DNA from: Tepidiforma sp. | GTDB taxonomy: Bacteria > Chloroflexota > Dehalococcoidia > Tepidiformales > Tepidiformaceae | Assembly: GCA_026003935.1 (NCBI GenBank) | Contig: BPIE01000002.1 | Span: 1 to 64,000, forward strand | Direction: 5' to 3' | Length of the DNA stretch: 64,000 nt | Shown: positions 1-64,000 of the stretch, one piece after another | Numbering within the stretch: position 1 is the stretch's first letter | Layout of the letters: each line of letters begins with the position of its first letter | The notes under the pieces: model-generated | Told to the model about the DNA's origin: nothing | The model's database searches: none | The model's input: the letters and a program-made list of their open reading frames with translations, nothing else | Position numbers and translations under genes: made by a program

Positions 1-1
1 C

Positions 2-1033
2 GCCCAGCTGATCCATGAGCAGGAGACCGGGCTCGCCGTCGACCCCTCCCGGCTGACCGTCGCCGACTGGCTCCGCCAGTGGCTCGAGCAGCGCCGGCCG
101 CACCTCCGGGAGACCACGTTCGAGCGCTACCGCGCCTCGGTCGAAGGCCGCCTCATCCCCGCCCTCGGCCGGCTGCCGCTCCAACAGCTGAAGCCCATCC
201 ACGTCCAGCAGGCCTACGCCCGCTGGCAGGACGAGGGGCTCGCCCCCGCGACCATCGCCAGCCACCACCGCGTGCTCGGCAAGGCGCTCAAAGACGCGCT
301 CCGCCTCCAGCTCATCGGGCGCATCGTCACCCAGGCCGTCGAGGTGCCGTCGGCGCAATCACGCACCATTGACCTGACCACCATTGACCTGCAGGGCCTC
401 ATCCGTTCGCTCGCCGAAGCAGAGCAGCCGTGGCGCACCGCCATCCTCCTGATCGCGTACACCGGCATGCGGCGCAGTGAAGCGCTCGGCCTGGAATGGC
501 AGGACATCGACCTCGACCGCTTCCCTGATGCCGGCGTCGGCACCGCAAGCATTAGGCAGGCCCGCACGCGCACTGCCGCCGGCGCCATCCTGGTCCGCGA
601 GCCGAAAACACGGGCCGGAGTCCGCCAGGTGCCACTCCTTCCGCCGGTCGTCCAGGCCCTGCGCGAGTGGCGGACACGTCAGCTCGCACACCGGCTCGCC
701 TCGGGCGCCGACTGGCAGGCAGGTGACTTTGTCTTCAGTGTCGGCCCGGCCCCGATGCGGCCTGACAGTCTCACCGTCTGGTGGACGCGGCACGCCCGGC
801 GCCACGGGCTAACCATCAGACTCCACGACCTGCGCCACCTCGCGGCCACGCTGATGGCGCAGTACGGCGTGCCGCCCCGGGTCATCGCGCAGGTGCTCGG
901 GCACGCGCGAGCCTCGTTCACCCTGGATGTCTACGCCGGCAAGCCGGATTTCGAGGCGCTCCTCGACGCCGTCCAGGCGCTCGGGCGGGCCTACCGGGAC
1001 GCGCGCGAGCACTCGCACCGCCCAAATCCGTAG
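2..1033 (+). CDS. Tyrosine-family site-specific integrase, 5' end outside the window
   Basis: The frame is open from the left edge to the TAG at 1031-1033, giving 343 residues without the true start; the track's GTG at 272 is internal. The N-terminal part looks like a SAM-like core-binding domain. The C-terminal catalytic domain shows the tyrosine recombinase set: Arg in TGMRRSEALGL, Lys in EPKTRAGVR, HDLRH, the LGH motif and the nucleophile Tyr in LDVYAG. Family knowledge: such enzymes cut and join DNA at attachment sites, often in tRNA genes. The gene ends 75 bp from the 3' end of a tRNA-Glu gene, the usual arrangement at one end of an integrative element or prophage. The element body would lie left of the window. 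Confidence 0.9.
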   Translation, partial: AQLIHEQETGLAVDPSRLTVADWLRQWLEQRRPHLRETTFERYRASVEGRLIPALGRLPLQQLKPIHVQQAYARWQDEGLAPATIASHHRVLGKALKDALRLQLIGRIVTQAVEVPSAQSRTIDLTTIDLQGLIRSLAEAEQPWRTAILLIAYTGMRRSEALGLEWQDIDLDRFPDAGVGTASIRQARTRTAAGAILVREPKTRAGVRQVPLLPPVVQALREWRTRQLAHRLASGADWQAGDFVFSVGPAPMRPDSLTVWWTRHARRHGLTIRLHDLRHLAATLMAQYGVPPRVIAQVLGHARASFTLDVYAGKPDFEALLDAVQALGRAYRDAREHSHRPNP

Positions 1034-1049
1034 CCAAACGGTAGCCAAA
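1030..1049. repeat. Tandem 9-bp direct repeat at the integrase stop codon
   Basis: GTAGCCAAA occurs at 1030-1038 and again at 1041-1049, an 11-bp period, about one helical turn. The first copy includes the integrase stop codon. The position between the integrase and the tRNA is where arm-type integrase or excisionase sites are often found. That role is inference only. Confidence 0.5.
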
Positions 1050-1072
1050 TGCGAAGTCGCTTCAACAATAAA

Positions 1073-1106
1073 GGGCTCAACTTACGTCGAGCCCAGATTC
1101 ATTTTC
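1073..1106 (+). terminator. Possible terminator of the integrase gene
   Basis: GGGCTC and GAGCCC form a 6-bp stem with a 10-nt loop, followed by the T-rich ATTCATTTTCC. It lies 40 bp after the integrase stop and just before the 3' end of the opposing tRNA gene. The stem is short, so confidence is moderate. Confidence 0.45.
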
Positions 1107-1107
1107 C

Positions 1108-1184
1108 TGGTAGCGCGTAGGGGATTCGAACCCCTGGTCTCCACCTTGAAAGGGTGGCGTCCTAGGCCTCTAGACGAACGCGCC
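1108..1184 (-). tRNA. tRNA-Glu (anticodon TTC), CCA encoded
   Basis: The reverse strand folds into a full cloverleaf. The acceptor GGCGCGT pairs with ACGCGCT (one G-T pair). The anticodon stem CCACC/GGTGG encloses loop CTTTCAA with anticodon TTC. The T arm carries GGTTCGAATCC, and CCA is encoded at the 3' end (1108-1110). The 3' end faces the integrase gene, making this the likely attachment site of the element on the left. A second tRNA-Glu with a nearly identical 3' half lies 1.5 kb away. Confidence 0.95.
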
Positions 1185-1263
1185 GCTTGCGTTCCTTCAG
1201 CCTACCACGCCAACCCGTTGCAGGCACCCGGGGATAGGGAAGCACCGGACGGCTGCGCCCGGT

Positions 1264-2277
1264 TCAAAGTCCCTGGTTGAAATCAGCAAAGGTGAAGAAG
1301 TCGTTGAGCGCGGTGAGCCGTCCGCTCACGAGCAGTACCCCAACGATGATGAGCGAAAGGCCGCTGACAATCTCGATAATCGGCCCGTACCGCTGAACCC
1401 GGCGAATCATGCGCTGTGCATCGGACACCGCCAGCCCGGCGATGAGGAACGGGACCGCCAACCCGGCCGCATACCACGAGAGAAGGTAAGTGCCGCGAAG
1501 CGCCTCCCCGGACGTGGCAGCGAGCGTGAGTATCGAGCCGAGAATGGGCCCTACGCAGGGCGTCCAACCAAGCGCAAATGCGCCACCCACGAAGGCTGAG
1601 CGAAGGTAGCCGACGCCGTGGTTCCTCGCGACGGGAACCTCAAATGTGCGCTGGAAGAGACCAAGCTGAACGTAGCCGGCAAACCGCAGCCAAACGAGGA
1701 GAAGAACGACCCCGAGTGCCGCAAGTCGAGGCCGGTCGCTTTCGAGATTTCCGAGGTCGGCAAGCAGCACGAAAACCCCGGTGCAGAGCAAAAGCAAAGC
1801 TGCCGAGAGCAGCGGCTCGGCCCGGCCGCGCGGCGGAACGATGAGGATCCCCATGACCACGAGCAGTGCACCGGCAATTTCGCCCAGCCGCTCCTGATTA
1901 TCCACGAGGACAAAGGAGCCGAGCAGGCCGGCCGCAGCACCAAGCGCAACAAAAACAATTGAAAGCCCCGTGACGAACGCGACGGCATGCGTGAAGGTGA
2001 CGCGGCGGCTCGCGACGACGCGCCCGTTTTCAATGCTGGCGCCGGAAATTTGGGCGATAAAGATGGGGACCAGCGGCAGAACACAGGGTGAGACGAACGA
2101 CAGCACGCCAGCCGAGAAGGCGAGGAACGGACCGGCCGGCCCGCGGAGGTCGAAGCTCGAACTCGTGAGGGGCCCGACCGCGAAGGCGACAATCGGAATG
2201 ACGGCGAGGATGACGAGCAGCAGGTAGCCGGTCTGGCGGTTGAGACGCGGTCCGGAGAGCGTGCCCTGGCGAGCCAT
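1264..2277 (-). CDS. ccdA: Cytochrome c biogenesis protein CcdA / DsbD-type thiol transporter
   Basis: A 337-residue polytopic membrane protein. An N-terminal segment is followed by the CcdA core with two half-repeats, each carrying the conserved cysteine: FVSPCVLPLVP in the first and GWTPCVGPILGS in the second. Family role: moves reducing equivalents from cytoplasmic thioredoxin across the membrane to extracytoplasmic partners for cytochrome c maturation or disulfide reduction. The track start at 2286 lies inside a TACAAT hexamer; the ATG at 2277, 7 nt after it, is preferred and would give a leaderless message. There is no paired thioredoxin gene here. The hydrophobic N-terminal extension of about 60 residues is longer than in minimal CcdA. 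Confidence 0.88.
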   Translation of the reverse strand: MARQGTLSGPRLNRQTGYLLLVILAVIPIVAFAVGPLTSSSFDLRGPAGPFLAFSAGVLSFVSPCVLPLVPIFIAQISGASIENGRVVASRRVTFTHAVAFVTGLSIVFVALGAAAGLLGSFVLVDNQERLGEIAGALLVVMGILIVPPRGRAEPLLSAALLLLCTGVFVLLADLGNLESDRPRLAALGVVLLLVWLRFAGYVQLGLFQRTFEVPVARNHGVGYLRSAFVGGAFALGWTPCVGPILGSILTLAATSGEALRGTYLLSWYAAGLAVPFLIAGLAVSDAQRMIRRVQRYGPIIEIVSGLSLIIVGVLLVSGRLTALNDFFTFADFNQGL

Positions 2278-2284
2278 CACGGCC

Positions 2285-2290
2285 ATTGTA
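2285..2290 (-). promoter_or_regulatory. -10 hexamer TACAAT for ccdA, leaderless start
   Basis: On the minus strand TACAAT is followed by 7 nt and the ATG at 2277. No Shine-Dalgarno sequence is visible. This matches the pattern seen at about a dozen other starts in the window. Confidence 0.55.
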
Positions 2291-2339
2291 GGCGTTTACG
2301 CGGCGCGATGAGGGGACCGGCAGGGGAATCTCCCGAGGT

Positions 2340-2594
2340 TCAAAGTAAGGGATTTTTACCGGATGAGCCGCCGCCCTGAACTTCCGGCAGGCTGTCGTCG
2401 AGACCGAGCAGCCGCCGGCGGGCAGCCTCCCAGCGTTCCTTTGCACGCGCCTCGCGCCCTAGCAGCCCCTTCAGCTGGTCGGGGCGGATGCGCTCGCCTT
2501 CGAGAAACACGCGGTGGAGATGCTCGAGCTGTTTCTGCCAGGCCTCCCACGCGGCGCGGTATTCAGCAAGCGTCTCGTCGTCGACAAAGGCCAT
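2340..2594 (-). CDS. Small charged helical protein, unknown function
   Basis: 84 residues, very rich in Arg, Glu, Lys, Ala and Leu, predicted to be largely helical (segments such as AYRAAWEAWQKQLEHLHRVF would be amphipathic). No signal peptide, membrane segment or known domain is recognised. GGGAGG lies a few bases before the ATG, supporting a real gene. It precedes ccdA by about 60 bp on the same strand, but ccdA appears to have its own promoter. A hypothetical protein; the last residues after the helices look disordered. Confidence 0.6.
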   Translation of the reverse strand: MAFVDDETLAEYRAAWEAWQKQLEHLHRVFLEGERIRPDQLKGLLGREARAKERWEAARRRLLGLDDSLPEVQGGGSSGKNPLL

Positions 2595-2634
2595 CTCGAA
2601 CCTCCCCGTTGCGGCCGGAATCCGGCGGAGACAC

Positions 2635-2662
2635 GCAGGGCCCGGCTGGTGCCGGGCCCTGC
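2635..2662 (-). terminator. Perfect 12-bp hairpin after tRNA-Glu(CTC)
   Basis: GCAGGGCCCGGC and GCCGGGCCCTGC pair perfectly around a TGGT loop, 11 nt past the tRNA 3' end. There is no U-tract on the minus strand, so it may act as a terminator, a processing boundary or both. Confidence 0.6.
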
Positions 2663-2672
2663 GGTTGGTCGC

Positions 2673-2749
2673 TGGTAGCGCATAGGGGATTCGAACCCCT
2701 GATCTCCGCCTTGAGAGGGCGGTGTCCTAGGCCACTAGACGAATGCGCC
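2673..2749 (-). tRNA. tRNA-Glu (anticodon CTC), CCA encoded
   Basis: Reverse-strand cloverleaf: acceptor GGCGCAT pairs with ATGCGCT, anticodon stem CCGCC/GGCGG encloses CTCTCAA with anticodon CTC, the T arm contains GGTTCGAATCC, and CCA is encoded. It differs from the tRNA-Glu(TTC) at 1108-1184 by only a few positions. The two isoacceptors flank ccdA and the 84-aa gene. Confidence 0.95.
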
Positions 2750-2758
2750 GTTTCTCCG

Positions 2759-2788
2759 AGGATAGCCAACGTGCGACGATTCGGGCAA
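2759..2788 (-). promoter_or_regulatory. Promoter of tRNA-Glu(CTC)
   Basis: On the minus strand TTGCCC (2783-2788), an 18-bp spacer and TATCCT (2759-2764) lie just before the mature tRNA 5' end at 2749. The box overlaps the most upstream possible start of the divergent lipoprotein gene, favouring the later GTG for that gene. Confidence 0.55.
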
Positions 2789-2800
2789 GGTTTGGCGTTC

Positions 2801-4051
2801 GTGCGAATCATCCCCGGCCACCGCTACGCACTGCTGTTCCCCTTACTCGGGGCTCTGCTTCTGCTGAGCTGTCGCGACAGCTCCGGCGCGCGGCAGACCG
2901 TTCCGCTACCTGCCTCGTACCGGCAGATGCTCGACGAAGTGGCAGAGGTTCGCGGACTGACACCGCCAGGTTCGCTCCGGATCGGCACGGTCCGTCGGGA
3001 AGAGCTTGGCGAACTGCTTGCGAGCCGAGCACTCCCGACGGAGACGTCATCGCCTCGCGATGACATCTACCGGCTGCTCGGACTGCTGCCCCCGGGAACC
3101 AGCTACGAAGCGGCGTGGCGCGCGGCGCTCGAATCCTCCGCGGGAGCAGTCTATATCCCGGGCCAACGGGAGGTCTGGCTCATCAGGGACGGTGTCCTGC
3201 CGGAGAGTCCTGAATCGCTCGCCCCGTGGGAACGTCGTCTCCTCGCCCACGAATTCGTCCACGCCCTCCAGGACTATCACTTCGATATCTCGCGTCTCGA
3301 GCGCATCGCGGAGACGCTCGATGCCCGCCTTGCACTGCGCGCGCTGCTCGAGGGCGATGCCGTCTGGAGCGAGTCGCAATGGACGGCGCGCCACCTTCTC
3401 CCTTCGCTCACGGGGACAGCGGAGCTCGAACCGCCGCCCGCGGGTTCAAGTGTGCCGCCTGCGCTCGCGCGCGAGTCGGCGTTCGCCTACGGAGCGGGGA
3501 GCGAGTGGGTAGCGCTGCTGCGCGACGGCAACGCGAGCGCCATCGACGAAGTGCTGCGCGCTGAAGGTCCGTGGTTCACGTCGCTGGTGCTGCATCCGCA
3601 GCTGGTTCAGACGGGTTGGAGCCACACCGAACCAGCGTTTCCGCGGGAGGCGCCGGGGGGCTGGTCAATCATCACGGCGGATTCGCCGGGCGAATTCGTC
3701 CTCTCGAACTGGCTGCAAAGCGGCATCCCGGCGCTGCGTGCTTCGCAGGCGGCTGCGGGCTGGCTTGGCGACAGGGCGGTGCTCTACCAGACGGCGGCAG
3801 ACAGAAGGGCGCTCGCGGTTCGCATCGAGTTCCGGGACGCCAAAGAGGCGGGGGAATTCGCCGCTGCTCATCGCGAGCTCCTCGCGTCGAAGTCGCCCGC
3901 GGTTGACCAGGAACCAGGGCTCGTTTTGGCCGTTCGGCGGGACGGTGTTGCTGAGATTCAGCTGGAGCCACAGTCAACAACGGTCACCATCGTCGCGGCC
4001 GACGACCTTGGCGATGCACGGGAGCTGGCAGCGTTTCTCCGCAACCGCTGA
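2801..4051 (+). CDS. Putative HExxH metallopeptidase-like lipoprotein
   Basis: The track ORF runs back through the tRNA; the plausible starts are GTG 2771 or, better, GTG 2801, which gives a 416-residue protein with a short basic n-region, a hydrophobic core and the lipobox LLLLSC. The mature part contains AHEFVHALQD, a HExxH zinc-peptidase motif with an upstream predicted fold. No full peptidase family could be assigned, and the third zinc ligand was not identified. It is probably lipid-anchored outside the cytoplasmic membrane. The next gene starts 47 bp downstream with its own -10 box. Function is inferred from the motif only. Confidence 0.7.
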   Translation: MRIIPGHRYALLFPLLGALLLLSCRDSSGARQTVPLPASYRQMLDEVAEVRGLTPPGSLRIGTVRREELGELLASRALPTETSSPRDDIYRLLGLLPPGTSYEAAWRAALESSAGAVYIPGQREVWLIRDGVLPESPESLAPWERRLLAHEFVHALQDYHFDISRLERIAETLDARLALRALLEGDAVWSESQWTARHLLPSLTGTAELEPPPAGSSVPPALARESAFAYGAGSEWVALLRDGNASAIDEVLRAEGPWFTSLVLHPQLVQTGWSHTEPAFPREAPGGWSIITADSPGEFVLSNWLQSGIPALRASQAAAGWLGDRAVLYQTAADRRALAVRIEFRDAKEAGEFAAAHRELLASKSPAVDQEPGLVLAVRRDGVAEIQLEPQSTTVTIVAADDLGDARELAAFLRNR

Positions 4052-4084
4052 CCGGTGGACAGTCGCCTGTCGGGCCAGGGTGCG

Positions 4085-4090
4085 TACAAT
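4085..4090 (+). promoter_or_regulatory. -10 hexamer TACAAT before the cyclase gene
   Basis: TACAAT is followed by 8 nt and the ATG at 4099. No Shine-Dalgarno sequence intervenes, so the transcript is probably leaderless. Confidence 0.55.
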
Positions 4091-4098
4091 CGGCGGCC

Positions 4099-5058
4099 AT
4101 GACAGACGAGATGTTGCTCCCGAAGTTTGACCAGCTGCCTGCAGTCGATGGTGCCCCGCCCGGGTCAGCCTGGTGGCTGTTCGGCCGAGACGATCAGGTT
4201 GGGATGTTCAACCTTCAGACGCCCGAGCGGATCGCGCGCGCGGCCCGGCTTGTCCAGCGCGGCGCAATGTTTCCCCTGAACTGGAACATGGAGCTTCCGA
4301 ACCCGCCGCTGTTCAACCGGGGCGCCGTGCGGCAGACGATTTTCGGCGGCTCCATTCATCACGACGACGTGCTGGACAACTTTTACCCGCAGGCAAGCAG
4401 CCAGTGGGACACGCTGGTGCATGTGGGTAATTCGCAACACGGCTTTTACAACGGGATTCGAAAGGAAGACGTGACCGGGAAACCGGGCTCCCGGGGCGGC
4501 ATCGACAACTGGGCCCGGCGAGGGATTGCCGGGCGCGCCGTGCTCCTCGACATCGGCCGGTTTCTCGCTGACCGAGGCGAACCCATCGACTTCCTGTCGG
4601 ACCGGCGTTTCTCGGTCGACGAACTGGAAGCTTGTCGGGAGGCTCAGCAGGTCCGCATCGAAACCGGAGACGTCTTGCTCCTGCGAACCGGGTGGACCGA
4701 GTGGTACGAGGGCCTCGACGAGCGTGCGCGGGCGGGACTGGCCAACATGGCCACCTTCCGCGCGCCAGGCATCGCAGCAGGCGAACGGATGGCCGAATAT
4801 CTCTGGAATCTCCACATCTGCGCGATTGCCAGCGACCTGCCTTCGGTGGAGGCCTGGCCGCCGCGGCGGGAGCATGGCGGTTTCCTCCACGAATGGCTGC
4901 TCGGCATGTTCGGCATCGCCATCGGCGAACTGTGGGACCTTTCTCGGCTTGCCGCCGACTGCGCCGAAGATGGGCGATACGAGGTGTTTCTCGTCTCGGC
5001 GCCGCTCAACAAGACCGGGGGAATCGGCTCGCCGCCGAATGCGCTGGCGCTGAAATGA
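4099..5058 (+). CDS. Cyclase-family metal hydrolase (kynurenine formamidase-like)
   Basis: 319 residues of the cyclase/formamidase family (PF04199 type). The family's long variant is recognisable from SQWDTLVHVG, which replaces the classic HxGTHxDxP metal-binding signature, and from the GDVLLLRTGW segment. Members hydrolyse amide or lactone-like bonds using a divalent metal; the substrate here is unknown. The start at 4099 follows a TACAAT box. It converges with the TetR gene (stop codons 22 bp apart). No neighbouring tryptophan or aromatic catabolism genes support a kynurenine role. Confidence 0.82.
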   Translation: MTDEMLLPKFDQLPAVDGAPPGSAWWLFGRDDQVGMFNLQTPERIARAARLVQRGAMFPLNWNMELPNPPLFNRGAVRQTIFGGSIHHDDVLDNFYPQASSQWDTLVHVGNSQHGFYNGIRKEDVTGKPGSRGGIDNWARRGIAGRAVLLDIGRFLADRGEPIDFLSDRRFSVDELEACREAQQVRIETGDVLLLRTGWTEWYEGLDERARAGLANMATFRAPGIAAGERMAEYLWNLHICAIASDLPSVEAWPPRREHGGFLHEWLLGMFGIAIGELWDLSRLAADCAEDGRYEVFLVSAPLNKTGGIGSPPNALALK

Positions 5059-5080
5059 CGCTGGGCGGACTCCGACGGAC

Positions 5081-5707
5081 CTAGCCGTCCGCTTCCGCAA
5101 ACACAGGAAACCGCTTGGTCAGGTGGGAGAGCAGCGCGTCTTCGGCGTTGCGGGCCGCGAGGTCGAGGTCGAACCCGTCCGGATCGAGCAGCCACTGGAA
5201 TGCGATGCCGATGATGGTGCCAATGTGGTGGGCGGCGGCAGCTTCAGGGTCGATATCGAGGCGAAATGCACCTGAACGCTGCCCCTCACGGATCACATTC
5301 GCGGTGCCGCGGCGAAAGTCCCGGTACAGGTCGCGCAGGCGCTGCCCGAGAGCCGGCTCGCTCCGTGCGCTTGCGGTGAAATGCAGGAAGACGTCGTAGG
5401 TAAGGGATTCTTTGCGGGCCATGAGGATGGCAGTCCGCGTGACCATACGGAGCCGGTAGACTGGGTCGAGTCCGGGTCCGATCGAGACTGCAACGGTGTC
5501 GACGAATACCTCGCGACAGCGTTCCAGCACGCCCGCAAGCAGCGCCGCCTTGTCGCCGAAGTGATATGAAACGAGGCCGCGGCTGACGCCAGCGGCCTTG
5601 CTGATTTCGTCGATCGAAGCTTCCTGCCAGCCCTTCTGCCCCATCACGCGGACCGTGGCGTCGATAATCTGGCGCCGCCGTTCGGCGGTGACACTCGAAC
5701 GTCCCAT
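5081..5707 (-). CDS. TetR-family transcriptional regulator
   Basis: 208 residues. The N-terminal helix-turn-helix reads EISKAAGVSRGLVSYHFGDK (about residues 27-46), a standard TetR DNA-binding domain, followed by an all-helical ligand-binding and dimerisation region. The track ORF extends to 6094, but the ATG at 5707 has a GGAG about 9 nt upstream and begins just before the HTH, as usual for the family. The divergently or co-oriented alpha/beta hydrolase at 5809-6663 is upstream on the same strand. The target is unknown; TetR proteins commonly repress their own gene and neighbours. Confidence 0.9.
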   Translation of the reverse strand: MGRSSVTAERRRQIIDATVRVMGQKGWQEASIDEISKAAGVSRGLVSYHFGDKAALLAGVLERCREVFVDTVAVSIGPGLDPVYRLRMVTRTAILMARKESLTYDVFLHFTASARSEPALGQRLRDLYRDFRRGTANVIREGQRSGAFRLDIDPEAAAAHHIGTIIGIAFQWLLDPDGFDLDLAARNAEDALLSHLTKRFPVFAEADG

Positions 5708-5808
5708 CTGCTGGACTCCGGTGAGCAGGTACGCGCAAGGGGCCAGTCGCGTCCTGCGATACTCTACCACTTCGTTCGAGCCGCTGAAACGATGCCAACG
5801 CCGAGCCG

Positions 5809-6663
5809 TCAGGACACCGTCCGCCGCCCGGCAACCTCCCGGCCGTCCTCGACGTCGGTGAGAAACCTCAACACCTCCTTCGCGAAGCTCTGCGGTGCGA
5901 GCACCGGGACGCCGTGCCCAACGCCTTGGAAGGTGACCACGCGCGAGGCCGGCACTTCGGCGGCCATCAGTTCGGACGCGCTGCGCACGGGGTCGTCCTC
6001 GCCGATAGCAATGAGGGTCGGCATGGTCAGCCTGGGTCGCAACAGCGGGAGCAGGTCGGGGCGCTCCTTGCGAACCCGTGCGCATCCGAGCCACCCTGCC
6101 GTGGAGAGCCGCGCGTATCGTTCGCGTATCCCCCTCGCCAAGAACGGGTCCGAAACGCCCATGGCGTTGCGGCGGCCCAACTCTGCGGTGCCGAACCTGC
6201 GCACGACTTCGGTCGCGGCGTCGAGGGTGCGCTCGCGTTCCCAGTACCGCTCGTCGTAGGCCGGGTGGCTGTACGCGGCCGAGGTATCGGAGAGCACGAG
6301 GGCAGCCAGCCGTTCCGGCCTGTTCACCGCGAATTGCAGTGCGATCATCCCGCCGAAGCTGCAGCCGATGAGCCCGAATACGTCCAGGGCAAGGTGGTCG
6401 GCGAGGCCGAGGACATCTTCGGCCATGGCGTCAGCGGTGTAGCTCTCGAGTTCCTCAGGCGCGGCGCTCCTGCCGTGACCGCGAAGGTCCATCGCGACGA
6501 CGAAGTATGACCGTGCGAGCTCCTGGGCGACCGGGTGCCACATGCGCAGGTCGCTCGTGAACCCGTGGAGCAGTACCACGGGCGGCGTTTCGGGATTGCC
6601 GGCTGTTTCGAAGGTGAAGTCGAGGCCCTGGTGTGTGAACGTCGGCACCGGCTGATGGAACAC
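5809..6663 (-). CDS. Alpha/beta hydrolase
   Basis: 284 residues with the alpha/beta hydrolase fold: oxyanion segment LLHGFTSDLRMW, strand/loop AMDLRGHGRS, nucleophile elbow GCSFGG, an acid in the GEDD region and catalytic His in GVGHGVP. Substrate specificity cannot be read from the sequence. It is transcribed towards the TetR gene (about 100 bp gap) and divergently from the mannosidase gene. No signal peptide, so a cytoplasmic enzyme. Confidence 0.88.
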   Translation of the reverse strand: MFHQPVPTFTHQGLDFTFETAGNPETPPVVLLHGFTSDLRMWHPVAQELARSYFVVAMDLRGHGRSAAPEELESYTADAMAEDVLGLADHLALDVFGLIGCSFGGMIALQFAVNRPERLAALVLSDTSAAYSHPAYDERYWERERTLDAATEVVRRFGTAELGRRNAMGVSDPFLARGIRERYARLSTAGWLGCARVRKERPDLLPLLRPRLTMPTLIAIGEDDPVRSASELMAAEVPASRVVTFQGVGHGVPVLAPQSFAKEVLRFLTDVEDGREVAGRRTVS

Positions 6664-6700
6664 CGCTCACGGGGAAGGCGCAAGAAGGGAGCGGGGCCGA

Positions 6701-6706
6701 TAGAAT
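6701..6706 (+). promoter_or_regulatory. -10 hexamer TAGAAT for the mannosidase gene
   Basis: TAGAAT lies 30 nt before the ATG at 6737, leaving a leader of roughly 24 nt, in the divergent region between the hydrolase and mannosidase genes. Confidence 0.4.
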
Positions 6707-6736
6707 CGAGGGCCACGTCTTGCCGGGGCCAATTGC

Positions 6737-9520
6737 ATGGAGCGCACCGTTTACGTCGTGCCGCATACCCACTGGGACCGCGAGTGGTATCAGCCGCACG
6801 AGCTGTTCCGCTTGCGCCTCGTCCGGATGATTGACGAGCTCATCGAGCACATGGAAACGCACCCGGAGTACCGTTGCTTCAATCTCGACGGGCAGAGCAT
6901 CGTCATCGCCGATTACCTGGAGCTGCGCCCGGAGAACGAGCCGCGGCTCCGGGCCCTCGTCGAGGCCGGTCGCATCGTGATCGGCCCGTGGTGGGTCCAG
7001 CCCGACGAATTCCTGCCATCCGGGGAATCCCACGTGCGGAGCTTTCAGCGTGGCATCCGCTCCGCAGAGCGCATGGGGGGCTGCCTCCGCGTCGGCCACT
7101 GCGCCGACCAGTTCGGCCACATTGCTCAGATGCCCCAACTGATGCGGCAACTCGGGCTGACGAGCGCCTGCCTATGGCGCGGCGTACCGGATGCCATTCC
7201 CGGGTGGAGTTTCTGGTGGCAGGCGCCCGACGGGACGCGTATCCCGGTACTCTACCTTCGAAATAGCTACTCGAGCGGCTGGAGGCTGCCGCGCGACCCC
7301 GAGGATTTCCTCGAGCGGGTTCGGCGGCAGGAGCGCGACCTGCGCCCGGGGCTCCCGGCGCTCGTCATGAACGGAACCGACCACTCGCGAATGGAGCGCC
7401 ACGTACCGGAGCTGTTGCGGGCGGCCTCGGGTCGAGGCTACGAGCTGCGCCTGGCGACACTGGCTGAGTATGAAGCGGCTGTCCTCGCGGCGGGGGTCGA
7501 CGATGTGGTCCACTGCGGGGAGCTGCGCTCGCCGGACCGTTCGAACGTGCTGGCAGGGGTCCTCTCAGCCAGGATGTACCTCAAGCAGCGCGATTTTGAC
7601 GTCGCCCGATCGCTGGAGAAGTATGCCGAGCCGCTCGAATTGCTGGCGTATCTGCACGGCGGCCCGAGCGGGGCTCCCGCGCTGCGCCACGCCTGGAGCC
7701 TTGCGCTGGAAAATACCCCGCACGACTCCATTTGCGGCTGCAGCATCGACCAGGTGCACCGCGAAATGTTGCCGCGCTACGACAGGGCCGAGCAGCTCGC
7801 GACGGAGGTTGCACGGGAGGCCCTGGGGCATCTGGTCCGAGACGTTGAGGTTCCACCCCAGGGCGGACTCGCAATCTTTCGTCCCGTGATCGGCAGCCCT
7901 GCCATTCTCGAGGCCGATGTTCCCGCCGAGTGGGCAGCGTTCGATGCGCTCCAGCTTCCAGGCGGTACGCGTGTTCCCTTTTCGCTCGAACGTGGGGAGA
8001 GCGTTGCCGTCCTCCAGCGTGAGCAGGTTTCGCCGGCGGGGGCGCTTCGTCACCTCGATTTCCTTCGGGAACAGCGATACGACGTCCATGCCATCGAAGC
8101 GATGACCTGGGAGCTCGAAGGCCGCCACCTGCGGGTTACCACAACGGTCGGGCCCGACATCACAGTGGTGGACGAGGAGGCCATTCGCAGCGAGGTGCGC
8201 CGGATAGGACGCCAAGGCCTCGCAGACACCGCTGAGGTAGTGGTGCGTCGGAGCGCACGGGCACGACTGACGGCGGTATTGCCTCCCGCCGGAGCGGTCC
8301 AGCTGGAGGTCGCCGTTCCCACAGGACAGGCGTCGCCGGCTCCCCGGCCAGCGGCGCGCAGCCGGCGCATCCGCTCGGGTCGCTTCGATGTTCGCCTTCG
8401 CGACGCGGGGCTCCGCATCCTCGACCGAGAAACGGGCTTCTGCCTCGACCCGGGGATCGTGTTTGTTTCGGAGGGTGACCGAGGGGACGAATACAACGCT
8501 GACATCCTCGACGACGCCATTCCCGGCCCGGCGTCGGTCAGCGTCCACGGCACCACGTCGACGCCCGTGTGGCAGGAGCTGCACTACACGCTCGTGTATG
8601 ACCTGCCGGAGGGCCTTGCCCGCGGCCGCGAGCGGCGCAAGCGGCGCGCACGAGTCCAGGAACCGATCGACGTCCGGGTCCGCCTGTGGGAGGGCATGCC
8701 GCTCATCGAGTTCCGCGTTGTGGTCGACAATCGCGCGCGGGACCATCGGCTGCGAGCTCTGGTGCCGCTGCCGTTCGATCCCCTGCGAGTCGTGACCGAG
8801 AACCACTTCCACGTGGCGGAGCGGGGATTGGAGCCCCCGCCGTGGAACGGGGTGAGCGCCGAACAGCCGCCCCGAACATTTCCGCAAAAAGCATTCGCGG
8901 CAGCGGAAGCCGCCGATGCCGGCTTGGCCCTCTTCAATTGGGGCCTGCCGGAAGGTGAGCTCATCGACTGGCAAAACGGAAAGGCGCTTGCCGTGACGCT
9001 GCTGCGCTGCGTCGGCTGGCTGTCGCGTCCCGACCTTCGCAGCCGTCGAGGAGGCGCCGGTCCAACGGTAGCGACCAGCGACAGCCAGTGCCCGGGACGG
9101 CATGAATTCCGGCTCGCGCTGGCGCCCTACCGCGGCTCCTGGCGCTCTGCCCGGATTCAAAACCTGGCGCACGCTTGGGCATTTCCTCCGCTCGGCCGGG
9201 CCACAAACGGACACGAAGGGAACCTCGAGCCGCGTGTGCCGCTCATCGAGGTCGAAGGTGATGCGACGCTGAGTGCGGCCTGCCGAAGCGAGGTGAGCGG
9301 CGAGCCCATTGCCCGTGTCTACGGCGGCTCACTCGGTGGGGTCATCCGCCTCCGGGCACCGGCACTCGCAGGACGCACCGCCGCGCGGGTCGATCTCTTG
9401 GAACGTGGCGACACCATCATCGCAGCCGCCGACGGTTCCTGGAGCTTCGAAGTGCGCCCCTGGGAAATTGTCACGGTTGCATTCCGGGACGGCGGGGCTC
9501 CTAGTGGCGGCGCAACGTAG
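6737..9520 (+). CDS. Glycoside hydrolase family 38 alpha-mannosidase
   Basis: 927 residues. The N-terminal catalytic domain opens with the zinc-binding HTHWDREWY motif and contains GHCADQFGHIAQMPQL, where the Asp corresponds to the GH38 nucleophile. A helical middle domain (NTPHDSICGCSIDQVHR, with its conserved His) and long beta-rich C-terminal domains follow, as in family 38. It should release alpha-mannose from oligosaccharides. No signal peptide is seen, so it is probably cytoplasmic and acts on imported or recycled mannosides. MurJ follows after 9 bp but appears to have its own leaderless promoter overlapping the mannosidase 3' end. Confidence 0.93.
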   Translation: MERTVYVVPHTHWDREWYQPHELFRLRLVRMIDELIEHMETHPEYRCFNLDGQSIVIADYLELRPENEPRLRALVEAGRIVIGPWWVQPDEFLPSGESHVRSFQRGIRSAERMGGCLRVGHCADQFGHIAQMPQLMRQLGLTSACLWRGVPDAIPGWSFWWQAPDGTRIPVLYLRNSYSSGWRLPRDPEDFLERVRRQERDLRPGLPALVMNGTDHSRMERHVPELLRAASGRGYELRLATLAEYEAAVLAAGVDDVVHCGELRSPDRSNVLAGVLSARMYLKQRDFDVARSLEKYAEPLELLAYLHGGPSGAPALRHAWSLALENTPHDSICGCSIDQVHREMLPRYDRAEQLATEVAREALGHLVRDVEVPPQGGLAIFRPVIGSPAILEADVPAEWAAFDALQLPGGTRVPFSLERGESVAVLQREQVSPAGALRHLDFLREQRYDVHAIEAMTWELEGRHLRVTTTVGPDITVVDEEAIRSEVRRIGRQGLADTAEVVVRRSARARLTAVLPPAGAVQLEVAVPTGQASPAPRPAARSRRIRSGRFDVRLRDAGLRILDRETGFCLDPGIVFVSEGDRGDEYNADILDDAIPGPASVSVHGTTSTPVWQELHYTLVYDLPEGLARGRERRKRRARVQEPIDVRVRLWEGMPLIEFRVVVDNRARDHRLRALVPLPFDPLRVVTENHFHVAERGLEPPPWNGVSAEQPPRTFPQKAFAAAEAADAGLALFNWGLPEGELIDWQNGKALAVTLLRCVGWLSRPDLRSRRGGAGPTVATSDSQCPGRHEFRLALAPYRGSWRSARIQNLAHAWAFPPLGRATNGHEGNLEPRVPLIEVEGDATLSAACRSEVSGEPIARVYGGSLGGVIRLRAPALAGRTAARVDLLERGDTIIAAADGSWSFEVRPWEIVTVAFRDGGAPSGGAT

Positions 9521-9523
9521 CAT
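9518..9523 (+). promoter_or_regulatory. -10 hexamer TAGCAT for murJ, leaderless
   Basis: TAGCAT GCGCGC ATG: the hexamer ends 6 nt before the murJ start and overlaps the mannosidase stop codon. The same 15-bp string occurs before the small membrane protein gene at 47484 (minus). Confidence 0.55.
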
Positions 9524-9529
9524 GCGCGC

Positions 9530-11074
9530 ATGGCAGGAGGTTCCGGGGACCCGGCCCCGGCCCGATTTCGAGGCGGGCTTGCGCTTGCTGCCCTCATCGT
9601 GGCGTTCGGATTCATCGGCTCGAGATTGCTCGGCGTCGTTCGGACGGTCGTTATTGCCAACACGTTCGGGGCTTCGCCCGAGCTCGATGCGTACAACGTC
9701 GCGTTTCGAATTCCCGACCTGATTTTCCAGGTGCTCGCGGGGGCAACGCTCGGCAGCGCCTTCATCCCGGTCTTTGCCCGAAAGTTCGAACGCGAAGGAC
9801 CGGCGCAGGCGTGGCTCCTCGCCAGCCGGGTGCTCAATCTGGTGGTACTGGCAACGCTCCTGATGTGCGCAGCGGCGTTCGTCCTAGCGCCGGTGCTCGT
9901 GCCGGCCATCGCGCCGGGGCTCGGCGATGACATCGGGCGCTCTGAGGAGCTGACCGGGCATGCCGTCGAGCTCACACGCATCATGCTCGGCTCAACGCTC
10001 CTGTTCGCAGCGAGCGGCATGCTCACCGGGATGCTCAACGGCCGCGAGCGCTTCCTGCTGCCCGCCCTTGCGCCAATGCTCTACAACCTCGGCATCATCT
10101 TCGGGGCAGTTGTTCTCGCGGACCGCTGGGGCGTGAACGGGCTCGCCTTCGGGGTCGTGCTGGGCGCAGGGCTCCACCTCGGAGTGCAGGTCCCCGGCGT
10201 GGTTTCCGAGGGTTTCCGCTACCGGCCATCACTCGGGTGGGGAGACCCCGGGGTGATGGAGGTCGCGCGCCTTATGGGCCCGCGGGTCGTTGGGCTCGCC
10301 GCTGCACAGGTGAACTTCGTCGTTACCGGCTTCTTCGCTTCGCGAGTCGGCGCTTCGGCCATTTCGAACATGACGTACGCCTGGCTGCTGGCCGGGCTCC
10401 CCCTGGCGCTCTTCGGTATGGCGCTTTCGACAGCCGTATTCCCGCGCCTGGCAGGGCAGGTGGCGCGTGACGACCTCTCGGCACTCACAGACACGGTTTC
10501 TCGCGTGCTGCGAATGATCCTCTTCCTGACCGTACCCGCAGCCGTGGGACTCGCCCTCCTGCGGGAGGCGGCGGTCATCACCCTTCTCGAACGGGGAGCA
10601 TTCACCCGAGCCGATTCGATGATGACGGCGGCGGCCCTGGGCTGGTATTGCCTCGGCATCGTGCCCCAGGCGGGCATCGAGATTCACAGCCGCGGGTTCT
10701 ACGCCCTCGGCGATACACGCACCCCGGTGGTGCTGGCGGTGCTGGCGGTGGCGGTCAACCTGGTCCTTGGGGCAATGGTGTGGCGTCCCTTCGGCGTGTC
10801 AGGCCTGGCCCTCGCGGTGGGCACGGCTTCATGGGTCGAGTGGGCCGGGCTCTATGTGCTCTTCGTCCGCCGGACCGGCTGGCGGCCCGAGGGAGAACTT
10901 GCCGCAGCGTCCCGGATGGCTCTGGCCGCCGCCGTGATGGCGCTCGCGCTTGCGACTGGGATGGCGGTGCTGGACACCGCCTCCCGGCTCGACGCCGCCG
11001 TCGCTGCGTTCGCGGGCATCGCTGCCGGCGCCGCGGTCTATGCGGGAGCCAGCATCTGGCTTGGCGTCGACTGA
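9530..11074 (+). CDS. murJ: Lipid II flippase MurJ
   Basis: 514 residues with about 14 predicted membrane helices, typical of MurJ/MviN. The N-terminal region GSRLLGVVRTVVIANTFGAS and the segments DAYNVAFRIPDLIFQ and LGSAFIPVFAR are characteristic of the family. MurJ moves lipid-linked peptidoglycan precursor from the inner to the outer face of the membrane. Its presence, with the VanY-type carboxypeptidase and lytic transglycosylase elsewhere in the window, implies a peptidoglycan wall, which not all Chloroflexota retain. It converges with the enoyl-CoA hydratase gene, stop codons 11 bp apart. Confidence 0.95.
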   Translation: MAGGSGDPAPARFRGGLALAALIVAFGFIGSRLLGVVRTVVIANTFGASPELDAYNVAFRIPDLIFQVLAGATLGSAFIPVFARKFEREGPAQAWLLASRVLNLVVLATLLMCAAAFVLAPVLVPAIAPGLGDDIGRSEELTGHAVELTRIMLGSTLLFAASGMLTGMLNGRERFLLPALAPMLYNLGIIFGAVVLADRWGVNGLAFGVVLGAGLHLGVQVPGVVSEGFRYRPSLGWGDPGVMEVARLMGPRVVGLAAAQVNFVVTGFFASRVGASAISNMTYAWLLAGLPLALFGMALSTAVFPRLAGQVARDDLSALTDTVSRVLRMILFLTVPAAVGLALLREAAVITLLERGAFTRADSMMTAAALGWYCLGIVPQAGIEIHSRGFYALGDTRTPVVLAVLAVAVNLVLGAMVWRPFGVSGLALAVGTASWVEWAGLYVLFVRRTGWRPEGELAAASRMALAAAVMALALATGMAVLDTASRLDAAVAAFAGIAAGAAVYAGASIWLGVD

Positions 11075-11085
11075 AGCGGAAGAAC

Positions 11086-11943
11086 TCACCCGACGGCTGC
11101 TCGACCGCCTTCGCCGGGGCCCGGCCCGGGAGTGAGTCCCGGCCGCTCGCCGCGCAGCCCGCGAAGCGCCAGCTCGACACCTCCGAGGCGGCGTCCGCCG
11201 CGCGTCCTCGCTTCGCCGCGGTTGGCCATCATGACGAGATAGTCGGAAAGGCCGGCGTCGAGGAATGCCGAATATCCCATCAAATCCTGGGCCCGGTTCG
11301 CGGCAGCCTTCGACAGGCGGACGACCACCGGGTTGTTTTCGGCGACGCGGAGCGCGTAATTCGCGGTTTCACGCTCGAGGTCTTCGGGCTCGTACACACG
11401 GTTCACGAAGCCAAGCTGCATGGCCTCGTCAGCCGTGAGGAAGCGGCTCTCGAACATCAGCTCCTTAGCCTTGCGAATCCCGACGTCGTAGGGGAGGGAG
11501 AAGTACTCGAGCATGGCGGGCAGGAAGAGGGCATTGCGCGCCGCAAAGACGAGGTCGACGCACGCGGCCATCATCCAGCCAGCGAAGATGCAAAAGCCCT
11601 CCACCATGGCGATGGTCGGCTTCGGTGCGTTCCGCCATTTGACGAGCAGGTCGAGGTTGTAGTGGCGAAAGTTTTCGTAGAACTCGATGCCCGCGTCGGC
11701 GATGCCGCGTGCCGCCCGGTCTTCGAGCTGCTCCGGGGTACCGAGGTCGTGTCCGCTGGAGAAGTTGCCGCCAGCCCCGCGGGTGATGATCACCCGGACG
11801 GTGGAGTCGCCGATCGCGAGGTCCATGGCACGGTCGTATTCGTCGAGCAGGCGCCATGATTGCGCATTGCGGTATTGCGGTCGGTTGAACGTTATCCAGG
11901 CGATGGGGCCGTCCACGCGATAGAGAATGTCCGTGAAGTCCAT
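11086..11943 (-). CDS. Enoyl-CoA hydratase/isomerase family protein
   Basis: 285 residues with the crotonase fold: ITFNRPQYRNA at the N-terminus, the CoA-binding/oxyanion segment GGNFSSGHDLG, and VEGFCIFAGWMMAACVDLV, where the usual GG oxyanion glycine pair is replaced by FAGW. This variation means the catalysed reaction (hydration, isomerisation or other) cannot be stated. The C-terminal tail after about residue 255 is Gly/Pro/Arg-rich and looks disordered. A TAGACT box lies about 35 nt upstream. It is divergent from asd. A second, more distant crotonase lies at 25336-26148. Confidence 0.87.
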   Translation of the reverse strand: MDFTDILYRVDGPIAWITFNRPQYRNAQSWRLLDEYDRAMDLAIGDSTVRVIITRGAGGNFSSGHDLGTPEQLEDRAARGIADAGIEFYENFRHYNLDLLVKWRNAPKPTIAMVEGFCIFAGWMMAACVDLVFAARNALFLPAMLEYFSLPYDVGIRKAKELMFESRFLTADEAMQLGFVNRVYEPEDLERETANYALRVAENNPVVVRLSKAAANRAQDLMGYSAFLDAGLSDYLVMMANRGEARTRGGRRLGGVELALRGLRGERPGLTPGPGPGEGGRAAVG

Positions 11944-12068
11944 GGCTAGTTCCCAACGACAACAGGGTGGGCCAGAGTCTACGCTTCCCGAACTGGCGGC
12001 GTCGCGGATTCACCGGGTACGGCGCGGGCCGTACCATGACGGGACAAACTGTGTTCTCGGAGCGCCCC

Positions 12069-13106
12069 ATGGAGGCCTACAACATCACTGTCGTCGGCGC
12101 GAGCGGCATCGTCGGACAGGAGTTTCTCAAGATTCTCGACGAACGGAACGTTCCGGTGGGGCGGCTTCGGCTCCTGGCGACGGCGCGGTCGGCGGGCAAG
12201 ACCGTGCGCTTTCGCGGCGAGGAGATCGTGGTCGAGGAAACCACCGAGGAGAGCTTCACGCCAGACGACCACGTCGTGTTCCTCTCCGCCTCGGGCGCTG
12301 CGTCGAAGCAGTATGCCCCGATCGCGGCGGCCAACGGGAGCTTCGTGGTCGACGACTCGAGCGCATTTCGGATGGACCCGGCGGTGCCGCTGGTGATTCC
12401 TGAAATCAATCCTGATGACCTCGAATGGCACCGCGGCATCGTGAGCCAGCCGAACTGCACGACGACGCCGATGCTGATGGCGCTGAACCCCATCCACCGC
12501 GTGAACCCGCTCCGGCGGGTCGTCGTCAGCACGTACCAGGCGGTGGCCGGGGCCGGGACAGCGGCCGTCGAAGGGCTCCGGCGTGAGACCGAGGCTGCGC
12601 TGGCGGGGCGGCATGAACCGAGCGGGACGCAAAAACGGGAGATTGCGTTCAACGCAGTGCCGCAGATCGACGTGTTCGCCGACGATGGCTACACGAAGGA
12701 AGAGCTGAAAATGGCGAACGAGACCCGGAAAATTCTCCACGCGCCGGATGTCGGCGTCAGCGCGACCTGCGTACGGATTCCAACGTTTTTCGGGCATGCA
12801 ATGAGCGTCTGGGCCGAGTTCGAGCGTCCCATTTCTGCGGAGGAAGCACGGGCACTCATGACTGCCGCACCGGGTATCGACGTCGTCGATGACCCGGCCA
12901 CGGAGCGATATCCCACACCGATGGATGCTGCGGGGACCGACCGGGTGCTTGTCGGCCGAATTCGGCCGGACCACTCGAAGCCCGGGGCAATCGTCTTTTG
13001 GACCGTCACCGACAGCATCCGAAAGGGAGCCGCCACCAACGTGGTGCAGGTGATCGAGGAAGCCGCGCGGCGCGGTCTCATTCGGCCGCGGGCGGCGGTC
13101 CGGTAG
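12069..13106 (+). CDS. asd: Aspartate-semialdehyde dehydrogenase
   Basis: 345 residues. The NADP-binding glycine motif VVGASGIVGQEF is at the N-terminus, the catalytic Cys is in SQPNCTTTP, and YQAVAGAGT and the C-terminal RPDHSKPGA segment fit the family. It reduces aspartyl phosphate to aspartate semialdehyde for lysine, threonine, methionine and diaminopimelate synthesis. The ATG at 12069 is chosen because GGAG lies 7 nt upstream; ATG 12036 and the track start would add 11 or 34 poorly conserved residues. A TACCAT box at 12032-12037 would give a leader of about 25 nt. Gram-type cannot be inferred, but DAP supply fits a peptidoglycan wall. Confidence 0.95.
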   Translation: MEAYNITVVGASGIVGQEFLKILDERNVPVGRLRLLATARSAGKTVRFRGEEIVVEETTEESFTPDDHVVFLSASGAASKQYAPIAAANGSFVVDDSSAFRMDPAVPLVIPEINPDDLEWHRGIVSQPNCTTTPMLMALNPIHRVNPLRRVVVSTYQAVAGAGTAAVEGLRRETEAALAGRHEPSGTQKREIAFNAVPQIDVFADDGYTKEELKMANETRKILHAPDVGVSATCVRIPTFFGHAMSVWAEFERPISAEEARALMTAAPGIDVVDDPATERYPTPMDAAGTDRVLVGRIRPDHSKPGAIVFWTVTDSIRKGAATNVVQVIEEAARRGLIRPRAAVR

Positions 13107-13144
13107 TCCCTCACCACGACTGCGCTATAGGCCGGCCCTCTGCC

Positions 13145-13150
13145 ATAATG
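13145..13150 (+). promoter_or_regulatory. -10 hexamer CATAAT upstream of the SDR gene
   Basis: CATAAT lies 26 nt before the ATG at 13177, in the 70-bp gap after asd. A GGAG at about -11 could serve as the ribosome site. Confidence 0.4.
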
Positions 13151-13176
13151 CGAACCAATACCTTCGGAGTTCGCAC

Positions 13177-14154
13177 ATGGCATTCACGGTCAATCCCGAC
13201 AAGTTCCGATTCCCCGCAGAGTTCAGCGCGGGAGTCAAAGGCAAGCGCGTCCTGATTTCCGGGGCGGGCAAGGATGGCGGTCTCGGTCAGTCGTTTGCAC
13301 TGGCGGCGGGCCTCAACGGCGCGGAAAGCGTCGCCGTGCATTTCCATTCGTCCTACGACGACGGTCTCGACCTCGTCGACTACCTGCGGAGCCAGGGTGT
13401 CAACGCGTTCCCGCTGCAGGCTGACGTGACCAACATGGGCGACCTCTGGGCGAGTCGCAGTTATGTCGTTGAGAAAATGGGCGGGCTGCCGAACCTGGTG
13501 ATTTGCAACTCGGGCCTCACAGAAAAAGGGTACTCGTTCGGCCGGTCGCTTCGAGAAATCGAAGGCGAATCGATGGCGATGCGGCGGGCGCGCGTTCGGC
13601 AGGCGTTCATCAACAACCTGAACGAGACGCGGCTCGTGCTCGATACGAAGATCGACGGCTTCATGGCGATGACCCACCTTTGGTCGGGCGAGGCCGTCTA
13701 CGCGAACGAGCCCATCCAGTTCGTCTACATCTCTTCGCGGCAGGCTATCGACCCGGGCGTCAGCGTGCCCGGTTACGCCATCGCGAACTGGGCTGTCCTC
13801 CAGCTGCCCAAGGTGCTTCAGGTGAACCTCGGGCGCAACGCCGAGCTGGTCTCAGCATTCTCTGTCCTCTATCCCTTCGTTCGCACCGGCATGACCAACG
13901 AATACGCCGAGAATCCGAAGGTTTTCGGGCGGTGGCAGCCACGCATGCTCGAGACATTCGAGGCTGCGGAGGGGTTCATGCAGCTGCTCTCGCAGCCCAA
14001 GGAAACGACCAACCAGGGGATGTTCGAGGCGATCGTCGAGCCGCTGCCGGACAGGGGCGAGCACGCCGTGAAGTTCACATGGAAGCAGGTCCGCTTCGAC
14101 ATCAAAGAGGAATTGACCCCCTTCAGCGCGGAACGGCCGCTCGAGTTCGCGTGA
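13177..14154 (+). CDS. Short-chain dehydrogenase/reductase (SDR) family oxidoreductase
   Basis: 325 residues. The N-terminal Rossmann motif is GAGKDGGLGQSFA, an expanded version of TGxxxGxG. DVTNMGDL (dinucleotide region), CNSGLTEKGYSF, the YISSRQAID catalytic-serine strand and VPGYAIANW, where the Tyr-x-x-x-Lys position reads YAIAN and so lacks the canonical Lys, can all be followed. This divergence means activity as a typical SDR is uncertain; it could be an unusual dehydrogenase or a non-catalytic homologue. Substrate unknown. The downstream 540 bp contain no obvious gene. Confidence 0.75.
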   Translation: MAFTVNPDKFRFPAEFSAGVKGKRVLISGAGKDGGLGQSFALAAGLNGAESVAVHFHSSYDDGLDLVDYLRSQGVNAFPLQADVTNMGDLWASRSYVVEKMGGLPNLVICNSGLTEKGYSFGRSLREIEGESMAMRRARVRQAFINNLNETRLVLDTKIDGFMAMTHLWSGEAVYANEPIQFVYISSRQAIDPGVSVPGYAIANWAVLQLPKVLQVNLGRNAELVSAFSVLYPFVRTGMTNEYAENPKVFGRWQPRMLETFEAAEGFMQLLSQPKETTNQGMFEAIVEPLPDRGEHAVKFTWKQVRFDIKEELTPFSAERPLEFA

Positions 14155-14311
14155 TGCGACGATAACCCGATCGCGAGCCCTGCGATTCTTTTGTCGAGTT
14201 CGAACAAGAGCGGGGCCCATTGGCTCGTCTATCGTCAAAACTGTGTGAAGAGCCGCCCGAGGCGTCATAAATCACTTGGCGCCTCTGGCGTGCTCCGGCT
14301 ATCTTCTCGCC

Positions 14312-14571
14312 CGCTGGAGGCGGGGTGGTCGGGCGAGGCCTTCCCGGCCGGGGGTCACGCCCCCGGGCCTGGGGCAGAGGCAGGGTGTCACGGCGCCCTT
14401 GCCATGCTGTCCGAGCCGAACCCGTGGCGCGATTGGCGGCACGAGGGACGGTCGGGGAGCTTGCCGGGTCCCGTACCGCAGATGCGGACGGACCGCCGCC
14501 CGATTGACATCCTCCAGCTCCGAGACGGGGCCGCTTTCACCTCCAGGGGGCAGGAAGCGGCCCCGTTCTCT
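14312..14571 (+). ncRNA. Candidate structured non-coding RNA, identity unknown
   Basis: A promoter-like TTGGCG-N18-TATCTT precedes position 14312. The interval contains consecutive hairpins: GGCCGGGGG with CCCCCGGGCC, GGCAGGGTG with GCGCCCTTGCC and CCGC-AGAT-GCGG, and ends in an intrinsic terminator. The length of about 260 nt would suit several structural RNAs. I looked for signatures of RNase P RNA, tmRNA, SRP RNA and common riboswitches and found none, so no family name is given. Confidence 0.4.
14526..14571 (+). terminator. Intrinsic terminator
   Basis: CGGGGCCGCTT (14526-14536) pairs perfectly with AAGCGGCCCCG (14555-14565) and is followed by TTCTCT. This is one of the better terminators in the window. 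It sits upstream of the biotinyl gene and far from the SDR stop, implying a separate short transcript. Confidence 0.7.
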
Positions 14572-14693
14572 ACGTCCAGGGGTTGTCAGCCGGTCCGTCG
14601 GTGCTCCTCTCCCGGCAGAGGAGGAGGGGTCGTTCGCACTGCGCCCGCGAGCGGGCTAGCATGCGGCCGACAGCATCGCAGGAGGACAGGTCC

Positions 14694-14909
14694 GTGGCTC
14701 GCGAAATGGCATCGCCGATGACGGGAACGATCAAGGAAGTGCTCGCGCGGCAGGGCGACAGAATCGTCCCCGGCCAGGAGCTTTTCATTGTCGAGTCGAT
14801 GAAGATGGAACTCCCCGTCGAAGCAGAGCAGGATGGCGTGGTCGCGGAGGTGCTGGTAGCACCCGGTCAGCGGGTCGAACAGGGGCAGCCGCTGCTGCGG
14901 CTCACCTAG
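14694..14909 (+). CDS. Biotinyl/lipoyl-attachment domain protein (small BCCP-like carrier)
   Basis: 71 residues forming a single biotinyl domain. The attachment lysine is in VESMKMELPV, the classic MKM biotinylation motif, with GTIKEVLARQGDRIVPGQ before it and the second half-repeat GVVAEVLVAPGQRVEQGQ after it. Start: GTG 14694 with AGGAGG 8 nt upstream; the track start 14583 is too early. It would carry carboxyl groups between a biotin carboxylase and a carboxyltransferase, neither of which is nearby. A free-standing carrier is unusual but known. Confidence 0.88.
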   Translation: MAREMASPMTGTIKEVLARQGDRIVPGQELFIVESMKMELPVEAEQDGVVAEVLVAPGQRVEQGQPLLRLT

Positions 14910-14975
14910 CGGGCGATTTCCACGAGCCGGGCTCGGGGCGTAGCATGAGCTGGGGACTCGACGCCGAAAACGCCC

Positions 14976-15143
14976 ATGCGCACTGCCAACCTGATCTTCT
15001 CGGTAATCTCAATCATCCTCGGCGTCGTACTGATCCTCTTCCTTCTCACGCAGGCGGTAGAGTGGAATATCGGTATGGCCATCGGCGTCGTCCTTATTCT
15101 CAACGGCGCGGTGCGCCTGTGGTTTGCCCAGGACGACAAGTGA
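14976..15143 (+). CDS. Small two-helix membrane protein
   Basis: A 55-residue ORF absent from the ORF track. Reading from ATG 14976 gives MRTANLIF, two hydrophobic segments (about residues 6-25 and 32-48) separated by QAVEWNIG, and the tail WFAQDDK before TGA. A TAGCAT box at 14941 would give a leader of about 23 nt. Function unknown; the strongly hydrophobic periodic pattern and fit between its neighbours make it a credible gene. It precedes the uspA-trkA genes on the same strand. Confidence 0.6.
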   Translation: MRTANLIFSVISIILGVVLILFLLTQAVEWNIGMAIGVVLILNGAVRLWFAQDDK

Positions 15144-15196
15144 GCTGAGCCTGTGGAGAAGCGAGACGAGCCGCTGACGAAGAGGGTGGGCGCGTG

Positions 15197-15664
15197 ATGG
15201 AGAACTGGCAAACGTTTCTGGTGCCTGTCAGCGGCGACCGGGCGAGCATCGAGGCCGTTCACATCGCGGCCACTGCAGCGAAGTCCCGCCGCGGGAGGCT
15301 CCATCTTGTGCATGTCATCGAGGTTGGACGCGCACTTCCGCTCAATGTCGAGCTCGAACAGGAATCCCGGCGGGCACAACAGGTCATCGAGCGGGCCGAA
15401 GCCGCCGCCGCCGAAGCGGGCTGCCAAGGCGTGCGCTCCGTCGTCGTACAGGCACGGGAGGCCGGGCCGGCAATCCTTGAGGAAGCGCGAGGACAGCACG
15501 CCGACGTGATCGTGCTCGGCCTGCCCCCCTTCCAGGGCGAAGACCGGCCGTTCGCGCTCGGGCCAACGGCGGAGTATCTCCTCCGGCACGCTCCGTGCGA
15601 AGTCTGGCTCATCCGCCGACCGATGCGTGAAGCTCCTCGAACAGGAGGTCATGAGGGGGCATGA
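15197..15664 (+). CDS. Universal stress protein (UspA family)
   Basis: About 155 residues, one Usp domain: LVPVSGDRASIEAVHIA at the start, LVHVIEV, the ATP-type loop region VIVLGLPPFQGEDRPFALGPTAEYLL and CEVWLIR at the end. Here the canonical Gx2Gx9G(S/T) nucleotide loop is only partly preserved. Start either GTG 15194 or ATG 15197, with GAGGGTGGG upstream. The stop overlaps the ATG of the next gene (ATGA), so it is translationally coupled to the TrkA-type genes; Usp domains are common partners of ion transport systems. Confidence 0.85.
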   Translation: MENWQTFLVPVSGDRASIEAVHIAATAAKSRRGRLHLVHVIEVGRALPLNVELEQESRRAQQVIERAEAAAAEAGCQGVRSVVVQAREAGPAILEEARGQHADVIVLGLPPFQGEDRPFALGPTAEYLLRHAPCEVWLIRRPMREAPRTGGHEGA

Positions 15665-16074
15665 ACATCGTGATCATGGGCTGCGGGCGTCTCGGGTCGC
15701 GCATCGCAACGATGCTTGAGAAGCAGGGACACGCGGTCACCATCGTCGACGTTTCAGAAGCGGCGTTTCGTCGTCTGCCCGAAGGGTTTGGCGGGCGCAA
15801 GGTTGTCGGAAACGGCATGGACCTGGCGACGCTGGAACGCGCCGGCATCAAGGACGCCGACGCATTTTTTGCCGTGACACAGGGGGACAACCGCAACTAT
15901 TTCGCCAGCCAGGTGGCACGCGAAATCTTCGGCGTGCGCAGGGTTCTCTGCCGAGTGTACGACCCGGTGCGAGAAGGTATCTTCCGCGACCTGGGGCTCG
16001 AGACGTTCAGTCCCACGAGCTATGGGGCACAGATCATGGTCGACATGCTCCTCAACGAGCCCAGCCGGAGGTAG
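15661..16074 (+). CDS. TrkA-N domain protein, potassium transport NAD-binding subunit
   Basis: 137 residues, essentially a lone RCK/TrkA-N Rossmann domain: MNIVIMGCGRLGSRIA with the GxGxxG nucleotide-binding motif, acidic IVDVSE at the end of strand 2, GNGMDLATLERAGIKDADAFFA, and VARVYDP-like CRVYDPVRE. Such subunits gate K+ uptake channels of the Trk/Ktr type in response to NAD(H) or ATP. It overlaps the Usp gene by 4 bp and is followed after 3 bp by a longer TrkA protein. The TrkH/KtrB pore gene is not in the window. Confidence 0.88.
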   Translation: MNIVIMGCGRLGSRIATMLEKQGHAVTIVDVSEAAFRRLPEGFGGRKVVGNGMDLATLERAGIKDADAFFAVTQGDNRNYFASQVAREIFGVRRVLCRVYDPVREGIFRDLGLETFSPTSYGAQIMVDMLLNEPSRR

Positions 16075-16077
16075 CGC

Positions 16078-16752
16078 GTGTACATCATCGTCGGCGGCGG
16101 CGGAAAAGTCGGATTCCACCTGGCCCTCGAACTCATTCAGCAGGACCACGAGGTGCTGGTCATCGAACAGGACCCCGCTCGGGTTGCGAACATCCGGGAG
16201 GAGCTGGCGGGGAACGTCCTCTTTGGCGATGCCTGCGAGGCAACAACGCTCGACGCCGCGGGCGTCAGCCGGGCTGACCTCGTCGCAGCGGTAACCGGGG
16301 ACGATGAGGACAACCTTGTGATTTGTGACATCGCGCGGTACCGGGGCGTCAAGCGCACCATTGCCCGCATCAACAACCCTCGGAATGAGCTCATCTTCCG
16401 GAAGCGCGGCATTGAAACGACCATCTCGGCCACACAGGCCGTGCTGGCGCAGATCGAGCAGGAGCTCCCAACGCAGGCGATGATCCCGCTGCTCCAGCTG
16501 CACTCGGGGCTCGAGCTCATTGAGGTGAAGCTGCCTGATACGTCGCCGGTGGTGGGGCGTTCGGTGCGCGAGATTTTGCTGCCAGCCGAATCGCTCATCT
16601 CGCTCGTGGTCGACCCTGGCGGCGTGCCGCGGATGCCCAGCGGTGACACCCGGCTCCACGCCGGCGACGCGCTCGTGGTGGTGGCGCCGAAAGAGAGCCT
16701 CGACATGCTCCGCGAGCAGCTCGTGGGCTCGACCCACGGGCTGGATACGTAG
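16078..16752 (+). CDS. TrkA family potassium uptake regulator (RCK_N plus RCK_C)
   Basis: 224 residues. GTG start with the Rossmann motif IIVGGGGKVGFHLA, GDACEATTLDAAGV, then a C-terminal RCK_C domain from about residue 140 (LIEVKLPDTSPVVGRSVREI ... GDALVVVAPKE). It is the two-domain partner of the preceding lone TrkA-N protein. Together they may form a hetero-octameric gating ring, with the pore encoded elsewhere. pheA follows after 8 bp. Confidence 0.9.
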   Translation: MYIIVGGGGKVGFHLALELIQQDHEVLVIEQDPARVANIREELAGNVLFGDACEATTLDAAGVSRADLVAAVTGDDEDNLVICDIARYRGVKRTIARINNPRNELIFRKRGIETTISATQAVLAQIEQELPTQAMIPLLQLHSGLELIEVKLPDTSPVVGRSVREILLPAESLISLVVDPGGVPRMPSGDTRLHAGDALVVVAPKESLDMLREQLVGSTHGLDT

Positions 16753-16760
16753 GCAGCCCG

Positions 16761-17588
16761 ATGACCCGCATCGCGTACCTTGGTCCTCCCGGCACGTTTG
16801 GGGAGCTCGCGGCCATGCAGGTCGACCCAACGGCCGAGCTGATGCCCTTCCCTTCGCACGCCGCAGTAGCCGCGGCAGTCGAGTCGGGCATGGCCGACAT
16901 TGGGGTCGTGGCCATCGAAAACCTGATCAACGGCTCGGTCCAGGAAACGCTGGACATCCTCATTCACGACACGGACCTGCAAATCCAGGCGGAGCTTGTC
17001 GTCCCGGTGCGCCACAACCTCGTGGCCAAACCGGGGACCCGGCCCGGCGACGTCCGCGTGATCTACTCGCACCCGCAGGCGCTAGGACAGTGCCGGAAGT
17101 TCCTTGAGCGATGTTTTCCGCGGGCGCAGGCAGAACCGGCCCTCTCAACCACCGAAGCGGTGGAACTCGCGCTCCGGCGAGATGGCGATGCAGCCGCCAT
17201 CGCTACTGAACGAGCAGCAGAACTCCTCGGCGCAGAGGTGCTCGCGCGAGACATCCAGGACTCCGAGAACAACGTGACGCGCTTTCTTGTCCTTGGCCGC
17301 GGGCTCCCGCCGCCGACCGGCCGTGACCGGACGTCGATCGCCTTTACGTTCGCAGAAGACCGTCCAGGGGCGCTTGCGAGCGTGATCAACGCCTTTGCCG
17401 AAGCGAACATCAACCTGACGAAAATCGAAAGCCGGCCAACGAAGGCCACTTTCGGCGAATACGTGTTCCTGATCGATTTTGAAGGGCACCAGGATGACCC
17501 GCAGGTCGGCGAGGTCTTGAAGAACATTCGCGCCCTTTGCTCCGAGCTGAAGGTGTTCGGGAGCTATCCGCGCGCGCCGCTCACCTAA
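16761..17588 (+). CDS. pheA: Prephenate dehydratase with ACT domain
   Basis: 275 residues. The catalytic domain starts IAYLGPPGTFGELAA and includes the IENLINGSVQETLD motif, SHPQALGQC and the conserved NNVTRFLVLGR segment with the catalytic Thr. The C-terminal ACT domain (from about residue 190: ...GALASVINAFAEANINLTKIESRP) carries the ESRP phenylalanine-binding motif, so feedback inhibition by Phe is expected. It converts prephenate to phenylpyruvate for phenylalanine synthesis. It is in line with the trkA genes (8 bp gap) and its stop overlaps that of the opposing RTX-like gene by 4 bp. Confidence 0.96.
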   Translation: MTRIAYLGPPGTFGELAAMQVDPTAELMPFPSHAAVAAAVESGMADIGVVAIENLINGSVQETLDILIHDTDLQIQAELVVPVRHNLVAKPGTRPGDVRVIYSHPQALGQCRKFLERCFPRAQAEPALSTTEAVELALRRDGDAAAIATERAAELLGAEVLARDIQDSENNVTRFLVLGRGLPPPTGRDRTSIAFTFAEDRPGALASVINAFAEANINLTKIESRPTKATFGEYVFLIDFEGHQDDPQVGEVLKNIRALCSELKVFGSYPRAPLT

Positions 17589-18034
17589 GGCACATACGCT
17601 TCGCAATCGATGAGCCAGACCCAAAACGCCGAGCCGCGGTGACAGGTGTCGTTCCCACCGCCGCCATTTAGGACGACCAGCCAAACGGGACCGCCGACGA
17701 GGACATCGTTCCCGCCCTCACCGCGGAGCACTGTGTTCCCCGCACCGCCTACGATGCAGTCGTTCCCGCCCCCACCTCGTAGCGTCGCCGGCGACCCGGG
17801 CCCGCCCAGGACCAGGTCGTTGCCGCCCCCACCATTGCCGTCGTACTCAATCTCGTTCAGCGGCATCCCGGCGCATTCCGGGGGCGCAAGCTGGCTAATG
17901 GTCAGGGACACGTTGTCCTGGTCGATGTTCGTGGGCGGGACGGTGTTGGAAGCTGCCGAAGCTGAGAAAGCCGCCACGAGCGCTCCGCCAGCGAGGAGTG
18001 GTACTGCGAGGCGCGCGACTATCGCCGGCCTCAC
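17585..18034 (-). CDS. Small secreted protein with N-T-V-P motif and RTX-like Gly/Asp repeats
   Basis: 149 residues. GTG start at 18034 overlaps the stop of the signal peptidase gene (GTGA), so translation is coupled. A signal peptide (hydrophobic LAVPLLAGGALVAAFSA) ends in ASAASNTVPPTN, sharing the NTVP motif with the two secreted paralogues upstream. The mature part has four GGxGND-like units (GGGGNDLVLGG, GGGGNDCIVGG, GEGGNDVLVGG, GGGGNDTCHRG), resembling calcium-binding RTX beta-roll repeats, and four cysteines. Likely an extracellular structural or calcium-responsive component processed by the neighbouring peptidase. Not a toxin on this evidence: no enzymatic domain. Confidence 0.82.
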   Translation of the reverse strand: MRPAIVARLAVPLLAGGALVAAFSASAASNTVPPTNIDQDNVSLTISQLAPPECAGMPLNEIEYDGNGGGGNDLVLGGPGSPATLRGGGGNDCIVGGAGNTVLRGEGGNDVLVGGPVWLVVLNGGGGNDTCHRGSAFWVWLIDCEAYVP

Positions 18035-19590
18035 GCCGCGCGCTCCGTACCGTAGTCGAAACGGGGCATTTCATAGCGGTACACCACATCCCCGTCGCGC
18101 ACGTAACACACGTGACTGTCGGCCCGGACCTCCTGGAGCACCACCCCACCGATGCGCTCTGCGACCCGTTCGAGGTCGTCAATCGATGCGACATCGACGA
18201 CGCGGGAGGGTTCGAGGGCCGGGAAGCCGGCGATACGGACAGCCTCCGCCAGCCGCTGTTCGGATGGCAGGCGACTGACCTTCCAAAGCACAACGGCAGC
18301 CGATGCCAGGCACGCCGCGGCACCGAGAATTCCGACGACGCGAGCCGCCAGGACTGGCATCTCAATGAACCAGAGCCGGACATGATTCGTCACGCGCTGC
18401 GGCGCGGCGAAGACGGACGCTTCCTCGGGCGAGAGCACCTGTTCGGGGTTGGCACTGTTGAGCCACAGCCGTGTGCGATCGAGCGACATCGGGAGCGCGG
18501 CGTCGAACTCGCCTTCGAACGGCAGGCCGCCGAGCTCACCCGAGACCCGCACCTGCGGACGGATCGTGACCGTATACCTGTCGTTGCGCACGTCAGTCTG
18601 CCCCTCGAGGAGCGCTATCTGATTGATCAGGTCCGAAAGCCTGAGCTTGCCAGACGTGGCAAAGGACGTTCCCTGGAATTCGCCCGGCTCACCCAAGGGG
18701 AAGGTGCGTTTCCAACCACTGGGGTCCCCCAATTCGGCGACCAGCTGATATGAGCCAGTCAGCGATGCGGGGTACGGCGCGCTAAACTCGTAGGTGAAGG
18801 CGAATTCGACACTGTCCGAGAGGGGAAGGTACACGGGCTCGCCGCTCGTGGCGCGCCCGGTGTCGTAGATGCGCCCATCGGCCGATGCCGCTTCGTAGCT
18901 AAAGGCGCCGCGCTGCGTATACGTGCGTTCAGCTGGCACCTCGGCGTGCAGGCCGCGGCCAAACCCGACCCAAGCGAGTACGACGAAGCCGATGGCCCCG
19001 GCGACCAGGACCGCCAGTACATCCTGCCAGCTTTTCGAAATCGTTCCCATTGGTTGTCCTCCTCCGTGGGATGCGGATGACCGTCGCGCCGTTCGCCCGG
19101 CATCGCCGCGGGCCGCTCCGCCGAGCAGCCCTGCAAATGCGACAAACAGGATGGCGCCGGCCCAAAGCGGGGAGCGCAGGTGCCAGAGCAGCCGACCGGC
19201 ACCCGGAACGTAGAACCAGAGTCGCCCGACCACCTCGCTCCGGGTCGGGTGATAGGAATCGAAGAACTCGTTGTTGTCGCCCCGGAGCGTGAAGCGCCCG
19301 TCTTCCTCCGCAACAATTCGATGGATGACGTGGCCGATGTCCGGGTGCCGGTAGGTCACCACATCTCCGGGTCGGTAATCATCCGCGCGGCGGACGACGG
19401 CAAGGTCGCCGCGATGCATACCGGGTTCCATCGAATTGCCGTTGACGATCACATAGGCGGCCTGACCGCCTAGCTGCTGCGGGGCAAACAGTACCCAGCC
19501 AGCTACGGCCAGGAGAAGCAGCACGGCGGCCGCGACGGCGCCGGCGCCTCCTGCTGCCTTCGAGTACCTGTTCGTCCAGCCTCGCGCCAT
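18031..19590 (-). CDS. SipW/ER-type signal peptidase I fused to DUF5305-like ectodomain
   Basis: 519 residues. TM helix at about 16-35; peptidase box with nucleophile Ser53 in NGNSMEPGMHRGD; HPDIGHVIHRIV with His90 in the position used by ER/SipW-type (Ser-His) peptidases instead of the bacterial Lys; then TLRGDNNEFFD. After a TM near 140-158 and another near 188-208 comes a 200-residue beta-rich extracellular region resembling DUF5305, a final TM around 415-440 and a cytoplasmic tail. Family knowledge: SipW processes matrix-fibre proteins such as TasA in Bacillus, and DUF5305 occurs beside such peptidases. GGAG precedes ATG 19590; 12 bp after the second paralogue stop. Confidence 0.88.
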   Translation of the reverse strand: MARGWTNRYSKAAGGAGAVAAAVLLLLAVAGWVLFAPQQLGGQAAYVIVNGNSMEPGMHRGDLAVVRRADDYRPGDVVTYRHPDIGHVIHRIVAEEDGRFTLRGDNNEFFDSYHPTRSEVVGRLWFYVPGAGRLLWHLRSPLWAGAILFVAFAGLLGGAARGDAGRTARRSSASHGGGQPMGTISKSWQDVLAVLVAGAIGFVVLAWVGFGRGLHAEVPAERTYTQRGAFSYEAASADGRIYDTGRATSGEPVYLPLSDSVEFAFTYEFSAPYPASLTGSYQLVAELGDPSGWKRTFPLGEPGEFQGTSFATSGKLRLSDLINQIALLEGQTDVRNDRYTVTIRPQVRVSGELGGLPFEGEFDAALPMSLDRTRLWLNSANPEQVLSPEEASVFAAPQRVTNHVRLWFIEMPVLAARVVGILGAAACLASAAVVLWKVSRLPSEQRLAEAVRIAGFPALEPSRVVDVASIDDLERVAERIGGVVLQEVRADSHVCYVRDGDVVYRYEMPRFDYGTERAA

Positions 19591-19602
19591 GGGTTGCTCC
19601 GT

Positions 19603-19974
19603 CTACTGGGCCGCAACGACGCGAAGTCCCGTCACCGAAGCCACGGAAGCCGTCGTTGGGCACGTGATGGAGCTGCCAGTGCCGCAGGGTGCCGACCACG
19701 TCGCGCCGCCGTCGGTCGAGACCCTGACCGTGCCGCCCGTGGGGACTGCCGGCGAGATGTTGAACGTCACCGAGCTGAGCTGCTGGGGGTTGAAGGCGTC
19801 GAGCGTGTAGTGGACATTCGTGATGGTGTAGCCGCTCACCGCGGCCGAGCCGTCGCCGGCTCGGGAGGCGGGTACCGTGTTGGCCGCTGCCAAGCCGTAC
19901 GCGGAGGCGGTACAAACCACGAGAAGGGCGGCGAACGCCAGGCGTCGAGGCTGAAACAGGCGGCTGAGCAGCAT
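19603..19974 (-). CDS. Small secreted NTVP-motif protein, paralogue B
   Basis: 123 residues from ATG 19974, chosen because GGGAGG lies 6 nt upstream; the track GTG at 19992 precedes it. Signal peptide RRLAFAALLVVCTASAYGLA, then AAANTVPASRAGDGS. The mature part is a beta-rich domain of about 90 residues with SGYTITNVHYTLDA, PTGGTVRVSTDGGATW, two cysteines and the terminal LRVVAAQ. It is clearly paralogous to the next upstream gene throughout. Presumed exported, trimmed by the SipW-type peptidase and assembled or displayed outside. No known domain name can be given with confidence. Confidence 0.8.
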   Translation of the reverse strand: MLLSRLFQPRRLAFAALLVVCTASAYGLAAANTVPASRAGDGSAAVSGYTITNVHYTLDAFNPQQLSSVTFNISPAVPTGGTVRVSTDGGATWSAPCGTGSSITCPTTASVASVTGLRVVAAQ

Positions 19975-19997
19975 CCGTGTCCTCCCTGGCACATGGA

Positions 19998-20060
19998 CCC
20001 GGGAGAGCAGCCTCCCGGGCGACGGAAGTGTGGGCGCCCGGCGTGACCAGCGCCGGGCGC
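19998..20060 (-). terminator. Two consecutive hairpins between the secreted paralogues
   Basis: CCCGGGAG/CTCCCGGG (19998-20005 with 20012-20019) and the 10-bp GCGCCCGGCG/CGCCGGGCGC (20034-20043 with 20051-20060) lie in the 102-bp gap after paralogue A. There is no U-tract. They could be a partial terminator or mRNA-stabilising structures that set the ratio of A to the downstream genes. Confidence 0.5.
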
Positions 20061-20076
20061 GTTCGGCGAACGTAAC

Positions 20077-20463
20077 CTACTGGGCGGCCACCACGCGGAG
20101 GCTGGTGAACCCGGACCCGATGGATTGGGGCGTGGTGAAGCTGCAGGTCACCGTCGATCCGCTGCCGGAACTGCAGGCATTGGACCAAGTGGTGCCGCCA
20201 TCGAAGGACACGCGTGCCGTTCCACCCGTGGGCAGCGTCGGACTGAGGTCGAAGGTGACGGAGTCGGCCGTCGAGGGATTCGTCGCGTTGAGGCTGTAGT
20301 GGACGTTGGAGACGGTGTAGCCCGAGACGGTGCCCGAGCCGTCGCCTGCATTTGTCTGGGGGACGGTGTTGGTGGCAGCGAAGCCGAGCGCAGACACGGC
20401 GACGATGGCGAGGACCGCGATGGCGACGAACCGGCGCGGGCTCCTCAGGGAACGGATGGACAT
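20077..20463 (-). CDS. Small secreted NTVP-motif protein, paralogue A
   Basis: 128 residues. ATG 20463 has GGAGGAG about 6 nt upstream; the track start 20547 is too early. Signal peptide PRRFVAIAVLAIVAVSALGFA followed by ATNTVPQTNAGDGS. Mature domain: SGYTVSNVHYSLNATNP, PTGGTARVSFDGGTTW, two cysteines, and LRVVAAQ at the C-terminus. It shares the whole architecture and many identical positions with paralogue B. First gene of the operon that continues with B, the signal peptidase fusion and the RTX-like protein. By analogy to SipW substrates, a fibre or surface-layer subunit is proposed; this is inference. Confidence 0.82.
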   Translation of the reverse strand: MSIRSLRSPRRFVAIAVLAIVAVSALGFAATNTVPQTNAGDGSGTVSGYTVSNVHYSLNATNPSTADSVTFDLSPTLPTGGTARVSFDGGTTWSNACSSGSGSTVTCSFTTPQSIGSGFTSLRVVAAQ

Positions 20464-20688
20464 GGTGCTCTCCTCCAGGCAGTTGCGGCGCATTGCCGCT
20501 GATGTTGTGGGAGCGTGAGACCTCCCGATGGGGAGTTCGTCCAACACCCAAACGGGTGAAGACCGGGTGACGCTAATATTTCATATAGTCGTCTGTAGCA
20601 TGTCTTCTTGGGGATTGACTCGGGGCGGACATTGCCGATTTGGCGTGACAGGTGAAGCTCCGGGAAAACCCTGGGGAATACGTGAAGG
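20464..20688 (-). promoter_or_regulatory. Leader and promoter region of the secreted-protein operon
   Basis: The leader contains two small hairpins, CTCCC-GATG-GGGAG (20522-20535) and CACCC-AAAC-GGGTG (20545-20558). The only AT-rich island nearby is 20571-20601, reading CTATATGAAATATTAG on the minus strand, which should hold the -10 region. TAGCAT at 20596-20601 on the plus strand could serve the opposite direction. The exact start is not defined. Confidence 0.4.
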
Positions 20689-20721
20689 TTGGGGCGCCTT
20701 GCGGCCCACGCCCGCGAAGCG

Positions 20722-20727
20722 CACGAT
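20722..20727 (+). promoter_or_regulatory. -10-like CACGAT before the XdhC-like gene
   Basis: CACGAT is followed by 6 nt and the GTG at 20734. A weaker example of the leaderless pattern. Confidence 0.3.
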
Positions 20728-20733
20728 CGGTAC

Positions 20734-21081
20734 GTGGACGCAGCGCTGTATCGTGAAATCCAGGAGGCCTTGGGCCGCGGCGAGGCGGTGGCGCTCGCGA
20801 CCGTTACGCGGGCCCGCGGTTCAACACCGCGGAAGCCGGGTGCCAAGATGCTCATCCGCGCCGACGGCAGCTTCACCGGAACGATTGGCGGCGGCTGCGG
20901 TGAGGCGGAAGTTTGGCAGGAAGCGATGGCAACGCTCGAGGACGGTCAACCGCGAACGGTGGTCGTCGACCTGACTGAACCAACCGACGGCGAGGACAAG
21001 ATCTGCGGCGGAGTCATGGACGTATTTGTAGAGCGGCTGGCACCGCCGGGTTGCGGGAGTCGCACGGTCGGGCCAACGTGA
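20734..21081 (+). CDS. XdhC/CoxI-family protein, N-terminal domain only
   Basis: About 115 residues. The XdhC_CoxI domain is recognisable from the start AVALATVTRARGSTPRKPGAKM, with TGTIGGGCGEAEV and VVVDLTEPTDGEDKICGGVMDVFVE. Family role: molybdenum cofactor insertion and maturation of xanthine dehydrogenase or CO dehydrogenase-type enzymes. Here only the first domain is present; the C-terminal Rossmann domain of full XdhC is missing, as in some CoxI-like partners. No molybdoenzyme genes lie in the window. GTG 20734 is preferred to TTG 20689. tatA follows 51 bp downstream. Confidence 0.78.
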   Translation: MDAALYREIQEALGRGEAVALATVTRARGSTPRKPGAKMLIRADGSFTGTIGGGCGEAEVWQEAMATLEDGQPRTVVVDLTEPTDGEDKICGGVMDVFVERLAPPGCGSRTVGPT

Positions 21082-21132
21082 TAGCATCAAGGCAGGCCGT
21101 ACGGGAACCCGGCCGGCAGGAAGAAGGTAGCC

Positions 21133-21426
21133 ATGTTCGGTTCGCTCGGAGCTCCTGAGCTCATCATCATCGCCCTCGTCATCGTGCTCATCTTTGGCGT
21201 AGGGAAGATTTCGGGACTTGGCCGCGAACTCGGGACCTCGATCAAGGAGTTCCGACGCGCGGTGAAGGACGAAGATGAGGAAACGCGGAAGGCTGCGCAG
21301 CAGGTCCAGCAGACCCCCTATCAGCAGAGCGTGCAGGCGCCGCCCCCGCCGCCGGTCGCGGCACAGCCCCCGGCCTCGCCGCAAAATTCGGACCCGAACA
21401 ATCGGAACACGCCAAACCTGTTCTAA
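21133..21426 (+). CDS. tatA: Twin-arginine translocase subunit TatA/E
   Basis: 97 residues: the short N-terminus MFGSLGAPELI, a single TM helix IIIALVIVLIFGVGKI, the hinge and amphipathic helix SGLGRELGTSIKEFRRAV with the FRRAV element, then an acidic stretch and a Gln/Pro-rich disordered tail. TatA forms the pore for folded-protein export by the Tat system. GGAAGAAGG precedes the start, and TAGCAT at 21082-21087 is a candidate -10 box. A strong terminator follows. tatB/C are not in the window. Confidence 0.94.
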   Translation: MFGSLGAPELIIIALVIVLIFGVGKISGLGRELGTSIKEFRRAVKDEDEETRKAAQQVQQTPYQQSVQAPPPPPVAAQPPASPQNSDPNNRNTPNLF

Positions 21427-22151
21427 GGCTCTTCCACGGCGCTCGTTCGTTGCGACCCCCGTTGCACGCGGGGGTCGTTATCGTTTGCCGCGAACCCGCA
21501 CTGTGGAGCGAGGGGGCAGGCGTCGCACCGGGGAGCTCGCTTGCGACACAGGTGCTTCCCGTGCAGGACCACGAGAGCGTGCGCCCGCCCGTAACCCGCC
21601 GACCCAGGCCATCTCGCACTCTCGCCCAGGCCGCGGGTCAGCCACTCTTGCCAGGCGCCGTAGGTATCGGATTCAGGGCCGGTCCCGAGCCGTCGAAAGA
21701 GGCGGACAGTGTATGCGTCGACCACCAGCACGTCATGCCCGGCTGCGTAGCAGCGGATGCAATCGGCCGTCTCGGGACCGATGCCCCAGGTGGCGAGCAG
21801 GCGGTCTGCCAATTCGCCCGAGGGCAGCTCCAGCAGCCGTTCTAGACCGCCGGCATCGATGCTCGCCGCGGCAAAGGCCCGCAGCTTGCGGGCCTTTTGC
21901 CGGAACTGGCCGGCGGGCCTCACCAGGTCCTCGAGCAGGTCGGCGGGGGTGGCGGCCAGGGCTTCCACCGAGCGCACGTCTGCTGCGTGCAGGCGGGCGA
22001 GGGCGCGTTCCGCGTTGGTCCAGGTGGTGTTCTGCACGAGGATCGCCCCCGCGCACACGTCGAACGCCGGGGTCTCATCGGTCCAGTGCCAGGTGAGCCC
22101 GCCGTGCGCCTGCTCGAGGGTATCGAAAACCTTCGGGATGTCGACGCTCAT
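21423..22151 (-). CDS. nth: Endonuclease III-family DNA glycosylase with 4Fe-4S cluster
   Basis: 242 residues from ATG 22151; the 610-residue track ORF includes unrelated upstream sequence. The HhH-GPD fold is seen in AILVQNTTWTNAERAL and the hairpin LLATWGIGPETADCIRCYA, then VVDAYTVRLFRRLG, where the Asp aligns with the catalytic aspartate of the family. The cluster ligands are in CRKRAPRCDACPLAPQC (C-x6-C-x2-C-x5-C). The catalytic Lys expected in the HhH is replaced (GIGPETAD), so it may be an AlkA/MutY-like monofunctional glycosylase or endonuclease III relative. Its 3' end contains the tatA terminator on the other strand. It overlaps the EamA gene by 4 bp. Confidence 0.88.
   Translation of the reverse strand: MSVDIPKVFDTLEQAHGGLTWHWTDETPAFDVCAGAILVQNTTWTNAERALARLHAADVRSVEALAATPADLLEDLVRPAGQFRQKARKLRAFAAASIDAGGLERLLELPSGELADRLLATWGIGPETADCIRCYAAGHDVLVVDAYTVRLFRRLGTGPESDTYGAWQEWLTRGLGESARWPGSAGYGRAHALVVLHGKHLCRKRAPRCDACPLAPQCGFAANDNDPRVQRGSQRTSAVEEP
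21453..21486 (+). terminator. Terminator of tatA
   Basis: CGACCCCCG and CGGGGGTCG pair around a 7-nt loop, followed by TTATCGTTT. The structure is inside the 3' coding end of the opposing nth-family gene. Confidence 0.7.
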
Positions 22152-23080
22152 ACGGGTGCCAGCGTCTCCGACTGGGGTATCGGGTTCGCTGATCGCTCGT
22201 TCCGCCATACGCGGTACGACACTGCGCCGATAATGATGGCGCCCCCAAGGACAGCCCACCAACCCGGGCGCTCGCCGAGGAAGAGAAAGACCCACACGGG
22301 ATTGAGCACCGGCTCCAACATCCCGATGAGCGATGCCTCGAGCGCGGGCGTGGTGCGCATCGCGTAACCGAAAAGGAGGTAAGCGAATCCGATTTGCACG
22401 ACGCCCAGGAACAGCAGGCCGGCAAGGTCCGACGGCCCGGGAGCGAACATGCCAGGTACTCCGCGAACAACGTTGACCGGTACGAGTACCACGACGAGCA
22501 GCAGGTTGCCGAAGAGCATCGAGAGCGGACGGGTCTCTTCGGTGCAGCCAGGGGCGCGGAGGAGGAGGAACATCGCCGCCAGCGTTACCCCGGAGGCTGC
22601 CGCCAGCAGATTCCCGCCGAGCGCGTCCCCGTCGAACCGCCCGATGAAGAACAGGCTCATGCCGGCAAACGCAATTATTACCGTGGTGATGTCGAGGCGG
22701 GTCACACGTTCGCGAAGGAAGAGGGGGCCGGCAATGAGGAGGTACACGGGAGCGGTGTATTGGAGAAAGATGGCGCTGGCAGCCGTGGTGAGTTTCGTGG
22801 CCGACACAAACATGACGAGGGTGAGGGCATAGGCGGCGGCCGTGGCCCAAACCAAGACGGGGAGACGCCACGGCGCCCCGACACGAACGCGAACGACGAG
22901 TGCGATGGTGACTGCGGCGATCAGGGAGCGCCACATCGTCACGCCCAGCGCGTCGAGCGAAACCCACTTGATGAACAGGCCGCCGGTACTCCAGAGGACT
23001 GCGGCACCGAGGACCGCGAGCAGCCCGCGACGGCGTAGCGAGAGGATAGAAGAGCCGCGGCTGCGAGCGGGGAGGGGCAC
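22148..23080 (-). CDS. EamA/DMT-family transporter
   Basis: About 310 residues, ten predicted TM helices arranged as two EamA repeats (VLGAAVLWSTGGLFIKWV ... and SGVTLAAMFLLLRAPGC ... GMLEPVLNPVWVFLFLGERPG). Drug/metabolite transporter superfamily; the substrate is unknown. The track start at 23212 adds an unsupported N-terminus; GTG 23080 is chosen because it starts near the first helix, though an ATG at 23155 is possible. It is immediately upstream of the nth-family gene (ATGA overlap) and divergent from the A-type Fe-S carrier. Confidence 0.85.
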   Translation of the reverse strand: MPLPARSRGSSILSLRRRGLLAVLGAAVLWSTGGLFIKWVSLDALGVTMWRSLIAAVTIALVVRVRVGAPWRLPVLVWATAAAYALTLVMFVSATKLTTAASAIFLQYTAPVYLLIAGPLFLRERVTRLDITTVIIAFAGMSLFFIGRFDGDALGGNLLAAASGVTLAAMFLLLRAPGCTEETRPLSMLFGNLLLVVVLVPVNVVRGVPGMFAPGPSDLAGLLFLGVVQIGFAYLLFGYAMRTTPALEASLIGMLEPVLNPVWVFLFLGERPGWWAVLGGAIIIGAVSYRVWRNERSANPIPQSETLAPV

Positions 23081-23211
23081 GCTCGCAGTGTGCGCCCGCG
23101 CGAGCTCTGCGCAAGCGGCGTGGACGGGCCCGAGGCAAATGGCTATGATCTCCATAGTGCAGTGGGTGGGACCAACGAGCCCGCACCTGCCGCTCATGCA
23201 GGAGGTCTCCA

Positions 23212-23598
23212 ATGTCCGTGGAATCCGGCGCCCCCGTCACGCTCGTGAATATCACCGAACGTGCAGCCGAAAAGGCTCGCGCGCTGCTCGAAGCACGGGA
23301 GTTGCCAAACGGCGCGCTCCGCGTGTTCGTTGCTGGCGGCGGCTGCTCGGGCTACCAGTACGGCATGGCGCTTGCCCGGTCGTCTGAAGAAGACGACATC
23401 GTCATCGAACAGTTCGGGGTCCGCATCCTCGTTGACCCGGAGAGTGCCCGCTATCTCGAGGGGGCCGAAATCGACTACGTCGACGACATCATGAAGAGCG
23501 GCTTCAGCATCTACAACCCGAACGCGGTCAAGAGCTGCGCCTGCGGTTCGAGCTTCCAGACCGCAGACGGGAGCGGCCAGCCGCGCGCCTGCTGCTAA
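23212..23598 (+). CDS. A-type iron-sulfur carrier (ErpA/IscA/HesB family)
   Basis: 128 residues. VFVAGGGCSGYQYGMAL carries the first conserved cysteine, and NAVKSCACGSSF the C-x-C pair; these three are the cluster ligands of the family. It would accept and transfer Fe-S clusters to target enzymes such as KorAB or the glycosylase encoded nearby. The C-terminus adds PRACC with extra cysteines. GGAGG precedes ATG 23212, and TATGAT near 23143 is the candidate -10. A strong terminator follows. Confidence 0.94.
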   Translation: MSVESGAPVTLVNITERAAEKARALLEARELPNGALRVFVAGGGCSGYQYGMALARSSEEDDIVIEQFGVRILVDPESARYLEGAEIDYVDDIMKSGFSIYNPNAVKSCACGSSFQTADGSGQPRACC

Positions 23599-23611
23599 GG
23601 GCGCAGGCTCC

Positions 23612-23666
23612 AACACCAGAACGTGCACACAGGGGGAGTCATTAGGCTCCCCCTGCTGGTGTTTCT
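23612..23666 (+). terminator. Terminator after the Fe-S carrier gene
   Basis: A two-part stem: AACACCAG with CTGGTGTT outside and CAGGGGGAG with CTCCCCCTG inside, with a 10-nt bulge on one side, followed by TCTAAC. The T-rich segment is short, but the hairpin is strong. Confidence 0.65.
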
Positions 23667-23703
23667 AACAAACACACGGGCGTGCGTGTTGCGCCGGCCG
23701 CTT

Positions 23704-24357
23704 TTACATGAGCCTGCGGAGGAGATGGGTCTCGGTGGTAAGGAACACCATCGAGCTACGAGTGGCGGCCCGGAGGCGGGCGAATTCCGCGTCGGTGACC
23801 GCCATTTCGTCGAACTTTTCAAGTTCAACGAGCGAGTCAAACTCAGCCACGATGGAAACGCCGCTCGTGTGGCCGGTCATGGCGCTCCACACGCTGGTCG
23901 TGGCGTCGATACCGCGCTGCTTCTGATAGTCGAGGGCCTGTGAAACGGACAGGACGAACTCCCGGTGGTGGCCGGGCTGGACCTCACCCGAGAGTACGCG
24001 CATGAATTTCCGCGGAGCCGTCGCCTCTTCAGACGTCATCAGGCCCTCGGAGTGATAGGCCAAGCGGTGAATAGAGACCTCGACGTCGTCGTACACCATG
24101 TGGGTGCGCACAGCGCGGCGAACCTGCGCGAAACGTGCGTCCTCGGTGGCTAGGTCAGTCCAGCGCTCGAGGTCTTCAAGCGTGTTGAAATCGGCAGCGA
24201 TGAGCACGCCGTTGTTGCGACCGGTCATGGATCCCCAGACGGCAGTCCGTGCACGGACACCCCGTTCGACCTGGAATTCGGTCGCGATGCGCATGGCTTC
24301 GAGGAACTCGCGGGTCTTCCCCTGCGCCACGATGCCCGAGAGGACTCGTCGATACAT
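23704..24357 (-). CDS. Duplicated alpha/beta-barrel (NIPSNAP/Dabb-like) domain protein
   Basis: About 217 residues made of two homologous halves. Both contain VLSG, a REF(L/V) helix, (T/S)VW(G/S)(S/A)MTG and a (A/V)(A/E)F(N/D)(T/S)L segment. This is the pattern of ferredoxin-like dimeric alpha/beta-barrel domains such as NIPSNAP or antibiotic-monooxygenase relatives, here fused head to tail so one chain can form a pseudo-dimer. Reaction and ligand are unknown. ATG 24357 is preferred to TTG 24363. Divergent from the small gene at 24447; TAGACT upstream on the minus strand may be its -10. Confidence 0.7.
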   Translation of the reverse strand: MYRRVLSGIVAQGKTREFLEAMRIATEFQVERGVRARTAVWGSMTGRNNGVLIAADFNTLEDLERWTDLATEDARFAQVRRAVRTHMVYDDVEVSIHRLAYHSEGLMTSEEATAPRKFMRVLSGEVQPGHHREFVLSVSQALDYQKQRGIDATTSVWSAMTGHTSGVSIVAEFDSLVELEKFDEMAVTDAEFARLRAATRSSMVFLTTETHLLRRLM

Positions 24358-24434
24358 AGACAACCCCGTGCGGCCGGGCTCGGGCCAGGCCGCGCCGCAA
24401 GTCTACCAGAGGGCCCGGCTGTGGTCGGCCCTCG

Positions 24435-24440
24435 TATAAT
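24435..24440 (+). promoter_or_regulatory. Perfect TATAAT 6 nt before a start codon
   Basis: TATAAT GCCGCC ATG. This is the best match to the leaderless arrangement in the window: a consensus -10 box leaves almost no room for a leader. Confidence 0.65.
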
Positions 24441-24446
24441 GCCGCC

Positions 24447-24755
24447 ATGGCGCTGTGGGTAGCCTACTTCACCTTCAAGCCAGGGACGAACCTGCTGCGG
24501 GGCCTGGAAGCATTCGAGCGGCGGAAGTCGTTCCAGCATCCGCGCGGAGCAACAGTCGTCGCCGAACTTTGGGTCAACGCCCCGGAGGGATTCCCGCAGG
24601 TGGTGCTCGCTTGGGAGGCCGACGACGAGGGGCCGGGTGACTATTACGAAGCTGCCTGGGGCGACATCTTTGACGTCACCATCTCACAGGCAACGCAGCC
24701 GGTGACTGAGCTCCCCGATGAGCTCCCGGACGCTCTGAAGCAGCGGTTGTCCTAG
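24447..24755 (+). CDS. Conserved-looking small protein of unknown function
   Basis: 102 residues beginning MALWVAYFTFKPG. The composition (beta-strand then helices, many aromatic and acidic residues, DYYEAAWGDIFDV) suggests a small ferredoxin-like or DUF3303-type domain, but no family assignment is claimed. No signal peptide. It has its own TATAAT-type leaderless promoter and stops 3 bp before the next gene's GTG, so the two are probably co-transcribed. Confidence 0.7.
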   Translation: MALWVAYFTFKPGTNLLRGLEAFERRKSFQHPRGATVVAELWVNAPEGFPQVVLAWEADDEGPGDYYEAAWGDIFDVTISQATQPVTELPDELPDALKQRLS

Positions 24756-24758
24756 CGG

Positions 24759-25349
24759 GTGGGCAGCGAGTCGTTTGGCCAGGACCTGGTCGGGCGCCGA
24801 GTGGTGGTCGTCGGTCCAAGTTGCTCCGGGAAGTCGACGCTTGGAATGGAGCTGGCCCGTCGCCTCGACCTGCCATTCATCGAGCTTGACGCGTTGTACT
24901 GGAAGGAGAACTGGGGACGTCCGTCGGACGAGGAGTTCCGCGAACTGCTCCGGGCTGCCCATACGGGCGACTGCTGGGTGAGCGCGGGCAATTACCTGCG
25001 TCAGGCCCGGCTCGTTACCTGGCCCCTGGCGGACACCTTCGTCTGGCTCGACGTGGGAATGATGACGACGACCTGGCGAATCTTGCGGCGTTCCTGGAGG
25101 CGGTGGCGGTCCAATGAGCTGCTCTGGGGTACCTGCCGCGAGAACTTATGGCGGCAGTTCGAGCTCTGGAGCGAGCATCGTTCGCTGATTCGCTACAACT
25201 GGTCGCGCCAGAGGGCACACCGCGAGGCGTTCAGCGCGGGTGCACGAGATGCCGAAGCCGCAGGAAAGCGGGTCCTGCGGCTTCGTTCCCCCCGGCAGGT
25301 CCGAGAACTGCTCGAGCGTCTCCCGCGTGCTTCGTCTACCGGCCCTTGA
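24759..25349 (+). CDS. P-loop nucleotide kinase-like protein
   Basis: 196 residues. Walker A GPSCSGKST at about residues 19-27, followed by LDLPFIELDALYW, characteristic of adenylate-kinase-like 'topology modulation' (FlaR-type) proteins, and an Arg-rich lid region (RILRRSWRRWRSNEL). Probably phosphorylates a small molecule; the acceptor is not known. GTG start 3 bp after the preceding stop. Its 3' end overlaps the opposing enoyl-CoA hydratase by 14 bp. Confidence 0.8.
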   Translation: MGSESFGQDLVGRRVVVVGPSCSGKSTLGMELARRLDLPFIELDALYWKENWGRPSDEEFRELLRAAHTGDCWVSAGNYLRQARLVTWPLADTFVWLDVGMMTTTWRILRRSWRRWRSNELLWGTCRENLWRQFELWSEHRSLIRYNWSRQRAHREAFSAGARDAEAAGKRVLRLRSPRQVRELLERLPRASSTGP

Positions 25350-26148
25350 AAACCGGCTCGCGACGTTCGGCGAATGCGCTGAGGCCTTCTTTGAAGTCCT
25401 CGCTTTGGAAAAGCGGAAGGAGCTGAAGGTAGATGTGGTCGACCGCTGCCTCGAAGGTCTCCTCCATCCCGAGGCGCATCATCCGCTTGGTGGCCTGGAC
25501 GCTGAGCGGCGCGTTGTTGGCGATCTTGGTTGCCCATGTGCGGGCCTCCGTCATCAGCTGGTCGTGCGGGACCACCTTATTGACGAGCCCGAGCTCGAAG
25601 GAGCGCTGGGCATCCAGGACCTCGCCGAGGAAGGCAACCTCGGCCGCTCGTGCCCAACCAAGCAGCCGCGGGAGGTACCAGCAGCCGCCGCTCTCGGGGA
25701 GAACGCCGCGCTTGGCGAAGACGGCGCCCATCTTGGCGTGCTCGCTGGCGATGCGGATGTCGCAGCCGAGCGCGAGGTCCATGCCGTAGCCGGCCGCAGC
25801 GCCGTTGAGCGCGCAGATCATCGGTTTGTCCATGCGGTTGATCACGATAGGCGGCGAATTGTGGAGGTCGAACAGCTGGTAGCCGCCGCGGCCCGGCTGC
25901 AGCGAGCCTTCGCTACCGTTTGACATTTGGTCCTTCAGGTCGAGACCGGCGCAGAAACCCCGCCCGGCACCGGTAAGGATGACGGCCCGGACGTCGCGGT
26001 CGATGTTTGCCTCCTGAAGGGTCTTAGAGAGGGCGCTCAGCATGGGGCCGCTGATGGCATTGAGGCGGTCCGGGCGGTTGAGGGTGATGGTCAGGATGTA
26101 GTCGGAGTGCTCAACGAGCAGCTCGGGGGTGGGAGAAGGCGAAACCAA
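25336..26148 (-). CDS. Enoyl-CoA hydratase/isomerase family protein
   Basis: About 270 residues. ITLNRPDRLNAIS, oxyanion segment GAGRGFCAGLDLKD, NGAAAGYGMDLALGCDIRIA and GVLPESGGCWYLPRLLG fit the crotonase fold, and the Glu in PESGG matches a family catalytic position. TTG 26148 is chosen because AGGAG lies 7 nt upstream; the track start at 26214 lacks support. Likely acts in fatty or aromatic acyl-CoA breakdown, consistent with the CaiB and CoA-transferase genes at the right end, but the substrate is unknown. Confidence 0.88.
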   Translation of the reverse strand: MVSPSPTPELLVEHSDYILTITLNRPDRLNAISGPMLSALSKTLQEANIDRDVRAVILTGAGRGFCAGLDLKDQMSNGSEGSLQPGRGGYQLFDLHNSPPIVINRMDKPMICALNGAAAGYGMDLALGCDIRIASEHAKMGAVFAKRGVLPESGGCWYLPRLLGWARAAEVAFLGEVLDAQRSFELGLVNKVVPHDQLMTEARTWATKIANNAPLSVQATKRMMRLGMEETFEAAVDHIYLQLLPLFQSEDFKEGLSAFAERREPVFKGR

Positions 26149-26181
26149 TGGAGAACTCCTGCAGGGGCGAGATGGTTGCTG

Positions 26182-26200
26182 CCGGAGTGTGGCACTCCGG
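26182..26200 (-). terminator. Perfect 8-bp hairpin between VanY-type gene and enoyl-CoA hydratase
   Basis: CCGGAGTG-TGG-CACTCCGG lies 24 bp after the stop of the carboxypeptidase gene. There is no U-tract on the minus strand, so terminator function is tentative. Confidence 0.4.
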
Positions 26201-26223
26201 GCTGGCGGCGGCAAGCTGTGGGG

Positions 26224-27090
26224 TCAGCGCTTGAGCAGGTATTCGCGGAGCGTCAGGCCGGAGTGGTGGACATCGGCCGCGACGTCGGGCCCGACATAGC
26301 GGATGTGCCAGGGCTCATAGGCATAGCCGGTGATTCTTTCTTTGCCCTCGGGATAGCTCACGATGAAGCCGTACTTCCAGGCGTTCTCGGCGAGCCAGTC
26401 GGCCTCGGGGGTGCCAACGAAATCCTCGAGGAAGCGCCCGCGGGCTCCGACATCGACGGTGGTGCCAAGCTGGTGCTCGGAGTGCCCGGGGCGGGCACTC
26501 GTCCGGTCGGCGTACTCCTGACCGTACAGGCTGACCCAGGTGGCGTAGGTTTGCTCCTGGACAGCGTAGCTGCGGTAGCTGCTGTTTACGAGCAGCTCGT
26601 AGCCATCCCGGCGCGCTGCGTCGAGGAGTGAAAGCAACGCATCAAGGGCCTCGGGTCGCAGATATTGTGCGCCCCCGTGCGAGATGTCGTCGGGCAGCCG
26701 CACGAGGTCCGGCGGTTCACAATCGGCCGGGAGGCGGTGCTGCTTGTCGAGCGGGACGAGAATATCACCGCAGGCGACGACGACGATGCCGTCGGGCCCG
26801 GGTGTGGGCCGCTCCGTGGATGCAGGTGGCGGTGAAGGCAGCTCGCCTGGAGTCGCTGAAGGGGTGGCCACCGAGACAGGAGTGTCCGGCTCGCCGGCGG
26901 GAGCCCCACCGGAACCGGAGCCATCCCCCGTGAAGGAGTCGGCAGCAACGAGAACGAGGACGACGATGCTGGCCGTTAGCGAAACCAATGCGGCGAGGAA
27001 TACCTTCGGCCAAGGCCCCGAATTGCCGGCTCGCCCGACCGTCCGCCCGTTCCGCCGGGTGGGACGCGCTCCTGATTTGGACCCAGCCAT
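26224..27090 (-). CDS. D-alanyl-D-alanine carboxypeptidase, VanY/M15B family, membrane-anchored
   Basis: 288 residues. A basic N-terminus precedes a single TM helix (about residues 29-50), then a Ser/Thr/Pro-rich linker of about 50 residues and the M15 peptidase domain: SSYRSYAVQEQTY, zinc-binding ARPGHSEHQLGTTVDV and the C-terminal EPWHIRYVG motif. The enzyme trims the terminal D-Ala of peptidoglycan stem peptides outside the membrane. TAAGGT 7 nt before the ATG suggests a leaderless start. Housekeeping wall remodelling is more likely than glycopeptide resistance, since no vanHAX genes are present. Confidence 0.92.
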   Translation of the reverse strand: MAGSKSGARPTRRNGRTVGRAGNSGPWPKVFLAALVSLTASIVVLVLVAADSFTGDGSGSGGAPAGEPDTPVSVATPSATPGELPSPPPASTERPTPGPDGIVVVACGDILVPLDKQHRLPADCEPPDLVRLPDDISHGGAQYLRPEALDALLSLLDAARRDGYELLVNSSYRSYAVQEQTYATWVSLYGQEYADRTSARPGHSEHQLGTTVDVGARGRFLEDFVGTPEADWLAENAWKYGFIVSYPEGKERITGYAYEPWHIRYVGPDVAADVHHSGLTLREYLLKR

Positions 27091-27097
27091 CAGGACT

Positions 27098-27103
27098 ACC
27101 TTA
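27098..27103 (-). promoter_or_regulatory. -10-like TAAGGT before the carboxypeptidase gene
   Basis: On the minus strand TAAGGT, 7 nt, then ATG 27090. Consistent with the leaderless pattern, though the hexamer is a weak match. Confidence 0.4.
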
Positions 27104-27141
27104 GCGCGCGGGCGTCTCAGGGCCTACCGGGGCCAGCCAGG

Positions 27142-27912
27142 TCACTGGAGCCGCGGGTCGCGCGCGACGTCGTCGAGGAAAGCCCGGATGAGCGCGGATG
27201 TGCGCTCTGGTTGTTCGAGCTGGAAGAAATGGCCGGTCCCGGGCAGCGGCTCCTGCCGGGCGAACTTCGTCACGTTTCGGAGCCAGGCTGGGTCACCAAG
27301 GGGTCGCTCGGCCCAAATTGCCATGAACGGCCTGGCATCGGCGGCTTGCACCAACTGCTGTATTTGCGCGAGGACCGAGGGCGCGTCTTCCAACATGCCG
27401 GCAGCGACATCCGCCGGGCAGGAGTACATGACTTCCTCGGCATACTCCCGGGCCGCAGCCGGCGTATCGGGCACGAAGAACCCCTCCACCAGGGGACGCA
27501 GCCCTTCGCGCGTGCCCAGTTCACGAATACGCTGGGCGAGCGGGTTGGCTCCGCCGGCCGGCAACGGGGAGATTGGCGAATCGCCCGTGACGATGCCGAG
27601 GACAAGCTCTGGCCGCTGGCTGTTGAGGACGAGCGCGGTGACACCACCAAGGCTATGCCCAATGAGCACGGCTGGCCCAATGCCGAGGGAATCGATGACG
27701 GCAGCGACGTCGGCAGCTGCCTGCTGGATGCCGAATGGCGGCTCCGCGGGCGTACTACCGCGGCCCCGGAGGTCGACCGCGATACAGCGATGGTCGCGGG
27801 AGAGGTCGGCGATTTGCGGAGCCCAGGCCCGGCGGTCGCAGCAAAGGCCGTGAATGAACACGAGCGCGGGCGAGCCCGTTCCGGTGTCGGAGTAGGAGAG
27901 GGAAACAGCCAC
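27142..27912 (-). CDS. Alpha/beta hydrolase
   Basis: 256 residues. Motifs in order: VFIHGLCCDRRAW, AVDLRGRGST, nucleophile elbow GHSLGG and catalytic His in GTGHFFQLE. A single hydrolase domain with a helical cap. GGAGGTAGCAG precedes the GTG/ATG-equivalent start, and it begins 3 bp after the upstream hydrolase gene's stop, so the two alpha/beta hydrolases are probably co-transcribed and may act on related esters. Specific substrate unknown. Confidence 0.88.
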   Translation of the reverse strand: MAVSLSYSDTGTGSPALVFIHGLCCDRRAWAPQIADLSRDHRCIAVDLRGRGSTPAEPPFGIQQAAADVAAVIDSLGIGPAVLIGHSLGGVTALVLNSQRPELVLGIVTGDSPISPLPAGGANPLAQRIRELGTREGLRPLVEGFFVPDTPAAAREYAEEVMYSCPADVAAGMLEDAPSVLAQIQQLVQAADARPFMAIWAERPLGDPAWLRNVTKFARQEPLPGTGHFFQLEQPERTSALIRAFLDDVARDPRLQ

Positions 27913-27915
27913 CTG

Positions 27916-29328
27916 CTACCTCCACCACGCAAGGCGCCGGGTGCGCTTGCGCTGTGCAGGGCGGGGCAGGAGGGCTAGCGCGCGGTGAGCAAGGGAGGGG
28001 CGGCGGCGCTTCCGCGCGGCAGCCTCGACGCGGTGCATGGTGTCACGGACGACCTCGGGCGCGTGGCGACCCGACTCGCCCAGCGCCGCGAGAGCCTCAG
28101 CGGCAGCCGCCCTGGCACGCTGCAGGTCGATTTCGTCGATGCGCTGGCGAGCGCGGCGGGCGCCGCGGGCGCCGACATCTGCCAGCCGGGCTACTGCTTC
28201 TGCCGCGCGCGCTCGGGCAAGCTCAAGGTCGACCGGCGGCATGGAGGGAGCTGCCGTGCGGGCAGCCTCGACGGCACGGCGCACCGGGCGCTTTCGTTCG
28301 CGCCGGCGCTCCGCAGCCTTCCGAATGGCGAACCCGGCGCCGGCGAGCGCGACCATGAGGCCCGCGCCGGCGAGTACGAGCGCAAGCGTGCCCGGGCCGC
28401 GCCGCCTTGCCGTCACCTGCTCTTCGACCAGCCTGTCGAGGGGCTGTTCGGAGGCTGGCGGCTTCGGCGGGAACTGACCACGCTCGACCTCGGCGAGGAA
28501 GCTGGCGACAGCCTCCGTGAACGCATCCGGATTGTCACCCGGAACGCTGTGGCCCGCGCCGGGAATGGTCACCAAGCGGGCTGCGGGCATCTCCTGCGCG
28601 ACTCGCTCGGCGACTTCGGCGCTCAGCACGTCGCTTTCGGCACCGCGGACAAGGAGGGTGGGCACGGTAATGTTCCGGAAGAGCTGCCAGAGCTCATCGC
28701 TGCTGAGGCGCCACCCGACCGTGAGACCGCTATCGGGCTCGCGGAACCGCCGGTCGAACTTCCAAGTCCATTTCCCGCTTTCGGTAGGCTTCAGCCTGTG
28801 CCGCATGCGCTCGCGGATGTTCTCTAGAGTGCGCCGGGGATTGAAGCGGTGGGCCATCTGGACGAACTCTTCGAAGTCGAGCTCGTCGGGCCCCCGGGTG
28901 AATCGGATGATGTTGTCCACGCCCTCCTTCGACGACTCGGGGCCAACGTCCACGAGCACGAGGGCTGTCACGTGACCGGGATAGCGGTTGACGTACGAAA
29001 CGGCGTTCAGGCCGCCCATCGAGTGACCGACAAGAACGAAACGGTCGAGCCCAAGTGCCTTGCGGAACCCCTCAAGGTCCTCGACAAACGCTTCACGGGA
29101 ATAGTCGCCGCTTTCCGACCAGTCGCTGTCGCCGTGGCCGCGCTGGTCGAGCGCGAGGAGCCAGTAGCGGTCCTGCATGCGTTCGGCGAACTCGTCGAAC
29201 ATGTGCCCGGAGACACCGAAGCCGTGAAGCATGACGACCGGCGTCGCGGAGGGGTTCCCCCATTCCTGATAGGCGAGCTTGAGGCCGTTGACGGTGACGG
29301 TTCGTTCGACGTAGCCGGCTGTCACCAC
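27916..29328 (-). CDS. Alpha/beta hydrolase with C-terminal membrane anchor and basic tail
   Basis: 470 residues. Residues 1-290 are a standard hydrolase domain: MLHGFGVSGHMFD, ALDQRGHGDSDW, GHSMGG and the catalytic His in GAGHSVPGD. A Pro-rich linker leads to a TM helix (LALVLAGAGLMVALAGAGFAI), and then an unusual tail of about 130 residues dominated by Ala and Arg, with repeated (L/V)ARA(R)AAEA units that should form long basic helices. The start is one of two GTG codons after GGGAGG. The fusion suggests a hydrolase held at the membrane with a DNA-, lipid- or polymer-binding tail; that role is inference. Confidence 0.85.
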   Translation of the reverse strand: MVTAGYVERTVTVNGLKLAYQEWGNPSATPVVMLHGFGVSGHMFDEFAERMQDRYWLLALDQRGHGDSDWSESGDYSREAFVEDLEGFRKALGLDRFVLVGHSMGGLNAVSYVNRYPGHVTALVLVDVGPESSKEGVDNIIRFTRGPDELDFEEFVQMAHRFNPRRTLENIRERMRHRLKPTESGKWTWKFDRRFREPDSGLTVGWRLSSDELWQLFRNITVPTLLVRGAESDVLSAEVAERVAQEMPAARLVTIPGAGHSVPGDNPDAFTEAVASFLAEVERGQFPPKPPASEQPLDRLVEEQVTARRRGPGTLALVLAGAGLMVALAGAGFAIRKAAERRRERKRPVRRAVEAARTAAPSMPPVDLELARARAAEAVARLADVGARGARRARQRIDEIDLQRARAAAAEALAALGESGRHAPEVVRDTMHRVEAAARKRRRPSLAHRALALLPRPAQRKRTRRLAWWR

Positions 29329-29410
29329 AGGTCACCTCCCGTTTGATGCGCGCGGGAGCACGCCGGTTCGATAATACGATGTTACCACTGGTGGCGGGGG
29401 ACGGACGGGG

Positions 29411-30040
29411 CTACGCGAGCGGAGGGAGTCCCTGTCGGGCGAGCAGCTGGTTGTACGTGCGCACGAGGGCGTCGCCCTGGTAGGCGAAGCCTCCGCCGGG
29501 GTTGAACGAGTCGTCGTAGGCGGCTCGAACGGCGGCTTCGCCGGCGTAGCCCGCAGCGGTGACCTTCTGCCACGAAGCGGCGAGTCCGCGCGCGGCCCGG
29601 TCGGCATTTGCCTCGGGGTCGAAGCGGAGGTCGCCCATTCCGTGACCGTAGCCCTGGTCGTGGAGCTGGAACAGTCCGACCGAATGCCCGTCGTCGCCGA
29701 CGGCATCGGGGCGGCCACCGCTCTCAATGAGCATGACGGCCTTCAGGAAGAGGGGAGGTACGTTGTATTTCTGACCGAGACGATTGAGGAGGTCGTCCCA
29801 GCGGTCGGGGTCGGCGCTCGCCTCGCGGGAGATGATCGGTGTGTGGGGCACCGTGCCGATGCTGTCGGGCGCCGGTGCCTTTCGCGCGGAGCTCGCCTGC
29901 CGGGGGCTGCTCGCCGCTGTCGCTGAGCGCAGAACCTCCGAAAATGTACCCGCACGGAGTTCCCGCGCGCTGCGGCCGGCTTCCGGGAGCGAGACATGCA
30001 ACGGGGACGGCGCGCCTGCCGCGGCCGGGTCGATCGCCAT
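29411..30040 (-). CDS. Lytic transglycosylase (SLT domain)
   Basis: 209 residues. The first 70 are low-complexity; the rest is a lysozyme-like SLT domain: RLGQKYNVPPLFLKAVMLIESGG with the catalytic Glu, VGDDGHSVGLFQLH and the terminal YNQLLARQGLPP. It would cleave peptidoglycan glycan strands. No signal peptide is evident, a feature shared with flagellar or phage-type muramidases; with fliM and the che genes nearby in the genome, a flagellar rod-clearing role is possible but unproven. TACTAT 6 nt before the ATG suggests a leaderless message. Confidence 0.87.
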   Translation of the reverse strand: MAIDPAAAGAPSPLHVSLPEAGRSARELRAGTFSEVLRSATAASSPRQASSARKAPAPDSIGTVPHTPIISREASADPDRWDDLLNRLGQKYNVPPLFLKAVMLIESGGRPDAVGDDGHSVGLFQLHDQGYGHGMGDLRFDPEANADRAARGLAASWQKVTAAGYAGEAAVRAAYDDSFNPGGGFAYQGDALVRTYNQLLARQGLPPLA

Positions 30041-30046
30041 GTCCCG

Positions 30047-30052
30047 ATAGTA
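30047..30052 (-). promoter_or_regulatory. -10 hexamer TACTAT before the lytic transglycosylase gene
   Basis: On the minus strand TACTAT, CGGGAC, then ATG 30040. A six-nucleotide gap and no Shine-Dalgarno sequence. Confidence 0.55.
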
Positions 30053-30063
30053 GTACGCTCGAG

Positions 30064-30104
30064 TTGCAACGCCGCTGAGGGCTTTCCCTCAGGCAAGCGT
30101 GCAA
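30064..30104. promoter_or_regulatory. Extended hairpin in the divergent region upstream of the DinB gene
   Basis: CTGAGGG-CTTT-CCCTCAG forms a perfect stem, extended by TTGCAACGC with GCGTGCAA across a few unpaired bases. It lies 25 nt before the DinB start and could be an operator or leader structure. No known family. Confidence 0.35.
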
Positions 30105-30128
30105 ATTCCCCCTTTTCCGAGGTCGCCA

Positions 30129-30647
30129 ATGGAACGCCGTATCCCGGACCCTACACTCATGGCGCGCCTGCAACTGAGCGTGAAGGGGGTCGACTGGGCA
30201 GCGGGCCTGGTGCGGCGCTGGCAGCACGACCGTCCGAACGACGGCAGCTGGACACCCCATCAGCACGTGGCACACCTGCTCGCGGCCGAGCGGAACGTGT
30301 TTCACGTGCGCGTTCCCCGCATCCTCGCCGAGGAGCGGCCCGTCTTCGAAAGCTGGGACGAGGCGGCGCACATCGAACGTGAATACCGGCCCGAAGGGGA
30401 TATCGAGGAGCTCGCCGAAGCGTTCATGAAGGCCCGCGAGCAGACGGTCGGCTATTTCAAGGACCTTGCCCCTGAACAGTGGACCCGCACGGCGGTGTGG
30501 CCCGGCGTTGGTGAGGTCGACCTCGCCTGGGTGGCGGAGCGAGCCCTAGCGCACGCGCTGGAGCACTTCGTCGCGTTATTGAACCTGCATCAGCAGCTTG
30601 ACCGCCACCATGCGAGGACGTGGCTGGGTCGGGAGGACGCCCCCTAG
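30129..30647 (+). CDS. DinB-family protein
   Basis: 172 residues. Predicted four-helix bundle with the metal-ligand histidines spaced as in DinB/YfiT proteins: PHQHVAHLLAAERN, and AHALEHFVALLNLHQQL near the C-terminus. Members bind a divalent metal and include thiol transferases and hydrolases; the activity here is unknown. ATG 30129 follows GAGG; the track start 30099 is upstream of it. Converges with the PHP gene (3 bp between stops). Confidence 0.82.
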   Translation: MERRIPDPTLMARLQLSVKGVDWAAGLVRRWQHDRPNDGSWTPHQHVAHLLAAERNVFHVRVPRILAEERPVFESWDEAAHIEREYRPEGDIEELAEAFMKAREQTVGYFKDLAPEQWTRTAVWPGVGEVDLAWVAERALAHALEHFVALLNLHQQLDRHHARTWLGREDAP

Positions 30648-30650
30648 CGT

Positions 30651-31241
30651 TTACTCCCCAAGGAGCACCGCCTGATAGGCCCCGGCGTGGAGGGCTTCGA
30701 GCAGGTCCGCGTCGGTTGCAAGGGGGGACCCGAAACGGGTGGCAGCACGGCCGACCTCGGCCCGGCTGTGCGCATCCGAACCGCCGATGCCCGGGAGCAT
30801 GAATCCTCTCGCCAGTCCCGCTGCGGCGATGTTCTGGAGTCGCGAGTCGGAGCCGTTGGCGGCTTCGACCGATGCGAAGTACTCCACGGTCTCGCGGGAG
30901 ACGCGCAGCAGACCATCGCGCGCGGGGTGCGCGAGGAAGAGGAGCGCGCCGCGGCGGCTAGCGGCGGCGGCAAGCTCCGACGCCGACGCCGAGAAGTCAC
31001 CGCTGTCGAGCCCGAACGCCAGTACATGACCGAGGTCGGTGGTTAGCTCGACGCCGTGGAACACCGCAACGGGCGCGCGACGGCGGAGCGCCGCGAGTTC
31101 ATCGGGGTCCCAGGCCCGATCGTGTTCCGTGAGGCAGACGGCATCGATACCGCGCTCAGCTGCGAGCTGCGCGAGCTCGAGTGGCCCGAGCGTACTGCAT
31201 GGAGAGTAGCGAGCCGAGTGGCAATGGAGGTCGACAAGCAC
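30651..31241 (-). CDS. PHP-domain metal-dependent phosphoesterase
   Basis: 196 residues. The four PHP motifs are visible: VDLHCHSARYSPC, CLTEHDR, FHGVELTT and GGSDAHSR. This fold binds a di- or trinuclear metal centre and hydrolyses phosphoesters; substrates range from 3'-5' nucleotides to small metabolites. GTG start at 31241, 9 bp after the stop of the upstream LysR gene, so it may be co-transcribed with it. No nucleic-acid-binding domain is fused. Confidence 0.9.
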   Translation of the reverse strand: MLVDLHCHSARYSPCSTLGPLELAQLAAERGIDAVCLTEHDRAWDPDELAALRRRAPVAVFHGVELTTDLGHVLAFGLDSGDFSASASELAAAASRRGALLFLAHPARDGLLRVSRETVEYFASVEAANGSDSRLQNIAAAGLARGFMLPGIGGSDAHSRAEVGRAATRFGSPLATDADLLEALHAGAYQAVLLGE

Positions 31242-31249
31242 TCGGGACC

Positions 31250-32149
31250 TTACCGCGGCAGACGGACGCCGTAGATTTCGCCCAACAGGTCGAGAAAGCC
31301 CGCCATCGGGCCCGACTGCGGCTTGTTTCGGCGATACATCACGGCGATGTCACGCTGGACCGGCTCGGCGGACTCGATGTGCACCTTGTGGAGCGTGCCG
31401 AGGCGAATTTCACGCTCGACCGAGACCTCCGGGAGGAGAGCGATGCCGAGGTTCGCTTCGACCATCTTCTTGGTGGCTTCGATGGAATCGAGCTGCATTT
31501 GCTGGTGGGGCATGACGCCAAGGTCGCGGAAGAGACCCATGATCATGCCGTAATAGCCGGAGTCGCGGTCGAAAAGAATAAGGCTGTCGTCCGCGAGGTC
31601 TTCGACCCGTACGGAGCCCCTCTTCGCATACCGGTGCTGCGCCGAGACGACGAGGACCAGTTCGTCACGATAGAGGATGACAGTGCGCACGTCCGGGTGG
31701 TTGATCGGCCTGCCGAGCCCTACCTGGACATCGTCGTCGAGTACGAGCTGAAGAATCTCGTCGGAATGGCCCGTTCGCACGAGGACGTCTACCCCGGGAT
31801 GTGTATCGCAAAAGACCTTGAGCAGCCGGGGTAGGACGTAGGTGCCAACGGCCGGGGCGGTGCCGATGAGGAGGCGGCCTGCGGTGCCGTCGCGGGTGCC
31901 TTCGAGCATCACCAGGCCATCGTTGAGCGTCCGCATCACCCGCTGGGCATACGGGAGGAATGCTCTGCCAGCATCGGTGAGTTTGACGCCGCGGCCCATT
32001 CGTTCGAAGAGCGGCTGCCCGACCTCGCGCTCGAGCGCCTGGATGCGGTTACTGAGCGATGGCTGGGCCACGTTGAGAAGTTCGGCGGCACGGCTGAAAC
32101 TGCCGCAATCGGCCGCCGTGATGAAGGCTTCGAGCTGGGCGAGCTCCAT
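31250..32149 (-). CDS. LysR-family transcriptional regulator
   Basis: 299 residues. N-terminal winged HTH: LEAFITAADCGSFSRAAELL, VAQPSLSNRIQALE, QPLFER; the C-terminal periplasmic-binding-like effector domain follows (LLIGTAPAVGTYVLPRLL...). GGGGGAG lies 7 nt before ATG 32149. Two palindromes just upstream may be its operator. LysR proteins usually regulate an adjacent or divergent gene; the downstream PHP gene or the CBS/Kor genes upstream on the same strand are candidate targets. Confidence 0.93.
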   Translation of the reverse strand: MELAQLEAFITAADCGSFSRAAELLNVAQPSLSNRIQALEREVGQPLFERMGRGVKLTDAGRAFLPYAQRVMRTLNDGLVMLEGTRDGTAGRLLIGTAPAVGTYVLPRLLKVFCDTHPGVDVLVRTGHSDEILQLVLDDDVQVGLGRPINHPDVRTVILYRDELVLVVSAQHRYAKRGSVRVEDLADDSLILFDRDSGYYGMIMGLFRDLGVMPHQQMQLDSIEATKKMVEANLGIALLPEVSVEREIRLGTLHKVHIESAEPVQRDIAVMYRRNKPQSGPMAGFLDLLGEIYGVRLPR

Positions 32150-32160
32150 ATGGCTCTCCC

Positions 32161-32185
32161 CCTATCCATAGGTTGGCCCTATAGG
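32161..32185. promoter_or_regulatory. Paired palindromes upstream of the LysR gene
   Basis: CCTATCCATAGG (32161-32172) and CCTATAGG (32178-32185) have centres 15 bp apart. A further CATAAG and CATAAA lie in the next 50 bp. The arrangement suits autoregulatory LysR sites, but there is no direct evidence. Confidence 0.4.
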
Positions 32186-32260
32186 ATGAGCATACGCCCG
32201 GGTCAAGCCATAAGCCAGTCCCATAAATCCATACACGACGGCGGCGGGTTCAAGAGGTGG

Positions 32261-32791
32261 TCAGTCGAAGTATCTGCCCATGACCCAGTTCAGGACGTCG
32301 CGACCCGTGAGGATGCCGATGAGCTCCTCGCCGCGGACGACGGGGATATGACGGAAGCCGCCAACGCCCATCTTGTTGAGCGCGTACGCCATCATGTCAT
32401 CCTCGCGGAGCACGACCGGGTCAGGAGTCATGACGGCTGTCACCGGCTGGTCGAGGGACTCGGGATTTGGGGCAACCTTTACGAGGACATCGCGGTCCGT
32501 AAAGATGCCGGCGATTTTCGTCCCCTGCATGACGACGACCGCACCGGCCCGGTGCGTCTGCATCGACCTGATGGCGTCGCGGACGGTCGCTGTGACCTGG
32601 ACGGTGAGCGGCTTGCTCCAACGGACCGCTGAGATGGGGAGCGTGAGGTCGGACTCCTTGAGCACCTGCGCCGCATCGGGAACATCGACGCTGCTCAAGT
32701 CCATGAGGCAGCGTTCACAGGTATCGGCGCCCTCGATGTTCTCGGCGCCGCAGCTTGGACAGACAATGACGTTTACCGGGTCCATCGCCAT
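32261..32791 (-). CDS. CBS-pair protein with N-terminal zinc ribbon
   Basis: 176 residues. A zinc ribbon CPSCGAENIEGADTCERC opens the protein (about residues 11-28), followed by two CBS motifs (AVRWSKPLTVQVTATVRDAI ... IAGIFTDRDVLVKV and VMTPDPVVLREDD ... LIGILTGRDVL). CBS pairs sense adenosyl ligands such as AMP, ATP or SAM. Located downstream of korB, separated by about 100 bp containing a hairpin; a second CBS protein is upstream of korA. It probably monitors energy charge for the ferredoxin-linked enzyme, which is inference. Confidence 0.88.
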   Translation of the reverse strand: MAMDPVNVIVCPSCGAENIEGADTCERCLMDLSSVDVPDAAQVLKESDLTLPISAVRWSKPLTVQVTATVRDAIRSMQTHRAGAVVVMQGTKIAGIFTDRDVLVKVAPNPESLDQPVTAVMTPDPVVLREDDMMAYALNKMGVGGFRHIPVVRGEELIGILTGRDVLNWVMGRYFD

Positions 32792-32827
32792 GTCGCATCT
32801 CCTTCATCCCCCATGGCACGAGGGTCG

Positions 32828-32846
32828 GGGTCTCGTGGTGAGACCC
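32828..32846 (-). terminator. Hairpin after korB
   Basis: GGGTCTC-GTGGT-GAGACCC, a perfect 7-bp stem in the gap between korB and the zinc-ribbon CBS gene. It lacks a U-tract. Confidence 0.4.
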
Positions 32847-32894
32847 GGACGATAGCAGATGCATGCAACCAAGTGCGTCTTGGAGCTGGTGGAG

Positions 32895-33935
32895 CTATTC
32901 GACGACCCAGGTTTCCCCCGCGCGGAGGGCAGCCTCAAGCGAGCCGCGGCCCTTAGCCATCGCCTCATCGACCTGCTGCTGAACGAGCTGGTCGAACGTG
33001 GGGGCGTCGATATCCCTGAACACACCGATGGGAACCGGGAAATCGGGGTAGTCCATTCCCACGAGGATGTTGGCCAGCGTGATGTTGTCAGCGTGCGCAT
33101 CGTGGACGAGGAGACCCTCGTCGCTTTCGGCGTTCTCCACGACTTCGGGCGTAAAGCCGTTCAGCCGAATGCCGTGCTCGTTGTTCTTCCCGAACCGGAG
33201 CGGCTTGCCGTGTTCGAGGTAGACCATGCGCTCGGCGCGTACTTCCTTCTCAGCGAATGCCGCAAACGCGCCATCATTGAAGATGTTGCAGTTCTGGTAC
33301 ACCTCAACGAACGAGACGCCTTTGTGCTGGGCGGCCCGGTAAAGCATCTCTTCGAGGTGCTTGGTGTCGCGGTCGACGGAACGGGCAACGAATGTCGCGC
33401 CCGCGGCAAGCGCGATTCGGATAGGGTTCAGGGGCCGCTCAGTCGTGCCGTAGGGAGACGACTTGGTGATTTTGCCGAACTCGGAGGTCGGAGAGTACTG
33501 GCCCTTGGTGAGGCCGTAGATGCGGTTGTTGAAGAGAATGATGTTGAGGTCGATGTTGCGGCGCATCGCGTGGAGGAGGTGGTTGCCGCCGATGCTCAAC
33601 CCGTCGCCATCGCCCGTGATGACAAAGACGGTGAGGTCGGGGCGGGCCGTCTTCAGGCCAGTCGCGATGGTCGGTGCGCGCCCGTGGATGCTATGGAAGC
33701 CGTAGGTGTTGACGTAGTAGGGGAAGCGGCTCGAGCAGCCGATGCCGGAGATGAAAACGAGCTTCTCCCGCGGGATGCGAAGCTCGGGCAGCATCTTCTG
33801 CATCTGCGCGAGGATGGAGTAGTCGCCGCAGCCGGGGCACCAGCGCACTTCCTGGTCGGTGACAAAGTCCTTCCTGGTCAGGACCGGAAGGTCGGGGGAG
33901 ATGAGACCATCGTTGGGTGCGGTTGGAGCGGTCAT
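32895..33935 (-). CDS. korB: 2-oxoglutarate/2-oxoacid:ferredoxin oxidoreductase, beta subunit
   Basis: 346 residues from ATG 33935 (GGAGG 6 nt upstream; the track start is too far back). Cluster-ligand cysteines in WCPGCGD, SGIGCSSR and VYQNCNIF; the thiamine pyrophosphate site ITGDGDGLSIGGNHLLHA with the conserved Asp and Asn. With the alpha subunit it decarboxylates a 2-oxoacid, passing electrons to ferredoxin and forming acyl-CoA. It starts inside the end of korA (ATG overlapping region, 1-bp gap), so translation is coupled. Confidence 0.95.
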   Translation of the reverse strand: MTAPTAPNDGLISPDLPVLTRKDFVTDQEVRWCPGCGDYSILAQMQKMLPELRIPREKLVFISGIGCSSRFPYYVNTYGFHSIHGRAPTIATGLKTARPDLTVFVITGDGDGLSIGGNHLLHAMRRNIDLNIILFNNRIYGLTKGQYSPTSEFGKITKSSPYGTTERPLNPIRIALAAGATFVARSVDRDTKHLEEMLYRAAQHKGVSFVEVYQNCNIFNDGAFAAFAEKEVRAERMVYLEHGKPLRFGKNNEHGIRLNGFTPEVVENAESDEGLLVHDAHADNITLANILVGMDYPDFPVPIGVFRDIDAPTFDQLVQQQVDEAMAKGRGSLEAALRAGETWVVE

Positions 33936-33936
33936 G

Positions 33937-35847
33937 TCAGCCTCCACTGACCCCGGCGCTGCGGGTGAATTCGAGGACGTACTCGTCGCGAAGCCCGAGG
34001 ACTTCGTCGATCTTGCCTTCGATTTCGGCAATCTTGAACGGTTGGCCGGAAATCTTGTTGAAGCTGATGGCATCGACGAGGTACCGCCCGCGGATGAGGA
34101 GCGCCAGCTGGCCGGTGTTGAGCTCGGGGATGAGCACTTTCCGGTAGCGCTTCAAAACGTCGCCGAGGTTGGCGGGGAACGGGTTCAGATAGCGCAGGTG
34201 CGCCGAGGCCACGCTGAGACCGCGCTTGCGGGCGTTGTCGCAGGCGCTCGTAATCGACCCGTAAGTTCCACCCCAGCCGAGGACGAGCAGGTCGCCCTCC
34301 TCCGGGCCGGTAACTTCGAGGGGGGGAATATCGTTGACGATGCGATCGACCTTCGCCTTGCGCGCGAGGGTCATTTCGTGGTGATTCCGCGGGTCGTAAC
34401 TGATGTCTCCGGTCTCGCCCGACTTCTCGAGGCCCCCGATGCGGTGTTCGAGTCCCTTTTGACCGGGGACGGCCCACGGACGCGCGAGCGTCTCGGGGTC
34501 CCGGAGGTACGGATTGAATTTGCCGTTCTGCGGCTCGGCGTACTTCCATTCGATGCGAGGCAGCTCGGAGAGGTCGGGGATGCGCCAGGGCTCGGAGCCG
34601 TTGCCAAGGTAGCCGTCGCTGAGGAACACGACGGGGACCATGTGCTTGAGCGCGATGCGGAATGCCTCGATGGCCATGAGGAAGCAGTCGGAAGGCGTAC
34701 AGGGGGCAACGATCGCGACGTAGCTATCACCGTTCCGCCCGAACATCGCCTGGAGCAGGTCGGCCTGCTCCGTCTTGGTCGGCATCCCGGTGGAGGGGCC
34801 GGCGCGCTGCACATCGATGACGACGATGGGGAGCTCGGTCATAACGGCGAGGTTCAGCGCCTCGCTCTTGAGAGCGAGACCGGGGCCGCTGGTCCCCGTG
34901 AGGCCGAGGTGACCCCCGTAGGCGGCGCCGATGGCGGCGCCAATGGCGGCAATTTCGTCTTCGGCCTGGAAGGTCTTCACGCCGAAGTTTTTGAGCTTGG
35001 AGAGTTCATGGAGAATGTCGCTCGCCGGGGTAATCGGGTAGCTCCCGTAGAAGAGCGGCAGGCCGCTCAAGACGGAGGCGGCGACGAACCCGAGCGCGGT
35101 CGCCTCATTGCCGCTGATGTGGCGGTAGGTGCCGGGCGGTACTTTCGCCGGCGGCACGCGGTACTGGACGCGAAAGAGCTCGGTCGTTTCGCCGAAGTTG
35201 TAGCCTGCGCGAAGCGCACGCAGGTTTGCCTCAAGGATGTCGGGACGGCGTTTGAACTGCTCGGTAGCCCATTTGATGGTGGTGTCGAGCGTGCGGCCGT
35301 AGAGCCACAGGACAAGGCCGAGCGCATAGAAGTTTCGGCAACGGAACTTATCCTTCGCACTGAGCGGCATACCTTCGAGCGCGAGCTCGTTCTGCCGGGT
35401 GATCGAGATGGGAACGACCTGGTAGCCGGCGAGTGAGCCATCTTCGAGCGGATTGGTCTCGTAGGCGGCTTTCTTGAGGTTCGTCGGCTCGAATTCATCC
35501 TTGTCAACGATGAGGAGGCCGCCGGGCTTGAGGTCACCGAGGTTCGTCTTGAGTGCGGCGGGGTTCATGGCGACGAGGACATCGGGCCGGTCGCCGGGGG
35601 TGTAGATCTCCGTGCTGGCGAAGGAAATTTGGAAGCCGGAAACACCGGGGAGGGAGCCGGCCGGAGCGCGAATTTCGGCCGGGAAGTCCGGAAGCGTCGC
35701 GAGGTCGTTGCCGAAGACGGCAGCGGTTCGCGTGAACTGCGTACCGGTTAGCTGCATGCCGTCGCCGGAGTCGCCGGCGAAGCGGATGGTGACGCGTTCG
35801 AGCTCTTCGACATGGTGTTCAGGCTTGAGCTGCGTTTCGGTAGTCAT
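33937..35847 (-). CDS. korA: 2-oxoglutarate/2-oxoacid:ferredoxin oxidoreductase, alpha subunit (gamma-alpha fusion)
   Basis: 636 residues. The N-terminal 200 residues are the gamma domain (RFAGDSGDGMQLTGTQF, ALGLVLWLYG), and the rest is the alpha pyrimidine-binding domain with YGSYPITPASDILHE and FQAEDEIAAIGAAIGAAYGG, the typical KorA arrangement. This split (gamma-alpha plus beta, no ferredoxin domain) fits 2-oxoglutarate or branched-chain oxoacid ferredoxin oxidoreductases, linked to the TCA cycle of anaerobic or microaerobic thermophiles. A CBS-pair gene ends 12 bp upstream and is likely co-transcribed. Confidence 0.95.
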   Translation of the reverse strand: MTTETQLKPEHHVEELERVTIRFAGDSGDGMQLTGTQFTRTAAVFGNDLATLPDFPAEIRAPAGSLPGVSGFQISFASTEIYTPGDRPDVLVAMNPAALKTNLGDLKPGGLLIVDKDEFEPTNLKKAAYETNPLEDGSLAGYQVVPISITRQNELALEGMPLSAKDKFRCRNFYALGLVLWLYGRTLDTTIKWATEQFKRRPDILEANLRALRAGYNFGETTELFRVQYRVPPAKVPPGTYRHISGNEATALGFVAASVLSGLPLFYGSYPITPASDILHELSKLKNFGVKTFQAEDEIAAIGAAIGAAYGGHLGLTGTSGPGLALKSEALNLAVMTELPIVVIDVQRAGPSTGMPTKTEQADLLQAMFGRNGDSYVAIVAPCTPSDCFLMAIEAFRIALKHMVPVVFLSDGYLGNGSEPWRIPDLSELPRIEWKYAEPQNGKFNPYLRDPETLARPWAVPGQKGLEHRIGGLEKSGETGDISYDPRNHHEMTLARKAKVDRIVNDIPPLEVTGPEEGDLLVLGWGGTYGSITSACDNARKRGLSVASAHLRYLNPFPANLGDVLKRYRKVLIPELNTGQLALLIRGRYLVDAISFNKISGQPFKIAEIEGKIDEVLGLRDEYVLEFTRSAGVSGG

Positions 35848-35859
35848 GGATGTCTGCTT

Positions 35860-36333
35860 TTATCCACCCTCGGGTTGCTCCATCACCTGGTGAGGGCGAG
35901 GAGGCAGGTTCAGGACGTCTTCCGGGTAGGCCTCTGCGAGGTCGCGCAGGAGGTCTCGCAGCCGCAGAACCCCGACTACGCGGCCACCCTCCACCACGGG
36001 CAGATTCCGGTAGTGATGCTGCTGCATCAGAGCGATTGCTTCGGCCACCGTCCCTGTGGAGGCAATCACCCGGGGCTGCTTCGTAAGCACCGAAGCTTCG
36101 AGCGGCTGGTCCCAGTCGAACCCATCCACCATGCATTTCGTAAGGACATCGCGTTCCGTGAAGATGCCGCGGAGCTCGCCCTGCTCTTCAGCGAGCACGC
36201 ACGACGTCCCGAATCGGTTCATGGTCGCGATAGCCTGGCGAACGGAGATGTATGGCGAAACGGTAGCTGGCTCGCTGAGGGTCAGCTCGGAGAGGCGTTG
36301 ATTGACGAACCGGCTGAGCCGGGTGCGGTCCAT
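35860..36333 (-). CDS. CBS-pair protein
   Basis: 157 residues: two CBS motifs (TVSPYISVRQAIATMNRFG ... GIFTERDVLTKC and VIASTGTVAEAIALMQQHHY ... GVLRLRDLLRDL) and nothing else. The ATG at 36333 is used; the track start 36381 adds 16 unconvincing residues. It lies directly upstream of korA (12 bp) and probably senses an adenosine nucleotide that reports on the energy state; the partner is unknown. Confidence 0.88.
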   Translation of the reverse strand: MDRTRLSRFVNQRLSELTLSEPATVSPYISVRQAIATMNRFGTSCVLAEEQGELRGIFTERDVLTKCMVDGFDWDQPLEASVLTKQPRVIASTGTVAEAIALMQQHHYRNLPVVEGGRVVGVLRLRDLLRDLAEAYPEDVLNLPPRPHQVMEQPEGG

Positions 36334-36585
36334 CTGCGCTGTCGTTCGCCTACATGGGATGGTGCGGACCGGTGGGCGCAAGAACTCACCGTGCGCTGTG
36401 CGTCAAGTGTACGCCCTTTCAGAAAGTCGTGCAGGGCGGGACAGAGGGGGTACGTTCCAAGTCCCCCAATATGCCGTACGACTCTTCCCTATTTCCCGGG
36501 GCCTTCACCTTTGCGTCCCTGCACCGCCACCGGACGGAGGCCGATATTCCGAATACGCCCCGCTACCAGCGGGACACGGGGAATC

Positions 36586-37929
36586 ATGGCTCCACGCGCA
36601 CAAATCCAGGCTGTCAAGGCAGAATTCCTCGACCCCACCCTTTATGAAGATACGGGCCTCTCTGGCGTCCCGCGGCTGAGCCGGGGAACGCTCCTCGGTG
36701 CGCTCAGCAGGGCGTTCGACCTTGCCGAGGGCCGGAAACCGGGCCACGCGCAGCGAGTCGCTTACATCGGCGTCTATCTTGCCGGTGACCTTGGGCTCGA
36801 GCCGCACCGCATCGAGGAGGTGTACTTCGGCTGCCTCCTGCACGACGTCGGCATGGCCGTGATGGAGCCGGTAACGCCGCCGGGCATTCCACCCGGGCGC
36901 GTGCGTGCCGGTACGGTACCGGGAACGAATTCGGCGTGCGGAACCTCAGCCGCGAGCTGGTCAGAGGTCATTCAATCCATCGCCCGGCACTGCGAGGCCG
37001 GCTCGGAAGTAGCGCGGCGCATGGGCTTCGGTGAAGCCGTTTCCCGCGCCGTCCTAGGCCACCACGACTGCTGGGATGGGTCGGGGAGACCGGGAGCCCT
37101 CCCGGGGGAGCAGAGCCCTCTCATCAGCCGCATCGTGGCGCTGGCCGACCGCTTCGAATCGCTGCTGGATGCGGAGGCACCGCCCCTGGCACTCCGGCGA
37201 AGCGGGCCCGCCATGCTGCGCGACATGGCCGGGCGGGAGCTGGACCCCGACCTCGCGGAGCGCATGGCCGTCATCGCGAGCCGTGACGATTTCTGGCTCG
37301 GACTTTATGACAACGATCTCGGCGCTGGCCTCATGGCGTTGAACTATGGGGGAGTTATGAGCCGCGACGAGCTGTTCGACCTGCTCGGAGTCATCGCAGA
37401 CATCGTCGATGTTCGCAACGGGCGAGCGGAGGGCGCGGGGCGCCGCATCGCCGAGATGGCGCGCAAAGTCGCACTGCACTGCGACATGACCGAACGGCGC
37501 GCCGACCTCCTGAAGGTGGCCACGCTGCTGCACGACATCGGCACGCTTGGCGTGCCCGCCCGTTACCTGCGGAAGCCTGACATCCTGAGCGTGGACGAAA
37601 TGTCGGCCGTCCAGATGCACCCGATTTATGCGCGCGACATTCTCGGCGAGGTCCCGGGATTGGGCGCGGCCGCCTGGTGGGTTGGCTGCCACCACGAGCG
37701 GGTCGACGGCAAAGGCTATCCAGGCATGCTGGAGGGGAGCGAAGTGCCTGCCGAGGCCCAGATCATCGGTCTGTGCGAGACGTTCGACGCGCTCACCAAC
37801 GACCGGCCCTACCGTCGCGCGCTCCCGCGCTCCGAGGCGTTCGAGATTCTGCGGGGGCTCGCCGGCTCGCGCTTCGACCCGTACATCCTGGCTCGCTTCG
37901 AGAGCGTAGCAGGCCCATTCGACGCCTGA
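36586..37929 (+). CDS. Tandem HD-domain phosphohydrolase, second domain HD-GYP
   Basis: 447 residues from ATG 36586 with GGGG just upstream; the track's 705-residue ORF includes upstream sequence. Two HD-type domains: domain 1 has CLLHDVGM and HHDCWDGSGRPG (a GRP variant of the GYP motif), domain 2 has LLHDIGTLGVP and HHERVDGKGYP. HD-GYP domains hydrolyse cyclic di-GMP to pGpG or GMP. Domain 2 looks competent; domain 1 is atypical. No receiver or membrane domain is fused. With the flagellar and chemotaxis genes in the same window, control of motility versus attachment is plausible. Confidence 0.86.
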   Translation: MAPRAQIQAVKAEFLDPTLYEDTGLSGVPRLSRGTLLGALSRAFDLAEGRKPGHAQRVAYIGVYLAGDLGLEPHRIEEVYFGCLLHDVGMAVMEPVTPPGIPPGRVRAGTVPGTNSACGTSAASWSEVIQSIARHCEAGSEVARRMGFGEAVSRAVLGHHDCWDGSGRPGALPGEQSPLISRIVALADRFESLLDAEAPPLALRRSGPAMLRDMAGRELDPDLAERMAVIASRDDFWLGLYDNDLGAGLMALNYGGVMSRDELFDLLGVIADIVDVRNGRAEGAGRRIAEMARKVALHCDMTERRADLLKVATLLHDIGTLGVPARYLRKPDILSVDEMSAVQMHPIYARDILGEVPGLGAAAWWVGCHHERVDGKGYPGMLEGSEVPAEAQIIGLCETFDALTNDRPYRRALPRSEAFEILRGLAGSRFDPYILARFESVAGPFDA

Positions 37930-37966
37930 GACGGGCGCCAACCCGTCCGAAACGGCACCTCCCGTC

Positions 37967-38002
37967 GCAAAAGGGGACCGGCGCTGGCCGGTTCCCTTTT
38001 GC
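37967..38002. terminator. Strong bidirectional terminator
   Basis: GCAAAAGGGGACCGGC (37967-37982) pairs with GCCGGTTCCCTTTTGC (37987-38002) apart from one G-T pair, loop GCTG. A-rich and T-rich ends give a usable tract on both strands. It follows the HD-GYP gene. Confidence 0.8.
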
Positions 38003-38065
38003 ACATGCGCGGGTCTGGCGGCGTTACAATGGCGCGCCACCAGACTACGAGCAGGGGACGCCCTG

Positions 38066-38713
38066 ATGACCACGAGGGTCGTAACGATTTCGCGGCAGGT
38101 CGGGGTAGCGGGCGAGGAAGTCGCCCAGGCCGTCGCCAGCCGGCTCGGCTTTCGCTATGTCGATTACCAGGTCATCCAGGAAGCAGCCGCGGAGGCCGGC
38201 GTTTCGCCAGAGACCGTCTCGGAAGCGGAGCATACCCCGTCGTTGCTGACGCGCATCCTCGAGGCACTCGCGCGGAATCCCGGGATGCCGGCGGCCGGCT
38301 GGGCCGACCCGGTCCCCTTGACGACGAGCCCACTCTACACGTCTGCGGATTACCGCCGATTTCTCGAGAACGTGATTCGCGACCTCGCCGAGCGCGGACA
38401 GTGCGTCATCGTTGGCCACGCCGCGCAGGTCATCCTCCGAGACCGGCCGGACACGGTTCGCGTGCTCGTAACGGGCTCGCCCACATTCCGGGCCAGGCGC
38501 ATCATGAGGGGCATGGGCGTCGACGAAAAGGAGGCGCTCAAGATCATCGAAAGGACCGACGGCGAGCGGCTGGAGTACTTCCGCCGCTTCTACGACGCGG
38601 GATGGCTGACTCCGAGCACGTACGACCTGTGCATCAACACCGACCGCATGGCCCCGGCCCACGCGGCAGAGGTCGTCATCCAGTACTCCGCATTGCCGCG
38701 GGCGTCATCCTGA
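38066..38713 (+). CDS. Cytidylate kinase-like protein
   Basis: 215 residues of the cytidylate-kinase-like family (AAK6/Cytidylate_kin2 type). The start MTTRVVTISRQVGVAGEEVAQ resembles a P-loop, but it lacks the classic GxxGxGK(S/T); the sequence ISRQ...GxxGxx is typical of this subgroup. RVLVTGSPTFRARRI and GVDEKEALKIIERTDGERLEYFRRFYDAGW match the LID-like region. The substrate is unknown. TACAAT lies about 35 nt upstream. The following lipoprotein gene overlaps its 3' end in another frame. Confidence 0.8.
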   Translation: MTTRVVTISRQVGVAGEEVAQAVASRLGFRYVDYQVIQEAAAEAGVSPETVSEAEHTPSLLTRILEALARNPGMPAAGWADPVPLTTSPLYTSADYRRFLENVIRDLAERGQCVIVGHAAQVILRDRPDTVRVLVTGSPTFRARRIMRGMGVDEKEALKIIERTDGERLEYFRRFYDAGWLTPSTYDLCINTDRMAPAHAAEVVIQYSALPRASS

Positions 38714-39246
38714 CCCTGCTGCTCGCGGCCGGAGCGAGCTGCCGAGGTGATGGAGGCCCGGATGCATCTCCAACGAGGCAGGCGGCCACGGCGGCGGACC
38801 TCATTCCCGACCTTGCGGACCTCGGCTTTAGGGTTGACGCCAGCGGAAAACTCCCGGCGCTCAGCACCGACCAGGACGCATTCCTGGCGGTGTTCACGGG
38901 CGGCAGCCCAGGGACAGCAAGCGTACGCATCGAGGTCAACCTTCTGCCGACGGTCGACGCAGCGAAGGCGCAGTTCGGCCCGATAGCCGAGGCATTGCGC
39001 AACCCTCCGCCGGACCTGTTCGGCCCAGGCACGAGCCAAGTCGACGGTATGCCGGTGTACGATGCCGACGAGGAGCGGAGCTACGTGACCGCCAAGCCCG
39101 ATGGGCAGGGCAACCTGGTCTACTCCGACGCGTACCGCATGGGCCGCGCCGTCGTCATCGTCTACACGCTCGGGAACGATTCCAGTGCAGCCAGTGAGGC
39201 GCGGCGCATAATCGCTGAGCGTATCGACGCACGCGCACCGCGGTAA
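38629..39246 (+). CDS. Small lipoprotein, unknown function
   Basis: About 205 residues; start uncertain. The protein character begins around 38680 with hydrophobic LRIAAGVILTLLLAAGASC, a lipobox (AGASC), then a variable linker and a mature domain of about 150 residues (DLIPDLADLGFRVDASGKLP...). No ATG/GTG/TTG lies right before the signal, so GTG 38629, inside the kinase gene in another frame, is taken as the nearest possible start and gives a long basic n-region. Non-standard start codons nearer the signal are an alternative. Function unknown; probably exported. Confidence 0.6.
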   Translation: MHQHRPHGPGPRGRGRHPVLRIAAGVILTLLLAAGASCRGDGGPDASPTRQAATAADLIPDLADLGFRVDASGKLPALSTDQDAFLAVFTGGSPGTASVRIEVNLLPTVDAAKAQFGPIAEALRNPPPDLFGPGTSQVDGMPVYDADEERSYVTAKPDGQGNLVYSDAYRMGRAVVIVYTLGNDSSAASEARRIIAERIDARAPR

Positions 39247-39271
39247 GGGGCGGGGCGCGGCCGGCGAGTGG

Positions 39272-39277
39272 TAGGAT
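39272..39277 (+). promoter_or_regulatory. -10 hexamer TAGGAT for the hydrolase gene
   Basis: TAGGAT, 7 nt, ATG 39285. The track's ATG at 39276 lies inside the hexamer, so 39285 is the likelier start. Confidence 0.5.
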
Positions 39278-39284
39278 GCCGCGC

Positions 39285-40574
39285 ATGGCCCACCCGACCG
39301 AACAGCGCGGCCGCCGCCTTCCTTTTTCGTTCACATCCCTGGACCCGGCAGTACGGCGCGAGCCGGTCTACCTCGAAGCAACCGACACCGCCCAGAGTTT
39401 CGGCGTCCTCTACCAGCCGCCGGGGAGGCAGCCGCGAACTGTCATCTATCTCATGCACCCGCGAGGCGAATTCAGTCGCCATTATGTCGTTCCCGGACTG
39501 ACAGCACGCGGCTACGCCGTCTTCGGTCACAACAGCCGGTACCTGAACAACGACACCGATATGGTGCACGAGCGGCTACTGCTCGATATCGCGGCAGGGA
39601 TGCGATGGCTGCGGAACCGTGGGTATCGGCACATCGTGCTGCTGGGAAACTCCGGGGGAGGGTCGCTGCTGGCGTTTTACCAGGCACAGGCGATGACGGC
39701 GGCGCACGCCCGCATCGCCGTAACGCCTGCAGGGGAATCGATCGACCTCGAACGGGAACTCATGCCCCCGGCGGACCTGTTCATCGCGGTCGCTGCACAT
39801 CTCGGCGAAGGCCGGTTCATGCTCAACGTCCTTGACCCGAGCGTAACGAATGAGTCCGACCCCACGAGCTACGACCCCGAATGGGACATGTACAACCCGG
39901 CGAACGGCTACCGCACCTTCCCCGAGCCGAGCCGGTACGACCCCGCGTGGCTGGCAGAGTATCGGCGGCGACAGCGGGAACGGAGCCTGCGGCTCGATGC
40001 CATCGCCCGGGAGTACCTCGCGGAGCACCGCTATTTCCGAGCTGAACTGCGATCGGAGGGGTTCACCTCACTCACGCCCGAGTGGCAATCCCTCGTCGCG
40101 CGCAGGGCTCGGCTCGGTCGGTACATGGTGATCTATCGGACACTGGCGAACCCCGCCTACCTCGACCCGACGATCGACCCGAGCCGCCGGCCGCTCGGGA
40201 GCATCTTTTCGCCGGGAGACCCCATCATCGGGAACTACGGCCCGGGCGGTCTTGCGCGCGTGATGACACCCCGCGGATGGCTCAGCACATGGAGCGGCAC
40301 CAGTTCGCAGGCTGACCTCCCGGAAAGCATCGCCCGCGTGACCGTCCCGACGCTCATCGTGTTCGCGGACGGCGATTGCGACATCTTCCCGTCCGAACAG
40401 CGCGAAATTTTCGAACGGTCGGGTGCCGCCGATAAGGAGTTCGCCGTCCTCGAATGGGCCGACCACTACCTCAACCCCGTCGGCGAAGAGGGTCAACGGC
40501 TCGGCGACCCGCGGGAGCGGCTCATCAACCTGATCACCCCGTGGATGGAAGCGCGCCTCGTCGCGCCGGTGTAG
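39285..40574 (+). CDS. Alpha/beta hydrolase
   Basis: 429 residues. VIYLMHPRGEFSRHYVVPG, the nucleophile elbow GNSGGGS and LIVFADGDCDIFPSEQ with WADHYLNPVGE (acid and His) give the catalytic triad of an alpha/beta hydrolase; a large insert between strands 6 and 7 forms an extended lid. There is no signal peptide. The leaderless ATG at 39285 is used. Substrate unknown. ComM follows after about 90 bp with its own promoter. Confidence 0.82.
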   Translation: MAHPTEQRGRRLPFSFTSLDPAVRREPVYLEATDTAQSFGVLYQPPGRQPRTVIYLMHPRGEFSRHYVVPGLTARGYAVFGHNSRYLNNDTDMVHERLLLDIAAGMRWLRNRGYRHIVLLGNSGGGSLLAFYQAQAMTAAHARIAVTPAGESIDLERELMPPADLFIAVAAHLGEGRFMLNVLDPSVTNESDPTSYDPEWDMYNPANGYRTFPEPSRYDPAWLAEYRRRQRERSLRLDAIAREYLAEHRYFRAELRSEGFTSLTPEWQSLVARRARLGRYMVIYRTLANPAYLDPTIDPSRRPLGSIFSPGDPIIGNYGPGGLARVMTPRGWLSTWSGTSSQADLPESIARVTVPTLIVFADGDCDIFPSEQREIFERSGAADKEFAVLEWADHYLNPVGEEGQRLGDPRERLINLITPWMEARLVAPV

Positions 40575-40623
40575 GAGCCTCCAGCCACAGCAGGTGCCCC
40601 CGCTCAGAATTCTCGAACAGGAG

Positions 40624-40654
40624 TTGACCCGGGGAGATCGACAGGTTCTACAAT
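40624..40654 (+). promoter_or_regulatory. Promoter of comM, leaderless
   Basis: TTGACC (40624-40629), 19-bp spacer, TACAAT (40649-40654), then 6 nt to the ATG at 40661. The clearest -35/-10 pair attached to a leaderless start in this window. Confidence 0.6.
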
Positions 40655-40660
40655 CCCGCA

Positions 40661-42190
40661 ATGCTCGCGCGCGTCCTGAGCTGTGCGGTGGTCGGGCTCG
40701 ATGGCGAGCTCGTCGAAGTCGAGATCGATATCACCCGGGCGCAGCTCCCGGCCATGACGGTCGTTGGACTGCCCGATACCGCCGTGCAAGAGTCGCGAGA
40801 GCGGGTCCGCGCTGCGATTCGCAATAGCGGGCTTGGCTGGCCCGCGAACAACCGCCTGACGGTAAATCTTGCCCCCGCCGACCTGCGCAAGGAAGGGCCC
40901 GCGTACGACCTTCCCATTGCGGTCGGCATCCTGGCAGCATCCGGGCAGGTCACGGCCGACATCGATGACGCGGCGTTTCTCGGGGAGCTGGCGCTGACAG
41001 GCGGCGTGCGGCCCGTCAGGGGTGTGCTGCCCATGGCCATGACCGCGGCGGCCCGGGGCCTGCGTCGCTTGTTCGTGCCGGCGGACAACGCCGCGGAGGC
41101 GGCGCTGGTCGAGGAGCTCGAGGTCTACCCGGTCCCTTCGCTGACAGCGCTCGTTGGACATCTGAATGGCGCGGTCCCGCTGCCGCGTTTCATCACCAAC
41201 GGTTCCTCGCCCGAGGACCCGTTCGCCGGGTTGGCAACCGACTTCGCGGATATCGTCGGGCAGGAGCACGTGAAGCGGGCGTTGGAAGTCGCGGCTGCTG
41301 GGGGACACAACCTGGTCATGAAGGGCCCGCCGGGGAGCGGCAAGACGCTGCTCGCCCGGGCAGTGCCGGGAATCCTCCCACCGCTCACCAGCGCCGAGGC
41401 GATGGAGGTCACCCGCATCTACAGCGTGGCGGGGCTGCTCCCGCCGGGGGGAGGGCTTATCTCGTCGAGGCCGTTCCGGTCGCCGCACCATACCATTTCG
41501 AATGCGGGACTCGTCGGCGGCGGGTCGGTGCCGCGGCCGGGCGAGATCACTCTTGCTCACCGCGGCGTGCTGTTTCTCGATGAGCTCCTCGAGTTTGACC
41601 CGCATGTGCTGGAGATGCTTCGGCAGCCGCTCGAAGACAAGACCGTCACGATCTCCCGCGCGAAGCAGGCGGTAACGTTTCCCGCAAGCTTCATGCTGTG
41701 TGGGGCGCTAAATCCCTGCCCGTGCGGCTACCTTGGCGACCCCGAACGTCCCTGCAGCTGCCCCCCCGCAGTCGTGAGCCGGTATCAACGGCGTCTCAGC
41801 GGGCCGCTCATGGACCGCATCGACCTGTTTGTCGATGTGCCCCGGGTGCCGATCGAGAAGCTGACGGCAGCGACGCGCGGCGAACCAAGCGCAGCGGTGC
41901 GCCAGCGGGTTGCCGCTGCCCGGGAACGACAGGCGGCGAGATTCGCCGGCACCCGGACCGCAACGAACGGGGAAATGTCACCCGCGCAGGTGCGTGACTT
42001 CGTGCAGGCGCGGCTCGAACCGGCAGCTGCAGAGCTGCTGAAGCGAGCAGTGGAACGGCTCAATCTCTCGGCGCGGGCCTTTCACCGGGTTCTCAAGGTG
42101 GCGAGGACGATCGCAGACCTAGCCGGTGACGATGGCATCGGCGCTGCTCATATGGCAGAAAGCATCCAGTACCGGGCCCGGCTCGACTAA
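40661..42190 (+). CDS. comM: ComM/YifB-family Mg chelatase-like AAA+ ATPase
   Basis: 509 residues. The N-terminal Lon-like domain (VVGLPDTAVQESRERVRAAIRNSG) is followed by an AAA+ module: Walker A GPPGSGKTLLARA, Walker B VLFLDELLEF, the sensor region and a zinc-binding CGYLGDPERPCSCPP loop. The C-terminal part (ALNPCPCGYLG..., AFHRVLKVARTIADL) is typical. ComM promotes branch migration during natural transformation in other bacteria. No other competence gene is present in the window, so its role here is assumed from the family. Confidence 0.94.
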   Translation: MLARVLSCAVVGLDGELVEVEIDITRAQLPAMTVVGLPDTAVQESRERVRAAIRNSGLGWPANNRLTVNLAPADLRKEGPAYDLPIAVGILAASGQVTADIDDAAFLGELALTGGVRPVRGVLPMAMTAAARGLRRLFVPADNAAEAALVEELEVYPVPSLTALVGHLNGAVPLPRFITNGSSPEDPFAGLATDFADIVGQEHVKRALEVAAAGGHNLVMKGPPGSGKTLLARAVPGILPPLTSAEAMEVTRIYSVAGLLPPGGGLISSRPFRSPHHTISNAGLVGGGSVPRPGEITLAHRGVLFLDELLEFDPHVLEMLRQPLEDKTVTISRAKQAVTFPASFMLCGALNPCPCGYLGDPERPCSCPPAVVSRYQRRLSGPLMDRIDLFVDVPRVPIEKLTAATRGEPSAAVRQRVAAARERQAARFAGTRTATNGEMSPAQVRDFVQARLEPAAAELLKRAVERLNLSARAFHRVLKVARTIADLAGDDGIGAAHMAESIQYRARLD

Positions 42191-42202
42191 GCCCAGGTAC
42201 GA

Positions 42203-42490
42203 CTAAGAAGGATCATCCGGGCGGCGTGGCGTACCCTGGCCGAACGCCTCCATGAACTGACGAAACGCATCGGGGCTTGCCCACGCGAAAGCCGCCTCGC
42301 GGGCACGCTCGACCCAATCATCAAATTCGCCGGCCGCCTCTGCGGCGAGTTCCCCAAGGCGCACGTTAGCCTCGGCCAGGGCTGCGGCGGCAGCGAAAAG
42401 TTCGGACCAGCGCTGCAGGACGACCGCATACTGGCGCCCAAACTCCAGTGCGCGCCCGGTGGGAACGAGCGGAGAGGAACGGCGCGGCAT
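42203..42490 (-). CDS. Small helical (phasin-like) protein, unknown function
   Basis: 95 residues from ATG 42490; TATACT lies 6 nt before it and the track start is upstream of it. The protein is nearly all helix with Ala, Glu, Leu and aromatic positions (RQYAVVLQRWSELFAAAAAL..., EFDDWVERAREAAFAW), reminiscent of phasins or coiled-coil scaffold proteins. No enzyme motif. It is divergent from the small membrane protein gene at 42611, and its promoter shares the region with the LexA-box-like sites. Confidence 0.6.
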   Translation of the reverse strand: MPRRSSPLVPTGRALEFGRQYAVVLQRWSELFAAAAALAEANVRLGELAAEAAGEFDDWVERAREAAFAWASPDAFRQFMEAFGQGTPRRPDDPS

Positions 42491-42496
42491 GGCGGC

Positions 42497-42502
42497 AGTA
42501 TA
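42497..42502 (-). promoter_or_regulatory. -10 hexamer TATACT, leaderless, for the 95-aa gene
   Basis: On the minus strand TATACT, GCCGCC, ATG 42490. The -35 position would fall on the weakest LexA-like box (42517-42530). Confidence 0.5.
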
Positions 42503-42516
42503 CGCTGAGCGACGGC

Positions 42517-42606
42517 ACGACATGTGTTGACGACTTTCGAACATTTGTGTTGACCGTCGCACATCTGTTCGCCTAAGCTTTCGCCAGTCTTTCGAACGGA
42601 TGTACG
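42517..42606 (+). promoter_or_regulatory. Cluster of LexA (SOS) box-like sites
   Basis: Compared by eye with the Gram-positive-type LexA consensus CGAACATATGTTCG: CGCACATCTGTTCG at 42558-42571 matches 12 of 14, CGAACGGATGTACG at 42593-42606 11 of 14, CGAACATTTGTGTT at 42538-42551 10 of 14, and a weaker one at 42517-42530 matches mainly the core. Starts are spaced 21, 20 and 35 bp. The first two strong positions overlap the -35 box and fill the spacer of the plus-strand promoter. Confidence 0.6.
42550..42579 (+). promoter_or_regulatory. Promoter of the 67-aa membrane protein gene
   Basis: TTGACC (42550-42555), 18-bp spacer, TAAGCT (42574-42579), giving a start near 42586 and a leader of about 25 nt. 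LexA-like box 2 lies exactly in the spacer. Confidence 0.55.
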
Positions 42607-42610
42607 CATC

Positions 42611-42814
42611 ATGGTCAACCCAGTCCTCACCATCCTTGTCGACCTTGTGCTCGTCGGCGGCGCGCTGAGCATTCTCGCGGTCATGGTTACTGAAGCCGTC
42701 GTCGACCGCAGGCCGCGGGTAGGCGGCAGGCGCAACCCTGCCGTCCGGCAGGCCTCCCGGCGCCGAGCCGGCCGGCCGGTTTACCTCACCGTGGGTGCGA
42801 GGCGAGTCGCGTAG
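42611..42814 (+). CDS. Small single-span membrane protein, candidate SOS-induced protein
   Basis: 67 residues. One TM helix at about 5-27 (VLTILVDLVLVGGALSILAVMV), then a strongly basic tail (RRPRVGGRRNPAVRQASRRRAGRP), so the N-terminus probably faces outward and the tail inward. No homologous family is recognised. Its promoter is covered by LexA-box-like sites. Small single-span membrane proteins under LexA control (SidA, YneA and similar) stop cell division after DNA damage in other bacteria; that is the proposed analogy, not a homology claim. Relies on regulation and size for interest. Confidence 0.65.
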   Translation: MVNPVLTILVDLVLVGGALSILAVMVTEAVVDRRPRVGGRRNPAVRQASRRRAGRPVYLTVGARRVA

Positions 42815-42817
42815 CCG

Positions 42818-45088
42818 TTAGGGAATGGCCCCGCGAACAGGAGCCGCGGCCTGCCCCTCCTCCGGGAGCTGCTTGCGCCTCCGCTCCTGTACGCGCTCGA
42901 CGGAACGCACGCCCCGGACGATCTCGATGCGGGAGAGAAGCCGGGAGAGCTGTTCGACGCCGGTCGTCTCAAGGGTCGCGGTGATGGTCACGGACCCATC
43001 ACCATTTTCGATGGTCCGCACCCCGACCATGTTGACTTTTTCGTCGGTAACGACCGTCGTGATATCGCGAAGGAGACCGACACGGTCCCAGGCCTCGATG
43101 CGCACCGAGACGGGGTACGTTCTGGTGACAGTGCCCCATTCGACTTCGACGATTCTTTCCCGCTCGGCTTCGTTCAGCACGTTGAGGCAATCGGCCCGGT
43201 GCACGCTGACGCCGCGCGCACGCGTGACGTAGCCAATAATTTGGTCGCCGGGGACAGGATTGCAGCAGCGGGCCATGGTTGTCAGGAGATTTCCTACTCC
43301 CAGGACGCGCATGCCCGGGCCGCCGAGCTTTGCAGGCTCCAGCTTTTGGGGCAGTTCTGGCGGCCCTTCGGCTTCGGCTTCCTCGCGCTCGATGATGGCG
43401 GCCACCTTGCGAGCAATGCTGTTGGTCGAGATGCCGCCGTACCCAATGGCAGCGAGGAAGTCATCCCAGGTGCTGTAGTTGAAAAGCTGGAGAAGCTGCT
43501 CCTGCTTGTCCGTCGCTTCCCAGCCAAGCCGTTTGAGCTCCTTCTCGAGCATCTCACGGCCCCGCTCGATGTTCTCGGCCCGCTCCTGCTTTCGAAACCA
43601 CTGCCGAATCTTTTCCCGCGAGTGTGCCGTCCTGATGTAGCCGAGGTGCTGGTTCAGCCAATCGCGCGACGGACCCTTGCTCGTGCGGCTGCGAACGATT
43701 TCGACCACGTCGCCAGTCTTCAGCGTCGAGTTGAGCGGGACCATTCGGCCGTTGACCTTGGCGCCGATGGTCTGGTGGCCGAGGTCGGTGTGGATTCGGT
43801 ACGCGAAATCGAGCGGCGTTGCGCCGGCAGGCAGGTCGAGCACGTCTCCCTTGGGTGTATAGACGAAGACCTGGTCGTGGAAGATGTCGGTCTTGACGGA
43901 TTCGACGAACTCGTCGGCACCGGTGAGGTCGCGCTGCCACTCGATGAGCTGCCTGAGCCACGCGATACGCTCCTCGTCGCGGCTGGCAGGACGGCCGCCC
44001 TCTTTGTATCGCCAGTGAGCGGCGACACCGTACTCCGCGACGCGGTGCATCTCCCACGTGCGAATCTGAATTTCGAGGGGCCGTCCGCCCGGCCCGACCA
44101 CGGTGGTGTGGAGCGACTGGTACATCGAGTCTTTCGGGTTCCCGATGTAATCGTCGAACTGTCCCGGGATTGGCCGCCAGAGAGCGTGAATGACGCCGAG
44201 CGCGTGGTAACAGTCTGTAACGGTGTCAACGAAGACGCGCATAGCGAGAAGGTCGTAGATCTGGTCGAAGCTCTTCGCCTGCGCCGAGTACCGCTGCATC
44301 TTCTGGAAGATGCTGTAGATGTGCTTGGCGCGCCCGGTGATTTCAGCTTTGATACCGGCGGCTTCGAGGTGCTCCTTGAGGATTTCCGAAGCCTCGGCAA
44401 TGACGCGCTCACGGGTCACGCGCTTCGAGGCGAGGAGCTCGGCAATTTCCCGGTATTTCTCGGGTTCAAGATAGCGGAAGGCGAGGTCCTCGAGTTCCCA
44501 CTTGATTTGCCAGACGCCGAGGCGGCTCGCGAGCGGCGCAAAGATTTCCATGGTTTCGCGCGCAATTCGCCGCTGCTTCTCGGGCGGGAAGGCCCAGAGG
44601 GTGCGCATGTTGTGGAGCCTGTCGCAGAGCTTGATCAGCACCACGCTCAAGTCCTCGGCCATAGCGAGGAACATCTTGCGCAGGTTTTGGGCCTGGGTGG
44701 TCCCGCGCATGGGGTCGAGGTCTGCGACATTCATCGGCATCTTGTCGAGCTTGGTCAGTGCGTCGACAAGCCGAGCGACGCGAGGCCCAAAGCGGTCGGC
44801 AATCTCCTGGTTGGCGACCCCGCAGTCTTCCTGGACGTCGTGCAGGAGCGCAGCAGCAATGGCGAGGTGGTCGAGTTCAAGGTTCGCGACGAGCTCGGCG
44901 ACAGCTACCGGGTGGGTGATGAATGGGTCGCCGGTCTTGCGGAGCTGACCTTCATGGTGACGGGCGGCGAACTCGAAGGCCTCGCGGATGATGTCGAGCC
45001 GCTCAGCGGGAAGGTACTGTCCGGCGCGTTCAAGGAGAGCGTCGATCGAGACGCTGGCTACAGCGGGCTCTCCTTGGCTCACGGACAT
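42818..45088 (-). CDS. relA: Bifunctional (p)ppGpp synthetase/hydrolase (RelA/SpoT family)
   Basis: 756 residues. HD hydrolase domain (HPVAVAELVANLELDHLAIAAALLHDVQED, with the HD pair), synthetase domain (YSIFQKMQRYSAQ..., RVFVDTVTDCYHALGVIHALWRPIPGQFDDYIG..., YQSLHTTVVGP), TGS domain (FVYTPKGDVLDLPAGATPLDFAYRIH) and a C-terminal zinc-finger/ACT region (YPVSVRIEAWDRVGLLRDIT). Both active sites look intact, so it should make and degrade the stringent alarmone. Start ATG 45088 with AAGAGG about 9 nt upstream; the track start at 45139 lies within TAGGAT. Divergent from hisS. Confidence 0.95.
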   Translation of the reverse strand: MSVSQGEPAVASVSIDALLERAGQYLPAERLDIIREAFEFAARHHEGQLRKTGDPFITHPVAVAELVANLELDHLAIAAALLHDVQEDCGVANQEIADRFGPRVARLVDALTKLDKMPMNVADLDPMRGTTQAQNLRKMFLAMAEDLSVVLIKLCDRLHNMRTLWAFPPEKQRRIARETMEIFAPLASRLGVWQIKWELEDLAFRYLEPEKYREIAELLASKRVTRERVIAEASEILKEHLEAAGIKAEITGRAKHIYSIFQKMQRYSAQAKSFDQIYDLLAMRVFVDTVTDCYHALGVIHALWRPIPGQFDDYIGNPKDSMYQSLHTTVVGPGGRPLEIQIRTWEMHRVAEYGVAAHWRYKEGGRPASRDEERIAWLRQLIEWQRDLTGADEFVESVKTDIFHDQVFVYTPKGDVLDLPAGATPLDFAYRIHTDLGHQTIGAKVNGRMVPLNSTLKTGDVVEIVRSRTSKGPSRDWLNQHLGYIRTAHSREKIRQWFRKQERAENIERGREMLEKELKRLGWEATDKQEQLLQLFNYSTWDDFLAAIGYGGISTNSIARKVAAIIEREEAEAEGPPELPQKLEPAKLGGPGMRVLGVGNLLTTMARCCNPVPGDQIIGYVTRARGVSVHRADCLNVLNEAERERIVEVEWGTVTRTYPVSVRIEAWDRVGLLRDITTVVTDEKVNMVGVRTIENGDGSVTITATLETTGVEQLSRLLSRIEIVRGVRSVERVQERRRKQLPEEGQAAAPVRGAIP

Positions 45089-45164
45089 GGGCGTCGGCCT
45101 CTTTGCCGGGGCAAACCTTCTTTTTATCCTAACATGCATTCAGCCCCGCACGTCAGGACCTTCG

Positions 45165-46442
45165 ATGACCCGTTTCCAGGCCCCCCGCGGCACGCAGGAC
45201 GTGCTGCCCGCGATGCAGCCCTACTGGCAGGCCGTGCTCGACGCCGTGCGCGAAGTCGCGCGGCTCCACGGGCTCCAGCGTATCGACACCCCGATTTTCG
45301 AGGATGCAGGTGTCTTCGAGAAGGGCAGCGGTGATACGACGGACATCGTCGAGAAGGAGATGTACGTTTTTGAAGACCGTGGCGGCGACCGGCTGGCCCT
45401 CACACCAGAAGGGACGCCGGCCATCATTCGCGCCTACCTCGAGCATGGGATGGGGAGCTGGCCCCAGCCCGTGCGGCTGTACACCACCCATCCGATGTTT
45501 CGCTACGACCGGCCTCAGAAGGGGCGCTATCGGCAGCACACGCAGTTTGACTGTGAAGTGCTGGGCTCGGCAGACCCGCTCGTCGACGCCGAGGTCATCA
45601 CGGTGCTCTGGCGGCTTTACAGCATGCTGGGCATCCGAGACATCACCGTCCGGCTTGGTTCGCTCGACGACCTCGAACCACGACGCGCCTACGTCGAGCA
45701 GCTCAAGGAGTATTACCGGCCCCATCTTTCGCGGCTCTCGGAGGACAGCCAGCGAAGGTTCGAACGGAATCCGCTGCGGCTGCTGGACAGCAAGGACGAG
45801 CGCGACCTCCCGTTCAAGGAGGGAGCACCAAAGCTGCTCGACCACCTCAGCCCGGCGGCACGGGAGCACCACGAGGCAGTTCGGGCGGCGCTCACCGCGG
45901 CCGGCGTCAAGTTCGTCGATGACCCGCTCCTCGTCCGGGGTCTCGATTACTACAACCGGACGGTGTTCGAGGTCGTGCCGGACGATGATACGCGCGCACA
46001 GGGCACGATTGGCGGCGGCGGGAGATATGACGGGCTGGTCGGGCTGCTCGGCGGGCCGCCGACGCCGGGAATTGGGTTCGGAACGGGCATCGAGCGCATC
46101 ATCCTCGAGATGCAGAAGCACGGCGTCGTGTTTGAACCGGCACCCGGGACGGAAGTCTTCATCGTGCACCGCGGGGAGGGCTCGGGACCGGCGGCAATTC
46201 GGCTGGCCGCCGCGCTGCGCGACCGGGGCGTGGCCGCCGTCATCGGAGAGAGCGGGCGCTCCTTGAAGTCGCAGCTGCGTTCGGCGAACGCGCTCGGCGC
46301 CCGGGCCGCCCTGATCGTGGGCGAGGATGAGCTTGCGCGCGGCGTCGCACTGATTAAGCCGCTCATGGGCGACGGCGAGCAACAGGCGGTGCCGATGGAA
46401 GCGGCCCCGGAAGCGGCTGTGCGGCTCCTCCGGGGCGAGTGA
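45165..46442 (+). CDS. hisS: Histidyl-tRNA synthetase
   Basis: 425 residues. Class II motifs: motif 1 region APRGTQDVLPAMQPYW, PEGTPAIIRAYLEHG (motif 2 area with Arg), HisRS signatures TQFDCEVLG, VRGLDYYNRTVFEV and GGGRYDGLVGLLGG; C-terminal anticodon-binding domain VFIVHRGEGS onwards. It charges tRNA-His. Start ATG 45165 (AGGA upstream); the track start at 44988 is too early. A TAACAT hexamer lies about 30 nt upstream. Adjacent relA is transcribed the other way; co-location of hisS and rel is common in bacteria. Confidence 0.96.
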   Translation: MTRFQAPRGTQDVLPAMQPYWQAVLDAVREVARLHGLQRIDTPIFEDAGVFEKGSGDTTDIVEKEMYVFEDRGGDRLALTPEGTPAIIRAYLEHGMGSWPQPVRLYTTHPMFRYDRPQKGRYRQHTQFDCEVLGSADPLVDAEVITVLWRLYSMLGIRDITVRLGSLDDLEPRRAYVEQLKEYYRPHLSRLSEDSQRRFERNPLRLLDSKDERDLPFKEGAPKLLDHLSPAAREHHEAVRAALTAAGVKFVDDPLLVRGLDYYNRTVFEVVPDDDTRAQGTIGGGGRYDGLVGLLGGPPTPGIGFGTGIERIILEMQKHGVVFEPAPGTEVFIVHRGEGSGPAAIRLAAALRDRGVAAVIGESGRSLKSQLRSANALGARAALIVGEDELARGVALIKPLMGDGEQQAVPMEAAPEAAVRLLRGE

Positions 46443-46476
46443 GGGGCTTTTCTGTTCCGCTTTACCTGCGAATCGG

Positions 46477-46482
46477 TACCAT
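46477..46482 (+). promoter_or_regulatory. -10 hexamer TACCAT before the J-domain-like gene
   Basis: TACCAT, 6 nt, ATG 46489. Leaderless pattern. Confidence 0.5.
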
Positions 46483-46488
46483 CGGGGC

Positions 46489-47232
46489 ATGGCGGTGAGA
46501 GAAGACGCCAGTGCGCCGGATTTGTACGAGGTACTCCAGGTTTCGCCGAATGCGAGCCGGGAGGTCATCGAGGCCGCCTACCGCAGCCTGTCCGCGCGGT
46601 ATGCCTCCGACCCTGACCCCAATGTGCGCGAGCGCCGCCGGGAGGTGGAGGCAGCGTGGGAGGTGCTCGGCGACCCGAGGCGCCGGGCCGCCTACGATGC
46701 AGAACGGGAGGGGCGGACCGCGGAGGCTCCGCCGGTCGTAGATGCGCCGCCGCCAGGGACCGTTGTGGCCTGCCCCCGCGACCCCGATGTCGAGACCGCA
46801 CTTCGATGCAGCCGCTGCGGAACACCCATCTGCCCGCGCTGTCTCGTCCAGACGCCAGTAGGGGCCCGCTGCAGGGACTGCGCACGCATCGCGAAGAACC
46901 CGATCTATACCCTCACGGCGGGGGGCATGGTCCGCGCAGCCGCGGCCTCGATCCTGGGGGGTGTGGTGATGGGACTTGCCTGGGGGCTGGTCTTGCTGCC
47001 GTTCACCTTCGGCTTTTTCGCCATCTTCGTTGGCGCCGGGCTTGGCTACGCATTTACCCGCATGCTCGAGTTTGCCACGGGACGAAAGCGCGGCCCGGCC
47101 GTCGTCGCGTTCGCGATCGCGGGGATTCTCATTGCGTGGGGCGTGATGGCTGTGCTCGTTCCGCAGGTCTGGCTCTACGGTGCGCTGCCGGCAGGCATTG
47201 CGGCGTATCTGGCGTACGCATCGCTGCGCTGA
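46489..47232 (+). CDS. J-domain-like membrane protein with zinc ribbon
   Basis: 247 residues. The first 70 resemble a DnaJ J-domain (DLYEVLQVSPNASREVIEAAYRSL ... VEAAWEVLGDPRRRAAYD), but the HPD tripeptide is replaced (RYASDPDPNV), so stimulation of DnaK is doubtful. Next comes a zinc-finger segment with two CxxC-type pairs (CSRCGTPICPRCLVQTPVGARCRDC), then two or three TM helices (AASILGGVVMGLAWGLVLLPF..., AFAIAGILIAWGVMAVL). The C-terminus lies in the membrane. Function unknown. TACCAT precedes the start by 6 nt. Confidence 0.82.
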   Translation: MAVREDASAPDLYEVLQVSPNASREVIEAAYRSLSARYASDPDPNVRERRREVEAAWEVLGDPRRRAAYDAEREGRTAEAPPVVDAPPPGTVVACPRDPDVETALRCSRCGTPICPRCLVQTPVGARCRDCARIAKNPIYTLTAGGMVRAAAASILGGVVMGLAWGLVLLPFTFGFFAIFVGAGLGYAFTRMLEFATGRKRGPAVVAFAIAGILIAWGVMAVLVPQVWLYGALPAGIAAYLAYASLR

Positions 47233-47247
47233 GCGGGTCGGGCAGCG

Positions 47248-47484
47248 TCACTGGACCACGAAGCTCATCACGCCGATGAAGGCAAAGCTGATGATGCCGA
47301 CGACAAGGATGCCGAGAAGGTCGCGCTTCACGTAGCTGTAGTCTTTCGTCACGTGGTGGGCGCGCACCTGCGGAGCGTGCTGGCGGCGTGAACCCTCAGA
47401 TGGGGGCTCGCTCGCCGTCGGGCGGGGAAGCGTGGCAGCCGGCGCATCGATACGGCGGCGCCGGCGCGGGCGTTCGGTGCTCAT
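47248..47484 (-). CDS. Small single-span membrane protein
   Basis: 78 residues: a basic, Pro-rich N-terminal 50 residues (MSTERPRRRRRIDAP...) followed by one TM helix (LLGILVVGIISFAFIGVMSFVV). Upstream on the minus strand is TAGCAT GCGCGC ATG, identical to the murJ start. Converges with the J-domain-like gene (15 bp). Function unknown; the charge distribution predicts a cytoplasmic N-terminus. Confidence 0.65.
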   Translation of the reverse strand: MSTERPRRRRRIDAPAATLPRPTASEPPSEGSRRQHAPQVRAHHVTKDYSYVKRDLLGILVVGIISFAFIGVMSFVVQ

Positions 47485-47490
47485 GCGCGC

Positions 47491-47496
47491 ATGCTA
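47491..47496 (-). promoter_or_regulatory. -10 hexamer TAGCAT, leaderless, for the 78-aa gene
   Basis: TAGCAT GCGCGC ATG 47484 on the minus strand. Confidence 0.5.
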
Positions 47497-47525
47497 CCGG
47501 CGGCGGCTTCAACGCTCCACCGCGG

Positions 47526-48047
47526 TCAGACTTCCTTGATGGCGATGTCGATCGTGAACTCGCCAAACGATACGACGAGGGGGATGACGAGCCGTGTCAG
47601 GTTCAGGGTCGCGATGCTGCTGCCCTTGCCGAGGAGCAGAACCGGGGGCGACATGTCGCTGGGGTAGCCGTTGCGCTCGAGTGCGATGCCGGCCTGCCCC
47701 GTAATCATGTTCGCGAGCTCCGCGATGGCGCTTTGCGGCAGCGCATCGAACTCAGCCACGGGCTCGCCGATCATCCGGGAAGCAAACTCCTTCGCCGTAG
47801 GCTCGGACATCGAATAGATGACCAGCCCGGCGACGCCGCCGGTGATGGCGATCAGGACCGATACCTCGTTGGATGTTTGGGGCGATCGCACCCGGTGGAG
47901 CTGACCGCGGGTAACCGTTTCGCCGCATTCTTGCTGGATGACGCGGGCCGCGGCTTCCACAAACGGGGCGATGAGTTCAATGCGGGCCTTGTCGCCTGCC
48001 TCGGCAGCAGCCTGCGCAGCTTCCGCGACGGTGATCCTGGCGTGCAT
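47526..48047 (-). CDS. cheX: CheX-like chemotaxis phosphatase
   Basis: 173 residues of the CheC/CheX/FliY phosphatase fold: GVAGLVIYSMSEPTAKEFASRMI, and the catalytic signature AIAELANMITGQAGIAL with the E-x-x-N pair, present once as in CheX. CheX removes phosphate from CheY-P to end a tumble or switch signal. GGAGGAG precedes ATG 48047. Located downstream of fliM and an unknown gene; a second phosphatase, CheC, is encoded in the facing che operon. Confidence 0.85.
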   Translation of the reverse strand: MHARITVAEAAQAAAEAGDKARIELIAPFVEAAARVIQQECGETVTRGQLHRVRSPQTSNEVSVLIAITGGVAGLVIYSMSEPTAKEFASRMIGEPVAEFDALPQSAIAELANMITGQAGIALERNGYPSDMSPPVLLLGKGSSIATLNLTRLVIPLVVSFGEFTIDIAIKEV

Positions 48048-48100
48048 GGGTTCTCCTCCTGGGTGGCAAAAGGGGGCAAGTGGCGGGGCGTGCCGATGGC

Positions 48101-48451
48101 TCAGCCAACCTGCAGGGTCCGGCCGAGGTCGGTGGCGTATGCGCCGAAGTCGTCGATATCACGTGAGGTGATGGTGACCGTCGCTGGAAGCATGCCGTGC
48201 TCTTCGAGGCGCATGGCGAGCTCCCACCTCGCCCAGGTCTTGAGAAGGGTCGCCTTTTCGACCGGTGCAATACGGGCGCGCGCCATCTGCTGCACGATTT
48301 TCCGGTGGGCGTCCTGGGAGATGAGCACGGTTACCGTCGTCATGCCCGCGCGGCCGCCGTCGACCTTGAACACGAGGCGGTGGAAGCCCGAGCCGCCGTT
48401 CATGATCTCGGACGACATGAGGACGGCCCGGATGGGGATCGTGCTAGCCAT
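48101..48451 (-). CDS. Unknown protein between fliM and cheX
   Basis: 116 residues; alternative ATG 48460 (MTPM) is possible, but ATG 48451 has GAGG 8 nt upstream. It begins MASTIPIRAVLMSSEIMN; the rest is mixed alpha/beta with AHRKIVQQMARARIAPVEKATLLKTWARWELAMR in the middle. No family recognised. It overlaps the end of fliM by a few bases and precedes cheX by 53 bp, so it is in the same transcript and may take part in flagellar switching or be a local accessory factor. Confidence 0.65.
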   Translation of the reverse strand: MASTIPIRAVLMSSEIMNGGSGFHRLVFKVDGGRAGMTTVTVLISQDAHRKIVQQMARARIAPVEKATLLKTWARWELAMRLEEHGMLPATVTITSRDIDDFGAYATDLGRTLQVG

Positions 48452-49490
48452 TGGCGTCATCCTCGAATGGTCTCACCCAACCATCATCGTCAATCAGCCC
48501 GGTGACCTGTAGCGCCAACCGGCGGCCGCGCGTCCCCGGGACGCCCGCAAACCGTTCGCAGTTGCCGACCAGGACCCTGAGAGGTTCGTTCACCTCGCGG
48601 TCGAGGACGATGATGTCACCCGGTTCGAGCCGGGCTAGGTCGATTGCGGAGATGCGTGCGGACCCGAGGATTGTGCGGACGAGCACGCTCATGGGGAGGA
48701 CCTGCTCTTGCCTTACTCGCTCTTCCTCTCGTGTTCTCCGGCTGGGGCGGTTGTCGAAAAGGCTCTGCCCGGTCAGCTTGGGCAGAATCTGTTCGAGGAT
48801 GGTGAGCGGGAAGCAGAGAGAGATGCCGCCGGTCTGCTCGGCCAGCCGGATCTCGTACCACGCCGTGATGACGAATTCAGAGGGCGGGATAGCGTGCATG
48901 ACCTGGGGCCCGAGGGCGAGCTCGGACACATCCGGCGTGAGTTCCACGATGCGGGCCCACGGCTCGATGAGCGAGCGCGCCACGTCCATGCCGATGTGCC
49001 GGATGAGCGCGATTTCGATATCGGTCAGGTCGCGATTGAGCGCCTTCGGCGGCCGCTTCCCTTTTCCGCCCAGCAGGCGGTCGATGATGCCGAACGCGAC
49101 GTCGAGACCAAATGCGGTAACCGCGTACCCCTGAAGCGGGGACATGTCGATGATGATGACGACCGACTGGGTGCCGAGCTGGCTGACGTACTCTTCGTAG
49201 ATGCCGCGTTCGAGGGCGCTGAGCCGGGATTCCACCGGGGCCCGGAGGCGGGCTGAGAAGTTAGCCGCCATGGCGCCGGCGACGCCCTGCTGGATGATTT
49301 GGAGCCCGCGGAGCTGTTCCTTCGAAAGCTTTTCCGGGTGGCGGAAGTCGTACGGCTTGACGCGGCGGCCGCCGTCCTTTCGGGCAGGGGGCGGCATGGC
49401 GACGATGGTGTCCGCGTCGAGCTGGCTCACATCGGCGCTGAGGAGCGCGTCGATTTCGCGCTGGGTGAGGACGGCGTTTTCCGATGCCAT
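48444..49490 (-). CDS. fliM: Flagellar motor switch protein FliM
   Basis: 348 residues. The N-terminal CheY-P binding peptide is visible (VLTQREIDALLSADV), the middle domain includes GFGIIDRLLGGKG-like FGIIDRLLGGKGK and ...GPQVMHAIPPSEFVITAWYEIRL, and the C-terminal SpoA/FliN-like domain covers the last 80 residues (ISAIDLARLEPGDIIVLDREVNEPLRVLVGN). FliM joins the rotor C-ring and receives the chemotaxis signal. GGGAGGAGG lies upstream. The other switch and basal-body genes are outside the window. Confidence 0.95.
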   Translation of the reverse strand: MASENAVLTQREIDALLSADVSQLDADTIVAMPPPARKDGGRRVKPYDFRHPEKLSKEQLRGLQIIQQGVAGAMAANFSARLRAPVESRLSALERGIYEEYVSQLGTQSVVIIIDMSPLQGYAVTAFGLDVAFGIIDRLLGGKGKRPPKALNRDLTDIEIALIRHIGMDVARSLIEPWARIVELTPDVSELALGPQVMHAIPPSEFVITAWYEIRLAEQTGGISLCFPLTILEQILPKLTGQSLFDNRPSRRTREEERVRQEQVLPMSVLVRTILGSARISAIDLARLEPGDIIVLDREVNEPLRVLVGNCERFAGVPGTRGRRLALQVTGLIDDDGWVRPFEDDANG

Positions 49491-49711
49491 GGGCTGCCTG
49501 CCTCCTCCCGCAGTGTCCCTGCTTTGACTATCGGCAAGAAATCCGCGGAAACCCTAGCCCCGCGGTGAAGATTCCCGCAGCCGAGAGGGACTGGTTAGGG
49601 GAGTTCCGGAGGCGTATTGGGGGAAGGTTCGGATGCCCGGGGCGCATTGCCGATTCGTAGCTTTTGGTAGCGCCCCGGCCTCGTGCCGGGAACTTCCGTG
49701 GAGGAATGTCC

Positions 49712-50212
49712 GTGGCCAGGTTCGAAAACGCCCCTGAATCAAGTGCGCTCCCATCGAGCGAGGAACACGTCGTCATTTTCAAGCTCGCCGATGAGTACTA
49801 CGCGCTGGATATCCAGACCGTGCAGGAAATCGTGCGGATGCAGACGATTACGAGCATTCCCGGGGCCGACTTCTGGGTGGAAGGCATCACCAATCTGCGC
49901 GGCCGGGTCGTGCCGGTGATCGACCTTCGGAAGCGGTGCGGTGTGCCAGCCGGGGAGTACACGCCGGAGACGCGCATCGTGGTCGTGAGCAGCTCGACGG
50001 GGATGGTGGGGCTGATCGTTGATGCAGTGAGCGAAGTCATGCGTATCCCGGGTGACCAGGTCGAGCCGCCGAGCGCCATCGTTGCCGGGCCTGAGAACGG
50101 GTACCTCCGCGGTGTCGCCAAGCTCGAAGACCGGCTCGTGTCGCTGGTCGACCTGGAGGGCGTCCTGCCGACCTCGGCGGACGAGTTTGGTGCCTACTCG
50201 CGCGCAGCCTGA
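49712..50212 (+). CDS. cheW: Chemotaxis adaptor CheW
   Basis: 166 residues from GTG 49712, since GGAGG is 7 nt upstream; the ATG at 49706 would be only 1-2 nt from it. The CheW fold is clear: EEHVVIFKLADEYYALDIQTVQEIV, FWVEGITNLRGRVVPVIDLRKR, RIVVVSSSTGMVGLIVDAVSEV. It couples receptors to CheA. First gene of the che operon; cheA follows after about 70 bp. The divergent fliM operon starts about 220 bp upstream. Confidence 0.95.
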   Translation: MARFENAPESSALPSSEEHVVIFKLADEYYALDIQTVQEIVRMQTITSIPGADFWVEGITNLRGRVVPVIDLRKRCGVPAGEYTPETRIVVVSSSTGMVGLIVDAVSEVMRIPGDQVEPPSAIVAGPENGYLRGVAKLEDRLVSLVDLEGVLPTSADEFGAYSRAA

Positions 50213-50282
50213 GCCAGCGTCAACAACCGCCGCGGCCGCTGGGCCGTGTACCTGAACCCTGGAAATCGAGGAGTGCCGCCGC

Positions 50283-52388
50283 ATGGCCAGCACGAAGGGA
50301 ACCCCGCTCCAGTTCGACCTCGACGACGAGGACCTGAAGCTCTTCCTCGAGGAGGCGGAGGAGCAAATCGAACTGCTCGACCAGTCGCTCGTCCAGCTCG
50401 AGGGTGAGCCGGACCCGGCGCTCGTCCAGCGCATCTTCCGGGCGGCGCACACGCTCAAGGGGTCGAGCGCGACCATCGGGCACAAGAAGATGGCCTCGCT
50501 GACGCACGCCATGGAGACGGTGCTCGACGCGGTCCGCCAGGGCCGCCGGGCGCCGACCTCGGACGTCGTCGATGCCCTGCTCGCCGGTTTGGATGCGCTC
50601 CGGGTGCTGGCCAACGAAGTGGTGACACGGGTGGATTCCGGCACGGAGACAGAGCGGCTGGAAGCCGACTTGATGGCAGTGCTCGAAAGTGATGGTCCGA
50701 CGCTCCCGGCGCCCGAGGTATCCGACGTGCCGGTCTACCGGGTCTCCCCAGAGGCGCTGGAGGCCTGCCGGGAAGAGATCGAGCAGGGGCACGGCATCTA
50801 CTTCGTGGACGTGACGATTGCGTCCGATTGCCAGCTGCCATCCATTCGCTGCTACCAGGTGCTCCAGGAGATGGAAAGCATTGGGAAGGTTGCGGCGCTC
50901 TGGCCCGACCGCGAGGTAATCGAGGCCGGTGGCGGCGAGTACCGGATGGCGGGTTTGCTCGTGACCCGGCAAACCGAGGAGCAAATTGCGAGCGCGCTCA
51001 AGGCCGTTAGCGATGTCGCTGACGTTCGCACCCGGCAGGTGCCCGCTTCGGAGGCTTCCGGCAGCATCGAAGGATTTCGGGACGAGCCGAAGGCGGCGAC
51101 GGCAGCACCGGCAGCATCCTCGGCGGGGCGAGACGACGGCACGTCCGACGGGGCGCGCAACAGCGGCAACAGGAAGGCGTCGCAGTCCGTGCGTATCGAC
51201 GTCGAGCGGCTGGATGGGCTGATGAACCTCGTCGGGGAGCTCGTCATCGACCGCACGCGGCTGCAGCAGGTGCGGGAGCAGCTCAGCAGCGTGCTGCGGG
51301 ACGCGAATCTCAGCGAACTCATGGACAACTTCGAAGAAACGACCTCGCACCTGGCGCGGGTAACGGATGAGCTGCAGGAGCAGATCATGCGGAGCCGGAT
51401 GCTGCCGGTTCGCTCGGTGCTTTCGAGGCTCCCGCGGCTGGTGCGCGATGTCGCGGTGAAGTGCGGGAAGAAGGTCGACCTCGTGACGGCCGGTGAGGAG
51501 ACCGAACTGGACCGATCGGTCATCGAGGAGATTTCCGACCCGCTGGTGCACATCCTCAGGAACGCCGTCGACCACGGCATCGAATCGCCCGAGGACCGGC
51601 GGGCTGTCGGCAAGCCGGAGACCGGCACTATCTCGGTCACCGCGTGGAACCAGGAGACCTACATCTACCTCTCGGTTCGCGACGACGGCCGCGGAATCGA
51701 TACCGCGGCGCTCCGGCGCAAGGTAGTCGAGAAGGGCCTGATGACTCGGGAGGCTGCGGAATCGGCGCCCGATGACCAGGTCGTGCAGTGGATTTTCATG
51801 CCGGGGCTTTCCACGGCGAAGCAGGTTACCGACGTCTCGGGCCGCGGTGTCGGGATGGACATCGTCCGGACCAACATCGAACGTCTGAACGGTCAAATCA
51901 CGGTGAGCAGCGTCCAGGGCAAGGGCACCGAGGTCATCATCCAGCTCCCGCTGACCCTGGCGACGACGAAAGCGCTGATGGTCTCTGCGAACGGGACGGT
52001 GTACGCGATTCCGCTCGTTTCGGTAACCGAGGCGCTTGCTGACCATGAGGCAGATGTACACACGGTTGGGGGTCGGAAAACGCTCCGGCTGCGGCACCGA
52101 CTGCTGCCGATGATCGACCTCGCAGCAGCGCTCGGGGATACGCGCCCGCGCGTGCTCCCGACGGACGGCTACTTCGTCGTCGCGGCCCGCCATGGTGACC
52201 GGCAGGCCGCATTCATCGTGGACCGCCTGCTGGGGGAACAGGACGTCGTCGTGAAGTCTCTCGGCGACATGCTCGGCACGAGAAAGGGGCTGACGGGCGC
52301 CACCATCCTCGGTGACGGGACGCTCGGGCTCATCGTGGATATCGCAAGCCTCGTTACGGAACAGGCCGCCGTTGCGGTGCCGGCCTGA
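50283..52388 (+). CDS. cheA: Chemotaxis histidine kinase CheA
   Basis: 701 residues. HPt domain with His56 in IFRAAHTLKGSS, a P2-like region (about 150-260, CheY-binding type), dimerisation helices around SVRIDVERLDGLMNLVGELVIDRTRL, the ATPase N, G1 and G2 boxes (HILRNAVDHGIESPEDR, RDDGRGID, GRGVGMDIVRTNI) and a C-terminal CheW-like domain from about 560 (ALMVSANGTVYAIPLVSV). It autophosphorylates in response to receptors and passes phosphate to CheY and CheB. Start ATG after GAGG. cheC follows. Confidence 0.97.
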   Translation: MASTKGTPLQFDLDDEDLKLFLEEAEEQIELLDQSLVQLEGEPDPALVQRIFRAAHTLKGSSATIGHKKMASLTHAMETVLDAVRQGRRAPTSDVVDALLAGLDALRVLANEVVTRVDSGTETERLEADLMAVLESDGPTLPAPEVSDVPVYRVSPEALEACREEIEQGHGIYFVDVTIASDCQLPSIRCYQVLQEMESIGKVAALWPDREVIEAGGGEYRMAGLLVTRQTEEQIASALKAVSDVADVRTRQVPASEASGSIEGFRDEPKAATAAPAASSAGRDDGTSDGARNSGNRKASQSVRIDVERLDGLMNLVGELVIDRTRLQQVREQLSSVLRDANLSELMDNFEETTSHLARVTDELQEQIMRSRMLPVRSVLSRLPRLVRDVAVKCGKKVDLVTAGEETELDRSVIEEISDPLVHILRNAVDHGIESPEDRRAVGKPETGTISVTAWNQETYIYLSVRDDGRGIDTAALRRKVVEKGLMTREAAESAPDDQVVQWIFMPGLSTAKQVTDVSGRGVGMDIVRTNIERLNGQITVSSVQGKGTEVIIQLPLTLATTKALMVSANGTVYAIPLVSVTEALADHEADVHTVGGRKTLRLRHRLLPMIDLAAALGDTRPRVLPTDGYFVVAARHGDRQAAFIVDRLLGEQDVVVKSLGDMLGTRKGLTGATILGDGTLGLIVDIASLVTEQAAVAVPA

Positions 52389-52426
52389 GCGGCCGGACCG
52401 AGCCAGCACAACCGGGGAGAACGCGT

Positions 52427-53020
52427 ATGTCAGTCGAGGAATTGGTCCCTGCACTCGGTTCTGTCGCCGCAGATGGAGCGGCGCGTGCAGGCAGAGGTCT
52501 CAGTGGCCTGATGGGGCAGGAGATCGTGATTCATGTCCCAAACATCCGGGTTGGGACCAAGAACGACGCATGCGACGCGGTAGGCGGCGAAGAGACCGTC
52601 GTGATTGGGTCGTACCTTTCGATTTCGGGCGACATCACCGGGCACGTCATGCTGCTGTTCCCTGAGCCGCGCGCCCTTGAGTGCGTGGACCTCATGATGG
52701 GGCAGGCGCCGGGAACGACGACAGAGCCCGACGAAATGGCGTGCTCTGCCATTTCGGAGCTCGGAAACATCGTCGGCTCGGCATTCGTGAACGCGTTGGC
52801 CGACCACCTGAACCTGGTGCTCCATCCAAGCCCGCCGCAGGTCCTGCACGACATGGCGATTGCCCTCGTGGAGACCGTCTACGCCGAGGTGCTCTCGCAA
52901 GGCGGCGATGTGGTGATGATGGACGCGGTCTTCGAAGACCAGAAGGGGCGCACCGCGGGACTGCTCATCGTGGCCCCAGACCCGGCGTCGCTCGGGGCGC
53001 TCGAGAGGGTAGCGGCATGA
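52427..53020 (+). CDS. cheC: CheC-type CheY-P phosphatase
   Basis: 197 residues with two E-x-x-N-type phosphatase centres: CSAISELGNIVGSAFVNAL (first, intact) and IALVETVYAEVLSQGG (second, degraded: N replaced), so catalysis would rely mainly on the first. The middle GDITGHVMLLFPEPRALECVDLMMG is typical. In CheC/CheD systems CheD binds CheC. The cheD ATG overlaps the stop (ATGA), so expression is coupled. Confidence 0.9.
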   Translation: MSVEELVPALGSVAADGAARAGRGLSGLMGQEIVIHVPNIRVGTKNDACDAVGGEETVVIGSYLSISGDITGHVMLLFPEPRALECVDLMMGQAPGTTTEPDEMACSAISELGNIVGSAFVNALADHLNLVLHPSPPQVLHDMAIALVETVYAEVLSQGGDVVMMDAVFEDQKGRTAGLLIVAPDPASLGALERVAA

Positions 53021-53523
53021 CCACCGTCACTGCCGAGGCCCGGCGCATCTCCGTGGGCATCGGCCAGCTCGCGGTCAGCCGCGACGCTCGCGAGGTGCTC
53101 GTCGCCTACGGGCTCGGGTCCTGCGTTGGAATTAGCTGTTACGACCCTGAAGCAAAGGTGGCCGCCCTGGCCCACGTGCTGCTTCCGTCTTCCGACGGCA
53201 AGCGGGCCGATGACAGGGAGCCGGCGCGGTTTGCAGACACGGGCATCGACCTCCTGCTGCAGCGGCTCGCCGAAGCGGGCGCCGTGAAGCGGCGGCTCAT
53301 CGTCAAGGTCGCGGGCGGAGCAGCGGTGCTGGGCGCCGCAAATGCCGAGAAATTCAAGATCGGCGTTCGAAATGCCGAAGCCATAACCGAACGGTTGAAG
53401 CACCACGGCATCCGCGTGGCTGCGGCTGACCTCGGCGGCACGAAGGGCCGCACGATGGAAGTGCACGTGGCGACCGGCAGAACCTTTGTGCGAACGGCCG
53501 CTTCGCCGGCCAGCGAACTGTAG
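53017..53523 (+). CDS. cheD: Chemoreceptor glutamine deamidase CheD
   Basis: 168 residues. The papain-like catalytic Cys is in AYGLGSCVGISCYD, the His in AALAHVLLP, and the GG-rich C-terminal region (LIVKVAGGAAVLGAANAEKFKIGVRNAEA) follows. CheD deamidates receptor glutamines and binds CheC, adjusting adaptation. ATG 53017 overlaps the cheC stop; the track start 52681 is wrong. cheY follows 10 bp later. Confidence 0.95.
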   Translation: MTTVTAEARRISVGIGQLAVSRDAREVLVAYGLGSCVGISCYDPEAKVAALAHVLLPSSDGKRADDREPARFADTGIDLLLQRLAEAGAVKRRLIVKVAGGAAVLGAANAEKFKIGVRNAEAITERLKHHGIRVAAADLGGTKGRTMEVHVATGRTFVRTAASPASEL

Positions 53524-53533
53524 GAGACACACG

Positions 53534-53890
53534 ATGGCAACCATTCTCGTTGTCGACGATGCCGCCTTCATGCGCATGCGGATGTCCAAGATCCTCACCG
53601 AAGCCGGCTACGAGGTCATCCAGGCCGAGAACGGCCTCGAGGCGCTCGAGAAGTACCAGTCCGTAAAACCCGATGCCGTCCTGATGGACATCACGATGCC
53701 CGAGATGGACGGGCTCACCGCGCTCAAGGAGATCCGAAAGGTCGACCCGAACGCGAAGGTCGCGATGGTCACGGCGCTGGGCCAGCAGCAGATTGTCCTC
53801 GAGGCTGTGAAGAACGGCGCCAAGGATTTCCTCGTAAAGCCAGCCGAGGCCGACCGCGTGCTGGCAGCAGTCAGCAAGCTCTGCAACTAG
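53534..53890 (+). CDS. cheY: Chemotaxis response regulator CheY
   Basis: 118 residues, one receiver domain. The acidic pocket is VVDD at the start and the phosphoacceptor Asp52 in VLMDITMPEMDG; Thr/Ser in MVTALGQQ and Lys in FLVKPAE complete the active site. CheY-P binds the FliM N-terminal peptide to switch rotation. GGAG lies upstream of ATG 53534; the track start 53486 is too early. cheB follows. Confidence 0.95.
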   Translation: MATILVVDDAAFMRMRMSKILTEAGYEVIQAENGLEALEKYQSVKPDAVLMDITMPEMDGLTALKEIRKVDPNAKVAMVTALGQQQIVLEAVKNGAKDFLVKPAEADRVLAAVSKLCN

Positions 53891-53907
53891 GAACGGAGGG
53901 GGCTCCC

Positions 53908-54987
53908 GTGGCTTACCCAGCCCCGTCCCCAGCGCGGCCCATCCGCGTCCTCATCGTTGACGACTCGGCGTTCATGCGCAGGGCCATCGAACGGCTGCTG
54001 ACGGCACATCCCGGTGTCACCATTGCCGGGCAGGCGGCAGACGGAATGGAGGCTGTACAGAAGGCGCTTCAGCTTCGGCCTGACGTCATCACCATGGACG
54101 TTGAGATGCCGAAGATGGACGGCGTGTCGGCCGTCGCCGAGATCATGAAGACGGTCCCGACGCCGATCGTGATGGTTTCGACCCTGACGCATGAGGGCAC
54201 GACGACCGCCATCCGCGCTCTTGAGGCGGGGGCCGTCGAGTGCGTGGGCAAGCCGTCGGGACTCAGCGCCGACCTCGTGAATGTTGGTGAGAAGCTCTTC
54301 GAGGCCGTCCAGCGGGCAAGCCAGGCGAAACTCGTTCGCCGACGGCCGGCTCCAATGCCACCGCCGTCGGCACGAACCGTCGAACGCAGCCGTGTCCCGG
54401 GCAGCCAGGTGCCGGCGAAGTACGCGGTAGTGATCGGCTCTTCTACGGGGGGGCCGCCCGCGCTCACCCAGGTGGTGCCGCACCTGCCGGCGGGGCTGAA
54501 CGCAGGGGTCATCGTTGTGCAGCACATGCCGCCCGGGTTTACCGGTGCGCTTGCACGACGGCTGGATGGGCTTTCGCCGTTGCCCGTCGCGGAGGCGAAG
54601 GACGGCGACCTCGTTTCGGCGGGGCGCGTCCTCGTGGCACCGGGCGACTACCACCTGATCGTTGGGCGCGACCGACGGGTCCGGCTCGACCACGGGCCTA
54701 CCGTGCACGGGGTCCGACCGAGCGTTGACGTGACGCTCTTCTCAGTCGCCGAAGTATTCGGCAGCGCGGTGAGCGTCGCAATCCTGACCGGCATGGGCCG
54801 GGACGGCGCCGATGGTGCGGCGAGAGTAGAGAGTGCAGGCGGGCAGGTGTTCGCGCAGGACGAAGCAACGAGCGTGGTCTACGGCATGCCGCGGGTGACG
54901 GTCGAGCGCACGAGAAGCGCCCGGCAGCTACCCATCGACCGTATCGCGGCGGCGCTTGCGGCCAGCGTCCCCGGGAGGCTTGGATGA
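53908..54987 (+). CDS. cheB: Chemotaxis methylesterase CheB
   Basis: 359 residues. An N-terminal receiver (Asp64 in VITMDVEMPKMDG) is joined by a linker to the methylesterase domain: GSSTGGPPALTQVV with the catalytic Ser, VVQHMPPGFTGALARRLD with His, and TGMGRDGADGAARVESAGG with Asp. It removes methyl groups from receptors and can deamidate them. GTG start with GGAGGGGGC upstream. cheR overlaps its stop by ATGA. Confidence 0.97.
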   Translation: MAYPAPSPARPIRVLIVDDSAFMRRAIERLLTAHPGVTIAGQAADGMEAVQKALQLRPDVITMDVEMPKMDGVSAVAEIMKTVPTPIVMVSTLTHEGTTTAIRALEAGAVECVGKPSGLSADLVNVGEKLFEAVQRASQAKLVRRRPAPMPPPSARTVERSRVPGSQVPAKYAVVIGSSTGGPPALTQVVPHLPAGLNAGVIVVQHMPPGFTGALARRLDGLSPLPVAEAKDGDLVSAGRVLVAPGDYHLIVGRDRRVRLDHGPTVHGVRPSVDVTLFSVAEVFGSAVSVAILTGMGRDGADGAARVESAGGQVFAQDEATSVVYGMPRVTVERTRSARQLPIDRIAAALAASVPGRLG

Positions 54988-55781
54988 CGCAGGACACGAC
55001 AACCGACGCCCAGTGGCTCTCGTTCCGGAGGGCGCTCGAGGCAGCTATCGGAGTACCGCTGGGCCAATACAAAGAGCCGCAGATGAAGCGGCGGCTCGGG
55101 AGCCTGATGACGCGTCGGGGAATCAGCTCGTGGCAGGCGTTCAGCCGCGCAATTTCGGCGGACCCGAAGCTGCTCGACGAAGTGCGGGATACGCTGACTA
55201 TCAACGTCAGCGAGTTTTTCCGGCAGCCCGAGCGGTTCCGCGAGCTGGAGACCAGATGGTTCCCGATGCTTCTCAAGGAGCGGCGCAGCCTGAAGATTTG
55301 GAGCGCCGGCTGCTCCATCGGCTGTGAGCCGTACACCATCGCCATGGTCCTCGACCGCATCGACCCCGGCGGGCGGCACAACATCCTCGCGACTGACGTC
55401 GACATGCCCATCCTTTCGCGCGCGAAGGACGGCGCCGGCTATCTTCCGTCGGAGGTCCGGTCGGTGCCGCCCGAGTATCTCAAGCGATACTTCGTCAAAG
55501 AGGACGGGACGTACCGGGTTGTCGATGAGATTCGGCGTCGGGTCACGTTCCGCCGCCACGACTTGTTGAAAGACCCGTATCCGACGGACCTTGACCTGAT
55601 TGCGTGCCGAAACGTCGTCATCTACTTCACGGACGAGGCGAAGCAGCACATCTATGCCGGTTTCAGTCGGTCGCTCCGGCCAGGCGGAGTCCTGTTCGTT
55701 GGCGGCAGCGAGATGATTATGAGGTCGGGCGAGCTCGGGTTCAGGACCGCGGGAGTCAACCTGTATCAGCGAGCTGCGTGA
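54984..55781 (+). CDS. cheR: Chemotaxis methyltransferase CheR
   Basis: 265 residues. N-terminal helical domain (YKEPQMKRRLGSLMTRRG, the receptor-binding basic region), then a SAM-dependent methyltransferase fold: FFRQPERF, IWSAGCSIGCEPYTIAM with the SAM-binding loop, ATDVDMPIL and DLIACRNVVIYF. It methylates receptor glutamates. It overlaps the end of cheB by 4 bp and converges with the PAP2 gene by 26 bp. Receptors (MCPs) for this pathway are not encoded in the window. Confidence 0.96.
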   Translation: MTQDTTTDAQWLSFRRALEAAIGVPLGQYKEPQMKRRLGSLMTRRGISSWQAFSRAISADPKLLDEVRDTLTINVSEFFRQPERFRELETRWFPMLLKERRSLKIWSAGCSIGCEPYTIAMVLDRIDPGGRHNILATDVDMPILSRAKDGAGYLPSEVRSVPPEYLKRYFVKEDGTYRVVDEIRRRVTFRRHDLLKDPYPTDLDLIACRNVVIYFTDEAKQHIYAGFSRSLRPGGVLFVGGSEMIMRSGELGFRTAGVNLYQRAA

Positions 55782-56727
55782 CGGGCTCGGGGAGTTCGGG
55801 CGCGAAGCGCCGCGCGAGGAACCAGGCCACTGTCGCGCAGACCATGCCAGCGAGCAGGTCGGCGATGTAATGCTCGCCGAGGTAGACGAGCGATGCGGCC
55901 ATGAGCGCGGCGTAGGCGAGCAGCCAGTTTGCCAGCACATTCAGGTGACGGCGCGCCCAAAGGTACATCGCAAACGTGACTGCCATGTGGATCGATGGCA
56001 TCGCCGCCACCGAGTTGGGCTCCCCGAGGGCCGCGTAGAGCGACGAGTACGCACTCCCATGCAGCGAGCCGCCCACGTAGTCCATGATGCGGCGAACTCC
56101 CGCAAGCTGACCTACTTCCGCCGCGAACCAAGGCGGAGCCGTGGGGACAAGGAAGAACAGCAGGAGCCCGAGCCACATCGTGCCGACCATGAGCAGCGCA
56201 AAGCGTGGGAACTGGCGCCGCTGGAGCAGAAAAATGCCTACCGCAAGTGCGTGCGGAGCAACGAAGAACGACCAGTGAGTCGCCACGGCGATGTAGTCGA
56301 GCAGGCCGACATGGCGGGGGTCGAAGAACCGATGTTGAAGCCAGAGCGTCGGGTCGGTGCCGAAGAAGAGCCAGCGATCGAAATGGATCGGATAGGTGAC
56401 CCGAACCGGGATGGCGGTCTCATCGGCGAAGGCGCGCAGCAGGGTATAGACGAAGATCCCCGCCACGTAGATGAACCACCAGCTTCGGAGGCGGCGATGG
56501 CGAACCTCGGGCGCCCAGGCGGCCCCAGCTACCGCAACCAGGAGCCCGCCGACCCAGATGTGGTCCTGCCAGGTGCGGGTGGCAACCGACAGCGTCATGG
56601 CTATGAGGGCGGCTGCCTGCACGGCGAGCAGCAGCCTTCCGCTGCGGGTCGCGGGCGGTTCAGGGAGAGGCGGCAGGCGGAATGGCCTCCAGCCGCGAGA
56701 ACACCCGGATTCGGCGGCAACCGACAC
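55756..56727 (-). CDS. PAP2-superfamily membrane phosphatase/inositolphosphotransferase-like protein
   Basis: About 323 residues with six or more TM helices. PAP2-type motifs near the C-terminus: NSVAAMPSIHMAVTFAMYLW and SLVYLGEHYIADLLAGMVCA (SIH and GEHY...D, the catalytic histidines). Such proteins act on lipid phosphates or move phosphoinositol groups (Aur1/Ipt1 style). GTG 56727 is chosen because TACGCT lies 7 nt upstream; the track start is 56775. It overlaps the end of cheR by 26 bp. Divergent from the LPG-synthase-like gene. Confidence 0.85.
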   Translation of the reverse strand: MSVAAESGCSRGWRPFRLPPLPEPPATRSGRLLLAVQAAALIAMTLSVATRTWQDHIWVGGLLVAVAGAAWAPEVRHRRLRSWWFIYVAGIFVYTLLRAFADETAIPVRVTYPIHFDRWLFFGTDPTLWLQHRFFDPRHVGLLDYIAVATHWSFFVAPHALAVGIFLLQRRQFPRFALLMVGTMWLGLLLFFLVPTAPPWFAAEVGQLAGVRRIMDYVGGSLHGSAYSSLYAALGEPNSVAAMPSIHMAVTFAMYLWARRHLNVLANWLLAYAALMAASLVYLGEHYIADLLAGMVCATVAWFLARRFAPELPEPVTQLADTG

Positions 56728-56734
56728 GGCTACC

Positions 56735-56740
56735 AGCGTA
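56735..56740 (-). promoter_or_regulatory. -10-like TACGCT before the PAP2 gene
   Basis: TACGCT, 7 nt, GTG 56727 on the minus strand. Confidence 0.4.
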
Positions 56741-56798
56741 TCCCCCGCATTCCCCTTGGGGAAGGCTTGTGGCACGCTGTCACGGAAGGGACAGGGCA

Positions 56799-57821
56799 GT
56801 GATTCGATCGCTCGCCAGGTCGGCGCCCGGGTTTGTGCTCACCGCCGGTTCGGTGGCGCTGCTCTGGCAGGTCGTCCCGTGGACGCCCACGGTGGCTTCG
56901 CTGCGCACAGCCGACCCACTGTTCGTTGCGCTGGCCATTATCTGCCTCGTAGCCTCTGTGACGGCGAAGACGGTCCGGTGGCGCCTGCTGCTACCGGAGG
57001 CGTCTCCGGTAACGACGCGCCGACTCTATCGCATCCTGCACATCAGCTTCCTGCTCAACAACGTGCTCCCCGCGCGCCTTGGCGATGTCGCCCGGGTGGC
57101 GATGACTGCGCGCCAGCCGGGGCTTCGGCTCGGCCATGTCCTGTCATCGATGCTCACGGAGCGCGTGACCGACACGATAACGCTGCTGCTCTGCTTCCTG
57201 GCCATCAGCCCGTTTCTGCCGTTCCCGGCACGGTACGAGAGCTTCAGAACGGCGGCGTGGCTACTGGTTGCCGTGGCGGCGGCTGTCGTGATTGGGGTCG
57301 CACTTTTCAGGACCCGCCTGCACGCTGTGGCGCGGTCCGAACGCCTGCGGAACAGGCTCCCGGTCAATGAGCGGCTCCGGGCCGAGGCCGCATCCTTTGG
57401 AGAGGGGCTCGCGAGTCTCTTCGCCAGAGATCGGGTCGTCCACATCTGGGGGTGGTCGTGGACCGCCTGGACGGGCGCGTTCGCCATCAACTACCTGCTG
57501 ATGCGTGCGCTGCACATCGATGCGCCGGTAGCGGTCGCCGTGCTGCTCACCTGCACCACGAACCTCGCCATGATGCTGCCGAGCTCGCCCGGGGCTATCG
57601 GCGTGTTCCACGTTGCAGCGACGGCCTCGCTGCTGCCGTTCGGCGTGCCAGAAACGCGGGCACTGAGCTTCGCGATTCTCGCGCACCTGGTGAACGTTGT
57701 GCCGGTCAGCCTGATCGGCGCTGCACTTCTCGTGCTCGGCCAAGAGCGGCTGTCGGCGGGATGGCTGCGCCGGGAGGCACAGCTCGCGGCGCAGCCGCCA
57801 CCGGACGGAGACCCCTTCTAA
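56799..57821 (+). CDS. Lysylphosphatidylglycerol synthase-like TM protein (UPF0104)
   Basis: 340 residues, about eight TM helices. The family pattern of the LPG_synthase_TM domain is seen in RLYRILHISFLLNNVLPARLGDVARVAMTARQPG and LPSSPGAIGVFHVAATASLL. The cytoplasmic catalytic domain of true MprF is absent, so this is only the membrane (flippase-like) part; such stand-alone members are thought to move or modify lipids. GGAAGGG precedes GTG 56799. The convergent CoA-transferase gene overlaps its end by 4 bp. Confidence 0.86.
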   Translation: MIRSLARSAPGFVLTAGSVALLWQVVPWTPTVASLRTADPLFVALAIICLVASVTAKTVRWRLLLPEASPVTTRRLYRILHISFLLNNVLPARLGDVARVAMTARQPGLRLGHVLSSMLTERVTDTITLLLCFLAISPFLPFPARYESFRTAAWLLVAVAAAVVIGVALFRTRLHAVARSERLRNRLPVNERLRAEAASFGEGLASLFARDRVVHIWGWSWTAWTGAFAINYLLMRALHIDAPVAVAVLLTCTTNLAMMLPSSPGAIGVFHVAATASLLPFGVPETRALSFAILAHLVNVVPVSLIGAALLVLGQERLSAGWLRREAQLAAQPPPDGDPF

Positions 57822-59287
57822 CCCCAGAGCTCCTGAGCCTCCCGCCGCAGTTCTGCGCGGAAGTCCGGGTGGGCGATGCTGATGAGCTCCTCGGCGCGCT
57901 GGCGGTGGTTTTTATCGAGCAGCCGGGCGACGCCATACTCGGTGATGATGGTGTCAGCGAGGTAACGGGGGATGGTGACCAGCGTGCCGGCCTCATGCTT
58001 CGCAACTACCTTCGAGATGGTGCCGTCCATCGCCGTCGAGCGCATGACGGTGATGGCGCGCCCGTTCTTACACATCGCCGCCGCCATGTGGGTGTCGGGC
58101 TGACCGCCGGTGCCGTTGACCATGTGCCCGCCGAAGCGGTCTTCGCTGGCGATCTGACCGAGCAGGTCAACCGCGATAGCGCTGTTGATCGAGGTCATTT
58201 GGTGGTTCTGCGACATGAACGCCGGATTCAGGATGATGTCGTGCTGGTGCAGCTCGAAGGCGGGGTTGTCGGCGATGATCTTCAGGTCCTCGCCGTCGCA
58301 CCCGGTCCAGGCCACCGCAACGCACTTGCCGGGGAAGAGGGTCTTCTTGGAGCCGTCGATGATGCCGCGGGCCCAGAGCTTTGCGAGGCCGGGCGAACCG
58401 AGCTCCGTATGCACGCCGAGATGCTTGGCATCGTCGAATGCGCCCGCGAGGAACATGAGCTGGCTCGGCTGGCCGACGCCCACCTGGATGGTGTCACCGT
58501 CGCGGATGATTTGGCGGAGGTTGTCGGCGATGGCCTGCGCCGCTGGGTCGACCTCCTGAATGCCAAGCGCGGCGCCGAGCAGCGAAGGGGGAAAGGTGTG
58601 GAAGGTGTGTTCGACGAGCGCGAGCTGGTCCGGGGTAGCCCGCTTCATGATGTCGAGCAGGGCCTGCCGGTCTTCTTCTTTGGCGAGGGTCCTGACGCGC
58701 TCCTCTATCGCCGGGACATCGACCGGCTTGATGACGCCGTCGACGAAGGTGTCGATTTCCGACACGTGCATCCACACGTCGCCGTGGACGGGCGTGATGT
58801 TGGGGTCGACGATGGCGATGGTGTGCTTGCAGCGCCGGGCGTAGCTCTTTCGCTGCCACATGTGGGGGCCGAAGTGCACGTAGCCGTGCTCGTTCGGGGG
58901 GCTGCACGGCGTGAGGAAGACGTCGGGGATGCGCGCCTCCGGCCGTCCGTTGTCAAAGGCCTTCATGCCGAGCATGAAGGTGTTCGGCAGGTAGGTCGCG
59001 ATCTTGGCGTCGTGAGCCGGCCGCATTGCATCGCCAATGAACAGCTCGATCTCTCGTTCGCCCTTGAACAGCTCGGGGTTGAAGAGGTCCGGGTAATTGG
59101 GGGCGAGCGTGCGGACATTCACGCTGCCGAGCTGCTTCGCCCGGTCAATGAAGGCCTGGACCAGCGGAGCGGGACACAGGATGGTGATACCCACGAGGTC
59201 GCCCTCTTGGATGACCTCCATCGCCTCAGTCAGCGACTTTTGGCGGGAGCGGTACTCGTCCCGCCAGTTCTGGTAGCGAATGGCCAC
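57818..59287 (-). CDS. Acetyl-CoA hydrolase/transferase family protein (CoA-transferase)
   Basis: 489 residues. The family is recognised from GDLVGITILCPAPLVQAF, SPPNEHGYVHFGPHMW, GVHTELGSPGLAKLW with its Glu, HDIILNPAFMSQNHQMTSINSA and ...IITEYGVARLLDK, as in 4-hydroxybutyrate CoA-transferases and succinyl-CoA:acetate CoA-transferases. It would exchange CoA between acyl groups. GTG 59287 has GGAGG 7 nt upstream, whereas ATG 59293 is adjacent to it. Works with the CaiB and Acs enzymes next door in a CoA-ester network. Confidence 0.9.
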   Translation of the reverse strand: MAIRYQNWRDEYRSRQKSLTEAMEVIQEGDLVGITILCPAPLVQAFIDRAKQLGSVNVRTLAPNYPDLFNPELFKGEREIELFIGDAMRPAHDAKIATYLPNTFMLGMKAFDNGRPEARIPDVFLTPCSPPNEHGYVHFGPHMWQRKSYARRCKHTIAIVDPNITPVHGDVWMHVSEIDTFVDGVIKPVDVPAIEERVRTLAKEEDRQALLDIMKRATPDQLALVEHTFHTFPPSLLGAALGIQEVDPAAQAIADNLRQIIRDGDTIQVGVGQPSQLMFLAGAFDDAKHLGVHTELGSPGLAKLWARGIIDGSKKTLFPGKCVAVAWTGCDGEDLKIIADNPAFELHQHDIILNPAFMSQNHQMTSINSAIAVDLLGQIASEDRFGGHMVNGTGGQPDTHMAAAMCKNGRAITVMRSTAMDGTISKVVAKHEAGTLVTIPRYLADTIITEYGVARLLDKNHRQRAEELISIAHPDFRAELRREAQELWG

Positions 59288-59444
59288 CGTCATACCTCCG
59301 TAGGGTCGCCCGGGCAATTCCCGGGGCAGGCTGACCGGGGATTCTACCGGCCTCCTTCGAAAGAGGCAGTTCACCTCGTATCGCTGCTCTGATAGAGTTC
59401 CGCGGTGCCGCAGGGCAGGCGGCAAGAGCAGGAGGTGGGACCTG

Positions 59445-60650
59445 ATGCAGGCGCTGGATGACGTCCGCGTCCTGGACCTGACGCACCACATTGCGGGGCC
59501 ATACGCGACCCGGCTGCTCGCCGACCTCGGCGCCGACGTCATCAAGGTCGAACGGCCGGGCGGCGATGTGGCGCGGCTGCTGCCGCCGTTCAAAGGCGGC
59601 CTGCCGCACCCGGAACGGAGCGGACTGTTTTTCTATCTCAACTGCAACAAGCGTTCCGCCGTGCTGGACCTTGCCACCGGCGCGGGCAAAGCAGCGCTGG
59701 AGGCGCTGGCCCGGCGGAGCCACATCGTCGTGGAGAACTTTGCGCCCGGCACACTCGACCGTCTCGGCATAGGCGTCGAGTTTTTCCGGCGTATCAACCC
59801 CGCGCTGCCGGTAGTCTCGATTTCGAACTTTGGGCAAACCGGACCGTACCGCGACTACCGCCTGACCGAGCTCACGCTATACGGGTTCGCAGGCGAGATG
59901 TACTCGATGGGGCTGACCGAGCGGGAGCCCGTGAAGATGGCGGGGACGGCAGCGCTTTTTGAATCGGGGGCGGCAGCCGCCGTGGCCATCATGGGCGCAC
60001 TCTGGGCATCGAAACGGTTCGGCATTGGCCAGCACGTGGATGTCTCGCTGGCAGAAACGCACTTTGGCGGCGTCGACCGCCGCCACGCGACCGCCATTGC
60101 CTACCAATTCAGCGGACGGAAGACCATACGGGCCGCGGGAGGCGGGGCCGGCATGCCGCAGGGGATTTATCCGTGCGCCGATGGTTACGTCGAGTTCACC
60201 AACGCGTCGCTGCGCCCGGACCGTGTCGATGACATGCTCGGCCACCCGGATTGGAACCAGGACCCGCGGTTCAACGACCCGGTGCAACGCCTGGACCCCT
60301 ACGTCATCGAAGAGTGGAACACATACTTCCTGACGTGGTGCTTGGAGCGTACGAAGCGGGAGATTTGGGCAGAGGCACGGCGTGCGAAGGTGCTGTGCGG
60401 GCCGCTCTTCACCATGGAGGACCTCTTCGAAGACGAGCATTTTCGGGGCCGGGGGTTCTGGGCGCGTATTCAACACCCCGAACTTGGCGAGGTGGAGTTC
60501 CCGGGGCGGCCGTTCATCATGGGTAAGGGAGGATGGGAACTTCGCCGCCCGGCGCCGCTGCTGGGGCAACACACGCGCGAGGTGCTGCAGGAGGCGGGAG
60601 TCGACGCAGCAACTGTGGAACAGGTGCTTGCAGCAGGAGGTATGCGATGA
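59445..60650 (+). CDS. CaiB/BaiF family CoA-transferase
   Basis: 401 residues. Family III CoA-transferase: VRVLDLTHHIAGPYATRLLADLGADVIKVERPGG at the start, GLFFYLNCNKRSAVLDL, and VVENFAPGTLDRLGI; the catalytic Asp of the family lies in the region after ...LYGFAGEMYSMG. These enzymes move CoA between carboxylic acids (formyl, carnitine, bile acids, aromatic acids). GGAGG precedes the ATG. The second CaiB gene begins at the stop of this one (ATGA overlap), so the two may form a heteromer or act in sequence. Confidence 0.92.
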   Translation: MQALDDVRVLDLTHHIAGPYATRLLADLGADVIKVERPGGDVARLLPPFKGGLPHPERSGLFFYLNCNKRSAVLDLATGAGKAALEALARRSHIVVENFAPGTLDRLGIGVEFFRRINPALPVVSISNFGQTGPYRDYRLTELTLYGFAGEMYSMGLTEREPVKMAGTAALFESGAAAAVAIMGALWASKRFGIGQHVDVSLAETHFGGVDRRHATAIAYQFSGRKTIRAAGGGAGMPQGIYPCADGYVEFTNASLRPDRVDDMLGHPDWNQDPRFNDPVQRLDPYVIEEWNTYFLTWCLERTKREIWAEARRAKVLCGPLFTMEDLFEDEHFRGRGFWARIQHPELGEVEFPGRPFIMGKGGWELRRPAPLLGQHTREVLQEAGVDAATVEQVLAAGGMR

Positions 60651-61972
60651 CACCGAAGCCGCTCGATGGTGTTCGCGTTATCGACCTGTGCGTGGTGTGG
60701 GCGGGACCGTTCGCCACGATGCTTCTTGGGGACCTCGGGGCCGAGGTCATCAAGCCGGAGAACCCGTTCGTGTTCCAACCGATGACCCGCGGGGCGATGG
60801 CGCGACCGCCGCAGATTCTGCTCGAGCGGAGTATTGCCTGGAGCGGTGGACTGCCGAGAAACGAAGTCGGGCCGCGGCCGTGGAACTACAACCCGACGTT
60901 CGTGAGCCTGTACCGCAATAAAAAGAGCTTCACCGTCGACCTCAGGCGGCCCGAGGGGAAGGATATCCTGCGGCGTCTCGTCGCCATTTCGGATGTCGTT
61001 TATGAAAACAACGCGGTCGGGACACTGGAGAAGCTGGGCATCACCGAGGAGTGGCTGCGGGAGGCAAACCCGCAGGTCATTCTCGTACGCGTTCCGGCGT
61101 ATGGGCTCACGGGGCCGTACAACAATGCGCGGGCGCTCGGCGTGCACCTCGAGGCCGTCATGGGGCACACCCTCCTTCGCGGCTACGACGATGCGGACCC
61201 TTCTGCCAACACCGCGATTTACTCGGGCGACTACATGGCGGGCGCGCAGGGCGCGTTTGCGGTGATGGCGGCCCTCTGGTACCGCGACCGGACCGGTGAG
61301 GGCCAGACCATCGAGATTGCACAGGCGGAAAACGCGGCCGCGATGTTCACTCACGCGATCATGGATTACTCGCTCAACCGGAACGTGCAGAGCGCAATCG
61401 GCAACCGCGATGTGCACGGGCGGTACCCGTGCGGCGTGTATCCGACGAAGTCGCCGGGCGACGCGACGACGATGGACGACCGGTGGGTCGCCATCCATAT
61501 CGAGAACGACGAGCAGTGGCAGCGGCTGGTGGAGGCCATGGGGTCGCCAGCCTGGGCACGGGACACTCGATTCGCCACGAATGAGGGTAGGGCGGAACAC
61601 TTCCGGGAGATTGACGCCCACATCGCGGAGTGGACGGGCAAGCACGAAGACTATGACCTCATGCACCAGCTCCAGGCCCGCGGCATCGCGGCCGCGCCAG
61701 TGCTCGAAGCCTCGAGGATGTTCGACGACCCGCATCTGCGGGCACGGAACTTCTTCCGGAAGCAGACAGTGCGCGATGCGGGAACACACGAGTACGTGGG
61801 ACCGCTGTGGCAGTTCGAGAAGACGCCGGTCGAGTTCTATCAGCCGCCGGTCTGCTTCGGGGAACACAATGAGTATGTCTACCGGGAGCTCCTCAAGGTG
61901 AGCGATGCCGAGTACGAGGCGCTCAAGGCCGCCGGCCACATCGCAGAGGAGTACGACCCGAGCGTGCCCTGA
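60647..61972 (+). CDS. CaiB/BaiF family CoA-transferase
   Basis: 441 residues from ATG 60647 (GGAGG upstream; the track start 60533 is internal to the previous gene). VRVIDLCVVWAGPFATMLLGDLGAEVIKPENPF, NPTFVSLYRNKKSFTVDL and VVYENNAVGTLEKLGI match family III; SGDYMAGAQGAFAVMAALWYRDRTGEGQTIEIAQ is also conserved. A paralogue of the preceding gene, with about the same core motifs. Gives a two-gene CoA-transferase pair. Confidence 0.92.
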   Translation: MTPKPLDGVRVIDLCVVWAGPFATMLLGDLGAEVIKPENPFVFQPMTRGAMARPPQILLERSIAWSGGLPRNEVGPRPWNYNPTFVSLYRNKKSFTVDLRRPEGKDILRRLVAISDVVYENNAVGTLEKLGITEEWLREANPQVILVRVPAYGLTGPYNNARALGVHLEAVMGHTLLRGYDDADPSANTAIYSGDYMAGAQGAFAVMAALWYRDRTGEGQTIEIAQAENAAAMFTHAIMDYSLNRNVQSAIGNRDVHGRYPCGVYPTKSPGDATTMDDRWVAIHIENDEQWQRLVEAMGSPAWARDTRFATNEGRAEHFREIDAHIAEWTGKHEDYDLMHQLQARGIAAAPVLEASRMFDDPHLRARNFFRKQTVRDAGTHEYVGPLWQFEKTPVEFYQPPVCFGEHNEYVYRELLKVSDAEYEALKAAGHIAEEYDPSVP

Positions 61973-62041
61973 GCGGGCTTTCGCCGGACACCGCCGGTAG
62001 AATTCGCGGCAAATCTCAAGCCCCTGCAACGGAGGAGTCGC

Positions 62042-64000
62042 ATGGCCGACATAGGTCTTCCGGTCGATGAACGCTACGACCCGCCAGCCCACGCCCGGGA
62101 GGGCGCGCTGGTCCCGGACATGGATACGTACCGCGACCTGTACCGCCGGAGCGTAGAAGACCGGGAGAACTTCTGGCGCGAGATGGCGTCGCAGTTCCTG
62201 ACTTTCTCGAAGCCGTTCGAGCGGGTCGTGGAGGAAGACCTGCACGCGGGGAAAGTAGCGTGGTTCATCGGCGGGAAGCTGAACGCCTCGGTGAACTGTA
62301 TCGACCGGCATCTCAGTGAGCGGGGCGACAAGACCGCCATCCTGTGGGAAGGCGACGAGCCGGGAACGAACCGCCACGTGACGTACCGGGAACTCTCGGA
62401 CATGGTGAACCGACTTGCCAACGCCCTGCGGCGCAAGGGCGTGAAGAAGGGCGACCGGGTCGCCATTTACATGGGGATGGTCCCTGAGCTGGCTGCAGCG
62501 ATGCTGGCATGCGCGCGCATCGGGGCGATTCACTCCGTCATCTTCGGCGGGTTCTCGCCCCGTTCTATTCGAGACCGGGTCGATGACTCAAGCTGCAAGG
62601 CGATTATCACGCAGGACGAAGGCCGCCGAGGCGGCAGGCCGGTGCCCCTCAAGGCAAACGTCGACGAGGCCCTCGCTGAGCCGGGCCACTCCGTGGAGTT
62701 CTGCATCGTCTACCGTCACACCGGAACGGCGGTCAACATGGTGCAGGGGCGGGATACGTGGTGGCACGACGAGGTCGCAACAGAGTCCACAGAGTGCGTT
62801 CCCGAGGAGATGGACAGCGAGGACCCGCTCTTCATCCTGTACACCTCTGGTTCGACCGGGAAGCCGAAGGGCGTGCTCCACACGCATGCGGGCTATCTGC
62901 TCCACGTCATGGTGAGCCATAAGTACGTGTTCGACATCCGCGATGACGACATCTACTGCTGCGCTGCCGATGTGGGCTGGATTACCGGCCACAGCTACAT
63001 CGTCTATGGCCCGCTGGGAAACGGTGCCACGACGGTGATGTTCGAGTCGGTGCCGACATATCCGGATGCCGGGCGGTACTGGGACATGGTCGACCGACTG
63101 GGCATCAATGTGTTTTACACCGCGCCGACGGCCATCCGGGCCATCGCACGCGAGGGGGACGAGTTCGTGAAAAAGTACCGGCGGACGTCGCTCCGCGTGC
63201 TCGGCACCGTTGGCGAACCGATTAACCCGGAGGCTTGGCGCTGGTATTTCAACGTAGTCGGCGAAGGTCGGTGCGCGATTGTCGATACGTACTGGCAGAC
63301 GGAGACCGGCGGGCACATGATCACCGGCCTCGCCGGCTGCACGCCGATGAAGCCGGGTTCCGGGTCTTTGCCGTTCTTCGGCGTCCAGCCCTGCGTCGTC
63401 GATGAGAACGGGAACGAGCTCGAGGGCAACGGCGTTTCCGGGCGGCTCTGCATGAAAGCCTCGTGGCCGGGCATGATGCGCACCGTGTTCGGCGACCACG
63501 AGCGGTTCGTGCAGACGTACCTGACGACCTACCCCGGGAAGTACTTCACGGGTGACGGCTGCCATCGCGACAAGGACGGGTACTACTGGATCACTGGCCG
63601 GGTCGACGATGTCTTGAACGTCGCCGGCCACCGGCTGGGAACGGCCGAGATCGAAGGGGCACTGGTTGGGCATCCAGCGGTGGCGGAAGCCGCGGTGGTC
63701 GGCTACCCGCACGACGTAAAGGGAACGGGGGTTTACGCCTACGTCCTGCTGAACGCGGGCTATCAGGCTTCGCCGGAACTGGCGCGGGAGCTGCGCGAGG
63801 CAGTCCGCAAGGAGATTAGTCCGATCGCTACGCCGGACCGCATCCAATTCGTCGAGGGGCTCCCCAAGACGCGGTCCGGCAAGATCATGCGGCGCATCCT
63901 TCGCAAGATTGCGGAAGGTGAGCCGGAGAACGTCGGCGACGTGACGACGCTAGCCGACCCGGCGGTTGTCCAGGACATCATCAGCGGGGCGGCCAACGCG
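62042..64000 (+). CDS. acsA: Acetyl-CoA synthetase, 3' end beyond the window
   Basis: The frame from ATG 62042 is open through 653 codons to the right edge, so it is missing from the ORF track. Features: N-terminal [26 protein letters not shown]-binding [42 protein letters not shown], and catalytic Lys in [10 protein letters not shown] (the lysine that is acetylated for regulation in other bacteria). It makes acetyl-CoA from acetate, ATP and CoA. GGAGGAG precedes the start; TAGAAT lies about 37 nt upstream. Only the last few residues are off the window. Confidence 0.96.

Follow-up and report, generated by a model that had tools for sequence, protein, structure and literature searches.

We identified a small gene in a Tepidiforma genome (positions 42611-42814, plus strand, of the 64,000-nucleotide stretch analyzed, here called the window) whose product is a predicted SOS effector, a 67-amino-acid (aa) membrane protein with a single helix. 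Control of this gene by LexA, and thus by the SOS response, is well supported by the sequence of its promoter. We give a probability of roughly one half to the reading that the protein is a LexA-repressed inhibitor of cell division, which acts via its helix on a divisome protein and is removed by proteolysis; a division role taken alone stands at about even odds. The host genome is 1.6 Mb in size and about 73% complete, and the small gene lies on its contig C2.

The open reading frame named in the original prediction was confirmed at these coordinates. Within the genus, the pN/pS of the protein is 0.11-0.48 and the changes are mostly synonymous, and by this measure the protein is under purifying selection. 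The homologues and the pN/pS values rule out a noise ORF, and on this evidence the 67-aa gene is a real gene. Its neighbors are a ComM/YifB-type Mg-chelatase gene (comM, 40661-42190) and rel (42818-45139, minus strand), which converges on it. The gap between the two convergent genes is 3 bp (window positions 42812-42820), and a short gap at this place was seen again in several relatives. No intrinsic terminator was found between them, and transcription of rel may therefore continue antisense across the 67-aa gene. On the other side is a small divergent gene of about 95 codons (42203-42490, minus strand, with its ATG at about 42490). It is kept in several relatives at 42-72% identity and had no match in Pfam or NCBIfam. 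Its apparent -10 element, TATACT (minus strand, about 42497-42502), is only about 7 nt from the ATG, which suggests a leaderless mRNA.

The promoter of the 67-aa gene was read directly as TTGACC (-35, 42550-42555) and TAAGCT (-10, 42574-42579) on the plus strand, separated by a spacer of 18, as originally predicted. The -35 box is TTGACA in most relatives and its position is conserved, and the -10 box has TAGGCT-, TACGCT- or TATGCT-like forms in relatives. Three LexA sites, all on the plus strand, are stacked on this promoter. Site A (CGAACATTTGTGTT, 42538-42551) overlaps the -35 box and is similar to the recA-type boxes of the family (AGAACATTTGTTT). Site B (CGCACATCTGTTCG, 42558-42571) fills the spacer between -35 and -10 and differs from the Gram-positive-type LexA consensus CGAACATATGTTCG at 2 of 14 positions. 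Both placements, and the two mismatches of the best site, agree with what had been claimed. Site C (CGAACGGATGTACG, 42593-42606) covers the ribosome-binding region, and its reverse complement (CGTACATCCGTTCG) is one base apart from the box of the host lexA gene (CGAACATCCGTTCG). Within site C, GGATGT (42597-42602) agrees with GGAGGT at five of six positions, and 6-9 nt separate its end from the start codon; on account of this likeness and distance site C probably doubles as the Shine-Dalgarno or ribosome-binding site. Four LexA-like sites had been predicted, of which these three stood and the fourth did not: the latter (CGACATGTGTTGACG, about 42517-42531) has a matrix score below 2, and in relatives, too, it does not resemble a LexA site. 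It is more likely the -35 region of the divergent minus-strand gene.

The motif check suggested with the original prediction was run with a matrix built from the lexA and recA promoter sites of relatives only, leaving out the promoter of the 67-aa gene. In the family, the lexA promoters have CGAACATCCGTTCG or a close variant of it, which begins some 30-37 nt upstream of the start of lexA, and the recA promoters carry AGAACATTTGTTT, AGAACAAATGTTT, AGAACATCTGTTCC and others; the host recA promoter's own box is AGAACACATGTAC. Upstream of the LexA box, the lexA promoters of the family (L001, L042-L070) also have GTTC[CG]GAACA followed by TTGACGATAA, possibly a second operator plus a -35 box. When 1.57 Mb of the host genome (about 97%, with about 40 kb of small contigs outside the scan) was searched with this matrix, sites A, B and C scored 16.8, 16.6 and 15.4 and ranked 9, 11 and 17 among all positions. 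Most of the remaining top positions belong to classical SOS genes, and the best-scoring of them precede imuB, dnaE2, lexA, ruvB, recA, mutS, lhr, sbcD, dinB and uvrA. Genes behind the top sites were identified using Pfam, and the names imuB, dnaE2 and sbcD are based on domain and N-terminal sequence. The strong LexA-like sites before mutS and the lhr-type helicase (C1:72659 and C1:313024) could be real, which would make these genes unusual SOS members, or could be chance.

As a control, we scanned six second-order Markov genomes of the same size and composition as the host. Each gave 5-9 hits scoring at least 15.4, compared with 17 in the real genome, and single hits therefore call for caution. 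None of the six ever produced the three-site cluster, and in the scanned genome the promoter of the 67-aa gene is the sole 100-bp stretch with at least two sites scoring at least 12. The occurrence of the three sites together is not chance. The predicted LexA control was thus upheld at the level of sequence, by the motif match, the conservation of the sites and the SOS genes among the top positions.

A protein search detected about 21 homologues within Tepidiformaceae, including those in Tepidiforma flava, a Tepidiforma MAG and Dehalococcoidia MAGs. When profile, operator-pattern and site-C-pattern searches were added, homologues were found in 33 of 38 Tepidiformaceae genomes, and the triple operator recurs along with the protein. 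No copy was detected in the other five, one of which (G018) is 97% complete, indicating that the gene is not essential to the lineage. The pattern searches also returned extra GAACGGATGT matches in G009 and G014, which have no coding sequence behind them, and extra site-A matches in G006, G007 and G035, which do not belong to the 67-aa gene. Outside the family, nothing convincing was found among 393 genomes of the class and 400 of the phylum, scoring the best 14 candidates per genome, a depth at which very distant forms could escape. The protein had no match in Pfam, NCBIfam, PHROG or PADLOC, and PDB profile matches at E values of 0.1-1 were weak and not accepted as homology. The claim that the protein is lineage-specific and undescribed is supported by its one-family range and by the lack of matches in these four databases. 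An origin from phage or plasmids was rejected, based on the absence of tblastn matches in phage and plasmid collections, the absence of a PHROG match and a position on the chromosome, next to comM and rel, that is conserved.

Comparison of upstream regions, the second check that had been suggested, revealed that the triple operator is kept at fixed spacing in 32 aligned relatives. Site A scores at least 12 in 30 of the 32. A and B are 20 bp, or two helical turns, apart in 28 of them, and B and C are 32-36 bp apart in almost every one, a spacing that puts all three sites on roughly one face of the DNA. Among the homologues that the protein search alone had detected, all except one have GAACGGATGT as site C, and the GGAT center of this site is far less variable than the centers of A and B (in a set partly chosen by motif). 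In one genus (g13) the protein has strongly diverged and only the N-terminal helix can be aligned, with the operators retained. In combination, the 67-aa gene has an operator that matches the lexA/recA motif of the family, overlaps its promoter and has been kept in relatives.

AlphaFold predicted one helix (residues 4-32, pLDDT about 90) followed by a disordered tail, and the hydropathy maximum of 2.6 spans residues 8-26. These results and the charge counts agree with the prediction of one transmembrane (TM) segment and a basic tail. In an alignment of 34 sequences T7 is invariant (34/34), position 11 is D in 29, Q in four and E in one, and L14 and A18 are nearly invariant. Together with I21 and M25, these residues share one face of the helix. 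The conservation periodicity at 100 degrees has a modest p-value (permutation p = 0.04, with sequences that are related to one another). The conserved face fits a role in helix-helix recognition.

All homologues have 8-18 K/R versus 2-6 D/E, with the K/R nearly all in the tail, and in nearly every member the N-terminus is free of charged side chains. Under the positive-inside rule, a short, nearly uncharged N-terminus and an Arg-rich tail predict a cytoplasmic tail, and the topology is probably N-out/C-in. The likeness to YneA and SosA that had been proposed therefore holds for the small size and single TM segment, and probably fails for the topology, which would be opposite. The tail of 35-40 residues is unconserved except for its basic composition and its last residues. 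The final two residues are [AVI][AS] in 28 of 34 sequences, compared with 5.5% of long host ORFs. The ends include -RRVA, -RRAA and -LAA, with many in -VA or -AS and not the canonical -LAA. The host tmRNA tag ends in RQLALAA, and given this and the conserved end, the C-terminus may be a ClpXP-type C-degron, which is no more than a reasonable guess. The host tmRNA gene was missed by ARAGORN and detected using Rfam RF00023, and tmRNA tags in the family end in RQLALAA or EDRELALAA.

Three stacked LexA sites imply that the product must be off in healthy cells, and several observations bear on what it might do when made. SulA was absent from all 38 family genomes searched, the 67-aa protein does not contain a SulA domain (no Pfam match), and no division inhibitor was found among the other identified predicted LexA targets of the host. 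The slot of a division checkpoint thus appears otherwise empty. The search for small hydrophobic ORFs behind strong LexA sites left the 67-aa gene as the only convincing case, and its product is a small single-TM protein under predicted LexA control; another such ORF, opposite uvrA, was set aside for its doubtful frame. Three genes of the FtsW/RodA family occur in the host genome, and Tepidiforma is a monoderm with peptidoglycan synthesis genes (PMC10284905). In other phyla, unrelated small membrane proteins block the late divisome, often at FtsW (PMC13396833, PMC4211646, PMC6851548). Considering the empty slot, these analogues, the FtsW/RodA genes and the conserved helix face together, division inhibition is the best single explanation.

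We envisage that LexA, bound to three sites of one promoter, would keep the gene silent, and that after DNA damage RecA would trigger LexA cleavage and the protein would be made. Such damage induction in vivo is what the operators predict. The protein would insert into the membrane in such a way that its tail is cytoplasmic, and the conserved helix face would bind a polytopic divisome protein, with FtsW as the likeliest candidate partner, so that division would halt. Proteolysis via the conserved C-terminal end would then allow division to resume.

YneA of Bacillus subtilis and ChiZ of Mycobacterium tuberculosis are likewise small, SOS-linked proteins with one TM segment. YneA acts through its TM segment on TM7 of FtsW, and the same is predicted for SidA, ChiZ and SosA (PMC13396833). 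In contrast to YneA and ChiZ, the 67-aa protein has no LysM domain (Pfam and NCBIfam, with a disordered tail); its tail is basic, disordered and predicted to be cytoplasmic, whereas theirs are extracellular, and it had no family match by sequence. SosA of Staphylococcus aureus is closer in having 77 aa, one TM segment (10-30) and no LysM domain, and its C-terminus controls its turnover (PMC6851548). However, the C-termini of YneA and SosA are extracellular (PMC6851548, PMC13396833), and in SosA the membrane-proximal part is conserved, whereas the tail of the 67-aa protein is variable and predicted to be cytoplasmic. The predicted C-in topology counts against the division reading, as YneA, ChiZ and SosA need their extracellular part for activity. 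SidA (29 aa) and DidA (71 aa) of Caulobacter crescentus are single-TM inhibitors of FtsW or FtsN (PMC4211646). SidA is SOS-induced, whereas DidA is not SOS-controlled. The likeness to these two is one of size and role only, and SidA is too short to carry a long basic tail. Tentatively, and with the chances a little short of even, we propose a new family of SOS division inhibitors that would be defined by a reversed orientation, a cytoplasmic basic tail, a conserved polar helix face and three LexA boxes in its operator, the third of which would also serve as the ribosome-binding site.

One alternative starts from the tail. The protein may be induced in the SOS response as a membrane adaptor or regulator that has some other target; its tail might bind nucleic acid or anionic lipid, or it might modulate a membrane protease or transporter during repair, as the strong basic charge of all homologues, located in a predicted cytoplasmic and disordered tail, would suit. 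This we consider rather unlikely, as it is the helix that is conserved and not the tail sequence, save for composition and the last residues.

The main named rival is a membrane toxin like TisB or DinQ of Escherichia coli, which would cause depolarization and dormancy with no specific division block. These too are small membrane peptides under SOS control, and two LexA operators lie over the dinQ promoter (PMC3567139). The charged residue D11 inside the helix of the 67-aa protein would suit a toxin, and read-through from rel, which ends on the opposite strand across a 3-bp gap where no intrinsic terminator was found, could supply an antisense RNA. However, TisB and DinQ are shorter and belong to type I toxin-antitoxin loci, which have processed leaders and antisense RNAs, and the DinQ ORF begins 139 nt from its operator, whereas the 67-aa gene has no long processed leader, its start codon being about 25 nt from the predicted transcription start site. 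Moreover, site C covers the ribosome-binding region, the leader and the first part of the coding region show no more structure than shuffled sequences (z +1.5), and the 27-residue DinQ has nothing like the 35-40-residue basic tail with its conserved end. The short leader and the long tail weaken the toxin reading, which we hold to be unlikely, but antisense control from rel may still operate. That the gene is not SOS-regulated, with sites that are accidental or serve another repressor, is highly improbable, for although some top motif matches are expected by chance, here three sites within 69 bp match an independent lexA/recA motif and are kept in sequence and spacing in 32 relatives, and the ORF is under purifying selection.

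SOS division inhibitors have arisen repeatedly as unrelated small membrane proteins. A limited literature search found no report of one in Chloroflexota, and if the division-inhibitor reading is true, this would be, to our knowledge, the first such family in the phylum. The family has a cultured genus, Tepidiforma, and its predicted LexA regulon is recognizable, so the prediction can be tested directly. The operator itself would illustrate cleanly, in nature, how stacked LexA sites can give tight repression, with one of the sites lying at the translation start. If the protein is indeed a C-in inhibitor, it would mean that blocking the late divisome does not require an extracellular part.
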